DNA of 64,000 nt from the NCBI RefSeq assembly GCF_002078605.1, contig NZ_MSJR01000008.1, positions 62,001-126,000 on the forward strand. Direction: 5' to 3'. Source of the stretch: Salegentibacter sediminis. Lineage in GTDB: Bacteria > Bacteroidota > Bacteroidia > Flavobacteriales > Flavobacteriaceae. How positions within the stretch are numbered: the stretch's first letter is position 1; each line of letters opens with the position of its first letter. Made by a program: the position numbers and the translations under genes. The notes under the pieces are model-generated. The model was not told the origin of the DNA, did no database searches, and worked only from the letters and a program-made list of their open reading frames with translations. Of the stretch, positions 1 through 64,000 are shown piece after piece.

Positions 1-939
1 ATAATAATTGGTGATTCCTATTTCCTTTTTTAGATCAGAATCATCGAAGATGCTTTTAGCTACCCCTTCCCAGGATTGAGAGTAATTTTCGATCGGGGAG
101 TCGGGGTATTTGGTATATTGCAGCTCCAGCCTTAAGTAAGCAGCATAATTTTTTAGGTAATCTACATAATTCTCGTCTTTTAAAGGAGGAATAGCCTCCT
201 GCTCAATACTGTATTCATTAAGTAAATATTGTATTTTTTTTCTTTCAAATTTGGTACTCCCTGTTAATGACCGGGGTCTATTTGCTTGCGTATAATTATA
301 ATTGAAACTACCCTGGCTTTGCTCTATTGGGAAGATAAGCGGAGACCTGGGATTATAATGAACCTTAAACCCAAAAAATTCCGGAATTTTCAAACTTACT
401 TCCAACTTATCAATTGGTATCATATCCTGAAGCGGCACCGCATCTATTGAGGTGATAAAAGGCGATCGGATAGTATATTCTAATTCTATAACACTTCCCT
501 CAGTAACCGCCGGCATAGTAAATTTGGTAGTTTTACGATACCTGGAAGTTTCCTCTTCAAAAATGTCTCTCCTGTTTAGTTTCTCTTCCTGTAATTTTCC
601 ATCAACCAGGTTATAGGTATAGGCCTTAATGGAGCTTACTTTTTCTTCGGTTGATGAGTTTTTATAAACCTTTATTTCTTTATTAGCCCAATCAAAACCC
701 TCTTTGTTATATATTTTTATACGTTCGTGTATCTGGGTTATTAATGTTAAACCGGTTTGTTTATGTAATTCATAAAACACCTCCTGTTTTCTGTATAGCA
801 CTGCTGCATTGGCCTCTTTATGCGTAGGGTGCTCCGTTTGAGCCACCTCTTCTTCAGAAACCTTTCCGAATTTATAATTCTGAGCATTTATGGGAAAGCC
901 CAGCAAAAGGATTAGAATAAATAAAACTGAATTTTTCAT
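1..939 (-). CDS. DUF3857 domain exported protein, partial (C-terminus beyond left edge)
   Basis: Reading frame open from an ATG at 939 to the window edge (313 codons, no stop), so the C-terminal part lies outside. It begins with a signal peptide (MKNSVLFILILLLGF, then PINAQ with likely cleavage after AQ). The visible part resembles the N-terminal DUF3857 beta-rich domain of Bacteroidota transglutaminase-like proteins; the papain-like transglutaminase core expected after it would be off-window. It starts 3 bases after the stop of its upstream neighbour (943-2859), which has the same architecture, so the two look like a duplicated, co-transcribed pair. The substrate is unknown; families of this type are thought to act in the periplasm. 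Confidence 0.8.
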   Translation of the reverse strand, partial: MKNSVLFILILLLGFPINAQNYKFGKVSEEEVAQTEHPTHKEANAAVLYRKQEVFYELHKQTGLTLITQIHERIKIYNKEGFDWANKEIKVYKNSSTEEKVSSIKAYTYNLVDGKLQEEKLNRRDIFEEETSRYRKTTKFTMPAVTEGSVIELEYTIRSPFITSIDAVPLQDMIPIDKLEVSLKIPEFFGFKVHYNPRSPLIFPIEQSQGSFNYNYTQANRPRSLTGSTKFERKKIQYLLNEYSIEQEAIPPLKDENYVDYLKNYAAYLRLELQYTKYPDSPIENYSQSWEGVAKSIFDDSDLKKEIGITNYY

Positions 940-942
940 AGG

Positions 943-2859
943 TTAGGTTTTAGTTGTCTTGAGTATCACGGCTTTCTGGTTATTATAGGAGTTAATCCTA
1001 TTTAAGAAATTATAATAGGCTTTATAATTTTCAGGTTCCCAAAGCCCCTGGTTTATAATTAGTTTTCTTTCTACTTCCAGGGCAGGGCCGTCTTCGGCTT
1101 CGATCAGACTGGTTTGAATGAATAAACTCCCAAATTCATTTTTAAGTTCGACCTTTTCGGGAATAGATTCAATTTCAAAACCCTGCGGAAAATAATATCT
1201 GTAAGTATCAAAATAGCTTTCACCCCTGGCAATTTCAATGGGTGTTGTACGAGCCTCGTCCCGCGGAAGATTATACACCGTTGGACGTAAAAAATTTACC
1301 GGCAATAGCAATCGGTTTCCTGCCTTTCGGGAAAAGCTTTTCCCCTCGATCTCAAGCTTTTCCTGGAATTTCACTGAATCCCGATCATTAATGAAAGAAA
1401 GCTTTTGAATCTGAAAATCTCCCAAATACCCCCATTGCTCTTTATAATATTCCTTTTGATCCTTTTCTTTAATACTTGCTATCCCGTAAATTTTATCATA
1501 GGCAATCCCGCTTTTTTTACGAGTGATATCAGCGGTAAAATTCTTTTCATTCAAACGGATCTCTGCCTCAGTACGGGTTAGATTTTGGTTGGCGTCATAG
1601 GCTGGGGTCTTTACCAGTTCCCCACCTTCGGGTGTAAGTTTCAGCACATAACGATCGTCTGTAAATCTACCCAGAAAATCGAACGGAATACTCTGGCTGG
1701 TGCATTCCAACCAGATATCCTGGTCTTCCTGCGGGATGTTTAGTATAACGTGATTTCCCTGCATAGATGGGAATTCTGGGTCCAAATGTTTCCGGTCTCC
1801 CCCATATACAATGGTATAATAAGAAGGAATATTCTGGGATTCCAGTAAAACCCTGGTGTAATTGGTAAGTGCCTTGCAATCGCCATACCCCAACTCATCA
1901 ACACTTGCTGCAGGCATAGGGACCCAACCTCCAATGCCTAGTTGAACGCTAATGTAGCGGGTATTATCCTGCACATACTGATAAATAATCTTCGCTTTTT
2001 CCCGGTCACTTTCAGCATTGGCAGTAAGTTTTTCGATCTTCTCTATTGTTTCCTGCGGAAGTTGGGCGTCGTGTTCCAGCAATTGCTCATACTGCCATTT
2101 CCCGAAATCCTTCCAGTTACTTCCAGAGCCTGGAACCCCCACCAGTGAAAACTCGTCAAGCGCCACCAGTAATCGTGGCTGAATCTGGCTTAAATTGGGA
2201 CTTTGCTTTTCCGAAGTGAAGGCAGGAACATTACTAATTGCATAATTTAACCCGGTAGCAGTAGCCTCCCGTTCAACCTCAAGTCCATACATGTTCCTTT
2301 CCTCAAATCTAAAAGGTATAGCCTGGGGGTTTTTAAAAATATACCTGGCCTTTTCTATACTTAAATTATAAGTATCTAAAGGAATCCAGGAGGTTCGAAA
2401 AACTGTGGAATTGGTTTCATATTCTTCCTCAAAAACTACGGTATATGGATAGCCAACAGGGGTATAATTCAAATAGCTTATGCGGGAATCCCCATACATC
2501 TCACTACTGCTTAGATAGCTTCTATCCTCAAAATGGCGCTTTTTAAATTTTTGGATCTCTTCTCCCGAGGAGTTATAAACACGAGCCTGCTGGTCCAGGA
2601 TTTTAATATTGTCTTTGTGGAAAGTGTATGCCTGGACGTGTTGATCCCCCTTTTCATTTAACACTGTAACCATTCGCCGGTTCTTTACCAGCATTTTATC
2701 TATCGAGAGAATATTGATCTCAGTGATTTCTTCCCGCAAAATAGCGTTAGCATTTGCCAAAAGTTCAGGCTTAAAAGTATTTACAGGGAGGTCCTGTGCG
2801 TGGAGCGGGGTTGCCAGGCTAACAAAAATTAGCTGCAAGGCTACTAAAATCTTGCGCAT
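943..2859 (-). CDS. Exported DUF3857 / transglutaminase-like protein
   Basis: 638 residues, with a signal peptide (about residues 1-22, ending LHAQ). An N-terminal DUF3857 region is followed by a transglutaminase-like core: the GYGDCKAL motif places the putative catalytic Cys at residue 328, and GNHVIL about 45 residues later gives the His. The usual following Asp motif reads WLECTSQ, with Glu in place of the more common Asp. A beta-rich C-terminal region follows. Probably a periplasmic cysteine peptidase or transglutaminase-fold enzyme of unknown substrate. It is co-directional with and 3 bases from a paralogue downstream, and 53 bases below dtd. Confidence 0.8.
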   Translation of the reverse strand: MRKILVALQLIFVSLATPLHAQDLPVNTFKPELLANANAILREEITEINILSIDKMLVKNRRMVTVLNEKGDQHVQAYTFHKDNIKILDQQARVYNSSGEEIQKFKKRHFEDRSYLSSSEMYGDSRISYLNYTPVGYPYTVVFEEEYETNSTVFRTSWIPLDTYNLSIEKARYIFKNPQAIPFRFEERNMYGLEVEREATATGLNYAISNVPAFTSEKQSPNLSQIQPRLLVALDEFSLVGVPGSGSNWKDFGKWQYEQLLEHDAQLPQETIEKIEKLTANAESDREKAKIIYQYVQDNTRYISVQLGIGGWVPMPAASVDELGYGDCKALTNYTRVLLESQNIPSYYTIVYGGDRKHLDPEFPSMQGNHVILNIPQEDQDIWLECTSQSIPFDFLGRFTDDRYVLKLTPEGGELVKTPAYDANQNLTRTEAEIRLNEKNFTADITRKKSGIAYDKIYGIASIKEKDQKEYYKEQWGYLGDFQIQKLSFINDRDSVKFQEKLEIEGKSFSRKAGNRLLLPVNFLRPTVYNLPRDEARTTPIEIARGESYFDTYRYYFPQGFEIESIPEKVELKNEFGSLFIQTSLIEAEDGPALEVERKLIINQGLWEPENYKAYYNFLNRINSYNNQKAVILKTTKT

Positions 2860-2912
2860 TTCTAATAAAAGGATTACTTAGAAACAGCAAGATAATAAAA
2901 TTTTAACTTATT

Positions 2913-3365
2913 TTAACTTTTGTTTTTAGAATCCATTAAGATTGTAACCGGTCCGTCATTAATCAGTTCTATTTTCATATCGGCGCCAAATTTTCCTGTT
3001 CCAACCGGCTTTCCTAAGTTTTCTTCGAGAGTTTTTATGAATTTTTCGTAAAGTGGAATAGCCACCTCAGGTTTTGCAGCCTGAATGTAACTCGGCCTAT
3101 TGCCTTTTTTGGTGCTCGCGTGCAAAGTAAACTGGCTCACAACAATTGCGTCTCCATCTATATCGAGGAGCGAATCATTCATAACACCCTCACTATCATT
3201 AAAAATACGCAGCTTCACAATCTTATTACAAAGCCACTTAATGTCTTCCCCCGTATCTTCATTCTCAATCCCGAGAAGGATTAATAGCCCATCATTGATT
3301 ACTGCATTAATTTCGTGGTTTATTCTTACCGAGGCTTTTGTAACCCGCTGAAGTACTACTCTCAT
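2913..3365 (-). CDS. dtd: D-aminoacyl-tRNA deacylase
   Basis: 150 residues, the usual length of the Dtd family. It begins MRVVLQRVTKASV, and carries the two family motifs: SQFTLHA (the SQxT active-site segment) and a C-terminal NDGPVT (Gly-cisPro-like element). The enzyme hydrolyses D-amino acids (and Gly from mischarged tRNA) off tRNA, a cytoplasmic proofreading role. Its ATG overlaps the rsgA stop by 4 bases (ATGA), so translation is probably coupled to rsgA. Confidence 0.95.
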   Translation of the reverse strand: MRVVLQRVTKASVRINHEINAVINDGLLILLGIENEDTGEDIKWLCNKIVKLRIFNDSEGVMNDSLLDIDGDAIVVSQFTLHASTKKGNRPSYIQAAKPEVAIPLYEKFIKTLEENLGKPVGTGKFGADMKIELINDGPVTILMDSKNKS

Positions 3366-4312
3366 TCCTTTTTATAAATATCGGTTCTGTAATTATCCTC
3401 TTCGCCTTCCAGGATTTGCAAATAACTTTTATACCGGCTCCAGGCTATCTCCCCTTTTTCCAGAGCATCCTTTACGGCGCATTGTGGTTCCTCGAGATGC
3501 ATACAGTTATTAAACTTACAATTTTGTTTTATTCTGAAAAACTCAGGGAAATAATTACCCAGTTCTTCCCGCTCAATATCTACCACTCCAAAACCTTTTA
3601 TCCCCGGGGTATCAATAATTCTGGCATCAAAACTCAGGTCAAACATTTCAGCAAAAGTAGTGGTATGTTGTCCTTGTTTATGCTGGTCGGAAATTTCTGA
3701 AGTTTTTAAATTAAGACCTGGTTCCAGGGCATTTATCAAAGTAGACTTCCCGGTACCGCTATGGCCGGAGAACATACTGGTTTTCCCGAGCATCATCTCC
3801 TTTACTTTTTCTACATTCTTTCCTGTTTTTGCCGAAATGCCAAGGCATTCATAACCTACTTCGCGATAAAGGGCTGCCAGGTACTTTATTTCGACCAATT
3901 CATCTTCATTATAGGTATCAATCTTATTGAAAAGCAGTACCGCTTTAATGCCATAAGCTTCGGCAGTAACCAGGAAACGATCGATAAAAGTCGTGAAGGT
4001 AGGAGGGTTGTTTAGGGTGATAAGCAAAAATACCTGATCGATGTTTGAAGCAATAATATGAGTTTGTTTCGATAGGTTGACCGACTTCCTGATGATGTAA
4101 TTCTCCCGCTCTTCTATCTTCTTGATAACCCCGATTACCTCTTCGGCTTTTTCTTCAACATCAAATCCCACCCTGTCCCCTACAGCCACGGGATTAGTGC
4201 TTTTAATTCCTTTTATTCGGAACTTCCCTTTGATGCGACAATCGTAATTTTTGCCATCTTCCCCTTTTACCAAATACCAGCTCCCGGTAGATTTATACAC
4301 AGTTCCCTTCAT
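3362..4312 (-). CDS. rsgA: Ribosome small subunit-dependent GTPase RsgA
   Basis: 316 residues. An N-terminal OB-fold (about 1-80) precedes a circularly permuted GTPase domain: the G4 motif NKID comes before the G1 P-loop GHSGTGKST, and G3 is DTPG. The C-terminal zinc-binding region has C-x-C/H spacing (QNCKFNNCMHLEEPQC). The enzyme helps late maturation of the 30S subunit. It is the first gene of a minus-strand group with dtd; upstream it faces the divergent gene at 4400 across 87 bases containing a strong palindrome. Confidence 0.95.
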   Translation of the reverse strand: MKGTVYKSTGSWYLVKGEDGKNYDCRIKGKFRIKGIKSTNPVAVGDRVGFDVEEKAEEVIGVIKKIEERENYIIRKSVNLSKQTHIIASNIDQVFLLITLNNPPTFTTFIDRFLVTAEAYGIKAVLLFNKIDTYNEDELVEIKYLAALYREVGYECLGISAKTGKNVEKVKEMMLGKTSMFSGHSGTGKSTLINALEPGLNLKTSEISDQHKQGQHTTTFAEMFDLSFDARIIDTPGIKGFGVVDIEREELGNYFPEFFRIKQNCKFNNCMHLEEPQCAVKDALEKGEIAWSRYKSYLQILEGEEDNYRTDIYKKE

Positions 4313-4345
4313 TTATCTGCCAATAATTCTTAATAAAATTTTAAT

Positions 4346-4372
4346 TATATGTTAAATTTTAACATATATTTG
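4346..4372. promoter_or_regulatory. 23-bp palindrome overlapping a TAnnTTTG -7 box
   Basis: TATATGTTAAA, one T, then TTTAACATATA form a perfect 11-bp inverted repeat at 4346-4368. The sequence TATATTTG at 4365-4372 matches the Bacteroidota -7 element on the plus strand and overlaps the right arm. A dimeric repressor bound here would block transcription of the secreted-protein gene at 4400. The site also lies 34 bases upstream of rsgA on the other strand. I see no good -33 TTG at the right spacing. The regulator is unknown. Confidence 0.4.
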
Positions 4373-4399
4373 ATACTCAGAAATCAAAACTATCTAATT

Positions 4400-5047
4400 A
4401 TGAACAAATTTACTTTTAAATTATTTATTACGGGCATGATATGCTTTTTTGCTTTTTCCCTTAGTGCACAAACCCGGTTATATGAACACCCGCAGTTCGA
4501 TGAGATTGCAAAAAATCATAAAAGTTTGGCAATTCTTCCCTTTGAAACCAGTGTACAATTAAGACCAAAGCAAATGAAGGAAATCACTGCAGCTCAACTT
4601 AAAGAAATGGCCCAAAGTGAGAGTCTGGCAATTCAAAACTCCATGTACACCTGGTTCTTAACCCGCCAGCAGCGTGGTAAACTTAGTTTGGATGTACAAG
4701 ACCCTAAACGTACCAGGGTTATTCTTCAGGACAACAATATTACAGATCCTGCAAGACACACCCCCGAAGAACTCGCTGAAATTTTAGGGGTAGATGCGGT
4801 TATTTCAGGAAGCTTTGAAACCGACAAACCTATGTCTGACGGAGCTTCTATAGCTCTTGGATTATTAGTGGGCTTCTGGGGATCTACCAACTCGGCCACA
4901 GTGAATATGAGTGTAAATAATTCCGGAGATGGCGAACTCTTATGGAATTACAATAAGCGGGTGGCTGGTAGCCTGGGCAGCACCACCGATGCCTTGATCA
5001 ATAAATTAATGAGGAAAGCCTCACGGCGCCTGGCTTATACCAAATAA
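4400..5047 (+). CDS. Exported protein of unknown function, possibly LpoB/CsgG-like fold
   Basis: 215 residues from ATG 4400; an upstream in-frame ATG at 4349 would place an extra 17 residues before a clear signal peptide (MNKFTFKLFITGMICFFAFSLSAQ) and overlaps the promoter palindrome, so it was rejected. The mature part begins with a segment like the start of CsgG/LpoB-type domains (KSLAILPFET), includes EELAEILGVDAVISGSFET, and a short hydrophobic Gly-rich stretch (ASIALGLLVGFWGS). This pattern of a conserved 'aILPF' strand followed by 'lgvDaVisG' is typical of periplasmic LpoB/CsgG-like domains, but the assignment is inference. No lipobox. Convergent with the aroma operon across a bidirectional terminator. 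Confidence 0.7.
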   Translation: MNKFTFKLFITGMICFFAFSLSAQTRLYEHPQFDEIAKNHKSLAILPFETSVQLRPKQMKEITAAQLKEMAQSESLAIQNSMYTWFLTRQQRGKLSLDVQDPKRTRVILQDNNITDPARHTPEELAEILGVDAVISGSFETDKPMSDGASIALGLLVGFWGSTNSATVNMSVNNSGDGELLWNYNKRVAGSLGSTTDALINKLMRKASRRLAYTK

Positions 5048-5053
5048 AAATCA

Positions 5054-5097
5054 AACTTTTACAGGATTCCGGGTCTGAATCCTGTAAAAGTTATTTT
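5054..5097. terminator. Bidirectional intrinsic terminator
   Basis: A perfect 16-bp stem, AACTTTTACAGGATTC (5054-5069) with GAATCCTGTAAAAGTT (5077-5092), and a 7-base loop. A T-rich run follows on the plus strand and, read from the other side, TTTTTA on the minus strand. It sits between the convergent 4400-5047 gene and the aromatic operon and should stop both. Confidence 0.9.
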
Positions 5098-5117
5098 TGG
5101 AAAACAAGCAGGTGTTT

Positions 5118-6200
5118 TTAAGCTTTCATGATCTTCTCCTGGTGATTGATAGATTCCTGGTGAACCGCTTTGAACAACCTAAGTATAAACTCCTCACTTA
5201 AACCGTACTGCTCCCCTTCAAGTACCATATTCCCAAGTATTTCATTCCATCTTTTAGTTTGAAGCACCGATACATTCTGTGCCTTTTTCACCTTTCCAAT
5301 TTCGTCTGAAATTTTCATCCTTCTTGAGAGCAACTCAATCAATTGGTTATCGGCTACGTCGATTTGAGCTCTCAGGTTGCTGAGTTTATTCTGAAATTCC
5401 TCACTTTCTGAAACTTCTTTTCTAATCTTAAGATCTTTCATTATCTGCACCAGGGTTGCAGGTGTTATTTGTTGTGCCGCATCACTCCAGGCATCATCGG
5501 GTGTATGATGAGTTTCCACCATCAGACCGTCATAGTTCAGATCTAGAGCGGTCTGGCAAAGATCAAAGATAATATCCCTTCTTCCTGCAATATGCGATGG
5601 ATCAAGAATTAATGGTAAGTCTGGGAATTTATTCTGAAGCTCGATAGCGATTTGCCATTCCGGGTTGTTTCTGTATTTCGTCTTTTCATAGGCTGAAAAT
5701 CCACGATGAATCACTCCCAGGTTTTTAATATCAGCAGTGTGCAATCTTTCTACCGCTCCCAGCCAAAGAGAAAGGTCGGGATTAACCGGGTTTTTCACCA
5801 AAACTGTTTTATCGGTGCCCTTTAAGGCATCGGCGATCTCCTGTACAATAAAAGGAGATACGGTGGTACGGGCTCCAATCCAAAGAATATCTACATCATA
5901 CTCAAGGGCCAGGTCTACGTGAGCAGGGTTAGCAACCTCTGTGGTAGTAAGCATCCCGGTTTCTTCCTTGGCTTTCTTCATCCATTTTAATCCAAGAGAA
6001 CCAACTCCCTCAAAGTTTCCAGGTCGGGTTCGCGGTTTCCAGATTCCCGCACGAAGCACGGTAGCATCGGTATCTTTTAATTGATGCGCGATCTTCAAAA
6101 CCTGTTCTTCGGTTTCAGCGCTGCAAGGCCCGGCGATTACCAGGGGATGATCTAACCCGAAATCGTCCAGCCATTTTCTCATTTCCTTCTTGTTTTCCAT
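5118..6200 (-). CDS. Bifunctional DAHP synthase / chorismate mutase
   Basis: 360 residues. Residues about 1-260 are a 3-deoxy-D-arabino-heptulosonate-7-phosphate synthase barrel (IAGPCSAE, RAGIWKPRTRPGNFEG, DPSHIAGRR). Residues about 270-350 are an AroQ-type chorismate mutase helix domain (LRAQIDVADNQLIELLSRRM). This fusion order is known in Bacteroidota. It catalyses both the entry step of the shikimate pathway and the branch toward prephenate. Last gene of the pheA operon, 24 bases below tyrA, so the entry enzyme is co-regulated with the Phe/Tyr branch rather than with Trp. Confidence 0.93.
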   Translation of the reverse strand: MENKKEMRKWLDDFGLDHPLVIAGPCSAETEEQVLKIAHQLKDTDATVLRAGIWKPRTRPGNFEGVGSLGLKWMKKAKEETGMLTTTEVANPAHVDLALEYDVDILWIGARTTVSPFIVQEIADALKGTDKTVLVKNPVNPDLSLWLGAVERLHTADIKNLGVIHRGFSAYEKTKYRNNPEWQIAIELQNKFPDLPLILDPSHIAGRRDIIFDLCQTALDLNYDGLMVETHHTPDDAWSDAAQQITPATLVQIMKDLKIRKEVSESEEFQNKLSNLRAQIDVADNQLIELLSRRMKISDEIGKVKKAQNVSVLQTKRWNEILGNMVLEGEQYGLSEEFILRLFKAVHQESINHQEKIMKA

Positions 6201-6224
6201 AATTGTAAAATTAATCTTTGAGTA

Positions 6225-7073
6225 TTAGTTTATTCCGTTTAAAATCGATTTTATATGATTTGCACGTTGCATTTCACTATAAACCCCCTGAAAATCATCT
6301 TCTTCTATGAGATCTTTGAAGCGATTAAGATTAGTGATATATTCATTTAGGGTCTCCAGTACATTTTCTTTGTTTTGCTGAAAAATAGGCGTCCACATTT
6401 CGGGTGAACTCTTAGCTAATCTCACCGTAGAAGCAAAACCACTTCCCGCGAGGTCAAAAATATCCCGTTCGTTCTTTTCTTTTTCCAGGACGGTCTTGCC
6501 AAGCATAAAAGAGCTTATGTGCGATAAATGGGAAACATAAGCAATATGTTTATCGTGGGATTTTGGATCCATATACCTTATACGCATCCCAAGCCTTTGA
6601 AAGATTTCCAGCGCTCTTTCCTGCAGTTTGAAAGCTGTTTTTTCCACTTCGCAAATAATATTGGTTTTATTCCTGTACAAATTAGAAATCGCTGCCTCGG
6701 GACCAGAAAATTCGGTTCCCGCAATAGGATGTGCTGCGAGATAATTTCTTCTTCCAGGGTGATTTGCCACGGTTTTACAAATCCCTTCTTTAGTAGAACC
6801 AGCATCAAAAACAAGAGTGTTTTCATTTACTAGATCCAGGACCTGTTTTAATACGCCGGGCGCTACATCTACCGGTACCGCAAGGATGACTACATCTACT
6901 TGCTGAACATTTTCCAGGTCTACCTGGTGATCTATAATCCCAAGATCTTTGGCTCTGGTTAAATGCTCATTATTAGCATCACAACCATAAATTTGAGCCT
7001 CAGCAAAAGCCGATTTTATATCCAGCGCAAATGACCCGCCTATGAGCCCTACTCCAATAATTTGTACTTTCAT
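6225..7073 (-). CDS. tyrA: Prephenate dehydrogenase
   Basis: 282 residues. N-terminal Rossmann motif GVGLIGGSFALDI, then DAGSTKEGIC and HPIAGTEFSGPEA, which are characteristic of TyrA, and the catalytic-region HDKHIAYVSHLSH. It converts prephenate to 4-hydroxyphenylpyruvate (NAD-dependent oxidation and decarboxylation) for tyrosine. No C-terminal ACT domain. Its ATG overlaps the aminotransferase stop by 1 base (TAATG). Confidence 0.93.
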   Translation of the reverse strand: MKVQIIGVGLIGGSFALDIKSAFAEAQIYGCDANNEHLTRAKDLGIIDHQVDLENVQQVDVVILAVPVDVAPGVLKQVLDLVNENTLVFDAGSTKEGICKTVANHPGRRNYLAAHPIAGTEFSGPEAAISNLYRNKTNIICEVEKTAFKLQERALEIFQRLGMRIRYMDPKSHDKHIAYVSHLSHISSFMLGKTVLEKEKNERDIFDLAGSGFASTVRLAKSSPEMWTPIFQQNKENVLETLNEYITNLNRFKDLIEEDDFQGVYSEMQRANHIKSILNGIN

Positions 7074-8218
7074 TACATTACCCGTTTAATAGCTCTTTTA
7101 ATATTTTCTTCAGAAGCACATAACGAAAACCTTACGTAGCCTTCGCCCATAGTTCCAAAGATGAATCCCGGGGCGGTAAAAATATTATGCTTTTGAAGCA
7201 GGCCTTCAACAAAAGCTTCAGAAGTAGAACCCTTTGGAACTTTAGCCCAAATAAACATTCCGCTTTGGTCTTTTTCCGGTTCACATTGCAATACTTTTGC
7301 AAGTTCCAGCACTTTTTCTTTCCGACTTTGATAAGTTTCATTGAGAGCAGAAAACCAATTCCCATTCATTCGCAAAGCCACCGCTGCTCCAGCCTGGAGC
7401 GGATAAAACATCCCACTATCCATATTGGTCTTTACTTTTAAGATAGTATTCAGGTTTTTCTCGCTTCCACAAACCATCCCTATTCGCCACCCCGCCATAT
7501 TAAAAGATTTGCTTAGGGAGTTAAGCTCCAGGACCACTTCTTTGGCGTCTTCAGTTTGTAAAATGCTTTTCGGCTCATTATTCAGAATAAAACTATAGGG
7601 ATTATCATTTACAATTAAGATATTATGGGTTTTCCCAAATTCCACGAGATCCCTGAATACCTGATCTGTAGCCGAAGCCCCGGTGGGCATATGTGGGTAA
7701 TTCACCCACATTAATTTCACCTTGCTTAAATCCTTTTTTGCCAGCTGGGCCAGATTGGGCAACCAGTTTCCTTCAGCATTTAAATCGTAAAAGACCGCTT
7801 TTGCGCCAACAAGTTCAGTAACCGCAGCATAGGTTGGGTAACCCGGATTGGGAATCAACACTTCGTCACCCTCATTCAAAAAAGCCATCGTAATATGGGT
7901 GATACCCTCTTTACTACCCATTAAGGGCAAGATCTCCGTTTCGGCATCGAGGGAAACGTCATAATGGTTCTGATAAAATTCGGCAATTGCCTTTCTAAAA
8001 TCGGCCGTACCTTTGTAGGGTTGATATTGGTGCGCTGCTGAATTCACCAAAGCTCCGTTTAGAGCCGTGATAACCTGTGGCGGTGGAGGCAGGTCAGGAC
8101 TGCCAATCCCCAGGTTTATAATATCTTTTCCCGATTCCTGCATAGCACGTACCTCCTTTAGCTTAGAAGAGAAGTAGTACTCTTTTACCTGGTTTAACCT
8201 GTTGGCTTGTGCTATCAT
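7073..8218 (-). CDS. Class I/II aminotransferase, probably aromatic
   Basis: 381 residues of the PLP fold-type I family. The PLP-lysine motif is SLSKSFNMAGWRIGM; GSPDLPPPP and NPGYPTY are typical of the LL-DAP/aspartate aminotransferase subgroup. Placed between pheA (4-base ATGA overlap) and tyrA (1-base overlap), it probably transaminates phenylpyruvate and 4-hydroxyphenylpyruvate, giving Phe and Tyr. Substrate preference cannot be told from sequence alone. Confidence 0.88.
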   Translation of the reverse strand: MIAQANRLNQVKEYYFSSKLKEVRAMQESGKDIINLGIGSPDLPPPPQVITALNGALVNSAAHQYQPYKGTADFRKAIAEFYQNHYDVSLDAETEILPLMGSKEGITHITMAFLNEGDEVLIPNPGYPTYAAVTELVGAKAVFYDLNAEGNWLPNLAQLAKKDLSKVKLMWVNYPHMPTGASATDQVFRDLVEFGKTHNILIVNDNPYSFILNNEPKSILQTEDAKEVVLELNSLSKSFNMAGWRIGMVCGSEKNLNTILKVKTNMDSGMFYPLQAGAAVALRMNGNWFSALNETYQSRKEKVLELAKVLQCEPEKDQSGMFIWAKVPKGSTSEAFVEGLLQKHNIFTAPGFIFGTMGEGYVRFSLCASEENIKRAIKRVM

Positions 8219-9042
8219 ATCAAGCTGTTTTTATAGGTTCCTAATATTGTTAGTTGTTCGGTCATCACTTCAAGAATACCAACGGCTTTTAAAAATTCAT
8301 CATAGTTTTCAAAAGTTACATCGATAAAAAATGAATATTTCCACGGGCTTTCAATAATCGGCATACTTTGTATCTTACTCATATCCAGGTTAAAATCCCT
8401 CAAAATATTTAATACCGAAACCAGACTTCCGCGTTTACTTTCCAGTTCAAATTTTAGCGAAGCCTTATCTATTTTATCACCATTGGGTTCTTTCTTTTTT
8501 GTACTGAGGATTAAAAACCGGGTGGCATTGCTTTTTTTGGTATGAATACTTTCTGCGAGAATTTCCAGTCCAAAAATCTGCGCAGCTGCTTTGCTGGCCA
8601 CAGCTGCAATTTTGTGTGATTCCTTTTCTTTAATTCTTCTGGCAACCTCAGCAGTATCTGCATCTTCAATAAGTTTTATATGCGGGTATTGCTTGAAGAA
8701 TTCTTTACATTGCAATAAAGCCATAGGGTGTGAATACACTTTTTTGATATCCTCAAGCTTTTGCCCGGGCAGCACCATTAAATTCATATCTATAGGAATA
8801 TAATGCTCTCCCACCACCTGTAATTTATTTTCATCAATAAGTGCGTAATTTGGGAGTATAGAGCCCGCGATACTGTTTTCTATGGCCATCACTCCTTCTG
8901 AAGCATCGCCATTTACCAGGCTTTTTGATAATTCGGCAAAAGACATACATTCCAGCACCGGCACATCTTCCCGGTAATATTGCTGTGCCACCAAATGGTG
9001 AAATGACCCCTGAATACCCTGTATTGCTATTTTTCTTTCCAT
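8215..9042 (-). CDS. pheA: Prephenate dehydratase
   Basis: 275 residues, monofunctional. The catalytic domain (about 1-185) has IQGIQGSFHH, MAIENSIAGSI and the SNATRFLIL motif; an ACT domain (about 195-270) follows, in which the Phe-binding ESRP element is reduced to IESPW. It converts prephenate to phenylpyruvate. First structural gene of the aromatic operon; the transcript passes a leader peptide and an intrinsic terminator 14 bases upstream of this ATG, so expression is probably set by attenuation on charged Phe/Tyr tRNA. Confidence 0.95.
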   Translation of the reverse strand: MERKIAIQGIQGSFHHLVAQQYYREDVPVLECMSFAELSKSLVNGDASEGVMAIENSIAGSILPNYALIDENKLQVVGEHYIPIDMNLMVLPGQKLEDIKKVYSHPMALLQCKEFFKQYPHIKLIEDADTAEVARRIKEKESHKIAAVASKAAAQIFGLEILAESIHTKKSNATRFLILSTKKKEPNGDKIDKASLKFELESKRGSLVSVLNILRDFNLDMSKIQSMPIIESPWKYSFFIDVTFENYDEFLKAVGILEVMTEQLTILGTYKNSLI

Positions 9043-9055
9043 TCAAATTTTGCAT

Positions 9056-9087
9056 AAAAAAAAGTCCCGATTTCTATCGGGACTTTT
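9056..9087 (-). terminator. Attenuator terminator of the pheA operon
   Basis: On the minus strand a perfect 12-bp stem, AAAAGTCCCGAT (9087-9076) and ATCGGGACTTTT (9071-9060), with an AGAA tetraloop and an 8-T run (9063-9056). It lies between the leader peptide stop and pheA, so it must be read through for operon expression. Two alternative pairings are visible upstream: CGGGA (9124-9120) with TCCCG of the 5' arm, and ATTTCTAT within the leader codon run with ATAGAAAT in the loop and 3' arm. Confidence 0.9.
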
Positions 9088-9108
9088 CTATATAATTTCT
9101 TCACTTAA

Positions 9109-9186
9109 TTACATAACACTCCCGTTCCTATCTCTGAAATAGAAATAAAAATAAAAGAATGTGTTCCAGCGAATTAAGTTGATCAT
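9109..9186 (-). CDS. Phe/Tyr attenuation leader peptide
   Basis: A 25-codon ORF from ATG 9186 to TAA 9109. It contains the run FFYFYFYF (5 Phe and 3 Tyr codons in 8 positions), preceded by RWNT. Such a run directly upstream of an intrinsic terminator and the pheA gene is the classical layout of ribosome-mediated attenuation: stalling at Phe/Tyr codons when charged tRNA is scarce would favour read-through. It is too short for standard gene callers. The peptide itself probably has no function. Confidence 0.85.
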   Translation of the reverse strand: MINLIRWNTFFYFYFYFRDRNGSVM

Positions 9187-9204
9187 TGTTTCTTCCTTAT
9201 GGGG

Positions 9205-9235
9205 CTAAAGTAGAATATAAATTCAGAATGAAAAA
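9205..9235 (-). promoter_or_regulatory. Candidate promoter of the pheA leader
   Basis: On the minus strand TACTTTAG (9212-9205) differs from the TAnnTTTG -7 consensus at one position. A T-rich GTTTTT (9235-9230) sits about 18 bases upstream as a weak -33 element. The start site would fall around 9198, just before the leader ATG at 9186. Confidence 0.4.
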
Positions 9236-9414
9236 CATTTTCCATAAAATTTTTATGCTTTTTATGGGGTTGCTTTTATTTTGCCGGATTTGTTCTTAAA
9301 TCATAAAAACCGTGTTATTCCTGCACTTTTAAATTCCGAATTATGCAATCACCCCTATACTTTTACAAAGGTGGATTTTGTTTATAATTACCTATTTTTG
9401 AAAAAAGAACAACT

Positions 9415-10311
9415 ATGTCTATTTCGGTAGAAGGAATCTCAAAATTTTACGGGGAACAAAAAGCCCTGGACAGCGTTTCCTTTTCGGTCACACGAGGAGA
9501 GATTGTAGGTTTTTTAGGCCCAAACGGAGCGGGAAAATCTACCCTGATGAAAATCCTTACCGGTTACCTTCCCCCTTCAGAAGGTGAAGCCTCGGTTAAT
9601 GGCATTTCCCTGGAAAATAACCTCCACCAGATTCAGAAGAACATTGGTTATTTACCCGAGCACAATCCGCTTTATACCGAAATGTACGTTCGGGAATATT
9701 TAGAATTTAATGCGAAGATCTATAAAACCGATAAATCCCGGATTGAAGAGGTGATAGCACTCACCGGTCTTAAGCCCGAAGCTAATAAAAAAATTGGACA
9801 GCTCTCTAAAGGTTATCGCCAACGCGTTGGCCTGGCTACAGCCCTGCTTCACGATCCCGAAGTTTTGATTCTTGATGAACCCACAACGGGCCTGGATCCC
9901 AATCAACTGGTTGAAATACGTAGCCTTATTAGAAATATTGGTAAAGACAAAACCGTTTTCCTATCAACCCATATTATGCAGGAAGTAGAAGCTGTTTGCG
10001 ACCGGGTAATTATTATAAACAATGGTAAAATTGTCGCCGATAAGAACCTCAAGGATTTACGGGCAGAAAAAGAACAGGCAATTCATGTTGAATTTGATTA
10101 CCTGGTAGAACCGGTGGCTATTCAAAAAATCCCACATCTGGTTTCGTCAAAAAATATTGGCGGATTTGCCTGGGAGCTTACTTTCGACACAAAAAAAGAT
10201 ATGCGCCCTGTAGTTTTCGATTTCGCTCACGATAATGGCCTGAAAACCCTTCAGCTAAACCAAAAAACAAAAAATCTGGAAAGTTTGTTTGCTGAACTTA
10301 CTCAAAAATAA
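9415..10311 (+). CDS. gldA: Gliding motility ABC transporter ATP-binding subunit GldA
   Basis: 298 residues. Walker A GPNGAGKST, Q-loop region, signature LSKGYRQRVGLA, Walker B VLILDEPTTGLDP and a switch His (STHIM). The C-terminal extension of about 80 residues matches the GldA/multidrug-type ABC ATPases of Bacteroidota. GldA works with the membrane proteins GldF and GldG, which are not next to it here. TATTTTTG at 9393-9400 matches the -7 box just before the gene, without a well-spaced -33. Its 3' end overlaps the convergent DUF2807 gene by 14 bases. Confidence 0.85.
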   Translation: MSISVEGISKFYGEQKALDSVSFSVTRGEIVGFLGPNGAGKSTLMKILTGYLPPSEGEASVNGISLENNLHQIQKNIGYLPEHNPLYTEMYVREYLEFNAKIYKTDKSRIEEVIALTGLKPEANKKIGQLSKGYRQRVGLATALLHDPEVLILDEPTTGLDPNQLVEIRSLIRNIGKDKTVFLSTHIMQEVEAVCDRVIIINNGKIVADKNLKDLRAEKEQAIHVEFDYLVEPVAIQKIPHLVSSKNIGGFAWELTFDTKKDMRPVVFDFAHDNGLKTLQLNQKTKNLESLFAELTQK

Positions 10312-11050
10312 GTCGGCCGGTATAATGCTCCTTCACCCTTACCTCGGACGGACGGTTTTTAGCGATCACATCCCCGAAACCAAAAATATCTCCCTTTATC
10401 GATTCCTGCGGATTGACAATTAATTTGTTGGTACCACGATGCATCAAATCGATATGCCCGGTTACCAGGTCGCCCGCCTCCAACCTGCCATCACCCGCGG
10501 CAAAGAAAAGATCCATCCTGTCTGCTTTTCCGGATAGAAAATAATTAGATACATTATCATTGGTAATTCGCAGTGAGTTAACTTCCAGTTTCAGAATAAA
10601 ATCTCCGTTGGTATAAACATTAGGGTCTCTTTCCTGATTAAGGGATCTTAGCCAGATCTCAGGAAAATTTAGCACTCCCATACTTTCAATGGGTTGATGA
10701 CTGCTATTTTGCAACCAGCTTAAAGTTGGGGTGGTGACGGTTACTTTTGTAAGTCCGTAATCCCGAAGGTAATTACAGGACTTTTCATTTCTAATATGAA
10801 GACGGTTGTCCAAAACCTCAACTGAAACGCCACTTAAAATATTTTTGCCGGTTTCTACAACTACTTTATGTTCAGATCCCTGTTGAATAAAAAGTTTTAC
10901 ATCGTCAAAGACATTGATCTCCTCAAATGCTGCAACCTCTATCTCTTCGGAAACGATCTCCCCGGCGGTCTGGATACAAGCCGGAGCGTCTTCAGAATCA
11001 CAACTGAAAAAACTAAAAATCAGCCATATGATAAAAGGAAATTTTTTCAT
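10298..11050 (-). CDS. Lipoprotein with head-GIN (DUF2807) domain
   Basis: 250 residues from ATG 11050; a longer frame to 11122 starts at a non-ATG codon and precedes the signal sequence. MKKFPFIIWLIFSFFSC gives a lipobox with Cys17 as lipid attachment. The mature part is a right-handed beta-solenoid-like DUF2807 domain, with repeating short strands such as EEINVFDDVKLFIQQG and VEVLDNRLHIRN. Such proteins are outer-membrane-associated and of unknown function. The ATG overlaps the stop of the upstream PagL-like gene by 4 bases, so the two are probably translationally coupled. Confidence 0.8.
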   Translation of the reverse strand: MKKFPFIIWLIFSFFSCDSEDAPACIQTAGEIVSEEIEVAAFEEINVFDDVKLFIQQGSEHKVVVETGKNILSGVSVEVLDNRLHIRNEKSCNYLRDYGLTKVTVTTPTLSWLQNSSHQPIESMGVLNFPEIWLRSLNQERDPNVYTNGDFILKLEVNSLRITNDNVSNYFLSGKADRMDLFFAAGDGRLEAGDLVTGHIDLMHRGTNKLIVNPQESIKGDIFGFGDVIAKNRPSEVRVKEHYTGRLIFE

Positions 11051-12147
11051 AACCTGTATCCAATTGAAAGTTCCACGGCTTCTGCATTGGCCCAATGGGA
11101 GCGTACGGTAATTGAAGCCCATAAATCTTCTGTAATTTTTCGCTGAAGGCCTATCCTGTTATAAACCTGCCCCACATAATTTTCGTAAGGAAAATACACA
11201 TAATAGCCTAATTGGGTAATTACCGATAATTTATCGAAAACCAGTTGATGACCTGCAAAAAGCCCAACCCGTTTAGAATCTTCATCTCCACTGGTGTCTC
11301 CCTGCGGAAAGGCGATAGATTGATACCTGATTCGCTCTGCCATTGCTTTGGAGAGAAATAATTCAGTCCCAGCTTGTAGGGTACTTTTATGATTAATTAC
11401 CTTATCGGCAAAAGCCGAAAAAGTAAGGAACGGGTATTGCTTAGAACCAATAACCCCCATCGTATTAACACCCCCACGAAGCACAAGATTTAAATGAACA
11501 GGCTCAGTATATTTTTCTCCTTTTATTTTCGGAGAATAAGACGGCAGATTATCGTGATCCAGGACATAATTTAATCCCAGATTCAATCCAACCGTATTGG
11601 TACTGGTATTGGGCGATTTAAAATCGGCATTTGAGTAATGGATTACTGAGAGCCCTGCCTGAAGCCCAAAACCTTTAATAATATTTTCCTTCTTGAGATT
11701 AGCCATCAAATAAGTGGTGCTGAGCAGTCGCGAACCATAGGCATTATTTCTGAAATTATCATCTGGATGATAAGGGTTTCCTGCATACGCCAACCCCTGC
11801 CCTATCCTGAACATCAGACTGCGTTTTAACAGATAAAAATTCATATGAACGTAAAGTCCGTAATTCTTACCTAAAGCAGGTTCTTTCATATCCTGATAAG
11901 TAAAGGAAACGCCTACATCGGGATAATTATACCGCTTCTCCCAATCTTTAAATCCGAAGCTTTTTTTATTGAATCCGAGAATAAAAGCCCTGGGATGACC
12001 TGTAATTAAATGAGCGATATCAGTATTATGCTCGACGATAGTTCCGTAAAAATAACTTGCATCAACAGAATAATGATTTCCCCCGGAATCCTGCGCAATT
12101 AGGCTCAGACCTGCAAAAAGAAAGATAAGGGCAGTAAATTTCTTCAT
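11047..12147 (-). CDS. Acyloxyacyl hydrolase / PagL-like outer membrane protein
   Basis: 366 residues from ATG 12147 (the frame extends three codons to a TTG, but the signal peptide MKKFTALIFLFAGLSLIAQ begins at the ATG). The rest is beta-strand rich with aromatic-girdle strands. The segment LSVIHYSNADFKSPN carries the His-x-Ser pair typical of PagL-type lipid A 3-O-deacylases. A role in removing an acyl chain from lipid A is inferred from family only; Bacteroidota members are longer than proteobacterial PagL. It is 24 bases below metF and may be on the same transcript, although functionally unrelated. Confidence 0.72.
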   Translation of the reverse strand: MKKFTALIFLFAGLSLIAQDSGGNHYSVDASYFYGTIVEHNTDIAHLITGHPRAFILGFNKKSFGFKDWEKRYNYPDVGVSFTYQDMKEPALGKNYGLYVHMNFYLLKRSLMFRIGQGLAYAGNPYHPDDNFRNNAYGSRLLSTTYLMANLKKENIIKGFGLQAGLSVIHYSNADFKSPNTSTNTVGLNLGLNYVLDHDNLPSYSPKIKGEKYTEPVHLNLVLRGGVNTMGVIGSKQYPFLTFSAFADKVINHKSTLQAGTELFLSKAMAERIRYQSIAFPQGDTSGDEDSKRVGLFAGHQLVFDKLSVITQLGYYVYFPYENYVGQVYNRIGLQRKITEDLWASITVRSHWANAEAVELSIGYRL

Positions 12148-12171
12148 TAAACGCAAATGTATGCCAATATT

Positions 12172-13128
12172 TTAGAAAACTGCCTGAGCTATTTTCTGAA
12201 TATTGGTGCTTTTTCCCATAGAATAATAATGCAGGACTGGTACCCCGGCAGCAATAAGCTCCTTGCTTTGATAAATTCCCCACTCTACTCCAACTTCCCT
12301 CACCTCTTTGTTATCCTTACATTTTTCCACCTCATGAATTAATTCTTCAGGCATATCTACATGAAAGCGATGAGGGATTACACTAAGCTGGCGCTTGGTT
12401 GCTATAGGTTTTAATCCCGGAATAATGGGAACAGTAATCCCATGGAACCGGCATTTCTCTACAAATTCGAAATATTTCTGGTTATCGAAGAACATTTGGG
12501 TGACCACATATTCAGCACCGGCTTCCACTTTTTCTTTAAGACGTTTAATATCCTTATCCAGGCTTGGGGCTTCCATATGTTTTTCAGGATATCCTGCTAC
12601 GCCAACACAAAAATCGGTATTATGTCCTTTTTCCATTACGTCATCGAGGTATTTTCCCCGGTTCATATCTCCAATCTGTTCTACAAGGTCTTTAGCAAAA
12701 TGGTTTCCCTCTTTTTCGGGAGTGAAGTAAGTCTCGCTTTTTACTGCATCCCCTCTTAGAGCCATCACATTCTGAATTCCAAGAAAATCCAGATCGATTA
12801 AAAAATTCTCAGTATCTTCTTTGTTAAAACCACCACAAAGAATATGTGGTACCGCATCCACTGCGTATTTACTCTGAATCGCAGCACACATACCTACTGT
12901 CCCCGGTCTTTTCCGCACTATTTTCTTCTGCAAAAGCCCGTTGCCCTGGTCAGAAAAAACATATTCCTCGCGGTGATAAGTGACATCTATAAATGGAGGT
13001 TTGAACTCCATTAAAGGATCAATCCCATTATATATAGACTGGATATTCTGGCCTTTTAAAGGCGGTAAGATTTCAAAGGAAAATAAGCTTCTGTCTTTAG
13101 CGGCGTTTATATGTTCGGTTATTTTCAT
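12172..13128 (-). CDS. metF: Methylenetetrahydrofolate reductase
   Basis: 318 residues, a FAD-binding TIM barrel. Recognisable segments are FSFEILPP near the start (the E of the catalytic region), GAEYVVTQMFFDN and PIIPGLKPI. It reduces 5,10-methylene-THF to 5-methyl-THF, the methyl donor for MetH. Downstream of the two metH genes (65-base gap) and so probably under the same SAM-I riboswitch. Confidence 0.95.
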   Translation of the reverse strand: MKITEHINAAKDRSLFSFEILPPLKGQNIQSIYNGIDPLMEFKPPFIDVTYHREEYVFSDQGNGLLQKKIVRKRPGTVGMCAAIQSKYAVDAVPHILCGGFNKEDTENFLIDLDFLGIQNVMALRGDAVKSETYFTPEKEGNHFAKDLVEQIGDMNRGKYLDDVMEKGHNTDFCVGVAGYPEKHMEAPSLDKDIKRLKEKVEAGAEYVVTQMFFDNQKYFEFVEKCRFHGITVPIIPGLKPIATKRQLSVIPHRFHVDMPEELIHEVEKCKDNKEVREVGVEWGIYQSKELIAAGVPVLHYYSMGKSTNIQKIAQAVF

Positions 13129-13193
13129 AAATTCTCTAAAACTTCATTAATTCTATTAAAGGTAAATTCTGGGGAAAGGAATGTTCAATAAAT

Positions 13194-15872
13194 TTAATCG
13201 GCAATGTTTGGGTTTAGCCATTTTTCTGCTTTTTCTATAGAAATCCCTTTCCGCTTTGCATAATCTTTCACCTGGTCTTCCCTAATCTTTCCAAGACCAA
13301 AATACCTGGCTTCCGGATTAGCGAAATAATATCCGCTAACGCTTGCTGCCGGCCACATCGCGAGGCTTTCGGTGAGTTTCACCCCAATTCTTTCTTCTAC
13401 TTTTAAAAGCTTCCAAATACTCAGTTTTTCCAAATGATCAGGACAGGCTGGATAACCCGGAGCAGGGCGAATCCCTTTGTAGCTTTCATTAATAAGCTGT
13501 TCATTGTCCAGATCTTCTTCAGGGGCGTAACCCCAATGCCTAATTCTTACCTGTTTATGAAGATATTCAGCAAAAGCCTCTGCCAATCTATCGGCAAGAG
13601 CTTTAATCATTATCGAATTATAATCGTCATGATCTTTTTCAAATTTATTTGCCATTTCCTGAGTCCCGAAACCGGTAGTAACGCAAAAGCAGCCCATATA
13701 ATCCTCCACTCCCGATTCTTTTGGGGCGATGAAATCGGCCAGGGCGAAATTGGGCTGTTCCCCATGCTTTTTTAATTGCTGACGGAGGGTCCTGAAAAGG
13801 AAAGTTTTTTCTTCGGATTGCTCTTCATACCGAATTTCTATATCATCATCCTTCACGGTATTTGCAGGAAACAAACCAAAGACCGCTTTAGCTTTCAACA
13901 ACTTTTCCTCGAAGATTTGCTCCAATAAATGTCGGGCATCAGAAAACAAAGATTTGGCCTGCTCCCCTACTTTTGCATCATCCAGAATAGCCGGATATTT
14001 CCCGTGTAGGTCCCAGCTTCTGAAAAAAGGACTCCAATCTATAAAAGACTCTAGTTTTTTGAGGTCAAAATCTTCAATAACCAGAATACCTGGCTCTTTT
14101 GGCGCAACAATTTCAGAGGATTCCCAGTCTATTTTAAACTTATTCTGTCTGGCTTCTTCTATACTCAAAAAAGATTTCACCTTACTGCGTTTCTTAAAAT
14201 TCTTTCTGAATTTATCGTATTCCTCCTTAAGATCCCTCATATATTTTGAACGGGTACTATCCTTAAGTAGATCACCCACAATGGTTACCGCACGGGAAGC
14301 ATCGTTAACGTGAGCCACGGCATTCCCATACTGCGGATCGATTTTTACGGCCGTATGCGCCTTTGATGTTGTTGCGCCCCCAATGAGTAACGGTACCTCA
14401 AAATTCTGCCGTTGCATTTCTTTTGCCAGAAAAACCATTTCATCAAGAGATGGGGTTATAAGTCCGCTAAGGCCTATCACATCAACCTTCTCTGCTTTTG
14501 CAGTTTCGATGATCTTCTCAGGTGGCACCATCACCCCCAGGTCAATAATTTCATAATTATTGCATCCCAGCACTACGCTTACGATATTTTTACCAATATC
14601 GTGCACATCGCCTTTTACGGTAGCCATAAGAATTTTTCCGGCAGACTGTCGCTTAGCCGAGGTATCTGCTTCTATAAAAGGTAAAAGATATGCTACGGCT
14701 TTTTTCATAACTCTGGCCGATTTCACCACCTGCGGAAGAAACATTTTCCCGCTACCAAAAAGATCGCCTACCACGTTCATCCCAATCATCAAGGGGCCTT
14801 CGATAACTTCAATGGGTTTATTGGCCTGTTGTCTGGCTTCTTCAATATCTTCAAGGATATAGGTATCTATTCCTTTCACCAGGGCGTGGGTAATTCGTTC
14901 CTGCAGCGGGTTTTTTCTCCAGGAATGATCAATTCTGTTCTCCTTTTTTGAACCTACCACCTTTTGAGCAAAATTGAGCAAACGTTCGGTCGCATCTTCA
15001 CGCCGATCCAGGATAACATCTTCCACGTGCTCCAGCAGGTCTTTTGGGATTTCATCGTAAACCTCCAAAAGTGAAGGATTCACAATTCCCAAATTCATCC
15101 CGGCCCTAATCGCATGATATAGAAACACCGAATGCATCGCCTCCCGCACCGGATTATTCCCGCGGAAGGAAAACGAAACATTGCTAACTCCCCCACTCAA
15201 ACTCACGTGTGGCAGATTCGCCTTTACCCAACGAGTGGCTTCAATATAATCTATCGCATTTCTTTTATGTTCCTCCATCCCGGTTCCTACCGGAAAAATA
15301 TTGAGATCGAAAATGATGTCTTCGGGAGGAAATTTCACTTTGTCAACCAATATCTCATAAGAACGTTTTGCAATTTCAATGCGGCGTTCATAATTATCGG
15401 CCTGGCCAATCTCATCAAAGGCCATTACGATTACCGCAGCCCCGTATCGTTTAATTTTTTTGGCGTGCTCAATAAATTCGGCTTCTCCTTCTTTTAAACT
15501 GATGGAATTCACTACGCATTTCCCCTGTACTACCTGCAAGCCGGCTTCAATGATCTCCCATTTAGAACTATCTATCATAATGGGCACGCGGGCAATATCG
15601 GGTTCAGCGACAATTAGATTAAGGAATTTCACCATAGCCTCTTTCCCTTCAATGAGGCCATCGTCCATATTTACATCGATAATTTGAGCACCATTTTCAA
15701 CCTGTTCCCGTGCTATTACAAGGGCCTCCTCAAATTTCTCTTCTTTGATTAACCTTAAAAATTTTTTCGATCCGGCCACATTGGTTCGTTCCCCAACATT
15801 TACAAAATTGCTTTCAGGAGTGATGACCAAAGCTTCCAACCCAGATAAACGAAGTATTCTTTCTTCTACCAT
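13194..15872 (-). CDS. metH: Methionine synthase, C-terminal subunit (folate, cobalamin and reactivation domains)
   Basis: 892 residues. In order: pterin-binding barrel (about 10-290, [13 protein letters not shown]), cobalamin cap (about 320-410), B12-binding domain with the [10 protein letters not shown] histidine motif and [10 protein letters not shown] (about 415-540), and the SAM-dependent activation domain (about 590-890, [20 protein letters not shown]). It corresponds to MetH from the start of the folate module onward. It begins 3 bases after the stop of the homocysteine-binding part; the break lies in an interdomain linker, so this is a true split, not a frameshift. Two-gene MetH is known in Bacteroidota. 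Confidence 0.95.
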
Positions 15873-15875
15873 AAT

Positions 15876-16892
15876 TTATACGCTTTCCGGATTTTCGAAT
15901 TTATCTCTTGGCCTGGGTTTAAAATCTTTGGCGATTTCAGAGATTGCCCTGATATGATCTGGCGTGGTACCACAGCACCCTCCCAGGATATTTACAAGTC
16001 CTTTTTCTAAATATTCTCTTATTTGATCTGCCATTTCTTCTGCATCCTGATCATATTCCCCAAAGGCATTGGGAAGACCCGCATTTGGATAAGCAGAAAC
16101 GCCGGTTTCAGCATAACGGTTTAAAACTTCAAGGTGCGGGGTAAGTTGCTTTGCCCCCAAAGCACAATTAAAGCCTATACTTAATAGAGGAATGTGTGAA
16201 ACGGAGATCAGAAAGGCTTCTGCCGTTTGGCCGGAAAGGGTTCTCCCCGAAGCATCGGTAATCGTACCACTCACCATTACCGGAATATCTAAAGCAAGCT
16301 CCTCTTTTAGTTCATCTATAGCAAAAAGCGCTGCCTTGGCATTTAAGGTGTCAAAAACCGTTTCGATTAGCAAAATATCCACCCCTCCTTCAATTAAAGC
16401 TCGCGCCTGTTGTTTATATGCGAGCCTAAGTTCATCAAAAGAAATAGCTCTGAAGCCGGGATCGTTCACATCGGGACTCATACTGGCGGTCTTATTGGTG
16501 GGTCCCATGGCACCGGCTACAAATCGTGGTTGCCCCGGTTGTTTCGCAGTCATTTCTTCCGCTACTTTTTTGGCTATTCTGGCCGATTCATAATTCATCT
16601 CATAGACCAGATCTTCCATTTGGTAATCGGCCATAGCTATAGTAGTTCCGGAAAAAGTATTGGTTTCTATGATATCGGCACCCGCTTCAAAATATTTACG
16701 GTGTATGGAGGCGATCGCCTCCGGCTGTGTTAAGGACAAAAGATCATTATTACCCTGCAACGACACTGGCCATTGGGAAAAACGTTTTCCACGGAAATCT
16801 TCCTCCGTGAATTTATATTCCTGAAGCATAGTGCCCATAGCACCATCCAGGATTAATATTTTATGTTTGAGTTGTTCTTCTAATTTTGACAT
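15876..16892 (-). CDS. metH: Methionine synthase, N-terminal homocysteine S-methyltransferase subunit
   Basis: 338 residues from ATG 16892 (MSKLEEQLKHKILILDGAMGTML); the frame extends 8 codons further to 16916 but lacks conservation there. DGAMGTM, ETNTFSGT and NILGGCCGTTPDHI mark the homocysteine S-methyltransferase barrel, with the CC pair plus an upstream Cys (GFNCALG) as zinc ligands. It binds and activates homocysteine for methyl transfer from cobalamin on the partner subunit. First gene after the SAM-I riboswitch (48 bases downstream of it). Confidence 0.93.
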   Translation of the reverse strand: MSKLEEQLKHKILILDGAMGTMLQEYKFTEEDFRGKRFSQWPVSLQGNNDLLSLTQPEAIASIHRKYFEAGADIIETNTFSGTTIAMADYQMEDLVYEMNYESARIAKKVAEEMTAKQPGQPRFVAGAMGPTNKTASMSPDVNDPGFRAISFDELRLAYKQQARALIEGGVDILLIETVFDTLNAKAALFAIDELKEELALDIPVMVSGTITDASGRTLSGQTAEAFLISVSHIPLLSIGFNCALGAKQLTPHLEVLNRYAETGVSAYPNAGLPNAFGEYDQDAEEMADQIREYLEKGLVNILGGCCGTTPDHIRAISEIAKDFKPRPRDKFENPESV

Positions 16893-16940
16893 AATTTTGT
16901 AATAAATCACTATCAAAAAAAGAAGCGGGAAAAGAGTCTT

Positions 16941-17046
16941 TTGTTATCTATCTGTGCTTATGCAAAGTAGAAGGTAGCACCTTCTCCCATTACAGGAGGG
17001 TTGCTAAGGTTTCATCGGGTCTATTCCCTCAACCTTTCTTGATAAC
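16941..17046 (-). ncRNA. SAM-I (S-box) riboswitch
   Basis: The minus strand shows the S-box core in order: P1 5' strand GTTATC (17046-17041), AAGAAAGGTTGAGGGA, CCCGATGAAACCT, AGCAACC, then AAGGTGCTACCTTC and the closing GATAAC (16948-16943), which pairs perfectly with the P1 5' strand. These match the conserved kink-turn and SAM-binding segments of the SAM-I class. It precedes metH1-metH2-metF. A classical terminator before metH1 is not obvious, so the output may be translational or use a weak hairpin. Confidence 0.93.
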
Positions 17047-17124
17047 GATGTAAATTAATGAACTTGGACCGCCAAATATCGGTCATACTTAATCCAATTC
17101 CAAAGAATTGAAATCTTTTTATGT

Positions 17125-17544
17125 TTATTTTAATTTTTCCCCATTCAGGCTGATGGAATAGGTGATTTCTGCTGCTTTTTCCAGCATTTTTGAAACTGAA
17201 CAATATTTATCCATAGAGAGTTCTACCGCCCTAATCGCTTTGGCAGCCGGGACATCTCCCTGAAGTATAAAATGCAATTGCATACCCTTAAAAACATTTG
17301 GTACACCACCTTCTCTAAAACCTTCAACCTCAACTTCAAGGTCATCTAATTCCAGCTTTTGTTTTTTAAGGATCATTACCACATCTATACTGCTGCAACC
17401 GGCAAGACCACGCAATAAAAGGTCCATAGGGCTTGCTCCCTGTGGGTTTTCTACAGATTTATTATCGAGATAAACCACATCTCCTCGCTCGTTGGTGGTT
17501 TCAAAACGGTAATCCTTGTTTATACGTTTCAGATGAATTTTCAT
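17125..17544 (-). CDS. OsmC family protein
   Basis: 139 residues, the normal OsmC/Ohr-fold length. The two family cysteines are seen in LAGCSSIDV and DKYCSVSKM. Members reduce organic hydroperoxides, though many Bacteroidota homologues are only generically assigned. A TACATTTG -7-like box lies on the minus strand about 20 bases above the ATG, after a terminator, so it is probably transcribed separately from cysH. Confidence 0.88.
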   Translation of the reverse strand: MKIHLKRINKDYRFETTNERGDVVYLDNKSVENPQGASPMDLLLRGLAGCSSIDVVMILKKQKLELDDLEVEVEGFREGGVPNVFKGMQLHFILQGDVPAAKAIRAVELSMDKYCSVSKMLEKAAEITYSISLNGEKLK

Positions 17545-17570
17545 AGCAAATAATTTAGCAGCAAATGTAG

Positions 17571-17597
17571 AAAAAGCTCCCGAAATCAGGAGCTTTT
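17571..17597 (-). terminator. Intrinsic terminator after cysH
   Basis: AAAAGCTCC (17572-17580) pairs with GGAGCTTTT (17589-17597), 8-base loop; on the minus strand the stem ends in a run of five Ts. It lies between cysH and osmC. Confidence 0.7.
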
Positions 17598-17683
17598 AAT
17601 TTTTGAAATTACTATAGAAATCAAGTAAATTATCTACTTAGGATTTTTATATCCCTAAAGGAATTTTAAAATCCCCTTTGCTG

Positions 17684-18313
17684 TTATGCATGTAAACCAC
17701 ATTCCCGATTAGACAAAACCTTGGTCGGGTCAAAGTATTTTAATTCATTTGGCAAATCGTGTTCCTTTAAATATTCATCAAGTTGCTCATCACTCCAATG
17801 ATAGAACGGACTCACTTTTAAAATTCCGTCTTTGCTGTAACTTAGAATACCAATACTATCGCGAAATGAAGTTTGTCCTTTTCGCAAATTCGTAAACCAA
17901 AGATCAGGTTCTTGTTCATGCATCGCCCGCTGGAAGGGTTCCAGTTTAACCTGTCGGGTAAATTCATCGTGTTGAGAAGAATTTATTTCAGGAATACCAC
18001 CAAAATATGCATCTCTATATGCTGCTGTTTGTTTTGGTATGTAAAGTTTTATATTCAAATTCAACTGCTCAGTTACCTGTGAAGCATGCTTATAGGTTTG
18101 AGGTGTATTATAACCTGTGTCACACCAAATTACTTTAAGATTGGGGTCCACCCGGGTTACCGCATGTAATATTGCTGCTTCATACGGCCGGAAATTCGTA
18201 GTAACTACAGGTTTTTCCGCTTTGGTAATTATCCATTGTATGATTTCCACAGGACTAAATGCCTGGAACTTTTCATTAAGTTCATCTATCTGAATTTGGG
18301 TAAATTTCTTCAT
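17684..18313 (-). CDS. cysH: Phosphoadenylyl-sulfate (PAPS-type) reductase
   Basis: 209 residues of the PP-loop adenine nucleotide hydrolase-like family. FRPYEAAILH is in the place of the nucleotide-binding loop, and the C-terminus ends SNRECGLHA, giving the catalytic ECGLH cysteine. The CC...CC iron-sulfur pairs of APS reductases are absent, so the PAPS type is favoured. It reduces activated sulfate to sulfite. No cysD/cysN or sulfite reductase genes follow here. Its own promoter and an operator-like inverted repeat lie upstream, downstream of the Rrf2 gene. Confidence 0.85.
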   Translation of the reverse strand: MKKFTQIQIDELNEKFQAFSPVEIIQWIITKAEKPVVTTNFRPYEAAILHAVTRVDPNLKVIWCDTGYNTPQTYKHASQVTEQLNLNIKLYIPKQTAAYRDAYFGGIPEINSSQHDEFTRQVKLEPFQRAMHEQEPDLWFTNLRKGQTSFRDSIGILSYSKDGILKVSPFYHWSDEQLDEYLKEHDLPNELKYFDPTKVLSNRECGLHA

Positions 18314-18399
18314 ATCGTCCCTTTAAATATTATAATATTCCAGGAATTGATAATACTCTTTCGGCGAGGCCTTTTATCGATCCGGGAATCATTTTTTAA

Positions 18400-18460
18400 A
18401 ACCCTATCGGTTTAGTAGGTTATAAAAGCAAAAATAAACTTAAAGCTGCGGTTATGCCAA
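18400..18460 (-). promoter_or_regulatory. cysH promoter with operator-like inverted repeat
   Basis: On the minus strand TTG (18460-18458), 21 bases, then TATTTTTG (18436-18429) fits the Bacteroidota promoter. Directly downstream, across the expected start site, plus-strand AACCCTA ... TAGGTT (18400-18421) forms an imperfect inverted repeat. With an Rrf2-family gene just upstream, a repressor site for that protein is a natural guess (inference). Confidence 0.5.
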
Positions 18461-18485
18461 TTAATTCATAATAAATTTAATCAGA

Positions 18486-18911
18486 TCAGGCTTTTTTCTT
18501 CACCCTGGCTAAATCGTATAGGGTATTCCCGCCCAGGACATTCAGGGTGCTATCCCTAACCTGTATCATCAGGGCATGAACCGAGCAGGTTGCTTCATCT
18601 GGGCAATCGCTGCATTTTTCATAATAATTCAGGCTTACGCATGGCACCATAGCTATTGGGCCTTCGAGCACCCGAACTACAGAGGTCATTTTGATATTTT
18701 CCGGTTCCTGAATGAGATAATAACCGCCTCCCTTTCCTTTTTTAGAGCCCAGAAAGCCTGATTTCCGTAGACTTAATAAAATGCTTTCCAAAAACTTCAA
18801 AGAGATATTCTCACTTTTAGCGATCTCTGAGGTTTGCACAGGTTTTTTATCCTCGCGTGAGGCGATAAAGGCCAAAGCCTTGATCCCGTATTTTGTTTTT
18901 TTGGAAAGCAT
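18486..18911 (-). CDS. Rrf2 family transcriptional regulator
   Basis: 141 residues from ATG 18911 (MLSKKTKYGIKAL, the standard Rrf2 start); the frame reaches further upstream to 18989 but that part has no family similarity. Winged-helix DNA-binding domain (about 1-70, including GGYYL), then a cysteine cluster PCVSLNYYEKCSDCPDEATC with four Cys that could hold an Fe-S cluster or sense thiol status as in IscR/CymR relatives. Lies 70 bases below metZ and 172 above cysH, suggesting it controls sulfur assimilation. Confidence 0.85.
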   Translation of the reverse strand: MLSKKTKYGIKALAFIASREDKKPVQTSEIAKSENISLKFLESILLSLRKSGFLGSKKGKGGGYYLIQEPENIKMTSVVRVLEGPIAMVPCVSLNYYEKCSDCPDEATCSVHALMIQVRDSTLNVLGGNTLYDLARVKKKA

Positions 18912-18981
18912 GCCACGAAGATACTTAAATAAAAAAATTAGGCTGCATGCTGCAATCTGGCTTTCTGGAATTTTGCCTTTT

Positions 18982-20148
18982 TCATTCAATACTATTTAAA
19001 GCCTGTTTTAAATCGGCAATCACATCATTTGGATGTTCCAATCCAACCGAAATTCGCACCAGCCCAACCGAAATCCCTGCTTCCAGCCTCTCTTCCTCAC
19101 TTAGTTTACTATGGGTAGTGGAAGCCGGATGGGTCACGATACTGCGGGTATCTCCTAAATTGGCCGACCTCGAACAAAGTTTAATGGCATTGATAAATTT
19201 TCGTCCTGCCTCCAGACCGCCTTTTATTTCGAAAGAAATAATATTTCCACCGGCTTTCATCTGCTTTTTTGCGATTTGATACTGGGGATGGGATTTTAAA
19301 AAGGGGTATTTCACCTTTTCAGCATTGGCTTGCTTTTCTAAAAATTCTGCAAGCTTTAGGGCGTTTTTACAGTGCCTGTCCAAACGTACGGGCAGCGTCT
19401 CTAAACTTTTAGACAATACCCAGGCATTAAACGGGGACAAAGCCGGCCCGGTATTTCTTGAAAACAGATAGATATCCCTTACCAAATCGGCATTTCCTAC
19501 TGTAACTCCTCCCAAAACACGCCCCTGCCCGTCGATGAGTTTGGTAGCTGAATGAATAACGAGATGCGCCCCGAATTTTATAGGATTTTGTAAATATGGA
19601 GTTGCGAAACAATTATCGATTATTAGAATAAGATCGTGTTTTTTAGCAATTTGCCCTAACAATTCCAGGTCCAGGATATCTACCCCGGGATTAGTGGGGC
19701 TTTCCGCAAAAATAATCTTCGTCTCGGGCCGGATAAGGCTTTCAAGCTTTTCGACTTCGTTCACCTTAAAATAGCTGTGCGAGATATTCCACTTCGGAAA
19801 AAATTTGGTAAACAAACTATGCGTTGAACCAAAAACCGCCCTGGACGAAATTATGTGATTTCCACTGTTCAACAAGGCTGCCAGGCTTGAAAAAACTGCA
19901 CTCATTCCTGTAGCAAAGGCAAATCCCGCTTCTGCCCCTTCCATCCTGGTGATTTTCTCAACAAATTCTGAAGTATTGGGATTGGTAAAACGACTGTAAA
20001 TATTGCGTTCTTTTTCCTCAGCAAAAGAAGCCCGCATATCTTCAGCGTCTTCAAAAACATAACTCGATGTGAGGTATAGCGGCGTAGAATGTTCCTGAAA
20101 CTGTGTTCTCTCGGTTTGGGTTCTTATGGCTTCGGTTTCAAAATGCAT
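18982..20148 (-). CDS. metZ: O-succinyl/O-acetylhomoserine sulfhydrylase, MetZ-like
   Basis: 388 residues, Cys/Met metabolism PLP family. PLP-lysine motif HSATKLIDGQGR, YSRFTNPN near the N-terminus and HPASTTHSKL near the C-terminus. The sequence is closer in motif detail to MetZ than to cystathionine beta-lyases, but the family is hard to separate by eye. It would make homocysteine from an acylated homoserine and sulfide. A second family member, metY, is in the same operon. It follows hom by 20 bases. Confidence 0.82.
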   Translation of the reverse strand: MHFETEAIRTQTERTQFQEHSTPLYLTSSYVFEDAEDMRASFAEEKERNIYSRFTNPNTSEFVEKITRMEGAEAGFAFATGMSAVFSSLAALLNSGNHIISSRAVFGSTHSLFTKFFPKWNISHSYFKVNEVEKLESLIRPETKIIFAESPTNPGVDILDLELLGQIAKKHDLILIIDNCFATPYLQNPIKFGAHLVIHSATKLIDGQGRVLGGVTVGNADLVRDIYLFSRNTGPALSPFNAWVLSKSLETLPVRLDRHCKNALKLAEFLEKQANAEKVKYPFLKSHPQYQIAKKQMKAGGNIISFEIKGGLEAGRKFINAIKLCSRSANLGDTRSIVTHPASTTHSKLSEEERLEAGISVGLVRISVGLEHPNDVIADLKQALNSIE

Positions 20149-20168
20149 ATTCTATATTTTTATAATTT

Positions 20169-21242
20169 TCAATTGAGTCTATTAGACAATTTCAACACAT
20201 CACTCACCACACCGCGAGCAGTCACCGCAGCACCGGCACCGGCTCCCTGAATCACCATGGGTTGTTCGGCGTAGGATTCAGTATAGATTTCGAAAATATT
20301 ATCGGCACCCTTGATCTGGCCGAGCGCGGTTTGTCTTGGTTCTGAAATCAGCCGGGCTTCCAGGCTTGCTTTTCCTACCTTTATTTCTCCTACATAGCGT
20401 AAAACGTGATCGGTCTGCTGTTCTTTTTTGTGCTTTTCAAAGATTTCATCCAGTTCTGAAATCCTTTTCTGAAAATCTTCTGTGGAAGTTTTTCCGTTTA
20501 ATTTTTCAGGAATAAGCGACTGGATCTTCACTTCTTTAAACTCCTTCTTCAGCTGAAGTTCACGCGCCAGGATCAGTAATTTTCGCCCCACATCATTTCC
20601 CGAAAGATCTTCGCGGGCATCGGGTTCAGTATAACCAAGCTTACCGGCTTGCTGCAGAACCTCAGAAAATTCGGCATCACTTTCAGAAAAAGTATTGAAG
20701 ATAAAGCTCAGTGAGCCCGAAAAAACCCCGCGAATGCGGGTCACTTTTTCCCCGGCCCGGTGCAACTCCTGTAGGGTTTGGACAATAGGCAGGCCCGCAC
20801 CAACATTAGTCTCGTAATAGAAATGTTTTTTGTGTTTTTGGAGTTCTCTTCTCAATCCATAATAAAATTCACCGGAAAGTGTATTGGCTATCTTGTTCGC
20901 TGCCACTAAATGAAAACCCTTCTTCACCAGTTCCGGGTAGTGCAACACCAGCTCCTTGCTGGCTGTGGCATCAATAACCACAGGATTTTCAAGTTGATGT
21001 TCCCGGTTAAACTCCAATATAGATTCCAATTGATAGGATACAGCACTATACTGAAAATCCTTCTCCCAGTTCTCGCCGATCCCTTCAGGCTTAAAAATGG
21101 CTTTTTCCGAATTGGCAATCACCGGGATCTTAAGGCTAATTTCAAATTCCTCTACCCAGCGGGACCTTATTTTTAAAAATTGGTCTATAAGCCTATTACC
21201 TACATTACCTACTCCAAATAAGATGATGTTCACTTCTTTCAT
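20169..21242 (-). CDS. hom: Homoserine dehydrogenase, stand-alone
   Basis: 357 residues from ATG 21242; a TTG two codons earlier is less likely. Rossmann motif FGVGNVGNRL, catalytic-region VAANKIANTLSG, GVFSGSLSFIFN and YTEPDAREDLSGNDVGRK. The C-terminus IQGAGAGAAVTARGV matches the homoserine dehydrogenase half of ThrA/MetL fusions, but there is no aspartokinase domain. It supplies homoserine to MetX, whose gene overlaps it by 38 bases upstream. Confidence 0.92.
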   Translation of the reverse strand: MKEVNIILFGVGNVGNRLIDQFLKIRSRWVEEFEISLKIPVIANSEKAIFKPEGIGENWEKDFQYSAVSYQLESILEFNREHQLENPVVIDATASKELVLHYPELVKKGFHLVAANKIANTLSGEFYYGLRRELQKHKKHFYYETNVGAGLPIVQTLQELHRAGEKVTRIRGVFSGSLSFIFNTFSESDAEFSEVLQQAGKLGYTEPDAREDLSGNDVGRKLLILARELQLKKEFKEVKIQSLIPEKLNGKTSTEDFQKRISELDEIFEKHKKEQQTDHVLRYVGEIKVGKASLEARLISEPRQTALGQIKGADNIFEIYTESYAEQPMVIQGAGAGAAVTARGVVSDVLKLSNRLN

Positions 21243-22218
21243 TTTCAATTTTGTTGGTTTTAAAAACAGGTTTTAAAAATCGGACGAGCTGAGAGGCTTC
21301 AATAAGGAAAGCGTCATGTCCATGAATAGATTTAATCTCGTTAATACTCACGTTGGGTTTGGCCAGCGAAAGGTCTACATAGGTTTCCCAGTTTTCATCG
21401 GCCAGGAAAAACCAGTCTGAATTCACGGTTATAATGTGAATATGGCCCTTAATTTTTTTGGCAGCAGCCAGGTAATTTCCGCTACCGTTGCTAATATCTA
21501 TGGTAGTAAGCAGGTGATTCATCAATTTGTAGGAAGCCAACTGAAAGCGTTCCTCCAGCTTATCGCCGTGATATTGCAACCAGCCTTCCACCTTGTAGCA
21601 GGCTTGCACTTCTTCCCGCGAGCGGTTAAATTTTCTGGCGAGCGATTGCGGGGTTCGGTAAAAGGTCATCGCGTGCATGCGGGCATCTTTTACAGGGCTG
21701 GCCGAATTGTTTAAGATCTGAGCCTGTACCTTGCAGTTTGCCAGCACCCAGTCGGTCGCTTTATAATCGGTTGCTATTGGAATGATGTTTTCGGCAAGCT
21801 CCGGTAGTAAAGCCGCCAACTCCCATGCAAGTGCTCCTCCAATAGACCCGCCTATTATGGCAAAAAGTTTATTGATTTCCAGCTTTTTCAGGGCGAGAGC
21901 CTGTATGCGGGCTATATCTTTTAAGCTGAAATCTTTATAATTCTCTATTAAGTCCTCTTTTTTCCCGTTGAAACCATTTCCCGGGGTATTGAAAGCCAAC
22001 ACTGCATACTGATTGGTATCTATAGTTTTTCCCGCACCTACGATCCCACTCCACCAGCCATTTTCCCCGGTGATCTGGGAATTTCCGGTTAGGGCGTGAT
22101 TCACCAGCACTATCGGGGCCAATTCAACAGGCTGCCCGAAATGCTGAAAACTAAGATGAATATCCTGGATCCCACCGGAAGAATTTTTAAAGTTCTCTAT
22201 ACAAATCTCCTGAAGCAT
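21205..22218 (-). CDS. metX: Homoserine O-acetyltransferase
   Basis: 337 residues from ATG 22218 (MLQEICIENF); a longer frame to 22287 starts with TTG and adds unconserved residues. Alpha/beta-hydrolase fold with the nucleophile elbow GGSIGGALAW, oxyanion-region NHALTGNSQ, and a C-terminal HGHDAFLIE His. It acylates homoserine; this family includes both acetyl and succinyl users, and acetyl is the default guess. The 3' end overlaps hom by 38 bases; 80 bases below metY. Confidence 0.9.
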   Translation of the reverse strand: MLQEICIENFKNSSGGIQDIHLSFQHFGQPVELAPIVLVNHALTGNSQITGENGWWSGIVGAGKTIDTNQYAVLAFNTPGNGFNGKKEDLIENYKDFSLKDIARIQALALKKLEINKLFAIIGGSIGGALAWELAALLPELAENIIPIATDYKATDWVLANCKVQAQILNNSASPVKDARMHAMTFYRTPQSLARKFNRSREEVQACYKVEGWLQYHGDKLEERFQLASYKLMNHLLTTIDISNGSGNYLAAAKKIKGHIHIITVNSDWFFLADENWETYVDLSLAKPNVSINEIKSIHGHDAFLIEASQLVRFLKPVFKTNKIENERSEHHLIWSR

Positions 22219-22298
22219 ATTTTCTTTTTTTTCGAAAGGCGGTGAGGGAAAAGTCTTAACCTGGATGCTTTTCCCCGCGCCTTCCAACCAACAAATGA

Positions 22299-23591
22299 TT
22301 ATACCAATGCTTTTTTTCCGATTGCGGAAAATGCTTCTTTTAGATCGTTTTTCAGGTCTTCCACATCTTCCAATCCAACTGAAAGCCTTATGAGGTCTTG
22401 AGTAACCCCCGTGGTCGCCTGTTGTTCTTCGCTAAGTTGTTGATGAGTGGTACTGGCCGGATGGATGATAAGAGATTTCGTATCACCAATATTGGCCAGG
22501 AGGGAGAAAAGTTTGGTCTCATCGGCCACCACTCTGGCCGATTCGAAGCCGCCTTCAACCCCAAAGGTTACTACTCCACTTTGCCCCTTCGGAAGATATT
22601 TCTGGGCAAGCTTATAATATTTACTGCTTTCCAATCCCGGGTAGTTCACCCATTTTACTTCCGGTTGTTCCTGAAGCCATTTAGCAAGTTCCAGGGCATT
22701 TTCACTATGCTGTTTGATACGTATCTCCAAAGTTTCCAGACCCTGGATGATCTGAAAAGCATTAAACGGACTCAAGGCCGCCCCGTGATCTCTCAATCCT
22801 TCAATTCGCACCTTGGCGATAAAAGCAGCTTCCTTTAAAGCTTCGTGATAAACCAGGCCATGATAGCCGGGAGAAGGCTCGGTAAATTCAGGGAACTTTC
22901 CGTTGGCCCAGTCGAATTTCCCGGCATCGATTATCGCCCCGCCCAAAGCAGTTCCATTTCCATTGATATATTTCGTAAGAGATTCGATTACAATATCAGC
23001 GCCGTGCTCTATGGGTTTCAACAGGGATGGAGTTGCTACGGTATTATCCACAATTAAAGGCACTTTAAATTCTTTGGCTTCCGCAGAGATACCTTCAAGA
23101 TCAAGCACATCCAGCTTCGGATTACCCAGGGATTCTACAAAGAAGACCCGGGTATTCTCCCTGGCCGCTTTGGCAAAGTTTTCAGGATTCCCAGGTTCCA
23201 CAAAAGTGGTGGTAATTCCAAGACGGGGAAGGGTTACATTTAGCAAGTTATAGGTGCCACCATACAAACTATTGGAAGCCACAATATGATCTCCGGCCTT
23301 AAGCAGCGTTAGCAAGGTGGTATTTATCGCCGCGGTACCCGAGGCGGTAACCACCGCCGCGATGCCCCCTTCCAGGGCAGCAAGACGTTGTTCCAGAATA
23401 TCGTTGGTGGGATTGTTAATTCGGGTGTAAATAAATCCAGGCTCTGCCAGAGAAAAAAGATCGGCAGCGTGCTGGGAATCCTTAAATACGTAAGAAGTAG
23501 ATTGATATAGTGGCACTGCCCTGGTTCCGCCGTTGGCTGTTACATCGTGCCCGGCATGAAGAGCGTTGGTTGAAAATTTTTGAGTACTCAT
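22299..23591 (-). CDS. metY: O-acetylhomoserine aminocarboxypropyltransferase
   Basis: 430 residues, the length expected for MetY. YTRINNPTNDILEQR, PLP-lysine motif ESLTKYINGNGTALGG and HPASTTHQQLSEE. It makes homocysteine (from sulfide) or methionine (from methanethiol) using O-acetylhomoserine. First structural gene of metY-metX-hom-metZ. The transcript begins some 480 bases upstream and must cross two leader-peptide attenuators. Confidence 0.92.
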   Translation of the reverse strand: MSTQKFSTNALHAGHDVTANGGTRAVPLYQSTSYVFKDSQHAADLFSLAEPGFIYTRINNPTNDILEQRLAALEGGIAAVVTASGTAAINTTLLTLLKAGDHIVASNSLYGGTYNLLNVTLPRLGITTTFVEPGNPENFAKAARENTRVFFVESLGNPKLDVLDLEGISAEAKEFKVPLIVDNTVATPSLLKPIEHGADIVIESLTKYINGNGTALGGAIIDAGKFDWANGKFPEFTEPSPGYHGLVYHEALKEAAFIAKVRIEGLRDHGAALSPFNAFQIIQGLETLEIRIKQHSENALELAKWLQEQPEVKWVNYPGLESSKYYKLAQKYLPKGQSGVVTFGVEGGFESARVVADETKLFSLLANIGDTKSLIIHPASTTHQQLSEEQQATTGVTQDLIRLSVGLEDVEDLKNDLKEAFSAIGKKALV

Positions 23592-23627
23592 AATATTAGT
23601 TTTTTAAAGTTTTGATTCTTGATTTAA

Positions 23628-23650
23628 GATTTCCGCCTTCGCGGGAATTT
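23628..23650. repeat. Short palindromic dispersed repeat, copy 1
   Basis: GATTTCCGCC, then CGCGGGAATTT: an 8-bp imperfect hairpin. It shares the 14-base AAGATTTCCGCCTT with the repeat in the etfB-etfA spacer and the GATTTCCG start with 23901-23924. REP-like elements of this kind are common in Flavobacteriaceae intergenic DNA. Confidence 0.55.
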
Positions 23651-23661
23651 ATGCGAGGCAT

Positions 23662-23701
23662 AAAAAAAGTCCCCCTGGATTCGCTATTACCAGGGGGACT
23701 T
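23662..23701 (-). terminator. Attenuator terminator 2 of the metY operon
   Basis: On the minus strand AAGTCCCCCTGG (23701-23690) pairs perfectly with CCAGGGGGACTT (23678-23667), 11-base loop, followed by a 7-T run (23668-23662). It lies 71 bases before metY. The top of its 5' arm and loop, CTGGTAATAGCG (23693-23682), can instead pair with TGCTATTGCCAG inside leader peptide 2 (23749-23738), a 12-pair antiterminator with two G-U pairs. Confidence 0.93.
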
Positions 23702-23725
23702 GAATTGAACTCTAAACAAACTAAG

Positions 23726-23824
23726 TTACATTCGATTCTGGCAATAGCATTTCATGCGCATAGACATACACATCATCATAATGTTCATCATCATATTTTT
23801 TGCTTTTGACAGATTATTACTCAT
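23726..23824 (-). CDS. Methionine leader peptide 2
   Basis: 32 codons from ATG 23824 to TAA 23726. Eleven Met codons, nine of them within residues 11-24 (MMMNIMMMCMSMRM), plus three Cys codons (residues 19, 26, 28). The frame can be extended upstream to 23926, but that part runs through a palindrome and lacks Met enrichment. Immediately after the Met run, the codons for C-Y-C-Q form the antiterminator strand. Stalling at Met codons would free it and prevent terminator 2. Confidence 0.88.
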   Translation of the reverse strand: MSNNLSKAKNMMMNIMMMCMSMRMKCYCQNRM

Positions 23825-23840
23825 AATTAATTCTTTTGTC

Positions 23841-23873
23841 TTTCCCGTCCCGATAGCTATCGGGAGCGGGAAA
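23841..23873. repeat. Long imperfect palindrome upstream of Met leader 2
   Basis: Plus strand TTTCCCG, T, CCCGATAGCTATCGGG, AG, CGGGAAA: a 16-bp perfect palindrome nested in a 7-bp outer stem, 17 bases before the leader 2 ATG. No T run follows on either strand, so it is not an obvious terminator. The core resembles the stem of the pheA attenuator (TCCCGAT...ATCGGGA). It may be a dispersed element or shield the leader start. Confidence 0.6.
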
Positions 23874-23900
23874 CTAATTTTATATTTTATTCCTTTAATA

Positions 23901-23924
23901 GATTTCCGTCTTCCAGGAAATGAC
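23901..23924. repeat. Short palindromic dispersed repeat, copy 2
   Basis: GATTTCCGTCTTCC followed by AGGAAATGAC. It has the same start (GATTTCCG) and end (GGAAATGAC) as the 48-base copy at 46340-46387. Located between attenuator terminator 1 and leader 2. Confidence 0.55.
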
Positions 23925-23935
23925 ACTTTTTAAAC

Positions 23936-23968
23936 AAAAAAAAAGCCGCTGCGGTGGCAGCGGCTTTT
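23936..23968 (-). terminator. Attenuator terminator 1 of the metY operon
   Basis: On the minus strand AAAAGCCGCTGC (23968-23957) pairs with GCAGCGGCTTTT (23952-23941), GGTG-complement tetraloop, then a 9-T run (23944-23936). It follows leader peptide 1 by 18 bases. CGCTGC of its 5' arm can pair with GCAGCG in the leader (24007-24002), only 6 bp. Confidence 0.9.
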
Positions 23969-23986
23969 GCAAATATCTTTTCAGTT

Positions 23987-24058
23987 TTATGCAATAATAC
24001 GCGCTGCGGAGGCTTTCCACATCATCTTACGCATCATATTGCAAATAAACTTGTACAT
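23987..24058 (-). CDS. Methionine leader peptide 1
   Basis: 23 codons, ATG 24058 to TAA 23987. Five Met codons, four of them internal as two pairs (NMMRKMMW). It begins about 13 bases after the predicted transcription start and is followed by an intrinsic terminator, so it has the layout of a ribosome-mediated attenuator. Segment GCAGCG, for S-A-A right after the Met pairs, mimics the terminator 3' arm. Confidence 0.8.
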   Translation of the reverse strand: MYKFICNMMRKMMWKASAARIIA

Positions 24059-24077
24059 TTCGTTGTTTTGTTGGGTA

Positions 24078-24110
24078 CAAAGATAAGGGCGCATTTTTTT
24101 AATATCCAAA
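24078..24110 (-). promoter_or_regulatory. Promoter of the metY operon
   Basis: On the minus strand TTTG (24110-24107), 21 bases, then TATCTTTG (24085-24078): an exact match to the Bacteroidota TTTG-N19-21-TAnnTTTG promoter. It points into Met leader 1, and the start site should be near 24071. Confidence 0.75.
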
Positions 24111-24258
24111 CCCAGGCCTAACTTTTACGAAATATTTATTTTAAGCGAAAAAAACTTTTTTTTACAAAAAATAAAAACAGCTTTCCTGAAATTCTTTCAG
24201 AAATAACAATTAAACTCCCGGCAGAAAGGATTTAAGAATTAAACTTAAAAAAAGAAAT

Positions 24259-24287
24259 TTTGGATCCCACTTATTTTTATACATTTG
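24259..24287 (+). promoter_or_regulatory. Promoter of metK
   Basis: TTTG (24259-24262), 17 bases, TACATTTG (24280-24287): exact -7 match, with the shorter spacing accepted for Flavobacteriaceae. The start site near 24294 is right at the 5' end of the SAM-II-like element. Confidence 0.65.
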
Positions 24288-24299
24288 TAATCGAATAAT

Positions 24300-24403
24300 T
24301 TAAAGGGAAGGATTTGACTGATTGCAACCCTATATACACTAAAGTGTATTGAAAAATGCTAAAGCAGTAATACTACTCCTGTTAGCCTCGCACGTCAAAA
24401 TCC
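24300..24403 (+). ncRNA. SAM-II-like riboswitch upstream of metK
   Basis: The element has the SAM-II order: a stem AGGG...CCCT, the loop GGATTTGACTGATTGCA (24310-24326), and the 3' strand AAAAATGCTAAAGCAGT (24352-24368). ACTG in the loop (24317-24320) can pair with CAGT after GCTAAAG (24365-24368), the expected pseudoknot. An extra hairpin ATACACT/AGTGTAT is inserted between the stem and the 3' strand. GGATTTGAC can alternatively pair with GTCAAAATCC (24394-24403), which would give an expression platform. The P1 stem is imperfect, so SAM-II versus a relative is not certain. Confidence 0.68.
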
Positions 24404-24434
24404 GCCCATAATTCTATAAATACTTTAAAGAAAT

Positions 24435-25688
24435 ATGGCTTATTTATTTACTTCTGAAAGCGTTTCTGAAGGACACCCCGACAAGATCGCCGACCAGATA
24501 AGCGATACCCTACTCGACAATTTTCTTGCTTTTGACGAAAACTCAAAGGTTGCATGCGAAACCCTGGTAACAACTGGACAGGTTGTTCTTGCCGGTGAAG
24601 TTCGCAGCGATACTTACCTGGATGTACAAACCATAGCACGGGATGTAATTAACGATATTGGGTACACCAAAGGTGCCTATAAATTCAGCGGGGATTCCTG
24701 TGGAGTTATCTCGCTTATTCACGAGCAGTCCCAGGAGATCAATCAGGGAGTGGACCGCGGAAACAAAGAAGAACAAGGCGCTGGTGACCAGGGAATGATG
24801 TTTGGTTATGCTACCAATGAAACTCACAACTATATGCCTCTGGCTTTAGATATCTCCCACAAGATTCTAATCGAACTGGCAAAAATAAGACGGGAGGAAA
24901 AGGAAATAACTTACCTGCGTCCCGATTCCAAAAGCCAGGTAACCATAGAATACAACGATGAGAATATTCCGCAGAAAATAGTTTCTATTGTAGTTTCTAC
25001 CCAGCACGATGAGTTTGATGAAGATGCAGCAATGCAAAAACAAATTGAAAAAGATATTAGGGAGATTCTTATTCCAAGGGTTAAAAAACAACTGCCTGAA
25101 TATGTACAGAAACTCTTTAATGAAGATATAATCTATCATATTAACCCCACCGGAAAATTCGTGATTGGCGGGCCCCATGGGGATGCGGGATTAACCGGCC
25201 GAAAGATCATCGTTGACACCTACGGCGGGAAAGGCGCTCACGGCGGGGGTGCATTTTCTGGAAAAGACCCCAGCAAGGTAGACAGATCGGCGGCCTATGC
25301 TGCCCGACATATTGCCAAGAATTTAGTCGCAGCCGGGGTGGCCGATGAAATCCTGGTACAGGTATCCTACGCTATTGGCGTGGTAGAACCCACCTCCATC
25401 TTTGTTGACACCTATGGAACTTCCAAAGTGGATCTTAAAAATGGAGAAATCGCCAAAAAAGTAGCCGAAATTTTTGATATGCGCCCGGCGGCTATAGAAG
25501 ACCGCCTGAAGCTAAGAAATCCTATTTACCGCGAAACAGCTGCTTACGGCCATATGGGCAAGGAACCAAAAACCCTAACCAAGGTATTTGAAAGTCCATA
25601 TAATGGCAGGATCTCTAAAGAGGTAGAACTCTTTACCTGGGAAAAGTTAGACTATGTAGATAAGGTAAAAGAAGCCTTCGGCTTATAA
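24435..25688 (+). CDS. metK: S-adenosylmethionine synthetase
   Basis: 417 residues. [12 protein letters not shown] (ATP/catalytic His), [12 protein letters not shown] signature, [13 protein letters not shown] and [16 protein letters not shown] phosphate-binding loop. It makes SAM from methionine and ATP, with tripolyphosphate cleavage. It is divergent from the metY operon; the approximately 840-base region between holds both operons' leaders. A strong terminator follows. Confidence 0.97.
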
Positions 25689-25714
25689 GAAATCTTTAAT
25701 TAAAACCATTTTTT

Positions 25715-25744
25715 AGGCCGTGATTATCTCACGGCCTTTTTTTT
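25715..25744 (+). terminator. Intrinsic terminator of metK
   Basis: AGGCCGTGA (25715-25723) and TCACGGCCT (25729-25737), 5-base loop, then eight Ts. Perfect stem directly after metK. Confidence 0.92.
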
Positions 25745-25822
25745 GACGTTTTCTTCGGAAAGCTTTAACAGCGGGCAGGGCTAATTATTCCTAATTTTAA
25801 AATCCAACCAATCCCACAATAG

Positions 25823-27187
25823 ATGTCCGTTTTCAAAAGAGTTCGTAACACCTTCAGGCTACTGAAGTCGGTTGACATGGATCAACTGGCAAAAATAAAC
25901 CAGCAAATAGACCTTTCAGAAGCTATGAAAACTTTGGGTGCGCTGGATGAACGCCAACTCAAAGGTTTGATGAAAATGTTAAAAACGAAGCGGAAAAAAG
26001 GCCAGAGTGACCTCCCCCCCATCGATGGGGATTTCTATAACCTGGACCTCAAATTAACCGGGGAACAGCGCAATTTGCAAATGGAAGTCCGAAATTTTAT
26101 GGAAGATGAGATCCGCCCCCTGGTTAACGACCATTGGAATCGCGCCAAATTTCCTATGGAGATCATTGAAAAATTCAAAAAACTCAATATAACAGGAGTC
26201 CCATATAAAGGATACGGCTGTCCCAATCTCCCCTTTTTAATGGAAGGTGTCATTGCCCAGGAGATCGCCCGGGTGGATGTTTCTATCTCTACATTTTTCG
26301 GGGTACACAGTGGGCTGGCAATGGGTTCCATCTACCTCTGCGGGAGTGAGGAACAAAAGCAGGAATGGCTGCCCAAAATGCAGAAACTGGAAAAAATTGG
26401 TGCCTTTGGGCTTACCGAACCAAATGTAGGTTCTGGAGTGGCAGGAGGGCTGGAAACAAGCTGTAAATTTGATGGGGAAAACTGGATTTTAAACGGACAG
26501 AAGAAATGGATTGGTAACGCCACCTTTGCCGATGTGATCGTAATCTGGGCAAGAGATGAAGATTCCAATCAGGTGAAAGGTTTCCTGGTAAAAAAGGAAA
26601 ATCCCGGTTTTAAGGCCGAAAAGATGGAAGATAAGATGGCACTGCGAATTGTACAGAATGCCCTTATCACCCTTGATAATTGCAGAGTGCCTGAAAGCGA
26701 CAGGCTACAAAATGCCAACAGCTTTAAGGATACGGCTAAGGTACTGAGGATGACTCGTGCCGGAGTTGCATGGCAGGCTGTAGGCTGTGCCCGTGGCGCC
26801 TATGAAAGCGCCCTTAAGTACACCCGAAAAAGAGAACAATTTGGAAGGCCAATAGCTTCTTATCAGCTTATTCAAAATCATCTGGTAGAAATGCTTTCCA
26901 ACCTTACGGCTATGCAAACCCTGGTATTTAGACTTTCGGAAATGCAGGATGCCGGGATGCTTTCAGATGAACACGCCTCCTTAGCCAAAGTCTTCTGTAG
27001 TATGCGCACCCGGGATGTGGTGAGCCGTGCCCGGGAAGTACTGGGAGGAAACGGAATTTTACTCGAATATGATGTGGCCCGTTTTGTGGCCGATGCCGAA
27101 GCTATTTACAGCTATGAAGGCACCAAAGAAATAAATTCATTAATTGTAGGCCGTGCCATTACTGGTTACAGTGCCTTTGTTAGTTAA
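25823..27187 (+). CDS. Acyl-CoA dehydrogenase family protein, glutaryl-CoA dehydrogenase-like
   Basis: 454 residues. An N-terminal extension of about 75 residues (charged, helical) precedes a standard acyl-CoA dehydrogenase: GAFGLTEPNVGSG (flavin-binding segment), GQKKWIGNATFADV, and a C-terminal YEGTKEINSLIVGRAITG in which the Glu aligns with the catalytic base of the glutaryl-CoA/isovaleryl subgroup. GRAITG is typical of glutaryl-CoA dehydrogenase. Electrons would go to ETF, encoded 18 kb away (etfBA). Substrate is inference. Confidence 0.85.
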   Translation: MSVFKRVRNTFRLLKSVDMDQLAKINQQIDLSEAMKTLGALDERQLKGLMKMLKTKRKKGQSDLPPIDGDFYNLDLKLTGEQRNLQMEVRNFMEDEIRPLVNDHWNRAKFPMEIIEKFKKLNITGVPYKGYGCPNLPFLMEGVIAQEIARVDVSISTFFGVHSGLAMGSIYLCGSEEQKQEWLPKMQKLEKIGAFGLTEPNVGSGVAGGLETSCKFDGENWILNGQKKWIGNATFADVIVIWARDEDSNQVKGFLVKKENPGFKAEKMEDKMALRIVQNALITLDNCRVPESDRLQNANSFKDTAKVLRMTRAGVAWQAVGCARGAYESALKYTRKREQFGRPIASYQLIQNHLVEMLSNLTAMQTLVFRLSEMQDAGMLSDEHASLAKVFCSMRTRDVVSRAREVLGGNGILLEYDVARFVADAEAIYSYEGTKEINSLIVGRAITGYSAFVS

Positions 27188-27214
27188 AATATAAACCATT
27201 TTAAAACAGAACGA

Positions 27215-28144
27215 ATGTCATTTTTAATTGTTAGTCCGGGAAAAGACCCGAAACCCTGGGTAGAAGCTTTACAAAACCAACACCCTGGTTTAAATATTTA
27301 TGTCTATCCAGAAGAACACGATAAAGAAGAAGTTGAATTTGTGCTTTCATGGAAACATCCGCGCGGACTTTTCAAAAATTATCCGAATCTAAAAGTAATT
27401 GCCTCAATGGGCGCCGGGGTAGATCATATTACCAGCGACGAGGAATTGCCTGAAAATATTAAAGTCACCAAAGTAGTTGATGATATGCTCTCGGCCGATA
27501 TGGGGAATTTTATTCTGAGTCTAATTCTTCAGCACCAGAGAAATTTACTGGATTATAGCCGGCAGCAAGCCAAAAAGCAATGGCAACCCAAAACTTATAG
27601 ACGAAACAAGGACGTAAGAGTGGGAATTCTTGGCCTGGGAACCCTGGGTAAGAAAGCAGCCGAAATCCTGGTAAATAATAATTTCGATGTACACGGATTT
27701 TCCCGAAATTCTAAAGAAATCGATGGGGTAGAAAGTTTTTCAGGAGAAGATCAATTTGAAGAGTTTTTGAGACAGTCTGATATCCTGGTGAATTTACTGC
27801 CCTTAACTCCAAAAACCGAGAAGATCCTTAATAAGGAATTATTTGAAAAACTTCCCGAAGGGGCTTATGTGATAAATGTTGCCCGGGGAGAACACCTGGT
27901 GGAACTGGACCTGATAGAAATGTTAGACCAGGATCACCTCTCGGGAGCAGCTATAGATGTATTCTGGCAGGAACCTCTGCCCGAGGATCATCCGTTTTGG
28001 GAGCATCCTCAGGTTTTTATTACCCCTCATATCGCCAGTGTCACCCACCCCGAAGCTGTGGTGCCACAAATCGTGGAAAATTATGAACATATGATGGAGG
28101 ATGAACCTCTAAAAAATCTCGTAAAACGTGATATAGGTTATTAA
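27215..28144 (+). CDS. D-2-hydroxyacid dehydrogenase, GhrA-like
   Basis: 309 residues. NAD(P)-binding GILGLGTLGKKA; catalytic Arg in NVARGEHLVE, Glu in the following segment and His in PHIASVTHPE. The overall pattern matches the glyoxylate/hydroxypyruvate reductase A group. It reduces small 2-oxoacids; the substrate cannot be read from sequence. It follows the dehydrogenase gene by 27 bases and precedes a Usp gene by 11, suggesting one transcript. Confidence 0.85.
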   Translation: MSFLIVSPGKDPKPWVEALQNQHPGLNIYVYPEEHDKEEVEFVLSWKHPRGLFKNYPNLKVIASMGAGVDHITSDEELPENIKVTKVVDDMLSADMGNFILSLILQHQRNLLDYSRQQAKKQWQPKTYRRNKDVRVGILGLGTLGKKAAEILVNNNFDVHGFSRNSKEIDGVESFSGEDQFEEFLRQSDILVNLLPLTPKTEKILNKELFEKLPEGAYVINVARGEHLVELDLIEMLDQDHLSGAAIDVFWQEPLPEDHPFWEHPQVFITPHIASVTHPEAVVPQIVENYEHMMEDEPLKNLVKRDIGY

Positions 28145-28155
28145 AATATGAAAAA

Positions 28156-28608
28156 ATGGAAGCATTTAAGAACATTCTGGTTGCCGTAGATTTCAATGAT
28201 ACTATTGGAGATCTTATGGGTTATGCGGAAAGCATTGCCGAAAAATTCGGATCAAAAGTATGGGTAGTTCATGTGGCTGAACCAAGCCCCGATTTTACCG
28301 GATACGAGGTTGGCCCTCAATATATCCGGGATCTAAAAGCCGAAGAGTTTCGGGAAGAGCACCGACAGCTGCAGGCAATGAGCAAACTCTTTTTAGATCA
28401 AAACATCGAAGCTGAGGCCTTGCTCATTCAGGGATCTACGGTACAAACTATTATCGAAGAAGTAAAAAAACTTAATGCCGACCTTTTGATCGTTGGCACA
28501 CACAAGCATGGATTTCTCTTCAATATCCTTTCAGAAAATGTCTCTTTGGAATTACTCAAGAAGGCCGAAGTGCCTTTTTTGGCCATTCCCATTGAGGAAG
28601 AGAAGTAA
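28156..28608 (+). CDS. Universal stress protein family
   Basis: 150 residues, single UspA domain. Starts KNILVAVDFND; the ATP-loop region VGTHKHGFLFNILSENVS departs from the GxxGxxxxxxxxxG(S/T) motif (Asn for the second Gly), so nucleotide binding is doubtful. Stress-related cytoplasmic protein of unclear mechanism. Eleven bases after the GhrA-like gene. Confidence 0.88.
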   Translation: MEAFKNILVAVDFNDTIGDLMGYAESIAEKFGSKVWVVHVAEPSPDFTGYEVGPQYIRDLKAEEFREEHRQLQAMSKLFLDQNIEAEALLIQGSTVQTIIEEVKKLNADLLIVGTHKHGFLFNILSENVSLELLKKAEVPFLAIPIEEEK

Positions 28609-28707
28609 GAATCCATATTTGAAAAGTTTTTGATTTTTCTTAGAAACCTTAACTTTAGGGATTACAATTTTTAATCCTTAACCTGGGTATTTCCCCTATT
28701 TCATAAG

Positions 28708-29646
28708 ATGATCAGCAAAAGAGAATTTCTAAAGCTTCACGAAAATATAAAACCTCATATTCACCACACCCCGGTATTGAGTTCGCATCTGCTTAACGAA
28801 ATAGCCGGGACGGAGATATTTTTTAAATGCGAGAACTTGCAGCGGGGTGGCGCCTTTAAGATAAGGGGCGCTACGGCCGCCATTTTAAACCTGGATGCAG
28901 AAGCCCGGAAAAAGGGAGTAGTTACCCATTCGTCGGGAAATTTTGCCCAGGCAGTTTCATTGGCTGCAAAAAGTCTGGGGATCCCGGCCTATATCGTCAT
29001 GCCTTCTTCAGCTCCAGAAGTAAAAAAAGCTGCGGTTAAAAGTTACGGCGGGCAAATCACTATTTGTCCTCCAAGCCTGGAAGACCGGGAAGCTGCTGCC
29101 GAAAAAATCGTAAATGAAACCGGGGCTACTTTTTTACATCCTTCCAACCAACTGGATGTAATTTACGGGCAGGGAACCTCGGCCATGGAACTGCTGGAAG
29201 AACTTCCCGATCTGGAGGTAATTATCACTCCCGTGGGTGGTGGCGGACTCCTGGCCGGAACTGCTTTTGCAGTGAATTACTTCGGAAAAAACTGCACATG
29301 CATTGGCGCCGAACCCTTTGAAGTAGATGACGCCTACAGATCCCTTAAAAGCGGGAAAATAGAAACTAACAAATCAACAAACACTATTGCCGATGGGCTT
29401 AAAACCCAACTTGGAGACCAAAATTTCCCAATTATTCAGCAATATGTCTCTGAGATCATCAGGGTGGAGGAAGCCGAGATTATTTCAGCGATGCGCTTAA
29501 TTTGGGAACGGATGAAGATTATTGTAGAACCTTCAAGTGCGGTAGCTCTTGCGGCAGTGCTTCGGGAAAAAGAAAAATTCAGGGGAAAGAAAACAGGGAT
29601 TATCATTTCGGGGGGAAATGTGGATTTAGACCATTTACCTTTTTAA
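28708..29646 (+). CDS. Threonine/serine dehydratase or serine racemase-like PLP enzyme
   Basis: 312 residues, fold-type II PLP enzyme. GGAFKIRGA holds the PLP lysine, HSSGNFAQA binds the substrate carboxylate, VGGGGLLAG the phosphate. No regulatory ACT domain, so it fits the catabolic threonine dehydratase/serine racemase group rather than biosynthetic IlvA. Role could be serine or threonine deamination or D-serine formation. Confidence 0.85.
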   Translation: MISKREFLKLHENIKPHIHHTPVLSSHLLNEIAGTEIFFKCENLQRGGAFKIRGATAAILNLDAEARKKGVVTHSSGNFAQAVSLAAKSLGIPAYIVMPSSAPEVKKAAVKSYGGQITICPPSLEDREAAAEKIVNETGATFLHPSNQLDVIYGQGTSAMELLEELPDLEVIITPVGGGGLLAGTAFAVNYFGKNCTCIGAEPFEVDDAYRSLKSGKIETNKSTNTIADGLKTQLGDQNFPIIQQYVSEIIRVEEAEIISAMRLIWERMKIIVEPSSAVALAAVLREKEKFRGKKTGIIISGGNVDLDHLPF

Positions 29647-29713
29647 CCTGATTTTCTGTTTCTCTTTTTTCAAAAAAAAGAAGCTGTATATTTAGGGCCT
29701 TAAAATCTATAAA

Positions 29714-32700
29714 ATGCTCAAAAAATTCCTTCCGGCCATATTTTTACTTCTGGTCGCCCCCAGCCTGATCGCACAGGAAGACAAAGAAAAAAATAAATGG
29801 GATGTTAACGATCCTTATTCTGAGGATTGGAATATAAAAAAGGTCCAACTCCAAACCGATGAAGGAACCTGGATGAACCTGGACGTAAGTCCCGATGGAA
29901 AAATCATCGTTTTTGATCTTTTGGGCGACATCTATTCTATGCCTATTTCCGGAGGAAAAGCTACCGCCTTGCGCAGCGGGATGGCCTATGAGGTGCAACC
30001 CCGGTTTAGCCCCGATGGTTCCAAAATATCTTTTACCAGCGATGCCGCCGGAGGCGATAATATCTGGATAATGGAGCGCAATGGCGAAAACGCTAAACAA
30101 CTTACAAAAGAAGATTTCAGACTTTTAAATAACGGGGTGTGGACTGCCGATGGAAATTCCATCATTGCCAGAAAACATTTTACCTCTGGCCGTTCCCTTG
30201 GTGCCGGTGAAATGTGGCAATATCATATTGGCGGAGAAGCGGGGCTTCAGCTAACCGAGCGAAAAAACGACCAGCAGGATGTAAACGAACCCAGCGTTTC
30301 TCCCGATGGCAAATACCTTTATTACAGCGAGGATATGTATCCCGGTGGTGCTTTTCAATATAATAAAGACCCGAATAAACAGATCTACGTGATCAAGCGT
30401 TACGATTTCGAAACCGGTGAGAACACTACTATAACGGGTGGTCCAGGCGGGGCTGCAAGACCTCAGGTTTCTCCCGACGGTAAGAAACTGGCTTTTGTAA
30501 AGCGTATCAGGACAAAATCTGTTTTATACATCCACGACCTGGAAACCGGCGAAGAATGGCCGGTTTATGATAAGCTTAGCAAAGACCAGCAGGAAGCCTG
30601 GGCTATTTTTGGCGTTTATCCCGGCTATTCCTGGATGCCCAACAATAAGGAAATCGTTTTTTGGGCCGAAGGCAAGATTAACAAAGTAAATATTGAGACC
30701 TTCGAAAGCCAGGTAATTCCTTTTGAGGTTGAAAATACCATTGAAATTGCCGAAAGCCACCGCAGCGAACATCAGGTATTTTCAGAAGAATTTGAGGCTA
30801 AAGTGATACGTCATGCGGTAACGTCCCCCAATGGTCAGACCTTAGTATTCAGTGCTGTGGGTCATCTCTGGAAAAAAGACCTGCCAAACGGCAAACCTCA
30901 GCGAATAACAAAAAGTGAGGAATTTGAATTTGAACCGGCCTTTTCCCCCGACGGAAAAGAGATCGCCTATGTTACCTGGACAGACGAGGGAATGGGTGCT
31001 TTAAGGAAAGTAAGCCTTAATGGTAGAAATTCGCAGAAATTAACTTCAGAAAAAGGGATCTTCCGAAATCCGTCTTTCTCACCCGATGGAAAAAGCATCG
31101 TATTCGTAAAAGAAAAAGGAAATTCAGATCAGGGACAGACTTTTAGCAAGAACCCGGGGATCTACACGATAAGCACTTCCGGAGATAATTTGAAAAAGAT
31201 CCATGACTCAGGAGATTTCCCCCAATACAGCGCCGATGGTAAACGAATATTTTTCCAAACCGGAGGTAGTCTGATGGGCAGTATTGAGAAAAATCTAAAG
31301 AGTATCGACCTTAGCGGCCATGAGGAGCGGACGCACATCAAGTCTAAATACGCGAACCGTCTCGTTCCGAGTCCGGACAATAAATGGGTGGTTTTCTCAC
31401 ATTTGCACAAGGCTTATGTGGCTCCGTTACCCCTGACCGGTCGCCCGGTAGACCTGGACAATAAAACCAAAACAGTACCGGTAAGCCAGATCGCAAAAGA
31501 TGCGGGACTTAATCTGCATTGGTCTAATGACAGTAAAAATCTTCACTGGACCCTGGGAGACGAATATTTCACCAACAAAGTTTCAGAAAGATTTACCTTT
31601 TTACAGAATTCGCCCGATTCCATCCCTCCAATTACTGAAAAAGGCACCAAAATAGGATTAAAGCTGGAAACCGATGTTCCTTCGGGGCAAATAGCCCTTA
31701 CCAATGCGCGCATCATTACCATGAACGGCGACAAAGTAATTGAGAACGGAAGTATCTTAATTGAAAGCAATAAAATTATTGCGGTGGGCGAAGCTTCCGA
31801 AGTGAATATTCCTGGCCGTGCTAAGGTTTATGACCTGGAAGGTAAAACAATTATGCCTGGAATAGTAGATGCTCACGCCCATATTGGCGCTTTCCGTTAT
31901 GGACTTACTCCGGAAAAACACTGGCCTCTGTATGCAAATCTTGCTTTTGGGGTAACTACGGTACACGATCCTTCCGCTTTAAGTGAGACCATCTTCAGTA
32001 TGGCTGAAATGGTGAAAGCCGGGGAAATGATTGGTCCCAGAATTTATTCGACAGGAGTGATTCTTTACGGTGCCGATGGGGACTTCAAGGCGGTGATTAA
32101 CAACCTGGAAGATGCCCGCTCTGCCTTGAGAAGAACAAAGGCTTTTGGTGCGACTTCAGTAAAGAGTTACAATCAGCCCCGCCGGGAGCAGCGCCAGCAA
32201 ATTATGCAGGCTGCAAAGGAATTAGAGATGAATGTGGTGCCGGAAGGCGGAAGTACCTTTCTCCATAATATGAATATGATCGTAGACGGCCATACCGGAA
32301 TAGAACATAATATTCCTGTGGCGCCGGTTTACAAAGACATAAAAACCCTTTGGGGTAATAGCAAGGCCGGCTACACTCCTACCCTTATTGTAAATTACGG
32401 TGGAATTAACGGGGAATATTATTTCTACGAAAAGGATAATGTATGGGAAAACGAGCGTTTGCTTAATTTTACACCGCGATACATAGTTGATTCCCGGTCC
32501 CGTCATCGCACAACATTACCCGAAGAGGAATATGAAAATGGTCCTATTCTGGTTTCTGAAAGCGCAAAAGAACTCACCGATATTGGTGTAAAAGTAAACC
32601 TTGGTGCTCATGGTCAATTACAGGGCCTTGGAGCACACTGGGAACTTTGGTTGCTTCAAATGGGTGGAATGACCAATATGGAAGCCCTACAGGCAGCCAC

Positions 32701-32995
32701 TATAAACGGGGCAGAATACATCGGAATGGGTAGCGAAATAGGTTCTCTCCAAAAAGGAAAACTGGCCGATTTGATCGTGCTGGAGGAAAATCCGCTTGAA
32801 GATATTCGCAATTCTGAAACTGTTGTTTACACAATGGTGAACGGAAGATTATATGATGCTAAAACGATGAATGAAATTGGTAACGAGCCAAAAGAACGCG
32901 GTGATTTCTATTGGGAAAACAATAAATTTAATGCAGCTTTTCCCTGGCACGAGAATACACAAAGCTTTACGGCCCCGGGTTGCATCTGCCAGTAA
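29714..32995 (+). CDS. Exported TolB-like propeller and amidohydrolase fusion protein
   Basis: 1093 residues with a signal peptide (about 1-20, LLVAPSLIAQ). Residues about 40-620 hold repeated PD40/TolB-type beta-propeller blades (FSPDGKKL-like repeats: VSPDGK, FSPDGSKISF, PSVSPDGKYL). Residues about 650-1060 form an amidohydrolase domain with the metal motif VDAHAHIG, later His residues in GHTGIEHN, and GAHGQLQGLGAHWE. Such fusions are common in Bacteroidota; likely a periplasmic peptidase or cyclic-imide type hydrolase of unknown substrate. The C-terminus ends with a cysteine pair (APGCICQ). Confidence 0.87.
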   Translation: MLKKFLPAIFLLLVAPSLIAQEDKEKNKWDVNDPYSEDWNIKKVQLQTDEGTWMNLDVSPDGKIIVFDLLGDIYSMPISGGKATALRSGMAYEVQPRFSPDGSKISFTSDAAGGDNIWIMERNGENAKQLTKEDFRLLNNGVWTADGNSIIARKHFTSGRSLGAGEMWQYHIGGEAGLQLTERKNDQQDVNEPSVSPDGKYLYYSEDMYPGGAFQYNKDPNKQIYVIKRYDFETGENTTITGGPGGAARPQVSPDGKKLAFVKRIRTKSVLYIHDLETGEEWPVYDKLSKDQQEAWAIFGVYPGYSWMPNNKEIVFWAEGKINKVNIETFESQVIPFEVENTIEIAESHRSEHQVFSEEFEAKVIRHAVTSPNGQTLVFSAVGHLWKKDLPNGKPQRITKSEEFEFEPAFSPDGKEIAYVTWTDEGMGALRKVSLNGRNSQKLTSEKGIFRNPSFSPDGKSIVFVKEKGNSDQGQTFSKNPGIYTISTSGDNLKKIHDSGDFPQYSADGKRIFFQTGGSLMGSIEKNLKSIDLSGHEERTHIKSKYANRLVPSPDNKWVVFSHLHKAYVAPLPLTGRPVDLDNKTKTVPVSQIAKDAGLNLHWSNDSKNLHWTLGDEYFTNKVSERFTFLQNSPDSIPPITEKGTKIGLKLETDVPSGQIALTNARIITMNGDKVIENGSILIESNKIIAVGEASEVNIPGRAKVYDLEGKTIMPGIVDAHAHIGAFRYGLTPEKHWPLYANLAFGVTTVHDPSALSETIFSMAEMVKAGEMIGPRIYSTGVILYGADGDFKAVINNLEDARSALRRTKAFGATSVKSYNQPRREQRQQIMQAAKELEMNVVPEGGSTFLHNMNMIVDGHTGIEHNIPVAPVYKDIKTLWGNSKAGYTPTLIVNYGGINGEYYFYEKDNVWENERLLNFTPRYIVDSRSRHRTTLPEEEYENGPILVSESAKELTDIGVKVNLGAHGQLQGLGAHWELWLLQMGGMTNMEALQAATINGAEYIGMGSEIGSLQKGKLADLIVLEENPLEDIRNSETVVYTMVNGRLYDAKTMNEIGNEPKERGDFYWENNKFNAAFPWHENTQSFTAPGCICQ

Positions 32996-33205
32996 TAAAT
33001 GTTATTTTTAGAAAAAAGATACCTCGTCCTGGAATTTTGTTGGTTAAGAGAAATAACGAAGAATAATCCTTGCGGTTATTTTTGGAATTTTGCGTTTAGT
33101 GCTCAGCGGTCTACCTGGATAATGAGGATTAGCAAAGTATTAAAATCTACTTTTAATTTTTGATCCCTAAAGACTTATCTTTAAACCTGATAAGGATTAA
33201 TATTT

Positions 33206-33544
33206 ATGAGGAAAGTTAAATTCGGAAGACTTTTTACCGGCAGAAAAATAGATGAGAACATCATCCGCGAACACCTGGCGCTGGAACGAACGAAACTCGC
33301 CAATGAGCGTACTCTTTTGTCCTACACTCAGGCGGCACTTTATTTTCTCCTGGGTGGTCTCGCGTTAATTCAATTAAAGGAATACGAAGAGATGCACTAC
33401 ATTGGATACCTTGCACTGGTATTTTCAGTGCTTTTTCTCACCGTGGGCATCTGGAGGTTTATAGTTCTGAAGAATAAGATGAAGGATTTGCTGAAGGGAA
33501 AGGTAGAGTCATCAGCTGAGGAGCAGGACGATTCCCAGGAATAA
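33206..33544 (+). CDS. DUF202 (YidH-type) membrane protein
   Basis: 112 residues. The conserved motif LALERTKLANERTLLSYTQAAL precedes two hydrophobic segments (about 45-65 and 72-92), ending in an acidic tail. The family motif is clear; function unknown. The 210 bases before it show no gene. Confidence 0.85.
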   Translation: MRKVKFGRLFTGRKIDENIIREHLALERTKLANERTLLSYTQAALYFLLGGLALIQLKEYEEMHYIGYLALVFSVLFLTVGIWRFIVLKNKMKDLLKGKVESSAEEQDDSQE

Positions 33545-33643
33545 TTTATAGCTTAGCCGAAGGTCACGGTTTTGAGAATTCATTTAAAAACCTGTGAAAT
33601 AATAAAAAGTTTACTCCAAGACTTCAATACAAGATATCTGTAA

Positions 33644-34018
33644 GTGCAAACTTTCACCCATTACTTTCTTCACTTTATAGCCATAGGCGCTATTGCCTGG
33701 TTTTATGATAAAAAGAACTGGCGAAGAAACTGGCTCATCCTTCTGGCTACCATGGCCGTAGATCTCGACCACGTTTTTGCGACGCCTCTTTTTGACCCTA
33801 TGCGCTGCGGAATTGGCTACCATCCCCTGCATAGCTTTTGGGCAATTGGAGTTTATTTCTTCGGAAGTATTTTTGTGAAACATAAAAACATCAGATTAAT
33901 ATTTATTGGCCTTTTTTTTCATATGATCACCGATTTCATAGACTGTCTTTGGATGTTCTCTAAATGTGAAGCATGCTTTACCGCCTCTGAAATATATAAA
34001 TGGAAAGACATTTTCTGA
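33644..34018 (+). CDS. Small membrane protein, DUF6122-like
   Basis: 124 residues with a GTG start directly after an in-frame stop; the next Met (residue 37) would remove the first membrane segment. Three to four hydrophobic segments and conserved-looking polar motifs: TMAVDLDHVFATPLFDPMRCGIGYHPLHS and HMITDFIDCLW. The family is, from memory, a DUF6122 group restricted to Bacteroidota. D-D-H and H-x-x-T-D residues in membrane-flanking positions suggest metal binding as in YdjM/LexA-regulated hydrolase-like membrane proteins (inference). Ends 2 bases from the convergent DUF302 gene. Confidence 0.7.
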   Translation: MQTFTHYFLHFIAIGAIAWFYDKKNWRRNWLILLATMAVDLDHVFATPLFDPMRCGIGYHPLHSFWAIGVYFFGSIFVKHKNIRLIFIGLFFHMITDFIDCLWMFSKCEACFTASEIYKWKDIF

Positions 34019-34020
34019 AT

Positions 34021-34923
34021 TTATTCTGAAGGATGCCCGGCTGCCTTTTGCACCAGCTCTGCCTGAACCTTCTCTATCTTGCGGAGAGCTTCCAGGTTTT
34101 TATTTATCCTGAAGCGCGTGGATAAAAATTCAGAAGAATTATATGAAATCTTTACCGCCCCGGCCTCGTCCCTCCACACCAGCATTTTAACCGGTAACTC
34201 CAGGGCAGAAAGCCTGGCTTCCTGCATAAGCTCTGTCCCTACTACGGGATTTCCAAAAACCAGAAGCGTAGCAGGTCTAAGCCCCATTCCCAGCTTTTCG
34301 GCATTTTTGGTGTGATCTATTTTAGCAAAAAGCCTCATTCCGTCCATAACAGTGATTTCATTAATTAGTCGGGTGAGGGTTTCATTAAAACTATGGCTGC
34401 TGTTATAGCTTTCAATTCCCTCTTTATACCGAATTTTATATCTGCCCGTCTTATTAGGGTTTCGGCCTGTAACATCTTTAGCTATATCTTTCAGGCTCTT
34501 TTTTATATTGTTTAAAATCTTGCGGGATTTCAGTGCATGACGGGTTCTTAGATGGTCCACATCGCTGTAAGCCAGAAATACTTTTCCTTTTTCATCTTCC
34601 CCAAGAAGGATTTTTAAGGGAAGATCAAGGCCTGCTACCTGCCTGTTTTGCATTAGCGGGGTTCCTGCTTTGGCATTGCCGAAGATAATAAGCCTGGCAG
34701 GTGCTAATTCCAGCCCTACTTCCCGGCCATTTTGGGAATGATCAATCTCGGCAAATATCTTTAACTCCGAATTTTCTGCAAGTCGCTTTGTAAGACGGGT
34801 ATAGGTTTCCTTAAAATCATAACGACTTTCGGCTTGCATCACCGCAGCCCATTGCTCTTCCTGAGCTTTTCCCTGCCCCAGGAATAGAACGTTAAAAACA
34901 ACAAAAAATAACAGTATTCTCAT
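34021..34923 (-). CDS. Exported protein with two DUF302 domains
   Basis: 300 residues with signal peptide (MRILLFFVVFNVLFLGQGKAQ). Two tandem copies of the DUF302 fold are seen: first SRYDFKETYTRLTKRLAE ... FAEIDHSQNG ... LIIFGNAKAGTPLMQ, then SSHSFNETLTRLINEI ... FAKIDHTKNA ... LLVFGNPVVGTELMQ. The internal duplication is plain by eye. Function unknown; probably periplasmic. Confidence 0.88.
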   Translation of the reverse strand: MRILLFFVVFNVLFLGQGKAQEEQWAAVMQAESRYDFKETYTRLTKRLAENSELKIFAEIDHSQNGREVGLELAPARLIIFGNAKAGTPLMQNRQVAGLDLPLKILLGEDEKGKVFLAYSDVDHLRTRHALKSRKILNNIKKSLKDIAKDVTGRNPNKTGRYKIRYKEGIESYNSSHSFNETLTRLINEITVMDGMRLFAKIDHTKNAEKLGMGLRPATLLVFGNPVVGTELMQEARLSALELPVKMLVWRDEAGAVKISYNSSEFLSTRFRINKNLEALRKIEKVQAELVQKAAGHPSE

Positions 34924-35106
34924 CTTTTAAATTTCATGAAGAAATCCCCTTTTAAGTTAATCAATTACAGGAAAATAGGGAAGTATGGCAAAGCCTATTT
35001 TAAATTTTATAAATAAATTGACAAACCGAAAAATTGGGTATTGTTCAAATCTTTTATCTTTACACCAACAATTACCAAATCTAACGAGCGAATAAAATTT
35101 AGACTT

Positions 35107-35721
35107 ATGCATGTAGCTATTGCAGGAAATATTGGGGCCGGAAAAACCACCCTCACAAAACTTCTGGCAAAACATTATAATTGGGAAGCACAGTTTGAGG
35201 AAGTTCTGGAAAACCCCTACCTGGAAGATTTCTACAACAAAATGGAACGATGGTCTTTTAACCTGCAGATTTACTTTTTAAACAGCAGGTTCAGGCAAAT
35301 TCTTCAGATTAGGGAAAGCGGAGAAAAAATCATCCAGGACCGAACCATTTATGAAGATGCCCATATTTTTGCTCCCAACCTGCATGCGATGGGACTTATG
35401 ACTAACCGTGACTTCGAGAATTATAAGTCTTTATTTGATTTAATGGAAAGTGTGGTACAAGGGCCCGATCTTTTAATTTATTTGCGCAGCAGCATTCCTA
35501 ACCTTGTTAACCAGATTCACAAACGTGGGCGGGATTATGAAAATTCAATTTCAATTGATTACTTAAGCAGGCTGAATGAACGTTACGAGGCCTGGGTACA
35601 CAATTACGAGAAAGGAAATCTACTTATTATCGATGTAGATAACATCAACTTTGTAGATAATCCCGAAGATCTCGGAAATATTATTAACCGCATTGACGGA
35701 GAATTGCATGGTTTATTTTAA
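35107..35721 (+). CDS. Deoxynucleoside kinase
   Basis: 204 residues from ATG 35107; the frame extends to 35041 but the P-loop strand MHVAIAGNIGAGKTTL begins at this Met. Walker A GNIGAGKTT, then QDRTIYEDAHIF (DR[ST] motif of dNK/dGK family) and the lid KRGRDYENSI. It phosphorylates deoxynucleosides for salvage; deoxyadenosine/deoxyguanosine or broad specificity cannot be separated. Followed 11 bases later by the hydroxylase gene. Confidence 0.9.
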   Translation: MHVAIAGNIGAGKTTLTKLLAKHYNWEAQFEEVLENPYLEDFYNKMERWSFNLQIYFLNSRFRQILQIRESGEKIIQDRTIYEDAHIFAPNLHAMGLMTNRDFENYKSLFDLMESVVQGPDLLIYLRSSIPNLVNQIHKRGRDYENSISIDYLSRLNERYEAWVHNYEKGNLLIIDVDNINFVDNPEDLGNIINRIDGELHGLF

Positions 35722-35732
35722 AAACTGAAAAA

Positions 35733-36398
35733 ATGGAATCTACTAAATTCAAAAGACCAAAACATAAGGGCTCTCCAAAATTATTTGATAATCCAATATT
35801 GGAGAAATTAACCCATACGCATATTTCACTCCCCCTGATAATCTTTGGAGTGATCGCTGCTGTTTTAATTTACTACGGGATTGTAGAAAAAGGCTTTGAA
35901 GCTCCCATGATGATACTATTATTTGTGGCCGGCTTAGTATTCTTTACCCTGGTAGAATATTTAATGCATAGATATTTATACCATATTCCTGCAACCACTC
36001 CCCGAAAAAAGAAAATCTCTTATACTATGCATGGCGTGCATCATGACTACCCTAAGGATAAATCCCGCCTGGCTATGCCGCCAGTTCTGAGTTTAATAAT
36101 AGCTACGGTGCTTTTTATTATTTACCGGGCAGTGCTTGGGGATTATGTTTTTGGATTCCTTGCCGGATTTTTAATCGGTTATGCAGGCTATCTAGCTGTG
36201 CATTATTCTGTACACGCTTTTAAGGTTCCTAAGAGCTTTATTAAAACCTTGTGGCACCATCACAGTATTCATCACTACCGGGAACCAGACAGAGCTTTTG
36301 GAGTGTCCTCCCCACTCTGGGATCATATCTTCGGCACGATGCCAAGAAAAACCGGCAAATCACAACGAACAGCTGTGGGTGCCAGTATAGATGACTAA
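35733..36398 (+). CDS. Fatty acid hydroxylase / sterol desaturase family membrane enzyme
   Basis: 221 residues with four hydrophobic segments. Histidine motifs of the di-iron family: HRYLYH, HGVHHDYP, HYSVHA and HHHSIHHYREP. The pattern resembles fatty acid 2-hydroxylases (which in Bacteroidota would act on sphingolipid or ornithine-lipid acyl chains), an inference from family. Followed by a terminator. Confidence 0.87.
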   Translation: MESTKFKRPKHKGSPKLFDNPILEKLTHTHISLPLIIFGVIAAVLIYYGIVEKGFEAPMMILLFVAGLVFFTLVEYLMHRYLYHIPATTPRKKKISYTMHGVHHDYPKDKSRLAMPPVLSLIIATVLFIIYRAVLGDYVFGFLAGFLIGYAGYLAVHYSVHAFKVPKSFIKTLWHHHSIHHYREPDRAFGVSSPLWDHIFGTMPRKTGKSQRTAVGASIDD

Positions 36399-36404
36399 AA
36401 AACT

Positions 36405-36430
36405 AATCCCGACTTTTTGCGGGATTTTTT
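36405..36430 (+). terminator. Intrinsic terminator
   Basis: AATCCCG (36405-36411) pairs with CGGGATT (36420-36426), followed by six Ts. It lies between the hydroxylase and the convergent App1-like gene, whose stop codon overlaps its T run. Confidence 0.8.
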
Positions 36431-37466
36431 ATTTAATAAAACCATTTGCTCGTGCATGCTCCACCGCCTGTCCCGAGGATTCTACCATTAAAACCGGAGT
36501 AGTTTCAAAATTATCTATAATACTCTGTACCCGTTGCATCTGTCGCTTATGCTTCACACTTCTCAGATAAATTGACAGAATTCTATTAGGATATTGGGCC
36601 GCAATTTCGGTATAAATGGAGGCATCATGCTCTCCGCTATCACCGATAAGAATAAAATTAAGACCGGGATAGGTTTTCAGGATATTTGCGATCTCTTTTT
36701 GTTTATGAGGTTTTTCGGGTTTCAGGCTGCGATCAAAAGGAGTTCTGAAATTTCGAAGCAGTATTGGCCCCCTGGGAAACTGGTTATAGTCTAAAAAAAG
36801 TTTAAGATATTCATAAAGATTCCAGGGACTGTTACTCAAATAAAACATTGGATTCTTATCCTTCCCCGAAACTCCCAAATGCAGTTTTTTGTAAAAATCG
36901 GGGGCACCTTTTAATGGGATTCTCTGGTAAGCATTAGTCAGCAAAGAATTTTTTAATAAACGCCATTTTAAAAAGGAAGTAACTCCCGTGTGCAAAATAG
37001 TGTCGTCTATATCGCTAATCACGCCAAATTCGGCCTCTGGATCGGGAATAAGAAAACTGCCGGTAAAGGGTTTCTCCAGGACTTTAGTTTTTTTCCCCAG
37101 GGGACCGCGATAATAAACCTCAAAATCTACCCAGCCTTCTTCATCGGCATGTTCAGCAAGATTTTGATCCAACACATCGTCAAATAAAAAGTAACCTTCC
37201 GGGCCCGATTTGGTAGTTGCCATAATTTTGCCGGGTAATACCAACTCTACCTCCGCATCAGGAACCTCAAAAGTATCAAACTGTTTCCAGGTGTTTCTTA
37301 TCGTTTTAAAAAAAGAAGGGTCTTTGGCGATTTGTAATGGTTCATTGTCTAAAACCCTTCCGGGGATATACAGGTGAGAATGGGTTCCATAACTGCGGTA
37401 TAGCGTAATAAGGATCTGGTCTAATATTTTATATCTGCCGGCAAGTTTCCTTATTCGTTTCTTCAT
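36429..37466 (-). CDS. App1-like phosphatase domain protein (DUF2183)
   Basis: 345 residues. The HAD-like motif ISDIDDTILHTGVT (DxDxT), SNSPWNLYEYL and the GDSGEHDASIY segment are the conserved signature of the App1/DUF2183 family, named for yeast phosphatidate phosphatase App1. No signal peptide, no membrane segment. Activity on lipids in bacteria is not established. Upstream of it, in the same direction, are LigD and Ku (65-base gap). Confidence 0.85.
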   Translation of the reverse strand: MKKRIRKLAGRYKILDQILITLYRSYGTHSHLYIPGRVLDNEPLQIAKDPSFFKTIRNTWKQFDTFEVPDAEVELVLPGKIMATTKSGPEGYFLFDDVLDQNLAEHADEEGWVDFEVYYRGPLGKKTKVLEKPFTGSFLIPDPEAEFGVISDIDDTILHTGVTSFLKWRLLKNSLLTNAYQRIPLKGAPDFYKKLHLGVSGKDKNPMFYLSNSPWNLYEYLKLFLDYNQFPRGPILLRNFRTPFDRSLKPEKPHKQKEIANILKTYPGLNFILIGDSGEHDASIYTEIAAQYPNRILSIYLRSVKHKRQMQRVQSIIDNFETTPVLMVESSGQAVEHARANGFIK

Positions 37467-37531
37467 TAATTCTATGGGTTTAAACCAAGATATAAATTCT
37501 AAAGTAGCAAAAAACAGGCTTTAATTAAATT

Positions 37532-39964
37532 TTAGGAGTTCTCAAGGCGCTGGATTGCCTTTTCTATAGAAATCCCCCTGCCCAGAACTTTTTTAAAATA
37601 ATCTTTTTTCTCTTTGAGGCGAATGGGCATAGTTTCAATCGTGAAATCCTGAATCTCCAGGCCCGATTTCACTTCTTTCCATTCCATCGGAGCCGAGACC
37701 GGTGCTCCCGGTTTAGGCCTCACACAATAAGGAGCCGCCAGGGTTTGCCCTCTCCTATTCTGAAGGTAATCCAGGTAGATCTTTCCTTTTCGGCTTTTTA
37801 CCGCCCGCTCCATGCTGGTGAGTTCAGGCAACTTTTCCTGAATGAAATAACACAGCAACTTGGTGAAATCCCGGGCTTCATCATAAGTATATTTTGCGCC
37901 TAAGGGAATATAGATATGCAAACCGCTGGAGCCCGAAGTTTTACAGTAGCCATCAATTTTAGCGAGATCCAACACCTCTTTTGCAGCCTGAGCAACTTCA
38001 ATTACCTCTTCAAAAGTATTTTTATCAGAGGGGTCTATATCGATAACCGTATAATCGGGATGCTCAAGATCATCTTTCCTGGAGTTCCAGGGATTAATCT
38101 CTATACATCCCAGATTCGCCATATAAAGCAGGCTGGCTCTATTTTGACACAACATATATTCAATTTCTTTTTCGGCCGATTCTGAATAAATATTTATTCG
38201 TTCAATCCAATCGGGCATTTGCCCTTCGGTGTCTTTTTGAAAAAATCCCGGTTTGGTAATCCCGTTGGGATGCCTGTGTAAATTTTGCGGCCTATCCTTT
38301 AAATATGGTAGAATGTATTCTGAAACCTTAATATAATAATCTATAAGCTCATATTTTCTAAAACCTGAATCGGGCCAGTACACTTTCTCAAGGTTGGTAA
38401 AATCTACCGAAATTCCGCCCACGTCCAGCGAAGCCCCGGCTTTGCCGGATTTTCCTTTCTTCTTTGGGGCTTTGGTTTGCTTTTCGCGGGTGATCTCCTC
38501 AGGCTCTTTATCCTTTCTAAGCCCTTTAAAAACAGGATGTCGCAGAAAGCCGTTTTTAGTTATTTCTGAATATTTCACTTCACAGATAAGTTCGGGTTGC
38601 ATCCAGGTTGGCTTACGACCTTTAAGGTTTATTTTCTTCGGAAAAGGGCTTTTCTTTATTTCGTGTTTTTTAAACTTCTTCAGCAGGTTTTTCTGTTCCT
38701 CATTACTAAAGCCCGTTCCGCAATTTCCTATATAACTTAGTTCCCCGTTCTTAAAAGTTCCCAGGATGAGGGAACCAAATACAGATCCATCTGAATCTGT
38801 ATAGCCACATATAATAGCTTCACGGGTTTGCACCGCTTTTATCTTTAACCAGCTTTCGCTGCGATAACCCGGCGAGTATGTTGAATCGGCCTTTTTGGCA
38901 ATTACCCCCTCCAGCCCTGCGTCGATTGCTTTTTTATAAAATGCACTGCCCATTCCCTGGATATGATCGCAGTAAACCACAGTTTCCAGGTCTTCAAGGA
39001 CCTCAGGAAGCAGGCTCTTTCGCTCCAGCAATGGCAACTCCAGCATAGAATGATCATTGAGATAAAGCATATCAAACACATAATACCTTAGCTCCCATGG
39101 GGTATTTTGGTTATAATTCTGCAAAGCCTGAAAATCGGGTACGCCATCCTCGTCCAGGATAACTACCTCCCCATCCAGGATAGTGTCGTGGGGAATCTGT
39201 TCAAGTTCCTTCCTTAGCTTCGGAAACTTTTTATTAAACGAAAGCCCGTTGCGGGAATATAAATTCACCTCCCCCTCCTGAATATTGGCTACAACGCGAT
39301 ACCCATCCCATTTTATTTCATAAATCCAATCGGGGTTGTTGAAAATTTTATCAGTTGTGGTGGCCAGCATAGGCTTCAGGAAATCATCAGGATCAATATT
39401 TTTAATTTTTCCCGGTTTTTTCTCAGGTTCAGAAGTATCTTTTTCAGCGAAGACTTCCGCATCATAATCCAGGTCGGTTGAAAAGTCGTCTTTCTTTTTA
39501 ATCAATAACCACTGATTTTGCTTTTCCCCCCTACGGGTATGGACCAACGCGAATTCACCTCTTATTTTTTGGCCTTTAAATTCGATTTTTAAATTACCCT
39601 CTTCCAACTGTTCCAATAAATTATCGGCTGTACCTTCAGCAGCCCGAAAAGTTCCCTTATCCCAGATCTTCATCACCCCGGCCCCATAGTTCCCTTTGGG
39701 AATACGGCCTTCAAAATCCAGGTATTTAACAGGGTGATCTTCTGTTTGAATTGCAAGGCGTTTATCTTTAGGATTCATTGAAGGCCCCTTGGGAACCGCC
39801 CAGCTTTTAAGAACGCCTTCCATTTCCAACCTGAGATCATAATGTAATCTCGAGGCCTGATGTCTTTGGATTACAAACCTGCCCCGGTTTTCATCGCTAT
39901 AATCGGCGCCGGGTTCTGGAGTATCCTTAAAATTTCGTTTTTTCTTATAATCTTCGAGGCTCAT
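37532..39964 (-). CDS. ligD: ATP-dependent DNA ligase D (phosphoesterase-ligase-polymerase)
   Basis: 810 residues. In order: 3'-phosphoesterase domain (about 1-160, FVIQRHQASRLHYDLRLEMEG), ATP-dependent ligase (about 195-500, nucleotidyl-lysine K218 in YEIKWDGYR), and archaeo-eukaryotic primase-type polymerase (about 520-800, catalytic VIDIDPSD, SGSSGLHIYIPL). The PE-Lig-Pol order is one of the known LigD layouts. With Ku, 4 bases upstream, it performs non-homologous end joining. Confidence 0.95.
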   Translation of the reverse strand: MSLEDYKKKRNFKDTPEPGADYSDENRGRFVIQRHQASRLHYDLRLEMEGVLKSWAVPKGPSMNPKDKRLAIQTEDHPVKYLDFEGRIPKGNYGAGVMKIWDKGTFRAAEGTADNLLEQLEEGNLKIEFKGQKIRGEFALVHTRRGEKQNQWLLIKKKDDFSTDLDYDAEVFAEKDTSEPEKKPGKIKNIDPDDFLKPMLATTTDKIFNNPDWIYEIKWDGYRVVANIQEGEVNLYSRNGLSFNKKFPKLRKELEQIPHDTILDGEVVILDEDGVPDFQALQNYNQNTPWELRYYVFDMLYLNDHSMLELPLLERKSLLPEVLEDLETVVYCDHIQGMGSAFYKKAIDAGLEGVIAKKADSTYSPGYRSESWLKIKAVQTREAIICGYTDSDGSVFGSLILGTFKNGELSYIGNCGTGFSNEEQKNLLKKFKKHEIKKSPFPKKINLKGRKPTWMQPELICEVKYSEITKNGFLRHPVFKGLRKDKEPEEITREKQTKAPKKKGKSGKAGASLDVGGISVDFTNLEKVYWPDSGFRKYELIDYYIKVSEYILPYLKDRPQNLHRHPNGITKPGFFQKDTEGQMPDWIERINIYSESAEKEIEYMLCQNRASLLYMANLGCIEINPWNSRKDDLEHPDYTVIDIDPSDKNTFEEVIEVAQAAKEVLDLAKIDGYCKTSGSSGLHIYIPLGAKYTYDEARDFTKLLCYFIQEKLPELTSMERAVKSRKGKIYLDYLQNRRGQTLAAPYCVRPKPGAPVSAPMEWKEVKSGLEIQDFTIETMPIRLKEKKDYFKKVLGRGISIEKAIQRLENS

Positions 39965-39968
39965 TATT

Positions 39969-40742
39969 CTATGAAGCTTTTTTCTTTTTCTTTTCCAGGC
40001 TGGCTTTTAACTGCGCCATGAGATCTTTGGCAGGAGTGGGTTTAGTGTCAATGTCTTCAGTCTTAATCTTTTTACCTGTACTTTTTGATTCGATGATCTT
40101 CATTAACTGGTCGTTATAAACATCTTTGAATTTCTCCAATTTAAAGTTAGTACTGTGTTGCTCGATAAGGGACACAGCCATATCCACCTCTTTTTTTGTC
40201 ACCTTTGTCTTTGGTAATTTAAGATCTTCGGTGTCTCTAATCTCATCTGAAAACCTTATCACGTGTAAAACCAGGGCTTTCTTATATACACCAATTAAAG
40301 CTAAATGTTCTTTCTGCCTCATCACAAAGGTGGCAACACCGAGTTTTTCGGACTTCTTAAGGGCGTCCCTGAGTAAGTTATAGGATTTTCCTCCTTCTTT
40401 TTGCGGTTCGAGAAAATAAGGTTTTTTGTAAAGGACCTCTGCTACTTCGTCTTCCCCGATAAATTCTTCAATATCTATGGTCTTACTCTTTTTTAAATTG
40501 GCATTATCGAAATCTTCCTTTTCCAGCACGACGTACGCATCGTCCTTTTTATATCCTTTTACAATATCCTTCCACTCAACTTCTTTCCCGGTTTCTTCGT
40601 TAACCCTTTTATACCTTATTCGGGCATTATCGTGCCTGTCGAGCATATCAAGTTCGATACGCCTATCTTCTGAACCTGAATAAAGTTTCACAGGGATAGA
40701 TACCAGCCCAAAACTTATTGAACCATTCCAAATTGACCTCAT
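39969..40742 (-). CDS. ku: Ku protein for non-homologous end joining
   Basis: 257 residues, the size of bacterial Ku. Opening MRSIWNGSISFGLVSIPVKLYS is the family signature; the remainder is the bridge/beta-barrel region and a Lys-rich C-terminal tail (LKASLEKKKKKAS). It binds double-strand ends as a homodimer and recruits LigD, encoded 4 bases downstream. Confidence 0.96.
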   Translation of the reverse strand: MRSIWNGSISFGLVSIPVKLYSGSEDRRIELDMLDRHDNARIRYKRVNEETGKEVEWKDIVKGYKKDDAYVVLEKEDFDNANLKKSKTIDIEEFIGEDEVAEVLYKKPYFLEPQKEGGKSYNLLRDALKKSEKLGVATFVMRQKEHLALIGVYKKALVLHVIRFSDEIRDTEDLKLPKTKVTKKEVDMAVSLIEQHSTNFKLEKFKDVYNDQLMKIIESKSTGKKIKTEDIDTKPTPAKDLMAQLKASLEKKKKKAS

Positions 40743-40998
40743 TTTTTAATCCTTTGACATTAAAATTAAGGCTTAGAATAGAGCAGTATAGTTGTAGAAG
40801 TGTTAAAAGAATCCTTCTGAGGCCCGGTTTTAGGTTAGCCGGCGCCAAATAGTTTATAAGCTATTTAACTAATTAACAGCTTAGTAATGTTTAACTTTAA
40901 AAGTAACTAATTACATAAACCAGGAATCTATGAGAAATTTTTACAAAACTTGTTTTAAGTCTAAAAACCAGACCATGTACAAGTTTGAATTAGCCAAT
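40743..40998. other. Intergenic region between ku and hppA
   Basis: About 325 bases (with the following terminator) separate ku from hppA. I see no conserved gene. A 27-codon plus-strand frame (40930-41013) runs into the hppA terminator and is probably chance. AT-rich; presumably holds the ku promoter on the minus strand, but no clear -33/-7 pair was found. Confidence 0.5.
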
Positions 40999-41038
40999 AA
41001 AAAGCCCGTTTAAAGATAAACTTCAAACGGGCTTTTTT
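40999..41038 (-). terminator. Intrinsic terminator of hppA
   Basis: AAAAAGCCCGTTT (40999-41011) pairs perfectly with AAACGGGCTTTTT (41025-41037), 13-base loop. T runs occur on both strands, but only hppA ends here. Confidence 0.9.
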
Positions 41039-41066
41039 AATTTTAAGTTTTAAAACTTTCCTGACC

Positions 41067-43349
41067 TTATTTTATTTTAATCTCAAAAACGTCTCTGGTT
41101 TGTGAAACCTCTCCAACCTGTGGAGTTTCTTCAGGATTATTAGGAACATCCTCTTCGGTGTGTCCTCCCAAAATTGGCGCCATTACCAGGCCTATCAAAC
41201 AGGTAAGTTTAATGAGAATATTCATAGAGGGCCCGGAAGTATCTTTAAACGGGTCTCCTACCGTATCACCTGTTACCGCCGCTTTGTGCGCTTCAGAGCC
41301 TTTATAAGTCATCTCACCGTTGATCATCACTCCAGCTTCAAAAGATTTCTTAGCGTTATCCCATGCTCCCCCGGCATTGTTCTGGAAGATTGCCCAAAGT
41401 ACACCACTTACAGTAACTCCGGCCATATATCCTCCCAGCATTTCAGCTATTAAAAGGTTATCATAACCAAAAAGCATAGGAACCAGTACAATTACAATCG
41501 GGAAACCAATAGTAATCACTCCCGGCAATAGCATTTCTTTTAAAGCTGCCTGGGTCGAAATAGCAACACATTTATCATATTGAGGTTTCCCAGTTCCTTC
41601 CATAATCCCGGGAATATCTTTAAACTGCCTGCGCACTTCCTGCACCATTTTCATTGCAGCTTTACCTACCGATTTCATAGCGAGAGCCGAGAATACAACC
41701 GGAACCATTCCACCAATAAACAGCATAGATAGAACCGGAGCTTTAAAGATATTTATTCCGTCAATTCCCGTAAAGGTCACATACGCGGCGAAAAGAGCCA
41801 GGGAAGTTAATGCTGCAGAGGCAATCGCAAAACCTTTTCCGGTAGCTGCGGTGGTATTTCCTACGGAATCAAGGATATCGGTGCGCTCCCGTACTTCAGG
41901 TGGAAGTTCGCTCATCTCAGCAATTCCACCGGCATTATCGGCAATAGGTCCAAAGGCATCAATAGCAAGCTGCATGGCGGTAGTAGCCATCATCGCCGAT
42001 GCTGCCAGAGCAACACCGTAGAATCCTGCAAAAGCATAAGAAGCCCAAATTGCGATAGCAAATAACAAAACAGAAAGAAAAGTAGAGATCATCCCGGTAG
42101 CAAGTCCGGCGATGATGTTCGTTCCAGCTCCTGTGCTTGAATTCTGTACAATAGAAAGCACAGGCTTCTTACCAAGTCCGGTATAATATTCGGTTACTGC
42201 CGAAATCACTCCTCCAACAACAATACCCACAAGAGAAGCATAGAAAACCCTGATAGCATCTATACTTTTATATTCAAATCCTTCAGCACCCCCTACAAAG
42301 AAGCCCATCGTTAATGTATCTGATGGTAGCATCCAGGTTACAAGGAAGAAAGTAGCTACAGCTACCAAAATAATAGATACCCAGTTCCCAATATTAAGGG
42401 CTTTCTGAACTTCAGCTTCTTTTGCACTGTTACTGCTTATCTTCACCAGCATAGTTCCAATTACAGACATAATAATTCCAACCCCGGCAATAGCCATAGG
42501 CAGTAAGATAGGACCAATTCCTCCAAACCCGGAATCTACGATGTTACCGCCCATGTCTTCAATAATATAATTACCGAGTACCATAGCAGCCAGTACCGTA
42601 GCCACATAACTTCCGAAGAGGTCGGCACCCATTCCGGCAACATCCCCTACGTTATCTCCTACATTATCGGCAATGGTTGCCGGGTTACGAGGATCGTCTT
42701 CAGGAATACCGGCTTCCACTTTTCCAACCAGGTCGGCACCTACATCGGCTGCCTTGGTATATATCCCGCCACCAACACGCGCAAAGAGTGCGATAGATTC
42801 GGCTCCTAAAGAGAATCCGGCAAGAGTTTCAAGTACTATGGTCATTTGTGACGTATCAGTCCATTGACCACCCATAAAGTAATGGAAGAAAATTATAAAA
42901 AAGGTGGTTAATCCCAGCACTGCAAGCCCTGCAACTCCTAATCCCATTACGGTTCCTCCACCAAAAGACACCTTAAGGGCTTTAGGTAAACTGGTTCTGG
43001 CTGCCTGGGTGGTGCGAACATTCGTTTTAGTAGCAATCTTCATCCCCATATTTCCGGCCAGGGCAGAAAAAAAGGCACCGAAGATAAAGGCCACAATAAT
43101 TAGATAATGTGTAGTGGGTACTATATAGGCTATTCCGGCCAGGGCGATACTCGCACCAACTACGAATATGCTGAGTAATTTATATTCCGCATTTAAAAAG
43201 GCGAGGGCTCCCTCATAGATATGGGATGAAATTTCTTTCATCTTGCCGTCTCCGGCATCCTGTTTTAAAACCCAGGATCTTTTAATGCCCATATAAATGA
43301 GCCCTATTATTGCCAATATTGCAGGCATATAAATCATCATTGATTCCAT
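41067..43349 (-). CDS. hppA: Membrane-bound pyrophosphatase (ion-pumping)
   Basis: 760 residues with about 16 membrane segments. PPi-binding loops are present: [37 protein letters not shown], and [24 protein letters not shown] has Ala where K+-independent pumps have Lys, so this should be the K+-dependent class; whether it moves Na+ or H+ is unclear. It couples pyrophosphate hydrolysis to ion export. The soluble pyrophosphatase gene lies just upstream (117-base gap with a terminator between). Confidence 0.95.
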
Positions 43350-43404
43350 GTTAATCTGTTAAGTTTTAGTTAATGCGGCTAAAGTAGTAAATTGAGGATA
43401 ATTA

Positions 43405-43438
43405 AAAAAGCAATAACTTTTTAAGGTTATTGCTTTTT
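43405..43438 (-). terminator. Intrinsic terminator of ppa
   Basis: AAAAAGCAATAAC (43405-43417) and GTTATTGCTTTTT (43426-43438), with the T run on the minus strand at 43404-43409. It lies after ppa and before the hppA start. Confidence 0.85.
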
Positions 43439-43466
43439 AATATTCAATGATGATGGTCAGTTTTTA

Positions 43467-43979
43467 CTATATTCCGAAACGGTCTTTATCCCCATCGTAA
43501 TTTTCAAAACGCTCCACGCATTGTTTAATAATTTCCCTGGCTTCGCTGGCATCTCCCCAACCATCAACGTCTACTTTTTTCTTTTCAAGATCCTTATAAA
43601 CCTTAAAAAAATGTTCGATTTCCATGATAAGGTGTCCATTCAATTCTTTTAGATCGTTTAGCCGGTTCCAGATAGGATCTGAAATCGGTACGCAAATTAT
43701 TTTTTCATCAGGGCCTTTTTCATCGGCCATATGGAAAACTCCAATTGGTCTCACTTCCATCACTACTCCGGGAAAGGTCGGTTCTGCAACCAACACCAAA
43801 ACATCCAGAGGGTCATCGTCCTGGGCCAGGGTATTGGGGATAAATCCATAATCGGCGGGATACATCATAGAAGAGAAGATCATCCTGTCGTAACGAACGC
43901 GCTTCAGTTTAAAATCGTACTCATATTTGTTTCTGCTCCCTTTTGGGATCTCTATCATTACATCGAAAGTCTCTGACAT
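43467..43979 (-). CDS. ppa: Inorganic pyrophosphatase, family I
   Basis: 170 residues. IPKGSRNKYEYD, YPADYGFIPNTL and DDDPLDVLVL carry the metal and PPi ligands of family I enzymes. Cytoplasmic PPi removal. It neighbours the membrane pyrophosphatase, so two PPi-consuming systems are side by side, one conserving energy. Confidence 0.95.
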   Translation of the reverse strand: MSETFDVMIEIPKGSRNKYEYDFKLKRVRYDRMIFSSMMYPADYGFIPNTLAQDDDPLDVLVLVAEPTFPGVVMEVRPIGVFHMADEKGPDEKIICVPISDPIWNRLNDLKELNGHLIMEIEHFFKVYKDLEKKKVDVDGWGDASEAREIIKQCVERFENYDGDKDRFGI

Positions 43980-44190
43980 TTTTCTTTTATTTTCATATTT
44001 AAGGGCGGCAAATATAGGTAAATTTCAACTTAATTGCTCCCAATAAAAACTGAAAACCAAGGTTTAGGCTGGAGAGATTTCCTTTTATGAACCATATTTT
44101 AAAAATCTTCTTTCGGAAAAACTTCCGGATGCTAAAATTTTAGAATATTTCCGAAGAGTTAATCTAAACACTTCACCCAACACCGTAAAT

Positions 44191-44222
44191 AAAAAAAGCT
44201 TCACCTTGTTAAGATGAAGCTT
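44191..44222 (-). terminator. Intrinsic terminator of pdhB
   Basis: AAGCTTCACCTT (44196-44207) pairs with AAGATGAAGCTT (44211-44222), one wobble pair, GTT loop; seven As at 44191-44197 give the T run on the minus strand. Confidence 0.85.
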
Positions 44223-44246
44223 GAAATCAAGAGGTTTTCTCTTTAT

Positions 44247-45227
44247 TTAGTCTTTATACATTACCTTTTTCACAGCTTTTACTACATCACCACTATTAGG
44301 CAACCATTCCTTTAAAAGAACGGGAGAATAAGGTGCCGGAGTATCGGCAGTATTAATCTTTACGATAGATGCATCAAGGTAATCGAATGCTTTTTCCTGA
44401 ACCTGATAAGTGATCTCGGTAGCAACGCTTCCAAAAGGCCAGGATTCTTCCAGGATTACCAAACGGTTGGTTTTCTTAACCGATTCAATAATCGCATCAT
44501 GATCCATGGGCCGAACCGTTCTAAGATCAATAATTTCACAGGAGATATCTTCCTTTTCAAGTTCATCGGCAGCCTTGTAAGCTTCCTTTATGATCTTCCC
44601 AAAAGAAACGATAGTTACGTCCTTTCCTTCACGTTTAATATCGGCTTTTCCAATCTCTATGGTGTATTCCTCTTCAGGTACTTCGCCTTTATCTCCATAC
44701 ATCTGCTCGCTCTCCATAAAGATAACAGGATCGTCGTCTCTAATTGCAGATTTCAGAAGTCCTTTTGCATCATATGGGTTTGAAGGCACTATAACCTTTA
44801 AACCGGGAGTATTGGCATACCAGCTTTCAAAGGCCTGGGAGTGAGTTGCACCCAATTGCCCCGCAGAACCTGTTGGCCCACGAAAGACAATAGGAATATT
44901 GAATTGCCCTCTGCTCATCTGGCGCATTTTCGCAGCATTATTTATGATCTGATCGATCCCTACCAAAGAGAAATTGAAAGTCATGAATTCAACAATAGGC
45001 CTGTTACCATTCATTGCAGATCCTACTCCAATTCCAGCAAAACCCAGCTCTGCGATTGGGGTATCTATTACGCGATCGGGGCCAAATTCATCCAGCATCC
45101 CTTTGGAAGCTTTATAGGCTCCATTATATTCAGCAACTTCCTCTCCCATCAGGTAAATGCTCTCATCTCTGCGCATTTCTTCGCTCATCGCTTCGGCAAC
45201 TGCTTCCCTAAATTGAATTGTCTTCAT
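44247..45227 (-). CDS. pdhB: Pyruvate dehydrogenase E1 component, beta subunit
   Basis: 326 residues. REAVAEAMSEEM, MGEEVAEYNGAYK, the C-terminal transketolase domain and VILEESWPFGSVATEI are typical of E1-beta. It should form an alpha2-beta2 tetramer with an E1-alpha encoded elsewhere; no E1-alpha, E2 or E3 gene is adjacent. The 2-oxoacid specificity (pyruvate rather than branched chain) is taken from close family pattern. Confidence 0.9.
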   Translation of the reverse strand: MKTIQFREAVAEAMSEEMRRDESIYLMGEEVAEYNGAYKASKGMLDEFGPDRVIDTPIAELGFAGIGVGSAMNGNRPIVEFMTFNFSLVGIDQIINNAAKMRQMSRGQFNIPIVFRGPTGSAGQLGATHSQAFESWYANTPGLKVIVPSNPYDAKGLLKSAIRDDDPVIFMESEQMYGDKGEVPEEEYTIEIGKADIKREGKDVTIVSFGKIIKEAYKAADELEKEDISCEIIDLRTVRPMDHDAIIESVKKTNRLVILEESWPFGSVATEITYQVQEKAFDYLDASIVKINTADTPAPYSPVLLKEWLPNSGDVVKAVKKVMYKD

Positions 45228-45536
45228 TATATTGTATCGTATTAATTGTAAATCTTGCGGAACAAAAATAGTAATTAGCTAATGTTTATACCATTTTAAG
45301 TCCACAAATTTTTAAAAGCTGAAATTCTTCGAATTTTAGCTTAATTTTTTTACAGGAAATCCCCAATAAAAACATTCATTTTAGAAAATAAAATCAGCGA
45401 TTAACCCAATTTATTGATAATTATTTAAATCCCTCAGGAAAAACCATCTTGAAATTTACTATGCACGCATAGCTTTTTTTGATTTAAATTATGTAACTTC
45501 GTAAACGAAAACGTTTTAATTTAAACATCTTTTTAT
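45228..45536. other. Divergent promoter region between pdhB and etfB
   Basis: 309 AT-rich bases without a convincing gene. On the plus strand TAACTTCG (45494-45501) is one mismatch from the -7 box, about 36 bases before etfB, but the nearest TTTG (45478-45481) is only 12 bases away, so the promoter call is weak. Confidence 0.4.
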
Positions 45537-46283
45537 ATGAAAATATTAGTATGTATCAGCCACGTACCTGATACTACCTCAAAAATCAATTTTACCGACG
45601 GGGATTCGAAGTTCGATACCGCCGGAGTTCAATTTGTGATCAACCCTAATGATGAGTTTGGTTTAACCAGGGCCATGTGGTTTAAAGAAAAACAAGGCGC
45701 TACAGTAGATGTTGTAAATGTAGGCGGAACAGAAACCGAACCCACCCTGAGAAAAGCACTGGCTATTGGAGCCGATTCAGCTATTAGAGTTGATGCTACT
45801 CCTACCGACGGATTTTTTGTGGCAAAGCAACTGGCCAAAGTCGCCAAAGAAGGAAATTACGACCTTATCATTGCCGGCCGTGAATCTATAGATTATAATG
45901 GTGGAATGGTCCCTGGTATGTTAGCCGCATTAATGGATGCCAATTTTATTAATACCTGTATTAGCCTTGAAGTTGAAGGGGATACCGCAAAGGCAATTCG
46001 TGAAATAGATGGTGGTAAGGAAACATTAACCGCAAAGCTTCCGCTTGTTATTGGAGGTCAAAAAGGTTTGGTTGAAGAAAAAGACCTGAAGATCCCAAAT
46101 ATGCGTGGTATCATGCAGGCGCGTAAAAAACCCCTTAATGTGGTAGCAGCTGAAGATGCTTCGGCACAAACTGAAGCTAAAAAGTTTGAAAAACCTGCAC
46201 CAAAAGGAGAAGTTAAACTTGTAGATCCAGACAACCTGGATGAGCTTATCGATTTGCTTCACAACGAAGCCAAGGCTATTTAA
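45537..46283 (+). CDS. etfB: Electron transfer flavoprotein beta subunit
   Basis: 248 residues. MKILVCISHVPDT start, FVINPNDEFGL, and the signature region DLIIAGRESIDYNGGMVPGMLA. It binds AMP and pairs with EtfA to carry electrons from acyl-CoA dehydrogenases to the quinone pool. Followed by etfA after 120 bases that contain a palindromic repeat. Confidence 0.95.
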   Translation: MKILVCISHVPDTTSKINFTDGDSKFDTAGVQFVINPNDEFGLTRAMWFKEKQGATVDVVNVGGTETEPTLRKALAIGADSAIRVDATPTDGFFVAKQLAKVAKEGNYDLIIAGRESIDYNGGMVPGMLAALMDANFINTCISLEVEGDTAKAIREIDGGKETLTAKLPLVIGGQKGLVEEKDLKIPNMRGIMQARKKPLNVVAAEDASAQTEAKKFEKPAPKGEVKLVDPDNLDELIDLLHNEAKAI

Positions 46284-46339
46284 AGAAAGAAAAAAAGAGA
46301 CCTCACATTTAAAATCTGTGAAGTATTAATAAGAAATAA

Positions 46340-46387
46340 GATTTCCGCCTTTACTGAAATAAATTCAGCACAGGCTGCGGAAATGAC
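46340..46387. repeat. Palindromic dispersed repeat in the etfB-etfA spacer, copy 3
   Basis: Outer stem ATTTCCGC (46341-46348) with GCGGAAAT (46377-46384), inner stem CTGAA with TTCAG. Starts GATTTCCG and ends GGAAATGAC, as the copy at 23901-23924. It lies in the only gap of the etf operon and could trim or stabilise the message between subunits. Confidence 0.6.
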
Positions 46388-46403
46388 AAAAAAATAAATA
46401 AAT

Positions 46404-47372
46404 ATGTCAGTATTAGTATATACAGAATCCGAAGAAGGAAAATTCAAAAAGGCTGCTTTGGAAGTAGCCTCTTACGCCCGGGAAGTGGCCTCTAAGGATG
46501 GTGGCAGTGTAACCGCCGTAACCTTTAATGCCGAAGACACCTCTGAGTTAGGTAATTATGGTGTAGATAAAATATTGAACATCAAAAGCGACAAATTAAG
46601 TAAGTTCAACGCTGAAGCTTATGCCGATGCACTTAAACAAGCTGCCGAGAAAGAAGGCAGTAAAATAGTTGTGCTTAGCCAAAGTGCCAACAGCAAATAT
46701 CTTGCTCCCTTATTAGCCGTTCAGCTTAACGCGGGCTACGCACCAAACGTGGTGGCGCTCCCCGAAAGCACCGAGCCTTTTACCGTAAAAAGGAGTGTTT
46801 TTACCAACAAAGCTTTCAACCTGTTACAAATCAATACCGATGTTAAGATCGTAGGAGTATCTCAAAATGCCTTTGGTTTAAAAGAGAATCAGGCCGATGC
46901 TACTGTTGAAGAATTTAGCCCGAATCTTTCAGAGGAAGATTTTAGTGTAAACGTAGATTCGGTAGATAAAGCGACCGATAAGGTAACTATCGCCGATGCC
47001 GAGATTATTGTTTCGGGTGGACGCGGATTGAAAGGCCCTGAAAACTGGGGAATGATCGAAGAAATGGCTGAAATTCTTGGAGCGGCAACAGCCTGTTCTA
47101 AGCCCGTAAGTGATATGGGGTGGAGACCTCACAGCGAACACGTGGGACAAACCGGTAAACCGGTAGCTTCCAACCTGTATATCGCAGTAGGAATTTCAGG
47201 AGCTATCCAGCACCTTGCCGGGGTGAATGCTGCGAAAACCAAGGTGGTGATCAACAACGACCCTGAGGCCCCATTCTTTAAGGCCGCAGATTACGGTGTG
47301 GTAGGCGATGCTTTTGAAATAGTGCCCAAGCTGAACGAAAAATTGAAGGAATTTAAAGCGAAAAACGCATAA
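46404..47372 (+). CDS. etfA: Electron transfer flavoprotein alpha subunit
   Basis: 322 residues. The FAD-binding C-terminal domain is clear: [44 protein letters not shown] and [19 protein letters not shown]. Partner of etfB. A strong terminator follows. Confidence 0.96.
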
Positions 47373-47398
47373 TTTTCATAACTTGTGCCCCTTAAAAG

Positions 47399-47444
47399 GG
47401 CTGTCTAAATCTGGTGCAAAGTCCTTATTTAGACAGCCTTTTTT
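47399..47444 (+). terminator. Intrinsic terminator of etfBA
   Basis: GGCTGTCTAAAT (47399-47410) pairs perfectly with ATTTAGACAGCC (47427-47438), 16-base loop, then six Ts. Confidence 0.92.
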
Positions 47445-47456
47445 AATTTTTGGAAT

Positions 47457-48077
47457 ATGAGTTTAGTGCGCCTTAATATTAAAGGAATCTCTTATAGTCA
47501 AACCCAAAACGGGGCATATGCCTTAATCCTGAGCGAAGTAGATGGGGAACGAAAACTCCCAATCGTCATTGGCGCTTTTGAGGCACAGTCTATTGCCATC
47601 GCCCTGGAGAAGGAAATAAAACCTCCCCGCCCCCTCACCCACGATTTATTTAAGAATTTCGCCGATAGGTTTGATATAAACGTCAAGCAGGTGATTATTC
47701 ATAAGCTGGTAGACGGGGTTTTTTATTCGAGTCTAATTTGTGAACGCGATAAAATTGAGGAGATTATAGATGCGCGAACCAGTGATGCCATAGCTCTGGC
47801 GCTAAGGTTTGACGCACCGATTTTTACCTATAAGAACATTCTGGACAAAGCCGGTATTTATCTTAAAGGAGATGAAACTTCAGCTCCTCCGGAAACAGAA
47901 CAGGAAGAAATAATTTCTGAAGAGGTCCTTCCCGATGATATTAGCATTAAATCAGATTCCTCCAATTATAAAAAACTTTCCCTGGACGAATTAAAAACCC
48001 TTCTTTCGCAGGCCGTAAATAACGAAGATTACGAAAAAGCTGCGCGAATAAGAGACGAAATCTCCAAACGTAAATAA
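47457..48077 (+). CDS. Bifunctional nuclease (BFN/DUF151) family protein with UvrB/C motif
   Basis: 206 residues. Residues about 1-135 are the BFN domain (LPIVIGAFEAQSIAIALE, HDLFKNF, DARTSDAIALALRFDAPIF). An acidic linker is followed by a UvrB/UvrC-type helical hairpin (LDELKTLLSQAVNNEDYEKAARIRDEI). This BFN plus UVR layout is common in Bacteroidota. The name comes from a plant homologue; bacterial function is not settled. 14 bases before the nucleoside transporter gene. Confidence 0.88.
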   Translation: MSLVRLNIKGISYSQTQNGAYALILSEVDGERKLPIVIGAFEAQSIAIALEKEIKPPRPLTHDLFKNFADRFDINVKQVIIHKLVDGVFYSSLICERDKIEEIIDARTSDAIALALRFDAPIFTYKNILDKAGIYLKGDETSAPPETEQEEIISEEVLPDDISIKSDSSNYKKLSLDELKTLLSQAVNNEDYEKAARIRDEISKRK

Positions 48078-48091
48078 TTCCCCCTTTTTTT

Positions 48092-49795
48092 ATGAACAAG
48101 ACCTGGTTCTGCCTGTTTTTAATGATCTTCGGAATAAGTACAGCCTTTTCCCAAAGCATTTCAAAAACCTGGCAACTGCAATCTGATGTGGATACTATCC
48201 AAAAATCGCTCTTTTTCCCCAATGCTGTTTTGGATATCGATGAGGGCCATTTTGAAATAACCAGTGAAACTTCAGAAGAGAGCATTGCCGAAGGAGATTA
48301 CATCTATCAGAATAATTTATTGATATTTTTCAGCAATAAACCTAATGATAGCATAATAAACTACCGCATTTCTTCTCTTACCGATACCTCTATGGTAATC
48401 TCAGATAGTAAAAGGGAATTTAGTTTTACTGAAACCTTAAAATCTACCGAAGAAATTGTCCCTGCCCAGGTGGCCAGAGAAATGATCCCAAATCAGGGAA
48501 TAAGTCTGGAAAGTGTAATGCGCGGTGCCATTGGAATGTTGGCCCTATTGTTTATAGCTTTTATCTTCAGTTCAAGAAGAAAGGCCATTAATTGGAGAAC
48601 TGTGGGAATGGGGCTTGCCGCCCAGCTACTGTTGGCTTTTGGAGTTTTACAGGTACCCTTTATCCAAAGTATTTTTGAATTTGTTGGAAATATATTTGTG
48701 CTTATCCTTGATTTTACCGCCGCCGGTAGTGAATTTCTGCTCGGTGGAATGATGGATGTAGATAGTTTCGGGTTCATTTTTCTTTTCCAGGTATTGCCGA
48801 CGATTATTTTCTTTTCAGCATTAACTTCGGTGCTTTTTTACCTTGGGGTAATACAAATTGTAGTTAAAGGTATGGCCTGGGTACTTACTAAACTTATGGG
48901 AATTTCCGGTGCAGAGAGTTTAAGCGTGGCCGGCAATATTTTTCTGGGGCAAACCGAAGCTCCTTTAATGATCAAAGCCTATCTCGAGCGCATGACCCGC
49001 TCTGAGATCCTGCTGGTAATGGTTGGGGGAATGGCCACCGTGGCCGGTGGAGTACTCGCAGCCTACATAGGTTTCCTCGGAGGTGATGACCCGGCCTTAA
49101 GGCTTCAGTTCGCCAAACACCTGCTCGCCGCATCGGTTATGGCCGCGCCGGGAGCTATAGTAGTTTCCAAGATCCTTTATCCTCAGTTGGAACCCATCAA
49201 TGAAAATGTAGAGGTTTCCTCAGATAAAATAGGTTCAAATATTCTTGATGCTATTGCCAATGGAACCACCGAAGGTCTCAAGCTAGCCGCCAATGTAGGT
49301 GCTATGCTCCTCGTATTTATCGCCTTCATCGCTATGATAAATTATGTGCTTAATTACACCGGAAATTTAACCGGACTAAACGCCATTTTAGCCGAAAACA
49401 CTCCCTACAGAGGTTTTTCCCTCGAATCTATCCTGGGTATAATTTTCGCACCTCTTATGTGGATTATCGGGGTAGCCAAAGAAGATATGATGCTTATGGG
49501 GCAGCTCCTGGGAATTAAACTGGCGGCAAGTGAATTTGTAGGTTACGTGCAACTTGCGGAACTTAAAAACCCTGCGAATGCCCTTAGCCTTACTTACGAG
49601 AAATCGGTGATTATGGCTACCTATATGCTCTGCGGATTTGCGAATTTTGCTTCAATAGGCATTCAAATTGGCGGAATTGGCTCCCTGGCACCGGGACAGC
49701 GAAAAACCCTTTCCGAATTCGGAATGAAAGCCCTTATTGGCGGGACCCTCGCTTCTTTACTTTCAGCAACGATCGCCGGTATGATCTTAGGTTAA
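48092..49795 (+). CDS. CNT-family nucleoside transporter with N-terminal periplasmic lipocalin-like domain
   Basis: 567 residues. A signal-like segment (1-21, ending TAFSQ), then about 105 residues of beta-rich soluble sequence (TWQLQSD..., GDYIYQNNLLIFF, INYRISSLTDTSMVI) resembling lipocalin-like domains, then from about residue 140 a complete concentrative nucleoside transporter: VLQVPFIQSIFEFVG, SVAGNIFLGQTEAPL, GGMATVAGGVLAAYIG, GVAKEDMMLMGQLLG and CGFANFASIGIQIGG. Normal CNT proteins (about 400 residues) lack the soluble domain. Nucleoside uptake next to thyA fits pyrimidine salvage. Confidence 0.85.
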   Translation: MNKTWFCLFLMIFGISTAFSQSISKTWQLQSDVDTIQKSLFFPNAVLDIDEGHFEITSETSEESIAEGDYIYQNNLLIFFSNKPNDSIINYRISSLTDTSMVISDSKREFSFTETLKSTEEIVPAQVAREMIPNQGISLESVMRGAIGMLALLFIAFIFSSRRKAINWRTVGMGLAAQLLLAFGVLQVPFIQSIFEFVGNIFVLILDFTAAGSEFLLGGMMDVDSFGFIFLFQVLPTIIFFSALTSVLFYLGVIQIVVKGMAWVLTKLMGISGAESLSVAGNIFLGQTEAPLMIKAYLERMTRSEILLVMVGGMATVAGGVLAAYIGFLGGDDPALRLQFAKHLLAASVMAAPGAIVVSKILYPQLEPINENVEVSSDKIGSNILDAIANGTTEGLKLAANVGAMLLVFIAFIAMINYVLNYTGNLTGLNAILAENTPYRGFSLESILGIIFAPLMWIIGVAKEDMMLMGQLLGIKLAASEFVGYVQLAELKNPANALSLTYEKSVIMATYMLCGFANFASIGIQIGGIGSLAPGQRKTLSEFGMKALIGGTLASLLSATIAGMILG

Positions 49796-49846
49796 CAACC
49801 TGGGGATAAAATAGTGCGCAAGAAAAGCCAAAAATAAATGTGGTTT

Positions 49847-49886
49847 GCTATTTTAGCTGAAGTATTCTTTTCACTTCAGAAATAGC
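49847..49886 (+). promoter_or_regulatory. Stem-loop abutting the thyA start codon
   Basis: GCTATTT (49847-49853) pairs with AAATAGC (49880-49886) and CTGAAGT (49857-49863) with ACTTCAG (49873-49879): 14 pairs with one 3-base bulge. It ends 3 bases before the ATG and has no T run. It could limit ribosome access to thyA or be a processing site. Confidence 0.5.
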
Positions 49887-49889
49887 AAA

Positions 49890-50714
49890 ATGAAACAATA
49901 TCACGATCTCCTAACTCACATCCTCGAAAACGGAACCGACAAAGGTGACCGCACAGGCACCGGCACCCGTAGCGTCTTTGGTCACCAGTTGCGATTTGAC
50001 CTCAGTGAAGGTTTCCCTATGGTTACCACCAAAAAACTCCACCTCAAATCTATTATTTACGAACTGCTTTGGTTTCTAAAAGGAGATACCAATGTGAAAT
50101 ACCTGCAGGAAAATGGAGTGCGCATCTGGAACGAATGGGCAGATGAAAATGGGGATCTTGGCCCCGTATACGGCCATCAATGGAGGAACTGGAATAGTGA
50201 AGATATAGACCAGATCAAAGAGATCGTAGAAACTTTAAAGAAAAACCCAAATAGCCGCAGGATGCTGGTTTCAGCCTGGAATCCATCGGTGTTGCCAGAC
50301 ACTTCAAAATCCTTTTCAGAAAATGTGGCCAACGGCAAGGCAGCACTCCCCCCCTGCCATGCCTTTTTCCAGTTTTATGTTGCCGATGGGAAATTATCCT
50401 TACAGCTATACCAGCGTAGCGCCGATGTCTTTCTGGGAGTACCTTTTAATATCGCTTCCTATGCCTTGCTTACCTTGATGATGGCCCAGGTATGCGGCTA
50501 TGAACCCGGAGATTTCATCCATACTTTCGGCGATGTTCATATCTACAACAACCATATGGAACAGGTGAAACTGCAACTTAGCAGAGAGCCGAGACCACTG
50601 CCACAAATGAAACTCAATAAGAAAATCACCGATATTTTTGGATTTGATTATGAAGATTTTACCTTAGAAAATTATAATCCGCATCCGGGGATAAAAGCTC
50701 CGGTAGCCGTTTAA
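49890..50714 (+). CDS. thyA: Thymidylate synthase
   Basis: 274 residues. Catalytic Cys156 in [22 protein letters not shown] near the start; [20 protein letters not shown] and the C-terminal [11 protein letters not shown]. It methylates dUMP using methylene-THF and produces dihydrofolate, which FolA (55754-56236) recycles. Confidence 0.97.
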
Positions 50715-50739
50715 TGTCTAATTAAAAGAATAAAAATTT

Positions 50740-51147
50740 ATGAGAAGTTTACTTGTGATCGTATTGTTTTTTGCGACCAGCTTTGGGTTTGCCCAGGAAA
50801 CATCAGTAGAAGGAAATACCGTAACCTCAAAACAAACCGCTCCCGTGTGGCCCGGCTGTGAAGATGAAGCAGACAAAAAATCCTGTTTTAATCAACAACT
50901 AATGACCCATGTTAGAGAAAATTATGAATACCCAAAAAATGATGAAGGGGAATACTTGCGTGGAAAAGTTACCATTAAAATGGAAGTGAATGAAGAAGGA
51001 GACGTGGTGGTGAAATCGGTTGATGGGGCAGATCCTAAAGTAAACGCCGCTGCAACTCAAATGATTGAAAAAATGCCAAAAATGAAACCGGGAACCCGCG
51101 ATGGTAAACCTTCAGCGGTTGGCTACACCATCCCGCTTACCTTATAA
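50740..51147 (+). CDS. Exported TonB C-terminal-like domain protein
   Basis: 135 residues. Signal peptide (about 1-19, SFGFAQ), then one TonB-C-like domain: WPGCEDEADKKSCFNQQLMTHVRENYEYP and GKVTIKMEVNEEGDVVVKSVDGADP, AATQMIEKMPKMKPG. There is no membrane anchor or Pro-rich linker, so it is not a complete TonB. Followed 7 bases later by a two-domain relative. Confidence 0.82.
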   Translation: MRSLLVIVLFFATSFGFAQETSVEGNTVTSKQTAPVWPGCEDEADKKSCFNQQLMTHVRENYEYPKNDEGEYLRGKVTIKMEVNEEGDVVVKSVDGADPKVNAAATQMIEKMPKMKPGTRDGKPSAVGYTIPLTL

Positions 51148-51154
51148 AAATCTT

Positions 51155-51889
51155 ATGAAATACCTTGCAATTTTATTCCTGATGCTTGTTTTTCCTACAG
51201 CAAATTCACAGGAAAACAAGGCATCAGGTAAAATTGTGCCTTTTAATACCGTAGAGCAGCCTCCCGTTTATGAAGGTTGTGAGATAGAAGATCGCGACTG
51301 TACTCTTAAAAAAATCACTCAATTTTTTGAAACTGAATTTAAGCAGGAAACCATTCCCGACAGTCTCAATGGTTCTGAAATTAGTGTGAAGCTCATTCTT
51401 GATGAAACAGGTTCTCTGGCCTGGCATAGGGTTGATACAGATTCCCCGGAAATAAAAAAAGAAGCTACCCGCAGTTTAAATGAATTACCTTTCCTAATTC
51501 CCGCCAAACATGATGGGATTGAAACCAGGGTTATGATAGATTTTGTTATGAAACTTAATCTTTTTGAAACCCCTCCTTACCCTGAAGAGTGTAAAAATGC
51601 AGAGAATAAAAAAGAGTGTCTTTCAATTTTCATTCAGAAACATTTATTCCAAACCTTTCATAAGTCTAGGATAAAGGCAAAAAAGAAAGAAAAAATAAAA
51701 ACAGATTTTTCTTTTGTAATAAATAAAGAGGGGAAAATTGTAGAGCTTAAAGTAGAGGGAAAGAATGAATCTTTGAATGAAGTTGTCCAAAAAGCCTTGA
51801 AAACCTTGCCTACTTTTTATCCCGCAACGAAAGCCGGAGAAAAAGCATCTTATCCCTTAAAACTTTTTGTGACCTACGGAAAAAACTAA
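51155..51889 (+). CDS. Exported protein with two degenerate TonB C-terminal-like repeats
   Basis: 244 residues from ATG 51155 (MKYLAILFLMLVFPTANSQ signal); the frame opens earlier inside the preceding gene. The first repeat has PPVYEGCEIEDRDCTLKKITQFFETEF and VKLILDETGSLAWHRVDTDSP; the second has PPYPEECKNAENKKECLSIFIQKHLFQTF and FSFVINKEGKIVELKVEGKNE. Both repeats hold the paired cysteines of the neighbour at 50740. A local duplication and divergence is likely; function unknown. Confidence 0.78.
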   Translation: MKYLAILFLMLVFPTANSQENKASGKIVPFNTVEQPPVYEGCEIEDRDCTLKKITQFFETEFKQETIPDSLNGSEISVKLILDETGSLAWHRVDTDSPEIKKEATRSLNELPFLIPAKHDGIETRVMIDFVMKLNLFETPPYPEECKNAENKKECLSIFIQKHLFQTFHKSRIKAKKKEKIKTDFSFVINKEGKIVELKVEGKNESLNEVVQKALKTLPTFYPATKAGEKASYPLKLFVTYGKN

Positions 51890-51979
51890 TCACTTTAACT
51901 TGGCATTAACTTGGTATAATTCCCATCCTTTATAAAATTCATTAAATTTGAGAAGAAGCCATTAGATTTTTCTCAATTT

Positions 51980-53143
51980 ATGCAGTCACAACAGGAATTA
52001 ATTTCATTTTTTAACGAAACCCGGGCCCGGTCTGAACTTATTTGTTCCTTCCTTGAAACCGAAGATTATGTGGTACAACCTATCGAGTATGTTTCCCCTC
52101 CCAAATGGCATTTGGGCCATACTACCTGGTTCTTTGAAGAATTCGTACTCCAACCGCATCAACCCGACTACAAACTCTTTGATGAAAATTCGGCCTATGT
52201 CTTTAACTCCTATTACGAAAGTGTAGGCGACAAGGTAATTCGCACCAAGCGCGGAAATCTTTCCAGGCCAACCGTAGCCTGGGTTTACGATTACCGAACC
52301 TATGTTTCCAAAGCCCTCAAGGAATTTATGAAATCCAAAGAGCTTTCAGAAGAAATTCTGGAACTCATAGAAATTGGTTGCCATCACGAGAAACAACACC
52401 AGGAACTGCTCTATTCCGATATAAAATATATCCTTGGCCACAACCCTCTTTTTCCAAAATATAACGATCAATTCAAAGAAAATCCTATTCAGGACTTTAA
52501 AGCAGACTGGATAAAATTATCTGAAGGGCTTTACGAAATTGGCCATAACACCAATGATTTTTGTTACGATAACGAATTAGGACAGCACAAGGTTTTTCTC
52601 GATGATTTTGTGATCTCCAGTAAACTGGTCACCAATGCCGAATATCTGGAATTTATGGAATCAGGCGGTTATAAAGAGGTTTTGTTATGGCACGCCGAAG
52701 GCTGGGATTGGGTAAATACCCAGAATATAAACTCCCCGCTCTATTGGCATAAAATAGAAGGAGAATGGCATAATTTTAATCTAAACGGCCTGCATCCGGT
52801 AATTCCTGAAGCCCCTGTAACACACATTTCCTATTACGAAGCTTTTGCTTTTGCGCAATGGAGAGGCTTGCGCCTTCCCTCTGAATTTGAATGGGAAGTC
52901 GCCAACGAATATTTTAAATGGGGAAGCCGCTGGGAGTGGACTGAAAGTGCTTATGCTCCCTATCCCGGTTACACCAAAGCCCCGGGCGCCCTTGGCGAAT
53001 ACAACGGTAAATTTATGGTTAATCAAAAGGTGTTAAGAGGCGGCTCGGTAGCCACTTCAAAAAATCATACCCGGCCCACCTACCGAAACTTCTTCCATCC
53101 CCACCTTAGATGGCAATTCACCGGCTTAAGATTAGCAAAATAA
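51980..53143 (+). CDS. egtB: Ergothioneine biosynthesis sulfoxide synthase EgtB
   Basis: 387 residues. An N-terminal DinB-like domain (about 10-145) has iron ligands: H47 in HLGHTTWFFEEF and H136/H140 in HHEKQHQELL. A C-terminal formylglycine-generating-enzyme-like domain (about 165-385) ends RNFFHPHLRWQFTGLRLAK. It joins trimethylhistidine to a thiol donor (gamma-glutamylcysteine or cysteine) with oxygen. egtD follows by 14 bases. No egtA or egtC gene is nearby, hinting at direct use of cysteine (inference). Confidence 0.9.
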   Translation: MQSQQELISFFNETRARSELICSFLETEDYVVQPIEYVSPPKWHLGHTTWFFEEFVLQPHQPDYKLFDENSAYVFNSYYESVGDKVIRTKRGNLSRPTVAWVYDYRTYVSKALKEFMKSKELSEEILELIEIGCHHEKQHQELLYSDIKYILGHNPLFPKYNDQFKENPIQDFKADWIKLSEGLYEIGHNTNDFCYDNELGQHKVFLDDFVISSKLVTNAEYLEFMESGGYKEVLLWHAEGWDWVNTQNINSPLYWHKIEGEWHNFNLNGLHPVIPEAPVTHISYYEAFAFAQWRGLRLPSEFEWEVANEYFKWGSRWEWTESAYAPYPGYTKAPGALGEYNGKFMVNQKVLRGGSVATSKNHTRPTYRNFFHPHLRWQFTGLRLAK

Positions 53144-53157
53144 CCACTGAAAAAAAT

Positions 53158-54126
53158 ATGAAATCAATACCCACTACCGGTTTTAAGACCGCATTTGAAG
53201 AAGATGTCTATAAGGGACTTACCAGCCATCCAAAATATTTACTTTCAAAGTATATCTACGACGAAAAAGGCGACAAGCTTTTTCAGCAAATTATGGATAT
53301 GCCGGAGTATTACCTCACCAATTGCGAGCTGGGCATTTTACAGGAATATACTGCTCCAATAGCCAAGTCTTTTAATGCTGCAGGCGGCTTCGACCTCATC
53401 GAGCTCGGTGCCGGCGACGGAAAAAAGACCAAGGTGCTTCTGGAGCATTTAAATGAACAAAATTATGATTTCAGTTATCTTCCTGTTGATATTAGTGAGC
53501 ACGTTTTGAAGGTCCTGGAGGCTTCAGTCAGGAAAGAAATACCGGGAATAGATATAAAACCCCAGCAGGGCACTTACTTCAAAACCCTTGAAAGCCTTGC
53601 AGATTTCAGTAAACGAAAAAAAGTGATTCTGGTCTTAGGTTCCAACATAGGTAACCTTTTACATGAAAACGCGATAGAATTTCTGCGGAATATTCAGCAG
53701 GCAATGGCTCCTGAAGATATGTTGTTTATGGGTTTTGATCAGAAAAAAAATCCACAGAAGATTCTTGATGCCTATAACGATCCCCACGGCATCACCGAAG
53801 CTTTCAACAAAAATTTGTTGGTTAGAATAAATTATGAATTGGGAGGGGAATTTAATCCTGATACCTTCAAACACTGGGAAACTTACGATCCAGAAACCGG
53901 AACGGCAAAAAGCTTTCTGGTAAGCAAGCTGGATCAGGAAGTTTTCATTGAAGCCTTTAATTTAAAAGTGCATTTCGATGCCTGGGAAAGCATTCATACC
54001 GAGATCTCTCAGAAATATGATGAAAAGGTTGTTGAATGGCTGGCCGGGGAAGCAGGGTTAAAAATCGAAACCCGCTTCGCCGATTCAGAGGACTGTTACA
54101 GGAATTATATCTTCAGAAAGAAATAG
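53158..54126 (+). CDS. egtD: L-histidine N(alpha)-methyltransferase EgtD
   Basis: 322 residues from ATG 53158 (the frame reaches 53110 inside egtB). Early YKGLTSHPKYLLSKYIYDEKG and FQQIMDMPEYYLTNCELGIL, SAM-binding FDLIELGAGDGKKT, and LVLGSNIGNLLHENA. It trimethylates histidine to hercynine, the EgtB substrate. Stop lies 3 bases from the convergent class V enzyme. Confidence 0.93.
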   Translation: MKSIPTTGFKTAFEEDVYKGLTSHPKYLLSKYIYDEKGDKLFQQIMDMPEYYLTNCELGILQEYTAPIAKSFNAAGGFDLIELGAGDGKKTKVLLEHLNEQNYDFSYLPVDISEHVLKVLEASVRKEIPGIDIKPQQGTYFKTLESLADFSKRKKVILVLGSNIGNLLHENAIEFLRNIQQAMAPEDMLFMGFDQKKNPQKILDAYNDPHGITEAFNKNLLVRINYELGGEFNPDTFKHWETYDPETGTAKSFLVSKLDQEVFIEAFNLKVHFDAWESIHTEISQKYDEKVVEWLAGEAGLKIETRFADSEDCYRNYIFRKK

Positions 54127-54129
54127 AAA

Positions 54130-55215
54130 TTAGCGGCTAAATTTCTTTAATTGCTTTATAAGAAAATCTATTTCTTTTTCGGTATTAAAATAATGGAAGC
54201 TAATCCTAATCCCATCACCCCTTCTTGAGGTGATAATATGCTCAGCACGTAGGGCATTATACAGCTTTTCATCTCCTTTAATATTGAAAATAGACGAATG
54301 AATATTTCTTTTTATCACCGACTCTTCCAGCAAATCAAGTTCCTCAAAAGCTGTTTTTGCTTTTTCCTGTAATTTTAATAGCTGTGCTTCAATTTCCTTA
54401 AGTCCTATATTTTTTATTAAATCCAGCGCTACTTTTAAGCTGCCAAAATTTAAAGTGTCTAAATGCCCGGGTTCAAATTTTCCTATAAAATTGCCTTCCC
54501 GCTCTTTATATTTTCCCTGAAGAGATCCAAAACCAAGAGCTTTTGGAGATACTTTGCCCTGTATAGTTTCATCGAAAAGCATAAAGCCATTCCCATATCC
54601 CGCATTGAGCCATTTATAAGAACTACATATCAAGACATCCAGGCCTGAAGCTTCAAAATCAAATTCCTCTGTCCCACAATACTGGGTACCATCGGCGATA
54701 AAAATAGTCTCTGGATATTTCTCCTTAAGTTCTTTTAGAAAATCGATACTCAACTTGATCCCGTTTACATACTGTACGATGCTAAAAGCAAAAAACCCGG
54801 GTTGTTGCTTTTTGAAAGCTTCCGATATATTTTGTTCCAGGTTTTCATCAATTTCAGCATAGGAGACTTCAAAATTCCGGGATTCCACCGCCCAGTTAAT
54901 CGAGGGATAATCCTGTTTCAACAATAAAGCTTTTTGGGGTTTATCAAGGCCTTCTAACAGCGTATTAAATCCGAAGGAGAAATTTGGAATCAGGGCCACC
55001 TGGTTTCCGGGGCAATTAAAAAAATTGCCTACGCTCTCTCTCACGTCGGTTAGGACCTCCCCCATTTTTTCTTTTAAAACCCCCGCTTTTAGAAGAAAAT
55101 CCAGGTCATGATCCTGTCTGAATTCCCAAACTTTTTCAGGAAGTAATCCCGAAGCGGCCGTATTGAGATAAGTATATTGTTCTAAAACCGGGAAACCTTT
55201 TCTAAATTTATCCAT
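54130..55215 (-). CDS. Class V PLP-dependent enzyme (aminotransferase/cysteine desulfurase family)
   Basis: 361 residues. PLP-lysine motif CSSYKWLNAGYGNGFM, pyridine-binding ADGTQYCGTEEFD, and YLNTAASGLLP near the N-terminus. The small C-terminal domain ends GDGIRISFHYFNTEKEID. It is more like isopenicillin-N epimerase/Csd-type members than IscS. Convergent and 3 bases from egtD, it is a candidate for the missing ergothioneine C-S lyase (EgtE), but that is inference from location. Confidence 0.82.
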   Translation of the reverse strand: MDKFRKGFPVLEQYTYLNTAASGLLPEKVWEFRQDHDLDFLLKAGVLKEKMGEVLTDVRESVGNFFNCPGNQVALIPNFSFGFNTLLEGLDKPQKALLLKQDYPSINWAVESRNFEVSYAEIDENLEQNISEAFKKQQPGFFAFSIVQYVNGIKLSIDFLKELKEKYPETIFIADGTQYCGTEEFDFEASGLDVLICSSYKWLNAGYGNGFMLFDETIQGKVSPKALGFGSLQGKYKEREGNFIGKFEPGHLDTLNFGSLKVALDLIKNIGLKEIEAQLLKLQEKAKTAFEELDLLEESVIKRNIHSSIFNIKGDEKLYNALRAEHIITSRRGDGIRISFHYFNTEKEIDFLIKQLKKFSR

Positions 55216-55273
55216 AAGCGGTGGTAAATTATTGCTAAAACCTGTAAATTTGATTAGACACTAAAGTACTACT

Positions 55274-55750
55274 ATGTTTTCTAAAAAGAAAAACACCTCC
55301 AAACTCGATACTGAACAACGGGAACTTTATGACAACGCCCGTCATAGAATCCTTCAGAAAAGACGGCTTTTTCAGCATTTCGTGGTCTTTCTTATCGGTG
55401 CCATTTTTTTAATTGTTCTTAATGTGGTCATCGGTTACAAAGAAGACTTTAAAATCCTGGGCTACGACTGGTTTGTTACCGCTATTTTGTTTTGGGCTTT
55501 TCTCTTTTTTATACATCTTATCAATGTTTTTGTGATCAACAGTTTTATGGGTAAAGCCTGGAAAAACAGGCAAATGGAGCGCCTGGTAAGCAAGCAAAAA
55601 GCTAAGATCGCCGAAATGCAGAAACAGGTAGAAAAACAGCATCCTTTGCCGGAGCAACCTAAGAAACCAACAGAACACCGGGAAGAACTAAAACCCGGCC
55701 CTGAAAATCCGAATGATTTCGAAGATTTTGACCAACCTTACAACACCTGA
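55274..55750 (+). CDS. 2TM domain protein
   Basis: 158 residues. A charged N-terminus with the family pattern YDNARHRILQKRRLFQHFVVF leads to two membrane segments (about 37-58 and 70-92), then a Lys/Glu-rich coiled-coil-like tail. The 2TM family is common in Bacteroidota, often near histidine kinases, with unknown function. Three bases before folA. Confidence 0.85.
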   Translation: MFSKKKNTSKLDTEQRELYDNARHRILQKRRLFQHFVVFLIGAIFLIVLNVVIGYKEDFKILGYDWFVTAILFWAFLFFIHLINVFVINSFMGKAWKNRQMERLVSKQKAKIAEMQKQVEKQHPLPEQPKKPTEHREELKPGPENPNDFEDFDQPYNT

Positions 55751-55753
55751 AAT

Positions 55754-56236
55754 ATGCTCACGATGATTGCGGCAGCAGCCAAAAATAATGCCCTGGGAAA
55801 GGAAAATGACCTGGTTTGGCACCTCCCCGATGATTTTAAACGCTTTAAGCAACTAACCACCGGGCACCATATTATTATGGGCCGCAAGACCTTCGAGTCT
55901 TTCCCTCAGCCCCTTCCTAATCGCACTCATATAATCGTAACCCGAAACCGGGATTACACGGCTAAAGGAGCCGTTGTTGTGCACACTCTGGAAAGAGCTA
56001 TAGAAATTGCACAAGATGACCCCCAGCCTTTTATAATTGGCGGAGGTGAGATCTATGAATTGGCGCTTCCTATTGCTGAAAAAATCGAACTCACCAGGAT
56101 ACATTCTAATTTTGAAGCTGACACCTTCTTCCCCGAGCTCGATGAAAATAAATGGAAACTCGTGAAGGAAGAATTTCATCCCACCGACGAAAAACACAAA
56201 TACGCCTTTACCTACTTAACCTATGAGCGTCGCTAA
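55754..56236 (+). CDS. folA: Dihydrofolate reductase
   Basis: 160 residues. MIAAAAKNNALGKENDLVWHLPDDFKRFK, MGRKTFESFPQPLPNR and FIIGGGEIYELAL. Reduces dihydrofolate with NADPH, completing the cycle with ThyA. The 3' end overlaps the next gene by 14 bases. Confidence 0.96.
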   Translation: MLTMIAAAAKNNALGKENDLVWHLPDDFKRFKQLTTGHHIIMGRKTFESFPQPLPNRTHIIVTRNRDYTAKGAVVVHTLERAIEIAQDDPQPFIIGGGEIYELALPIAEKIELTRIHSNFEADTFFPELDENKWKLVKEEFHPTDEKHKYAFTYLTYERR

Positions 56237-57077
56237 GCTGTTAGACCAAATAGCAGAGCAACATAATCTCAGGATTAAAACTTATTCCCCACTTTCAGGA
56301 GGAGACATCAATGAAGTTTTTTTGCTCACTTCCGAAGAAGATGGAAAGTTAGTGGTGAAACTCAACGATACTCACAAATTTCCGGGAATGTTTGAGGCCG
56401 AAAAATTAGGACTCGAACAGCTTCGCCAACCGGGCGTAATAGATATCCCGAAAGTTATTGCTGTTGGAAGTTTAGGAAACACCGCTTATCTCCTTCTGGA
56501 ATACAAGAAATCCAGGCCGAAGGCGCCAGATTTTGCCGAAAGATTTGGGCAACAACTGGCGGCACTACATAAAACTACTTCAAAAGAATTTGGGTTTCCT
56601 GAAGATAATTATATCGGAAGTCTTCCGCAGTATAACCAGGCATCAAAATCTGCAGCCGATTTCTATATAGGTCAGCGTCTCGAACCTCAGCTCAGTATGG
56701 CGAAAGACCGTGGCTATTCCCTTCACCTTACCGGAGACTTCTTCAGAAATATTTCAGAAATAATTCCGAAAGAACCACCTGCACTCATTCACGGCGATCT
56801 CTGGAACGGCAATTACCTGGTTAACGAAAAAGGTCTCCCTTGTCTTATCGATCCCGCCACGGCTTACGCTCCCAGGGAAATGGACCTCGCCATGATGAAG
56901 CTTTTTGGAGGTTTCCCGGAAGAAATCTTTTCTGCCTATAATGCCCGGTTCCCCCTTGTTCCCGGTTTGGGAGAACGGGTGCCGCTCTGGCAACTATATT
57001 ACCTGTTGGTTCACCTTAATCTCTTTGGGAAAAGCTATCTGGCTTCGGTAAATAACATCATAAAAAAGTACAGCTAA
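56223..57077 (+). CDS. Fructosamine kinase family protein
   Basis: 284 residues of the APH-like kinase fold. ALIHGDLWNGNYLV holds the catalytic Asp, LIDPATAYAPREMDLAMMKLFGGF the metal-binding DxxxA/Y region typical of the fructosamine/ketosamine-3-kinase family. It would phosphorylate glycated amines for their removal. Overlaps folA by 14 bases, so translation is probably coupled. Confidence 0.88.
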   Translation: MSVAKLLDQIAEQHNLRIKTYSPLSGGDINEVFLLTSEEDGKLVVKLNDTHKFPGMFEAEKLGLEQLRQPGVIDIPKVIAVGSLGNTAYLLLEYKKSRPKAPDFAERFGQQLAALHKTTSKEFGFPEDNYIGSLPQYNQASKSAADFYIGQRLEPQLSMAKDRGYSLHLTGDFFRNISEIIPKEPPALIHGDLWNGNYLVNEKGLPCLIDPATAYAPREMDLAMMKLFGGFPEEIFSAYNARFPLVPGLGERVPLWQLYYLLVHLNLFGKSYLASVNNIIKKYS

Positions 57078-57180
57078 CTTCACATTTATTAACATCAACT
57101 ACTTAATTTTTAGGAGTTTGTTGGCGGGTAAGGAATTCATAGCTTTTTATCTTCAGTTTTCATTTAAAGATTTATGCAGT

Positions 57181-57678
57181 ATGAGCACCCAACATCTTAA
57201 TCACAAAAAAGCCCTGGAAAAAATGACCGCCCTTGTAGAAAGTATAAAAACCGGGATGCTGGTCACCTGTTTAAGCGATCGTCCTCTTAACGCCGTACCC
57301 ATGACCACTAAAAAAATTGATGGCGAGGGCAACATCTGGTTTTTAAGCCGGCTGGATAGCAGTCAAAATTGTAATATCGCTCAGGAACCTGAAGTACAAT
57401 TGCTTTACAGCGCTCCCGGCAATAAAGAATTTATCAGTATCTATGGAATGGCTTCCATCCACCTCGATCCTGAAAAACTACAAGATCTATATCACACAAG
57501 TGATGATGCCTGGTTCACCGGACTTGATGATCCTAACCTCACGGCTATAAAGATCACGCCGAAGGAATCTTATTATTGGGATGAAAAACAAAATAACTAT
57601 GCAGATCTTTTTAAGATGGATAAAAACCCTGAAAAAAATAAAATTAGCACGGGTAAAAAAGGAAAACTTCAGTTATAG
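57181..57678 (+). CDS. Pyridoxamine 5'-phosphate oxidase-like FMN-binding protein
   Basis: 165 residues from ATG 57181; the frame extends to a TTG at 57118 but the conserved part starts here. Split-barrel flavin-binding family: GMLVTCLSDRPLNAVPM, NIWFLSRLDSSQNCNI, and YWDEKQ near the end. Matches the general stress protein 26-like branch. Function unclear; probably binds FMN in the cytoplasm. Confidence 0.85.
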   Translation: MSTQHLNHKKALEKMTALVESIKTGMLVTCLSDRPLNAVPMTTKKIDGEGNIWFLSRLDSSQNCNIAQEPEVQLLYSAPGNKEFISIYGMASIHLDPEKLQDLYHTSDDAWFTGLDDPNLTAIKITPKESYYWDEKQNNYADLFKMDKNPEKNKISTGKKGKLQL

Positions 57679-57692
57679 ACCAAAATGTATTC

Positions 57693-57722
57693 AAAAAGAC
57701 CTCAGGTTATGAGGTCTTTTTT
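57693..57722 (+). terminator. Intrinsic terminator
   Basis: AAAAAGACCTCA (57693-57704), GGTTA loop, TGAGGTCTTTTT (57710-57721). Ends the 2TM-folA-kinase-oxidase group before fabD. Confidence 0.92.
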
Positions 57723-57796
57723 ATTCTTTCTATTTTAGCCGAAAATTTTATCGGTTTTAATTCTTTGAGAGAAGCCGGTATATAAACTTCAATACA

Positions 57797-58678
57797 ATGA
57801 AAGCATATATTTTCCCGGGACAGGGAGCACAGTTTCCTGGAATGGGACTGGACCTTTTCGAAAAATCGGTTGAAGCACAGGATATGTTCAAAGCCGCCAA
57901 CAGCATTTTAGGGTATTCGATTACCGATATCATGTTTGAAGGCAGCGCCGAAGACCTAAAACAGACTAAAGTCACCCAACCGGCTATATTTATTCATTCG
58001 GTGATCCTAAGTAAGTTGTTGGGAGAAAAATTTCAACCCGATATGGTTGCCGGACATTCTCTGGGTGAATTTTCTGCACTGGTAGCCAACAAAGTATTGA
58101 GTTTTGAAGAAGGGCTTCAGTTGGTGTATAAAAGAGCCATGGCGATGCAGGAGGCTTGTGAGCTTCAGGCTTCAACTATGGCTGCCGTACTGGGTCTGGA
58201 AGATGAAGTTGTGGAAGCTGTTTGTGCTGAAACCGATGGTATCGTAGTAGCCGCAAACTACAATTGTCCCGGTCAGTTAGTGATCTCGGGAGATGTGAAA
58301 GCAGTGGAACAGGCCTGTGAAAATTTAAAAGAACGTGGCGCCAGAAGGGCGATGATCCTTCCTGTAGGCGGGGCATTTCACTCCCCATTGATGGAACCGG
58401 CAAGAAAAGAACTGGCGGCCGCAATAGAAAATATGACTTTCAGAAAACCTTCCTGCCCCGTATATCAAAACGTGAGCACCTTTGCGGTTACCGACCCTGA
58501 AGAGATCAAGAAAAATCTTGTTTTTCAACTTACCGCCCCGGTAAAATGGACACAAAGCGTACAGAATATGATAAAAGACGGTGCCACTGAATTTATTGAA
58601 GTAGGCCCCGGAAAGGTTCTACAGGGACTTGTAAAGAAAATAGACCGCAGTATGAATGTTTCCTCAGCAGAAATATAA
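57797..58678 (+). CDS. fabD: Malonyl CoA-acyl carrier protein transacylase
   Basis: 293 residues. FPGQGAQFPGMG, nucleophile Ser88 in AGHSLGEFSAL, Arg region YKRAMAMQEA and the catalytic His in GGAFHSPLM. Transfers malonate from CoA to ACP for fatty acid synthesis. Single gene with its own terminator; other fab genes are not adjacent. Confidence 0.96.
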   Translation: MKAYIFPGQGAQFPGMGLDLFEKSVEAQDMFKAANSILGYSITDIMFEGSAEDLKQTKVTQPAIFIHSVILSKLLGEKFQPDMVAGHSLGEFSALVANKVLSFEEGLQLVYKRAMAMQEACELQASTMAAVLGLEDEVVEAVCAETDGIVVAANYNCPGQLVISGDVKAVEQACENLKERGARRAMILPVGGAFHSPLMEPARKELAAAIENMTFRKPSCPVYQNVSTFAVTDPEEIKKNLVFQLTAPVKWTQSVQNMIKDGATEFIEVGPGKVLQGLVKKIDRSMNVSSAEI

Positions 58679-58725
58679 AAATACCCTCTTTCTTTTAAGC
58701 AATAGTTCCTGAAATATGGACAATA

Positions 58726-58758
58726 AAAAACTCCCGGAAGCAATTACCGGGAGTTTTT
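58726..58758 (+). terminator. Intrinsic terminator of fabD
   Basis: AAAAACTCCCGG (58726-58737) and CCGGGAGTTTTT (58747-58758), 9-base loop, T run following. Confidence 0.92.
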
Positions 58759-58781
58759 CTTTAAATAAGATATTTTTATAT

Positions 58782-59061
58782 TCCTTATAAACTTTTCCTT
58801 TCTTCATCACGATTTTCACGTTTTGAAGGCTTTGAATATTTACTGTAGGATCTTCATTTCATATCGAGAAGGCTGTCAGTCTCATTTTCCCGAGACACAA
58901 ATCCATTTCTTATGCTCTTGATTTTCTCTCCGGAAACAATAATGGTTTTATCGGTTAAAACCTTCCCGTTCTTAGTCTCTATAATCTTACCGGCCCGGAT
59001 GTAAATATCCTGCGCCTGAACTGCCCCAGAAAGAAAATTCCGAAGCAAAAGATCAAAAGTT
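58782..59061 (-). pseudogene. Amidohydrolase remnant (N- and C-terminal fragments only)
   Basis: On the minus strand, one frame gives the signal-like RKLLIFCFGIFFLGQF just after the upstream gene, without a start codon (AT-AGA where ATG-AGA would fit). A second frame continues as AQDIYIRAGKIIETKNGKVL and TIIVSGEKIKSI, the standard N-terminus of exported metal-dependent amidohydrolases, and ends at a stop after DSLLDMK. Directly after, a third frame gives DPTVNIQSLQNVKIVMKKGKVY, the typical C-terminal end of the same family. The whole catalytic barrel (some 300 residues) is missing. Lost start, frameshift and internal deletion indicate decay. Confidence 0.75.
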
Positions 59062-59063
59062 TT

Positions 59064-60197
59064 CTATTGATTCAAAAAGTCTTTGATGGTTTTAGCAATA
59101 TAAGCAATCTGCTCGTCATCAAGTTCGGTATGCATCGGCAGGGATAGCACTTCCTTCACCAGTTGATTGGTAACAGGGAAATCTGCTTCGTTATATTTTT
59201 CTTCGGCATAGGCCTTCTGGCTATGCAGAGGGATTGGGTAATAGATACCGAAAGGAATACCTTTTTCCTGTAGGTGTTTTGCCAGGGCATCTCGTTTTCC
59301 GTTAGTGATCTTTAAAGTATATTGGTGAAAAACGTGGGTATCGGGTTTTCCGGTAATCACCGGGGTAACTATTTCTTCCTGGCCGGCAAAGGCCTTATTA
59401 TATTTTTCGGCAAACGCTTTTCTGGCCTTATTATAGTTATCAAGCCGTGGTAGTTTAGCCCTCAAAACCGCTGCCTGCAAGCTATCCAACCTGGAGTTAA
59501 CCCCCACTACGTCATGGTGATAACGCTCATACATTCCATGGTTTACAATTCCGCGAATAGTATGGGCCAGATCCTCATCATTTGTGAAGATCGCTCCCCC
59601 ATCTCCATAGCAACCGAGGTTTTTAGACGGAAAAAAGGAAGTCGCTCCCACATCACCAATTACCCCGGTTTTATAGGTCTTTCCATCTTCCGAATGAAAA
59701 TTCCCTCCTATGGCCTGAGCATTATCTTCAATCACATATAGATCATGTTCTTTGGCGATTTTCATTATCTCATCCATATCGGCAGACTGGCCAAAAAGAT
59801 GGACAGGAACTATAGCCCTGGTTTTTGGGGTGATAGCCTTTTTGATCGCTTCAGGATCTATATTAAAAGTATCGGGTTTTACGTCTACCAGGACCGGACT
59901 TAGTTGCAACAAAGCAATAACTTCTACGGTAGCAGCAAAGGTGAAATCGGCGGTAATTACTTCATCTCCGGGTTTAAGGCCCAGCCCCATCATTGCAATT
60001 TGAAGAGCGTCAGTACCATTGGCACAGGGGATTACGTGTTTTGCTCCCAGATATGATTCAAGTTCCTTTTGAAACCCCTGAACCTGTGGTCCATTTATAA
60101 ATGCGGCTGACTCTATAATCTCCTTAAAAGAGGCATCTACTTCGTCTTTTATTTCGGCGTATTGACCCTTAAGGTCAACCATTTGTAAGTTTTTCAT
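59064..60197 (-). CDS. DegT/DnrJ/EryC1/StrS family aminotransferase
   Basis: 377 residues, nucleotide-sugar aminotransferase family. PLP-lysine in TSFFPSKNLGCYGDGGAI, GTDALQIAMMGLGLKPGDEV and EDNAQAIGG. It transaminates UDP- or dTDP-linked keto sugars for surface polysaccharide or LPS. The product sugar cannot be read here; the closest pattern is the WbpE/WlbC-like UDP-2-acetamido-3-oxo-glucuronate group (inference). Next to kdtA, a lipid A core gene, which fits an envelope role. Confidence 0.9.
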   Translation of the reverse strand: MKNLQMVDLKGQYAEIKDEVDASFKEIIESAAFINGPQVQGFQKELESYLGAKHVIPCANGTDALQIAMMGLGLKPGDEVITADFTFAATVEVIALLQLSPVLVDVKPDTFNIDPEAIKKAITPKTRAIVPVHLFGQSADMDEIMKIAKEHDLYVIEDNAQAIGGNFHSEDGKTYKTGVIGDVGATSFFPSKNLGCYGDGGAIFTNDEDLAHTIRGIVNHGMYERYHHDVVGVNSRLDSLQAAVLRAKLPRLDNYNKARKAFAEKYNKAFAGQEEIVTPVITGKPDTHVFHQYTLKITNGKRDALAKHLQEKGIPFGIYYPIPLHSQKAYAEEKYNEADFPVTNQLVKEVLSLPMHTELDDEQIAYIAKTIKDFLNQ

Positions 60198-60291
60198 AGT
60201 TATTTTTATAATGCACGAAAATACGAAATATCGATACCCCCGCCAATCTATTTTAAGGAAAGGCCTATTTTAGCAAAAGAAAAAGAAGGTT

Positions 60292-61533
60292 TTGCAAACT
60301 ATATACAATTTATTCATCCATTTAACCCAGTTTCTCCTGCCATTGACCGGTTTTTTTAGCCATAAAATGAAGCTCTTTATCAAAGGCAGAAAAGAGGTTT
60401 TCCCACGCCTGAAAAGGGAAATCCAGGCTGGAGAAAAATACATTTGGATTCATGCTGCATCTCTGGGAGAGTTCGAACAGGCCGTTCCGGTTATGGAATT
60501 GCTCAAGGAAAAATATCCAGGCCACAGGATACTGGTAACCTTCTTTTCGCCGTCAGGTTATGAGAATAAGAAAAAACATCCACTCGCAGATATAATAACC
60601 TATCTCCCTCTGGACACTCCGGGCAATGCCCGAAAGTTTCTTGAACTGGTAAATCCAGAGTTGGTGTTCTTTGTGAAATACGACATATGGCCAAATTTTC
60701 TTCAGGAAATAAAAAAAAGAGAAATTCGCAGTTTCCTTATTTCCGGTGCCTTCAGAAAAGAACAAATTTACTTTAAGAGCCAGGGCAAATGGATGAAGAA
60801 AGCCCTTCATAGCTTTGAACATATATTTGTTCAAAACCAGAAATCCAGGGAGCTGCTGGAGAAAAATGGTTTCAACAATGTTAGCCTGAGTGGGGACACG
60901 AGGTTTGACCGGGTTTCCCGACAACTCAATTATGATAACAAACTCGAAGTCCTGGAAACTTTTCTTCAGGATGAACTTTGTATCGTTGCCGGGAGTACCT
61001 GGCCCGAAGACGAAGAATTACTGCTGGAATATATTAATTCTGATCCTGCCCAGGTGAAATTTATTATCGCTCCTCACGAAATAAAGGCAGGAAAAATCAA
61101 TGATCTCCGGAAAAAATTAAAGGTTGCCTCGGTTCTTTATTCAGAATTTGCTATAGAAAAATCCGGGAGCTTCAAGGTCCTAATCATAGACAACATAGGC
61201 TTGCTTAGCAAGATTTACAGTTATGCCGATATCGCTTATGTGGGTGGGGCTGCCGGCACTACCGGGCTTCACAACATTCTCGAACCCGCAACTTTCGGGA
61301 TCCCTATAGTAATCGGCAAAAATTTCGAGAAATTCCCCGAAGCGAAAAAATTGCGGCAGTTGGCCGGTTTATATTCGGTCGCTTCGGCGACAGAACTTAC
61401 CGAAATCTTTCAGAAACTGGTTAAAAACAAAGATTTCAGAACACAAACAGGGATGATCGCCGGGCATTTTATCAATTCCAACACCGGTGCAACCCGGGTG
61501 ATAAATGACTATCTTTCAGAGAAACCAATCTAA
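60292..61533 (+). CDS. kdtA: 3-deoxy-D-manno-octulosonic acid transferase
   Basis: 413 residues with a TTG start at 60292: an in-frame stop lies 21 bases upstream and the next ATG (residue 26) would remove the N-terminal membrane anchor IHLTQFLLPLTGFF. The spacer holds AAGAAGG 4 bases before TTG, unusual in this AT-rich, Shine-Dalgarno-poor genome. Family motifs: WIHAASLGEFEQAVPV, VAGSTWPEDEELL, YVGGAAGTTGLHNILEPA and GIPIVIGKNFEKFPEA. Adds Kdo to lipid A at the inner membrane. Confidence 0.9.
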   Translation: MQTIYNLFIHLTQFLLPLTGFFSHKMKLFIKGRKEVFPRLKREIQAGEKYIWIHAASLGEFEQAVPVMELLKEKYPGHRILVTFFSPSGYENKKKHPLADIITYLPLDTPGNARKFLELVNPELVFFVKYDIWPNFLQEIKKREIRSFLISGAFRKEQIYFKSQGKWMKKALHSFEHIFVQNQKSRELLEKNGFNNVSLSGDTRFDRVSRQLNYDNKLEVLETFLQDELCIVAGSTWPEDEELLLEYINSDPAQVKFIIAPHEIKAGKINDLRKKLKVASVLYSEFAIEKSGSFKVLIIDNIGLLSKIYSYADIAYVGGAAGTTGLHNILEPATFGIPIVIGKNFEKFPEAKKLRQLAGLYSVASATELTEIFQKLVKNKDFRTQTGMIAGHFINSNTGATRVINDYLSEKPI

Positions 61534-61635
61534 TTTTTCTATTTTTTAAGATTTTTTGCTAAAATTTCTTAAAAAAGAATCCCAGGATAGATTTTCGACT
61601 TAATTTCGAATGTTAAAACTAAAAACTACAAGTTT

Positions 61636-61881
61636 ATGAAACGTGCATTTGTTTTAGGAAGTCTATTCCTTGTAAGTACCTTAAGCCTTGTTTCCTGTCG
61701 GGAAACTGAAGAAACAGAAAAAGAGGTTATCGTTAAAGAACGGGAAGTGGAGGTAGAAAAACAAACCCCGGATGAAACTGAAGAACAAAAAGGTATCCTG
61801 GAAAGAGCCGGCGAAAAAGTTGACAAAGAAGTCAACAAGGAAATCGATGAAGAAATTGATAAAATTGGAGACGATAATTAG
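61636..61881 (+). CDS. Small lipoprotein, paralogue 1
   Basis: 81 residues. Signal peptide with lipobox ending LVSC (Cys21), followed by RET. The mature part is highly charged and predicted helical (EKEVIVKEREVEVEKQ, ERAGEKVDKEVNKEIDEEID). Shares the Cys21-Arg start and the general organisation with the next two genes. No known function. Confidence 0.75.
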   Translation: MKRAFVLGSLFLVSTLSLVSCRETEETEKEVIVKEREVEVEKQTPDETEEQKGILERAGEKVDKEVNKEIDEEIDKIGDDN

Positions 61882-62015
61882 ATAAAATTTATAATTTTAT
61901 CTTAATTGATGTATGATTACTGTAATTTTATGAAAATTTTAGCAGTAAAATAAGCCTAACAATAAGTCACATCTCTAATTTTGCTGAATATATAAACTAA
62001 AAAAACAACCAAATT

Positions 62016-62309
62016 ATGAAACGACCAATTTTATTACTGGCAATGATATTTACATTATCCACCGCTTTAACTTCCTGTAGAGAAGTTAAGGAAGAGGAGA
62101 ACGAAATGGAAATGCAAAGCGATGATATGGATGACATGGACGACATGGACGATATGAATGATGACCTTGATGATGTAGGAAATGATATCGAGGAAGCCGC
62201 CGATGATACCGGTGATGCGATTGAAAATGCCGCAGACGAAACTGGGGAAGCCATAGATGAAGGTGCTCAGGAAGTAGAAGATGAGCTAGAAGATAACGAC
62301 GACCTTTAA
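62016..62309 (+). CDS. Small acidic lipoprotein, paralogue 2, with 11-residue repeats
   Basis: 97 residues; lipobox ending LTSC (Cys21), followed by REV. The mature chain is extremely acidic: four DDM-type repeats, then an 11-residue periodicity AADDTGDAIEN / AADETGEAIDE / GAQEVEDELED, reminiscent of LEA-like amphipathic helices. TAATTTTG (61976-61983) is an exact -7 box about 33 bases upstream. Function unknown. Confidence 0.75.
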   Translation: MKRPILLLAMIFTLSTALTSCREVKEEENEMEMQSDDMDDMDDMDDMNDDLDDVGNDIEEAADDTGDAIENAADETGEAIDEGAQEVEDELEDNDDL

Positions 62310-62331
62310 TATATTTTCCAATTATTAAAGT

Positions 62332-62487
62332 ATGAAAAAGTTAGTTTTAATACTCGCATTGACCTTTAGCAGTGCCGCTGTTTTTACATCCTGCAGGGAT
62401 GAACGCTCAGGTGTTGAAAAAGCTGCAGACGATATTGAAGATGCAGCAGATGATGTAGGTGATGCCGTAGAAGATGCTACTGATTAG
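62332..62487 (+). CDS. Small acidic lipoprotein, paralogue 3
   Basis: 51 residues, ATG 62332 to TAG 62487; too short for most callers. Lipobox ending FTSC (Cys21), followed by RDE. The mature 30 residues repeat the 11-residue unit: AADDIED, AADDVGDAVED, ATD. It starts 22 bases after paralogue 2 and is followed by a terminator, so the two are co-transcribed. Confidence 0.75.
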   Translation: MKKLVLILALTFSSAAVFTSCRDERSGVEKAADDIEDAADDVGDAVEDATD

Positions 62488-62511
62488 TAACAAAATCTAT
62501 TAACTACTAAT

Positions 62512-62540
62512 AAAAAACCCTCCAACCCGGAGGGTTTTTT
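62512..62540. terminator. Intrinsic terminator, usable in both directions
   Basis: AAAAAACCCTCC (62512-62523), 5-base loop, GGAGGGTTTTTT (62529-62540). Lies between the lipoprotein cluster and the convergent XRE-S24 gene, whose stop overlaps it. Confidence 0.92.
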
Positions 62541-63312
62541 ATGCTTCCTTTTTAAAAGCTTTCAAATCTCTTTTTAATTCCTCCATAGATTCCTGAAGTT
62601 CCCGGAATAATCCGCTCTGCGAGGGATTATCCAGGTTAAAGGTCAATTTACTGTTAACCTGCCAAATCTCCTGGATATCATTTACATCAACCTCTATAGG
62701 CAAGTATTCTTCGTTGAAGGAAATAAGCAACACCTTGGAGGGATCAGGTAATTTCTGAAGTTTTTTTACAAGCACAGAATCATAAAGTACCACAACATAG
62801 ACCTTATTGTTAGAAGCCTGATCCAAATCGGCTACGGCCTTCCCCAATACCCATTCCCCTGGGTAATAGTTTGGAAGCATGCTGTCGCCCTCTATCTGAA
62901 AGCCACGATAGGTAGCATTTCGGAATTCAGGGAGAGGAATATCGAAAGCCGGGAGTTGGTGATACCATTCTACATCCTGAACATTATGCGGATAACCCGC
63001 CGCAGCTTTCTGATTAACCATTATAATATTCTCATTGTCAGCACTATCTACAGTCACCACTTTTGGACTCACATCCCCTTTGCTTAATTGCAAATATTTC
63101 TGCCCGCTTTCCCCAAATAACCAGAGCGGGTTAATTCCAAAGCGACTCAAAAGTCCGGCCACCACCTTACCCGATAATTTCGTTCGTCCTCGTTCAATAT
63201 CAGCAGTGGAATTCTTTATCCCCAGCAGTTCTGCAAATTCAGATTGAGTAAAATTATTTTCTTCTCTTACTTCTTTAAAGTGCTTGATCTCAATAGATGG
63301 TGGTGTTCCCAT
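62539..63312 (-). CDS. XRE-family regulator with S24 peptidase-like domain
   Basis: 257 residues. N-terminal helix-turn-helix (about 8-65, TQSEFAELLGIKNSTADIERGRTKLS), linker, then a LexA/CI-type S24 domain: possible cleavage site Ala105-Gly106 (QKAAAGYP), Ser144 in EGDSMLPNYYPGE and Lys183/184 in DSVLVKKLQ. The C-terminus is a Glu/Lys coiled-coil-like tail. Probably a self-cleaving or signal-responsive repressor; no phage genes surround it. Palindromes lie just upstream. Confidence 0.88.
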   Translation of the reverse strand: MGTPPSIEIKHFKEVREENNFTQSEFAELLGIKNSTADIERGRTKLSGKVVAGLLSRFGINPLWLFGESGQKYLQLSKGDVSPKVVTVDSADNENIIMVNQKAAAGYPHNVQDVEWYHQLPAFDIPLPEFRNATYRGFQIEGDSMLPNYYPGEWVLGKAVADLDQASNNKVYVVVLYDSVLVKKLQKLPDPSKVLLISFNEEYLPIEVDVNDIQEIWQVNSKLTFNLDNPSQSGLFRELQESMEELKRDLKAFKKEA

Positions 63313-63327
63313 ATTAAATTATTTATT

Positions 63328-63370
63328 GGAATAATTCCCAGTGCTAATCCAAATCTATTGGATTTATTCC
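63328..63370. promoter_or_regulatory. Operator-like palindromes upstream of the XRE-S24 gene
   Basis: GGAATAATTCC (63328-63338) is palindromic; AATCCAA, 5 bases, TTGGATT (63346-63364) is a perfect 7-bp inverted repeat; and TTATTCC (63364-63370) mirrors GGAATAA at 63328-63334. The cluster lies 16-58 bases above the regulator's start, as expected for autoregulation. Confidence 0.5.
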
Positions 63371-63406
63371 GATAGAGCAACTAAAAATTCTGATTTTTTT
63401 TAAAAA

Positions 63407-64000
63407 TTATTGTGCGAGATACCCTCCGTCTACAGGATAATAGGCGCCGGTAGCAAAAGACGACCGGTCTCCGGCAAGCCACATAAAAAGTTCAGCTACC
63501 TCCTCCGGTTCTCCCAAGCGTCCAATGGGATGAACACTAACCAACTGCTCCAACACATCCTTATCCAGGTTATCCAGCAAGGGGGTCCTGATAAAAGCCG
63601 GGCCTACCGAATTTATCCGTATCCCTTTTGCCGAATATTCCAGGGCAGCTGTTTTAGTGAGCCCAACAACGCCGTGCTTGGCTGCCACATAAGCTGCTGA
63701 ATTAGAAAAACCAACGCTCCCAAGAATGGAAGCTACATTTATTATCGAAGCCTTTCCATTCTTCAGCATAGCAGGAATCTGATAGCGCATTCCATAGAAA
63801 ACCCCCGAAAGATTGATCCCGATCACCTTATTCCAGGACTCAATACCATACTCACCCACTGGTAGTTGCTCTCCACCAATACCAGCATTGTTAACCGCAA
63901 TGTCCAGCTTACCAAAATGGGATAATACCTCCTTCACACTATTTTCTGAATCCTTCGGTTGCGAGGTGTCTGCTTTCACAAACACTGCCTTCCCTCCGGA
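63407..64000 (-). CDS. SDR family oxidoreductase, partial (N-terminus beyond right edge)
   Basis: 198 codons visible, open to the right edge; the cofactor-binding TGxxxGIG motif would be off-window. Present are NNAGIGG, the catalytic SAAYVAAKHGVVGLTKT (YxxxK), NSVGPAFIRTPL and the C-terminal ATGAYYPVDGGYLAQ. A classical short-chain dehydrogenase; substrate unknown. Confidence 0.9.
   Translation of the reverse strand, partial: SGGKAVFVKADTSQPKDSENSVKEVLSHFGKLDIAVNNAGIGGEQLPVGEYGIESWNKVIGINLSGVFYGMRYQIPAMLKNGKASIINVASILGSVGFSNSAAYVAAKHGVVGLTKTAALEYSAKGIRINSVGPAFIRTPLLDNLDKDVLEQLVSVHPIGRLGEPEEVAELFMWLAGDRSSFATGAYYPVDGGYLAQ

Follow-up and report, generated by a model that had tools for sequence, protein, structure and literature searches.

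SAM riboswitches, T-boxes and repressors are the textbook regulators of methionine genes. Ribosome-mediated attenuators, as in the trp, his, thr, leu and phe operons, combine a short ORF rich in codons for the product of the operon, an antiterminator and a terminator that exclude each other, a protector helix and a stop codon that lies close to the antiterminator; Lopatovskaya et al. reportedly surveyed attenuation by comparative analysis in 2010. Cysteine-responsive polycysteine attenuators exist in mycobacteria. Within the family to which the present locus belongs, ‘strong clues’ of leader-peptide attenuation before amino-acid biosynthesis operons are described for Flavobacterium psychrophilum (PMC9723704); the main text of that paper does not contain the word methionine, and an overlap with the leaders described here is possible.

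The region upstream of metY in the 64-kb stretch of Salegentibacter sediminis analysed here (the window) shares the layout of the trp, his, thr, leu and phe leaders, with a protector helix predicted for module 1, and, unlike them, has Met (with Cys) codons, two modules in series and a host in the Bacteroidota. Compared by description, the mycobacterial attenuators likewise place the control of downstream genes in the sulphur amino-acid codons of a leader ORF, but use Cys only and belong to another phylum. The SAM-I riboswitch (S-box, RF00162), found at the same operon and position before metY and presumably acting there too, differs in sensing SAM directly by an aptamer, and is absent from 15/15 leader-bearing regions. 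Searches of the openly licensed literature turned up no Met-codon attenuator, nor leaders mixing Met with Cys codons, a serial pair of modules or an exchange with SAM-I; as subscription papers fall mostly outside that scope, an earlier description elsewhere is possible. The mechanism itself is of a known kind.

Organization of the metY leader region

The minus strand before and within the operon carries two modules, each a Met-rich leader ORF followed by a terminator, and then four genes:

24078..24110 (-): promoter, presumably of Bacteroidota type, with TTTG (-33 box) within 24101-24110 and -7 box TATCTTTG at 24085-24078
23987..24058 (-): leader peptide ORF 1, type 1, MYKFICNMMRKMMWKASAARIIA, 23 codons, 5 Met including the start
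23941..23968 (-): terminator 1, 12-bp perfect stem and 4-nt loop, the T tract continuing downstream (9 T after the last C, 4 within the stem)
23726..23824 (-): leader peptide ORF 2, type 2, MSNNLSKAKNMMMNIMMMCMSMRMKCYCQNRM, 32 codons, 11 Met including the start, 3 Cys
23667..23701 (-): terminator 2, 12-bp perfect stem and 11-nt loop, the T tract continuing downstream (7 T after the last C, 2 within the stem)
22299..23591 (-): metY, O-acetylhomoserine sulfhydrylase, first operon gene, ATG at 23591 (NCBIfam TIGR01326, 636 bits, cut-off 495.1)
21205..22230 (-): metX-like homoserine O-acetyltransferase, which probably starts within the listed ORF (MetX is the top NCBIfam match, with 186.5 bits against a cut-off of 331)
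20169..21248 (-): hom, homoserine-dehydrogenase-like (closest in NCBIfam to bifunctional enzymes, in their dehydrogenase part, with scores below the cut-offs)
18982..20148 (-): metZ-like enzyme of the O-succinylhomoserine sulfhydrylase family (top NCBIfam score 510.4 bits against a cut-off of 522)

The promoter, the two Met-rich leaders and the two 12-bp terminators that the initial annotation placed before metY are confirmed. Its naming of the operon as metY-metX-hom-metZ holds above cut-off for metY, which is 95% identical to S. flavus metY, while metX, hom and metZ are the best NCBIfam matches at scores below the cut-offs. The assignment of 24078..24110 as a Bacteroidota-type promoter follows the -33/-7 consensus of that phylum; TANNTTTG occurs near the first leader in 44/52 leader-bearing regions, against 7.2 expected from mononucleotide shuffles. 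A reading of the sequence between terminator 1 and leader 2 found no second TAnnTTTG box, so a single promoter probably drives both leaders. Since the longest reading of leader 1 begins at 24094, upstream of the -7 box, a start at 24058 is likely. Also between terminator 1 and leader 2 lies a palindrome, TTTCCCG..CCCGATAGCTATCGGG..CGGGAAA (window 23841-23873), and because its core has nine places in the genome, a repeat element seems to be lodged between the two modules.

With a Met-rich ORF defined by at least four internal Met within 12 codons, the 519 nt tested upstream of metY hold two such ORFs, both with a terminator. Among 3000 dinucleotide shuffles of the region, four gave at least one Met-rich ORF, none gave two and none gave an ORF with a terminator; on both strands of the whole window there is one additional Met-rich ORF, which has no terminator.

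Conservation of the leaders

Regions upstream of metY were drawn from 47 named Bacteroidota loci (among 80), 14 other genomes of the genus and a family draw of 199 genomes, in which metY was accepted at E <= 1e-150, giving 136 regions (135 loci and the window). L020, with just 167 bases upstream, was left out of the 47 Bacteroidota loci; five named loci share their 300-nt upstream sequence with another locus, and no such pair occurs inside the set of 149 (the window and 148 others) or that of 136. ORF scans, which are independent of the sequence models used below, found a short Met-rich ORF within 1 kb upstream of metY in 32/149 regions, 27 of which also have a terminator (27/149); on the reverse strand the counts are 2/149 and 0. 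Chance repetition of ATG is ruled out by the shuffles together with these reverse-strand counts. The tandem arrangement of Met-rich leader ORFs and terminators upstream of metY is real and is conserved beyond Salegentibacter.

The leaders form two classes, with leader 1 of the window belonging to type 1 and leader 2 to type 2. Type-1 leaders are mostly 22-24 codons long, with the pattern NMM..MMW..SAA..IA and a terminator AAAAGCCGCTGCC...GCAGCGGCTTTT, and type-2 leaders have about 30 codons, the pattern MMM..MMMCM...YCQ.R and a terminator AAGTCCCCTTGGTAATAGC.... The type-1 family comprises 47 distinct sequences, 40 of which are aligned in A1 (without L011, L012, L026, L094, L097, L099 and L219), and the type-2 family 40, with 35 aligned in A2 (without L012, L032, L094, L097 and L100). 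In Salegentibacter, Gillisia, Christiangramia, Salinimicrobium and Balneicella halophila, metY is preceded by a type-1 and then a type-2 leader. For the named Flavobacterium loci, L026 has type 1, L032 has type 2 and L037 matches both weakly (39.3 and 44.4 bits); L124, which has both types, groups with the Flavobacterium loci on the metY tree, and its genus, g127, is presumably Flavobacterium.

In two type-2 leaders (L019 and L021), sequence resembling dispersed repeats lengthens the longest reading at its upstream end, to 54 and 65 codons, respectively. Three Gillisia loci (L010 9729-10048, L011 5746-6063 and L012 9799-9922) hold a second copy before a second hom gene, of type 1 in all three and by model also of type 2 in two. 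The type-1 leader of this second copy has 2 internal Met, compared with 4-5 in the leader before metY in each of these genomes, and may be read as a shared scaffold on which the codons are eroding or have been re-tuned.

Antiterminators, protector and terminators

Each leader ends in codons that are complementary to the 5' side of the next terminator, and the following strands can be assigned in the window:

24030..24044 (-): module 1 strand 1 (protector), predicted to pair with strand 2 if the leader is untranslated (fold and swap test)
23990..24007 (-): module 1 strand 2, the antiterminator 5' strand, codons AARIIA (pair counts on A1, swap tests)
23957..23973 (-): module 1 strand 3, the antiterminator 3' strand, overlapping the 5' arm of terminator 1 (pair counts, swap test)
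23738..23748 (-): module 2 antiterminator 5' strand, GCTATTGCCAG (pair counts on A2, swap test)
23683..23693 (-): module 2 antiterminator 3' strand, CTGGTAATAGC, the end of the 5' arm of terminator 2 and its loop (pair counts on A2)

In type 1, GCAGCG of the SAA codons pairs with CGCTGC, and variants changed on both sides are present in relatives (GCAGAGG:CCTCTGC, GCAAGGG:CCCTTGC and CGCAAAGG:CCTTTGCG). On A1, 83.6% of the cells of this antiterminator are paired, compared with 33.2-46.8% in slid registers, and 17 cells have two-sided change; none of 500 shuffles reached the cells paired, the cells changed or the covariation score, with the pair-count and pair-type measures not above the shuffles (279/500 and 294/500). 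In type 2, the two antiterminator strands pair with each other, with variants GGTATTACC:GGTAATACC, TGTATTACC:GGTAATACA and others, and on A2 93.9% of the cells are paired (19.0-52.6% slid), with two-sided change in 6/11 pairs (16 cells) and 0/500 shuffles reaching the alignment on any of the five measures. Terminator 1 is paired in 97.1% of cells on A1, with two-sided change in five pairs; terminator 2 on A2 was left unused, its 3' arm being one column off in many rows (71.4% paired, and 86.0% when slid by -1).

Swap tests were run on 23 chosen type-1 and 19 chosen type-2 sequences, the latter reduced to 16 as L016, L201 and L233 have no unbroken terminator. Without correction for kinship, which none of the tests here includes, leaders paired better with their own terminators than with foreign ones on average in both type 1 (-13.14 against -10.28 kcal/mol, 0/20000) and type 2 (-14.06 against -11.52 kcal/mol, 1/20000). 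The own pair ranks first in 5/23 type-1 sequences and 18-21 of 23 in L188, L201 and L221, and in type 2 L010, L014, L022 and L043 (own pair 10-13 of 16) fare better with foreign terminators.

In type 1, strand 2 can also pair with the stretch that holds the early Met codons (in the window, TGCAATA:TATTGCA). In a swap test of this protector on 27 chosen type-1 sequences, own strands reached -12.25 kcal/mol and permuted ones -9.37 kcal/mol (sd 0.42, 0/20000), and the upper part of the antiterminator likewise favoured its own partner (39/20000). Module 1 is accordingly laid out, as judged by its predicted pairings, in the trp-type 1-2-3-4 order. The antiterminator of module 2 occupies just the inner 4 of the 12 terminator pairs and the loop, a partial exclusion, and the remaining 8 pairs of terminator 2 might still cause termination, perhaps as a pseudoknot.

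The proposal of ribosome-mediated Met attenuation made in the initial annotation, which looked to relatives for its confirmation, is supported by these alignments: Met codons, stop positions and terminators recur, and the helices show compensatory changes. To that proposal the present analysis adds the antiterminators, a 1:2 protector helix in module 1, the rule of a 12-nt spacing (below) and the presence of SAM-I at the same place in most relatives.

Ribosome position and proposed mechanism

In the stop-anchored register, the last Met codon lies exactly 12 nt from the antiterminator strand in 34/47 distinct type-1 leaders, and Met or Cys fills 255/372 codon places at -18 to -11 and 17/470 at -10 to -1. 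Among Met codons of type 2 that are at least 9 nt away, the nearest sits at 13 nt in 15/37 measurable leaders, though closer Met codons also occur, and in leader 2 of the window 2/10 internal Met codons lie less than 9 nt from, or beyond, the antiterminator strand. Relative to the stop codon, this strand starts mostly at -18 (type 1) and -20 (type 2). The ribosome footprint extends upstream of the translated codon, so a ribosome at the stop codon would mask the antiterminator strand. As the footprint reaches ~12 nt downstream of the translated codon (PMC4833913), a ribosome on the last Met codon of a type-1 leader would leave that strand free.

When folded with a ribosome on Met13 of leader 1 or Met20 of leader 2, the antiterminator is the minimum free energy structure before the 3' arm of the terminator is made (-16.8 and -25.3 kcal/mol, respectively). 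Once the 3' arm is complete, the terminator is more stable in every ribosome position folded in both modules. Because equilibrium thus favours the terminator, the switch would have to be kinetic, as it is in known attenuators.

Taken together, it is very probable that metY-metX-hom-metZ is controlled via charged Met-tRNA by a serial pair of ribosome-mediated transcription attenuators, with probably some input from Cys-tRNA. With ample Met, the ribosome would reach the leader stop codon and mask the 5' strand of the antiterminator, so that the terminator forms. With scarce Met, it would stall on the Met codons, the last of which lies about 12 nt before that strand, and the freed strand would pair with the 5' side of the terminator once this is transcribed, letting RNA polymerase read through. 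If the leader were untranslated, strand 1 of module 1 would sequester strand 2 and the terminator would form. RNA polymerase would reach metY solely by passing both modules. Translation of the leaders, termination in vivo, control by Met and the action of both modules on one transcript are inferred, and attenuators in series would be expected to multiply the regulatory range. Counting against the model, Met shortage should also reduce initiation at the leader and so favour termination; a Met-codon attenuator therefore poses a special problem, and its existence and doubling a real, testable question.

Sulphur amino-acid codons and the wider regulon

The sensing of Cys by the leaders, as suggested by their codons, is plausible, and in leader 2 Cys19 is the sole clean candidate for a sensor, since Cys26 and Cys28 overlap the antiterminator strand. 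In each type, Cys accounts for 11.0% of the residues in the approximate sensing part, and in the Flavobacterium-like genus g127 a type-1 element precedes a serine O-acetyltransferase gene in L259 (EpsC model above cut-off) and L260 (by likeness), the gene after it being read as cysK by eye. Such a placement would suit leaders that mainly sense cysteine or general sulphur supply through their Cys codons, with Met secondary, but this is very improbable given that Met is three times as frequent (34.1% in type 1 and 33.4% in type 2), that codon place -11 of type-1 leaders is Met in 40/47 and Cys in 3/47, and that leader 1 of the window has one Cys codon, seven codons before the last Met.

Attenuation governed mainly by Met remains the preferred reading, and the sites of the two leader types across the phylum were located with models R1 (type 1) and R2 (type 2). 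At E <= 1e-8 with strict filters, R1 was found in 20/395 and R2 in 17/395 phylum genomes, each in 3/171 genera. Every one of the 41 model matches in the phylum draw has metK, a metY-family gene, metX or hom no more than 1.5 kb away. Within the genome of the window, R1 matches strongly at the metY site alone (125.7 bits, the second best having 38.4), which is also the only match to R2 at E <= 1e-8. Other strong sites in the genome were rejected, and of seven weaker matches the one that was read, at window 62423-62548 (+), is an ordinary gene end with a terminator; window 62100-62310 (+) is a low-complexity gene end rich in Asp, Glu and Met codons.

Within g127, seven loci (L252, L253, L254, L257, L258, L261 and L262) have a type-1 element followed by a TonB-dependent-receptor-like gene, and L245 has one followed by a transsulfuration-like gene with an apparently interrupted frame. 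A family scan of the TonB-dependent-receptor-like gene in L253, the sole one scanned, gave no match above cut-off. The position of the type-1 element by such a gene, near metK, possibly reflects methionine-linked uptake across the outer membrane. In L038 (1376-1493), a type-1 element likewise stands before a TonB-dependent-receptor-like gene.

Leaders and SAM-I riboswitches at metY

A known riboswitch or T-box at the window leaders is rejected, as covariance-model searches found neither SAM-I (RF00162) nor T-box there: SAM and T-box families were absent both at gathering thresholds and among the 30 matches with E no higher than 10. Against leader 1, the Rfam models of the Phe, Thr and Trp leaders scored 25.8, 16.2 and 14.8 bits (gathering 55, 55 and 41), and these weak matches were left out of the evidence. 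Most relatives have a SAM-I riboswitch in the place of the leaders, as would be fitting if the locus held an undescribed SAM or methionine riboswitch, or a T-box, with the Met-rich ORFs incidental. Such an element is likewise very improbable, as no SAM or T-box family is among those matches, the conserved parts are in-frame ATG codons and helices overlapping the last codons and the terminator with no aptamer-like block, and the internal gap runs before the stop in A1 are all multiples of three, bar one column made by L039. It is also very improbable that the ORFs are functional small proteins rich in Met and Cys (e.g., metal-binding, as peptides of this kind can be) or trans-acting short RNAs with the terminators as gene ends, since their lengths and most residues are variable and the constant C-terminal residues are those encoded by the antiterminator codons, which change in step with the terminator. 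Functions in trans are known for some leader peptides and leader RNAs, for example peTrpL (PMC7298713).

Turning from these alternatives to attenuation and its distribution, SAM-I is present in 100/136 family metY regions, on the same strand and with its end 84-281 nt from metY. Fifteen regions have type 1, 12 have type 2 and 12 have both types, with 21 regions having neither leader nor SAM-I; the leader matches here arise in part by construction, since many of the sequences searched had also gone into R1 and R2. SAM-I and a leader were found together upstream of metY in 0/136 family regions, compared with an expected overlap of 11.0 (P = 1.6e-10, kinship uncorrected). The R2 match of L191 and the second ones of L106, L221 and L232 were excluded as type-1 places, and L104, L202 and L230 are among the regions cut by contig ends. 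A metY tree was built from 66 chosen proteins (L067 was dropped as incomplete). At least six changes are required on it to account for the labels leader and SAM-I, and well supported (starred) branches force at least three changes for each label; the tree is a quick one with many open forks and does not distinguish gain from loss.

On balance, the evidence leans towards a class of Met-codon attenuator in which two separable modules in series would read the charging of Met and Cys tRNAs, and which would serve as an alternative to SAM-I at the met locus of the Flavobacteriaceae, the two having repeatedly replaced each other. As part of the same reading, the type-1 module would also govern a serine O-acetyltransferase operon, hom/metX and a TonB-dependent-receptor-like gene in Flavobacterium-like genomes, and the signal of one operon would have been switched from SAM to aminoacyl-tRNA. 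An exchange of riboswitch and leader at an orthologous place allows the sensing of SAM and of charged tRNA to be compared for the same operon, and the Bacteroidota gain a well sampled family of leader attenuators.

SAM-I was also seen downstream of metY in L106 (2965-3070) and L124 (3888-3995), which are omitted from the SAM-I counts; as metY itself has Met leaders in these loci, neighbouring genes there appear to be under both kinds of control. In the window, a SAM-II riboswitch precedes the divergent metK (24298-24372, +) and a SAM-I riboswitch precedes metH (16941-17048, -), which with the Met leaders places three kinds of methionine/SAM sensing elements in about 7.5 kb.
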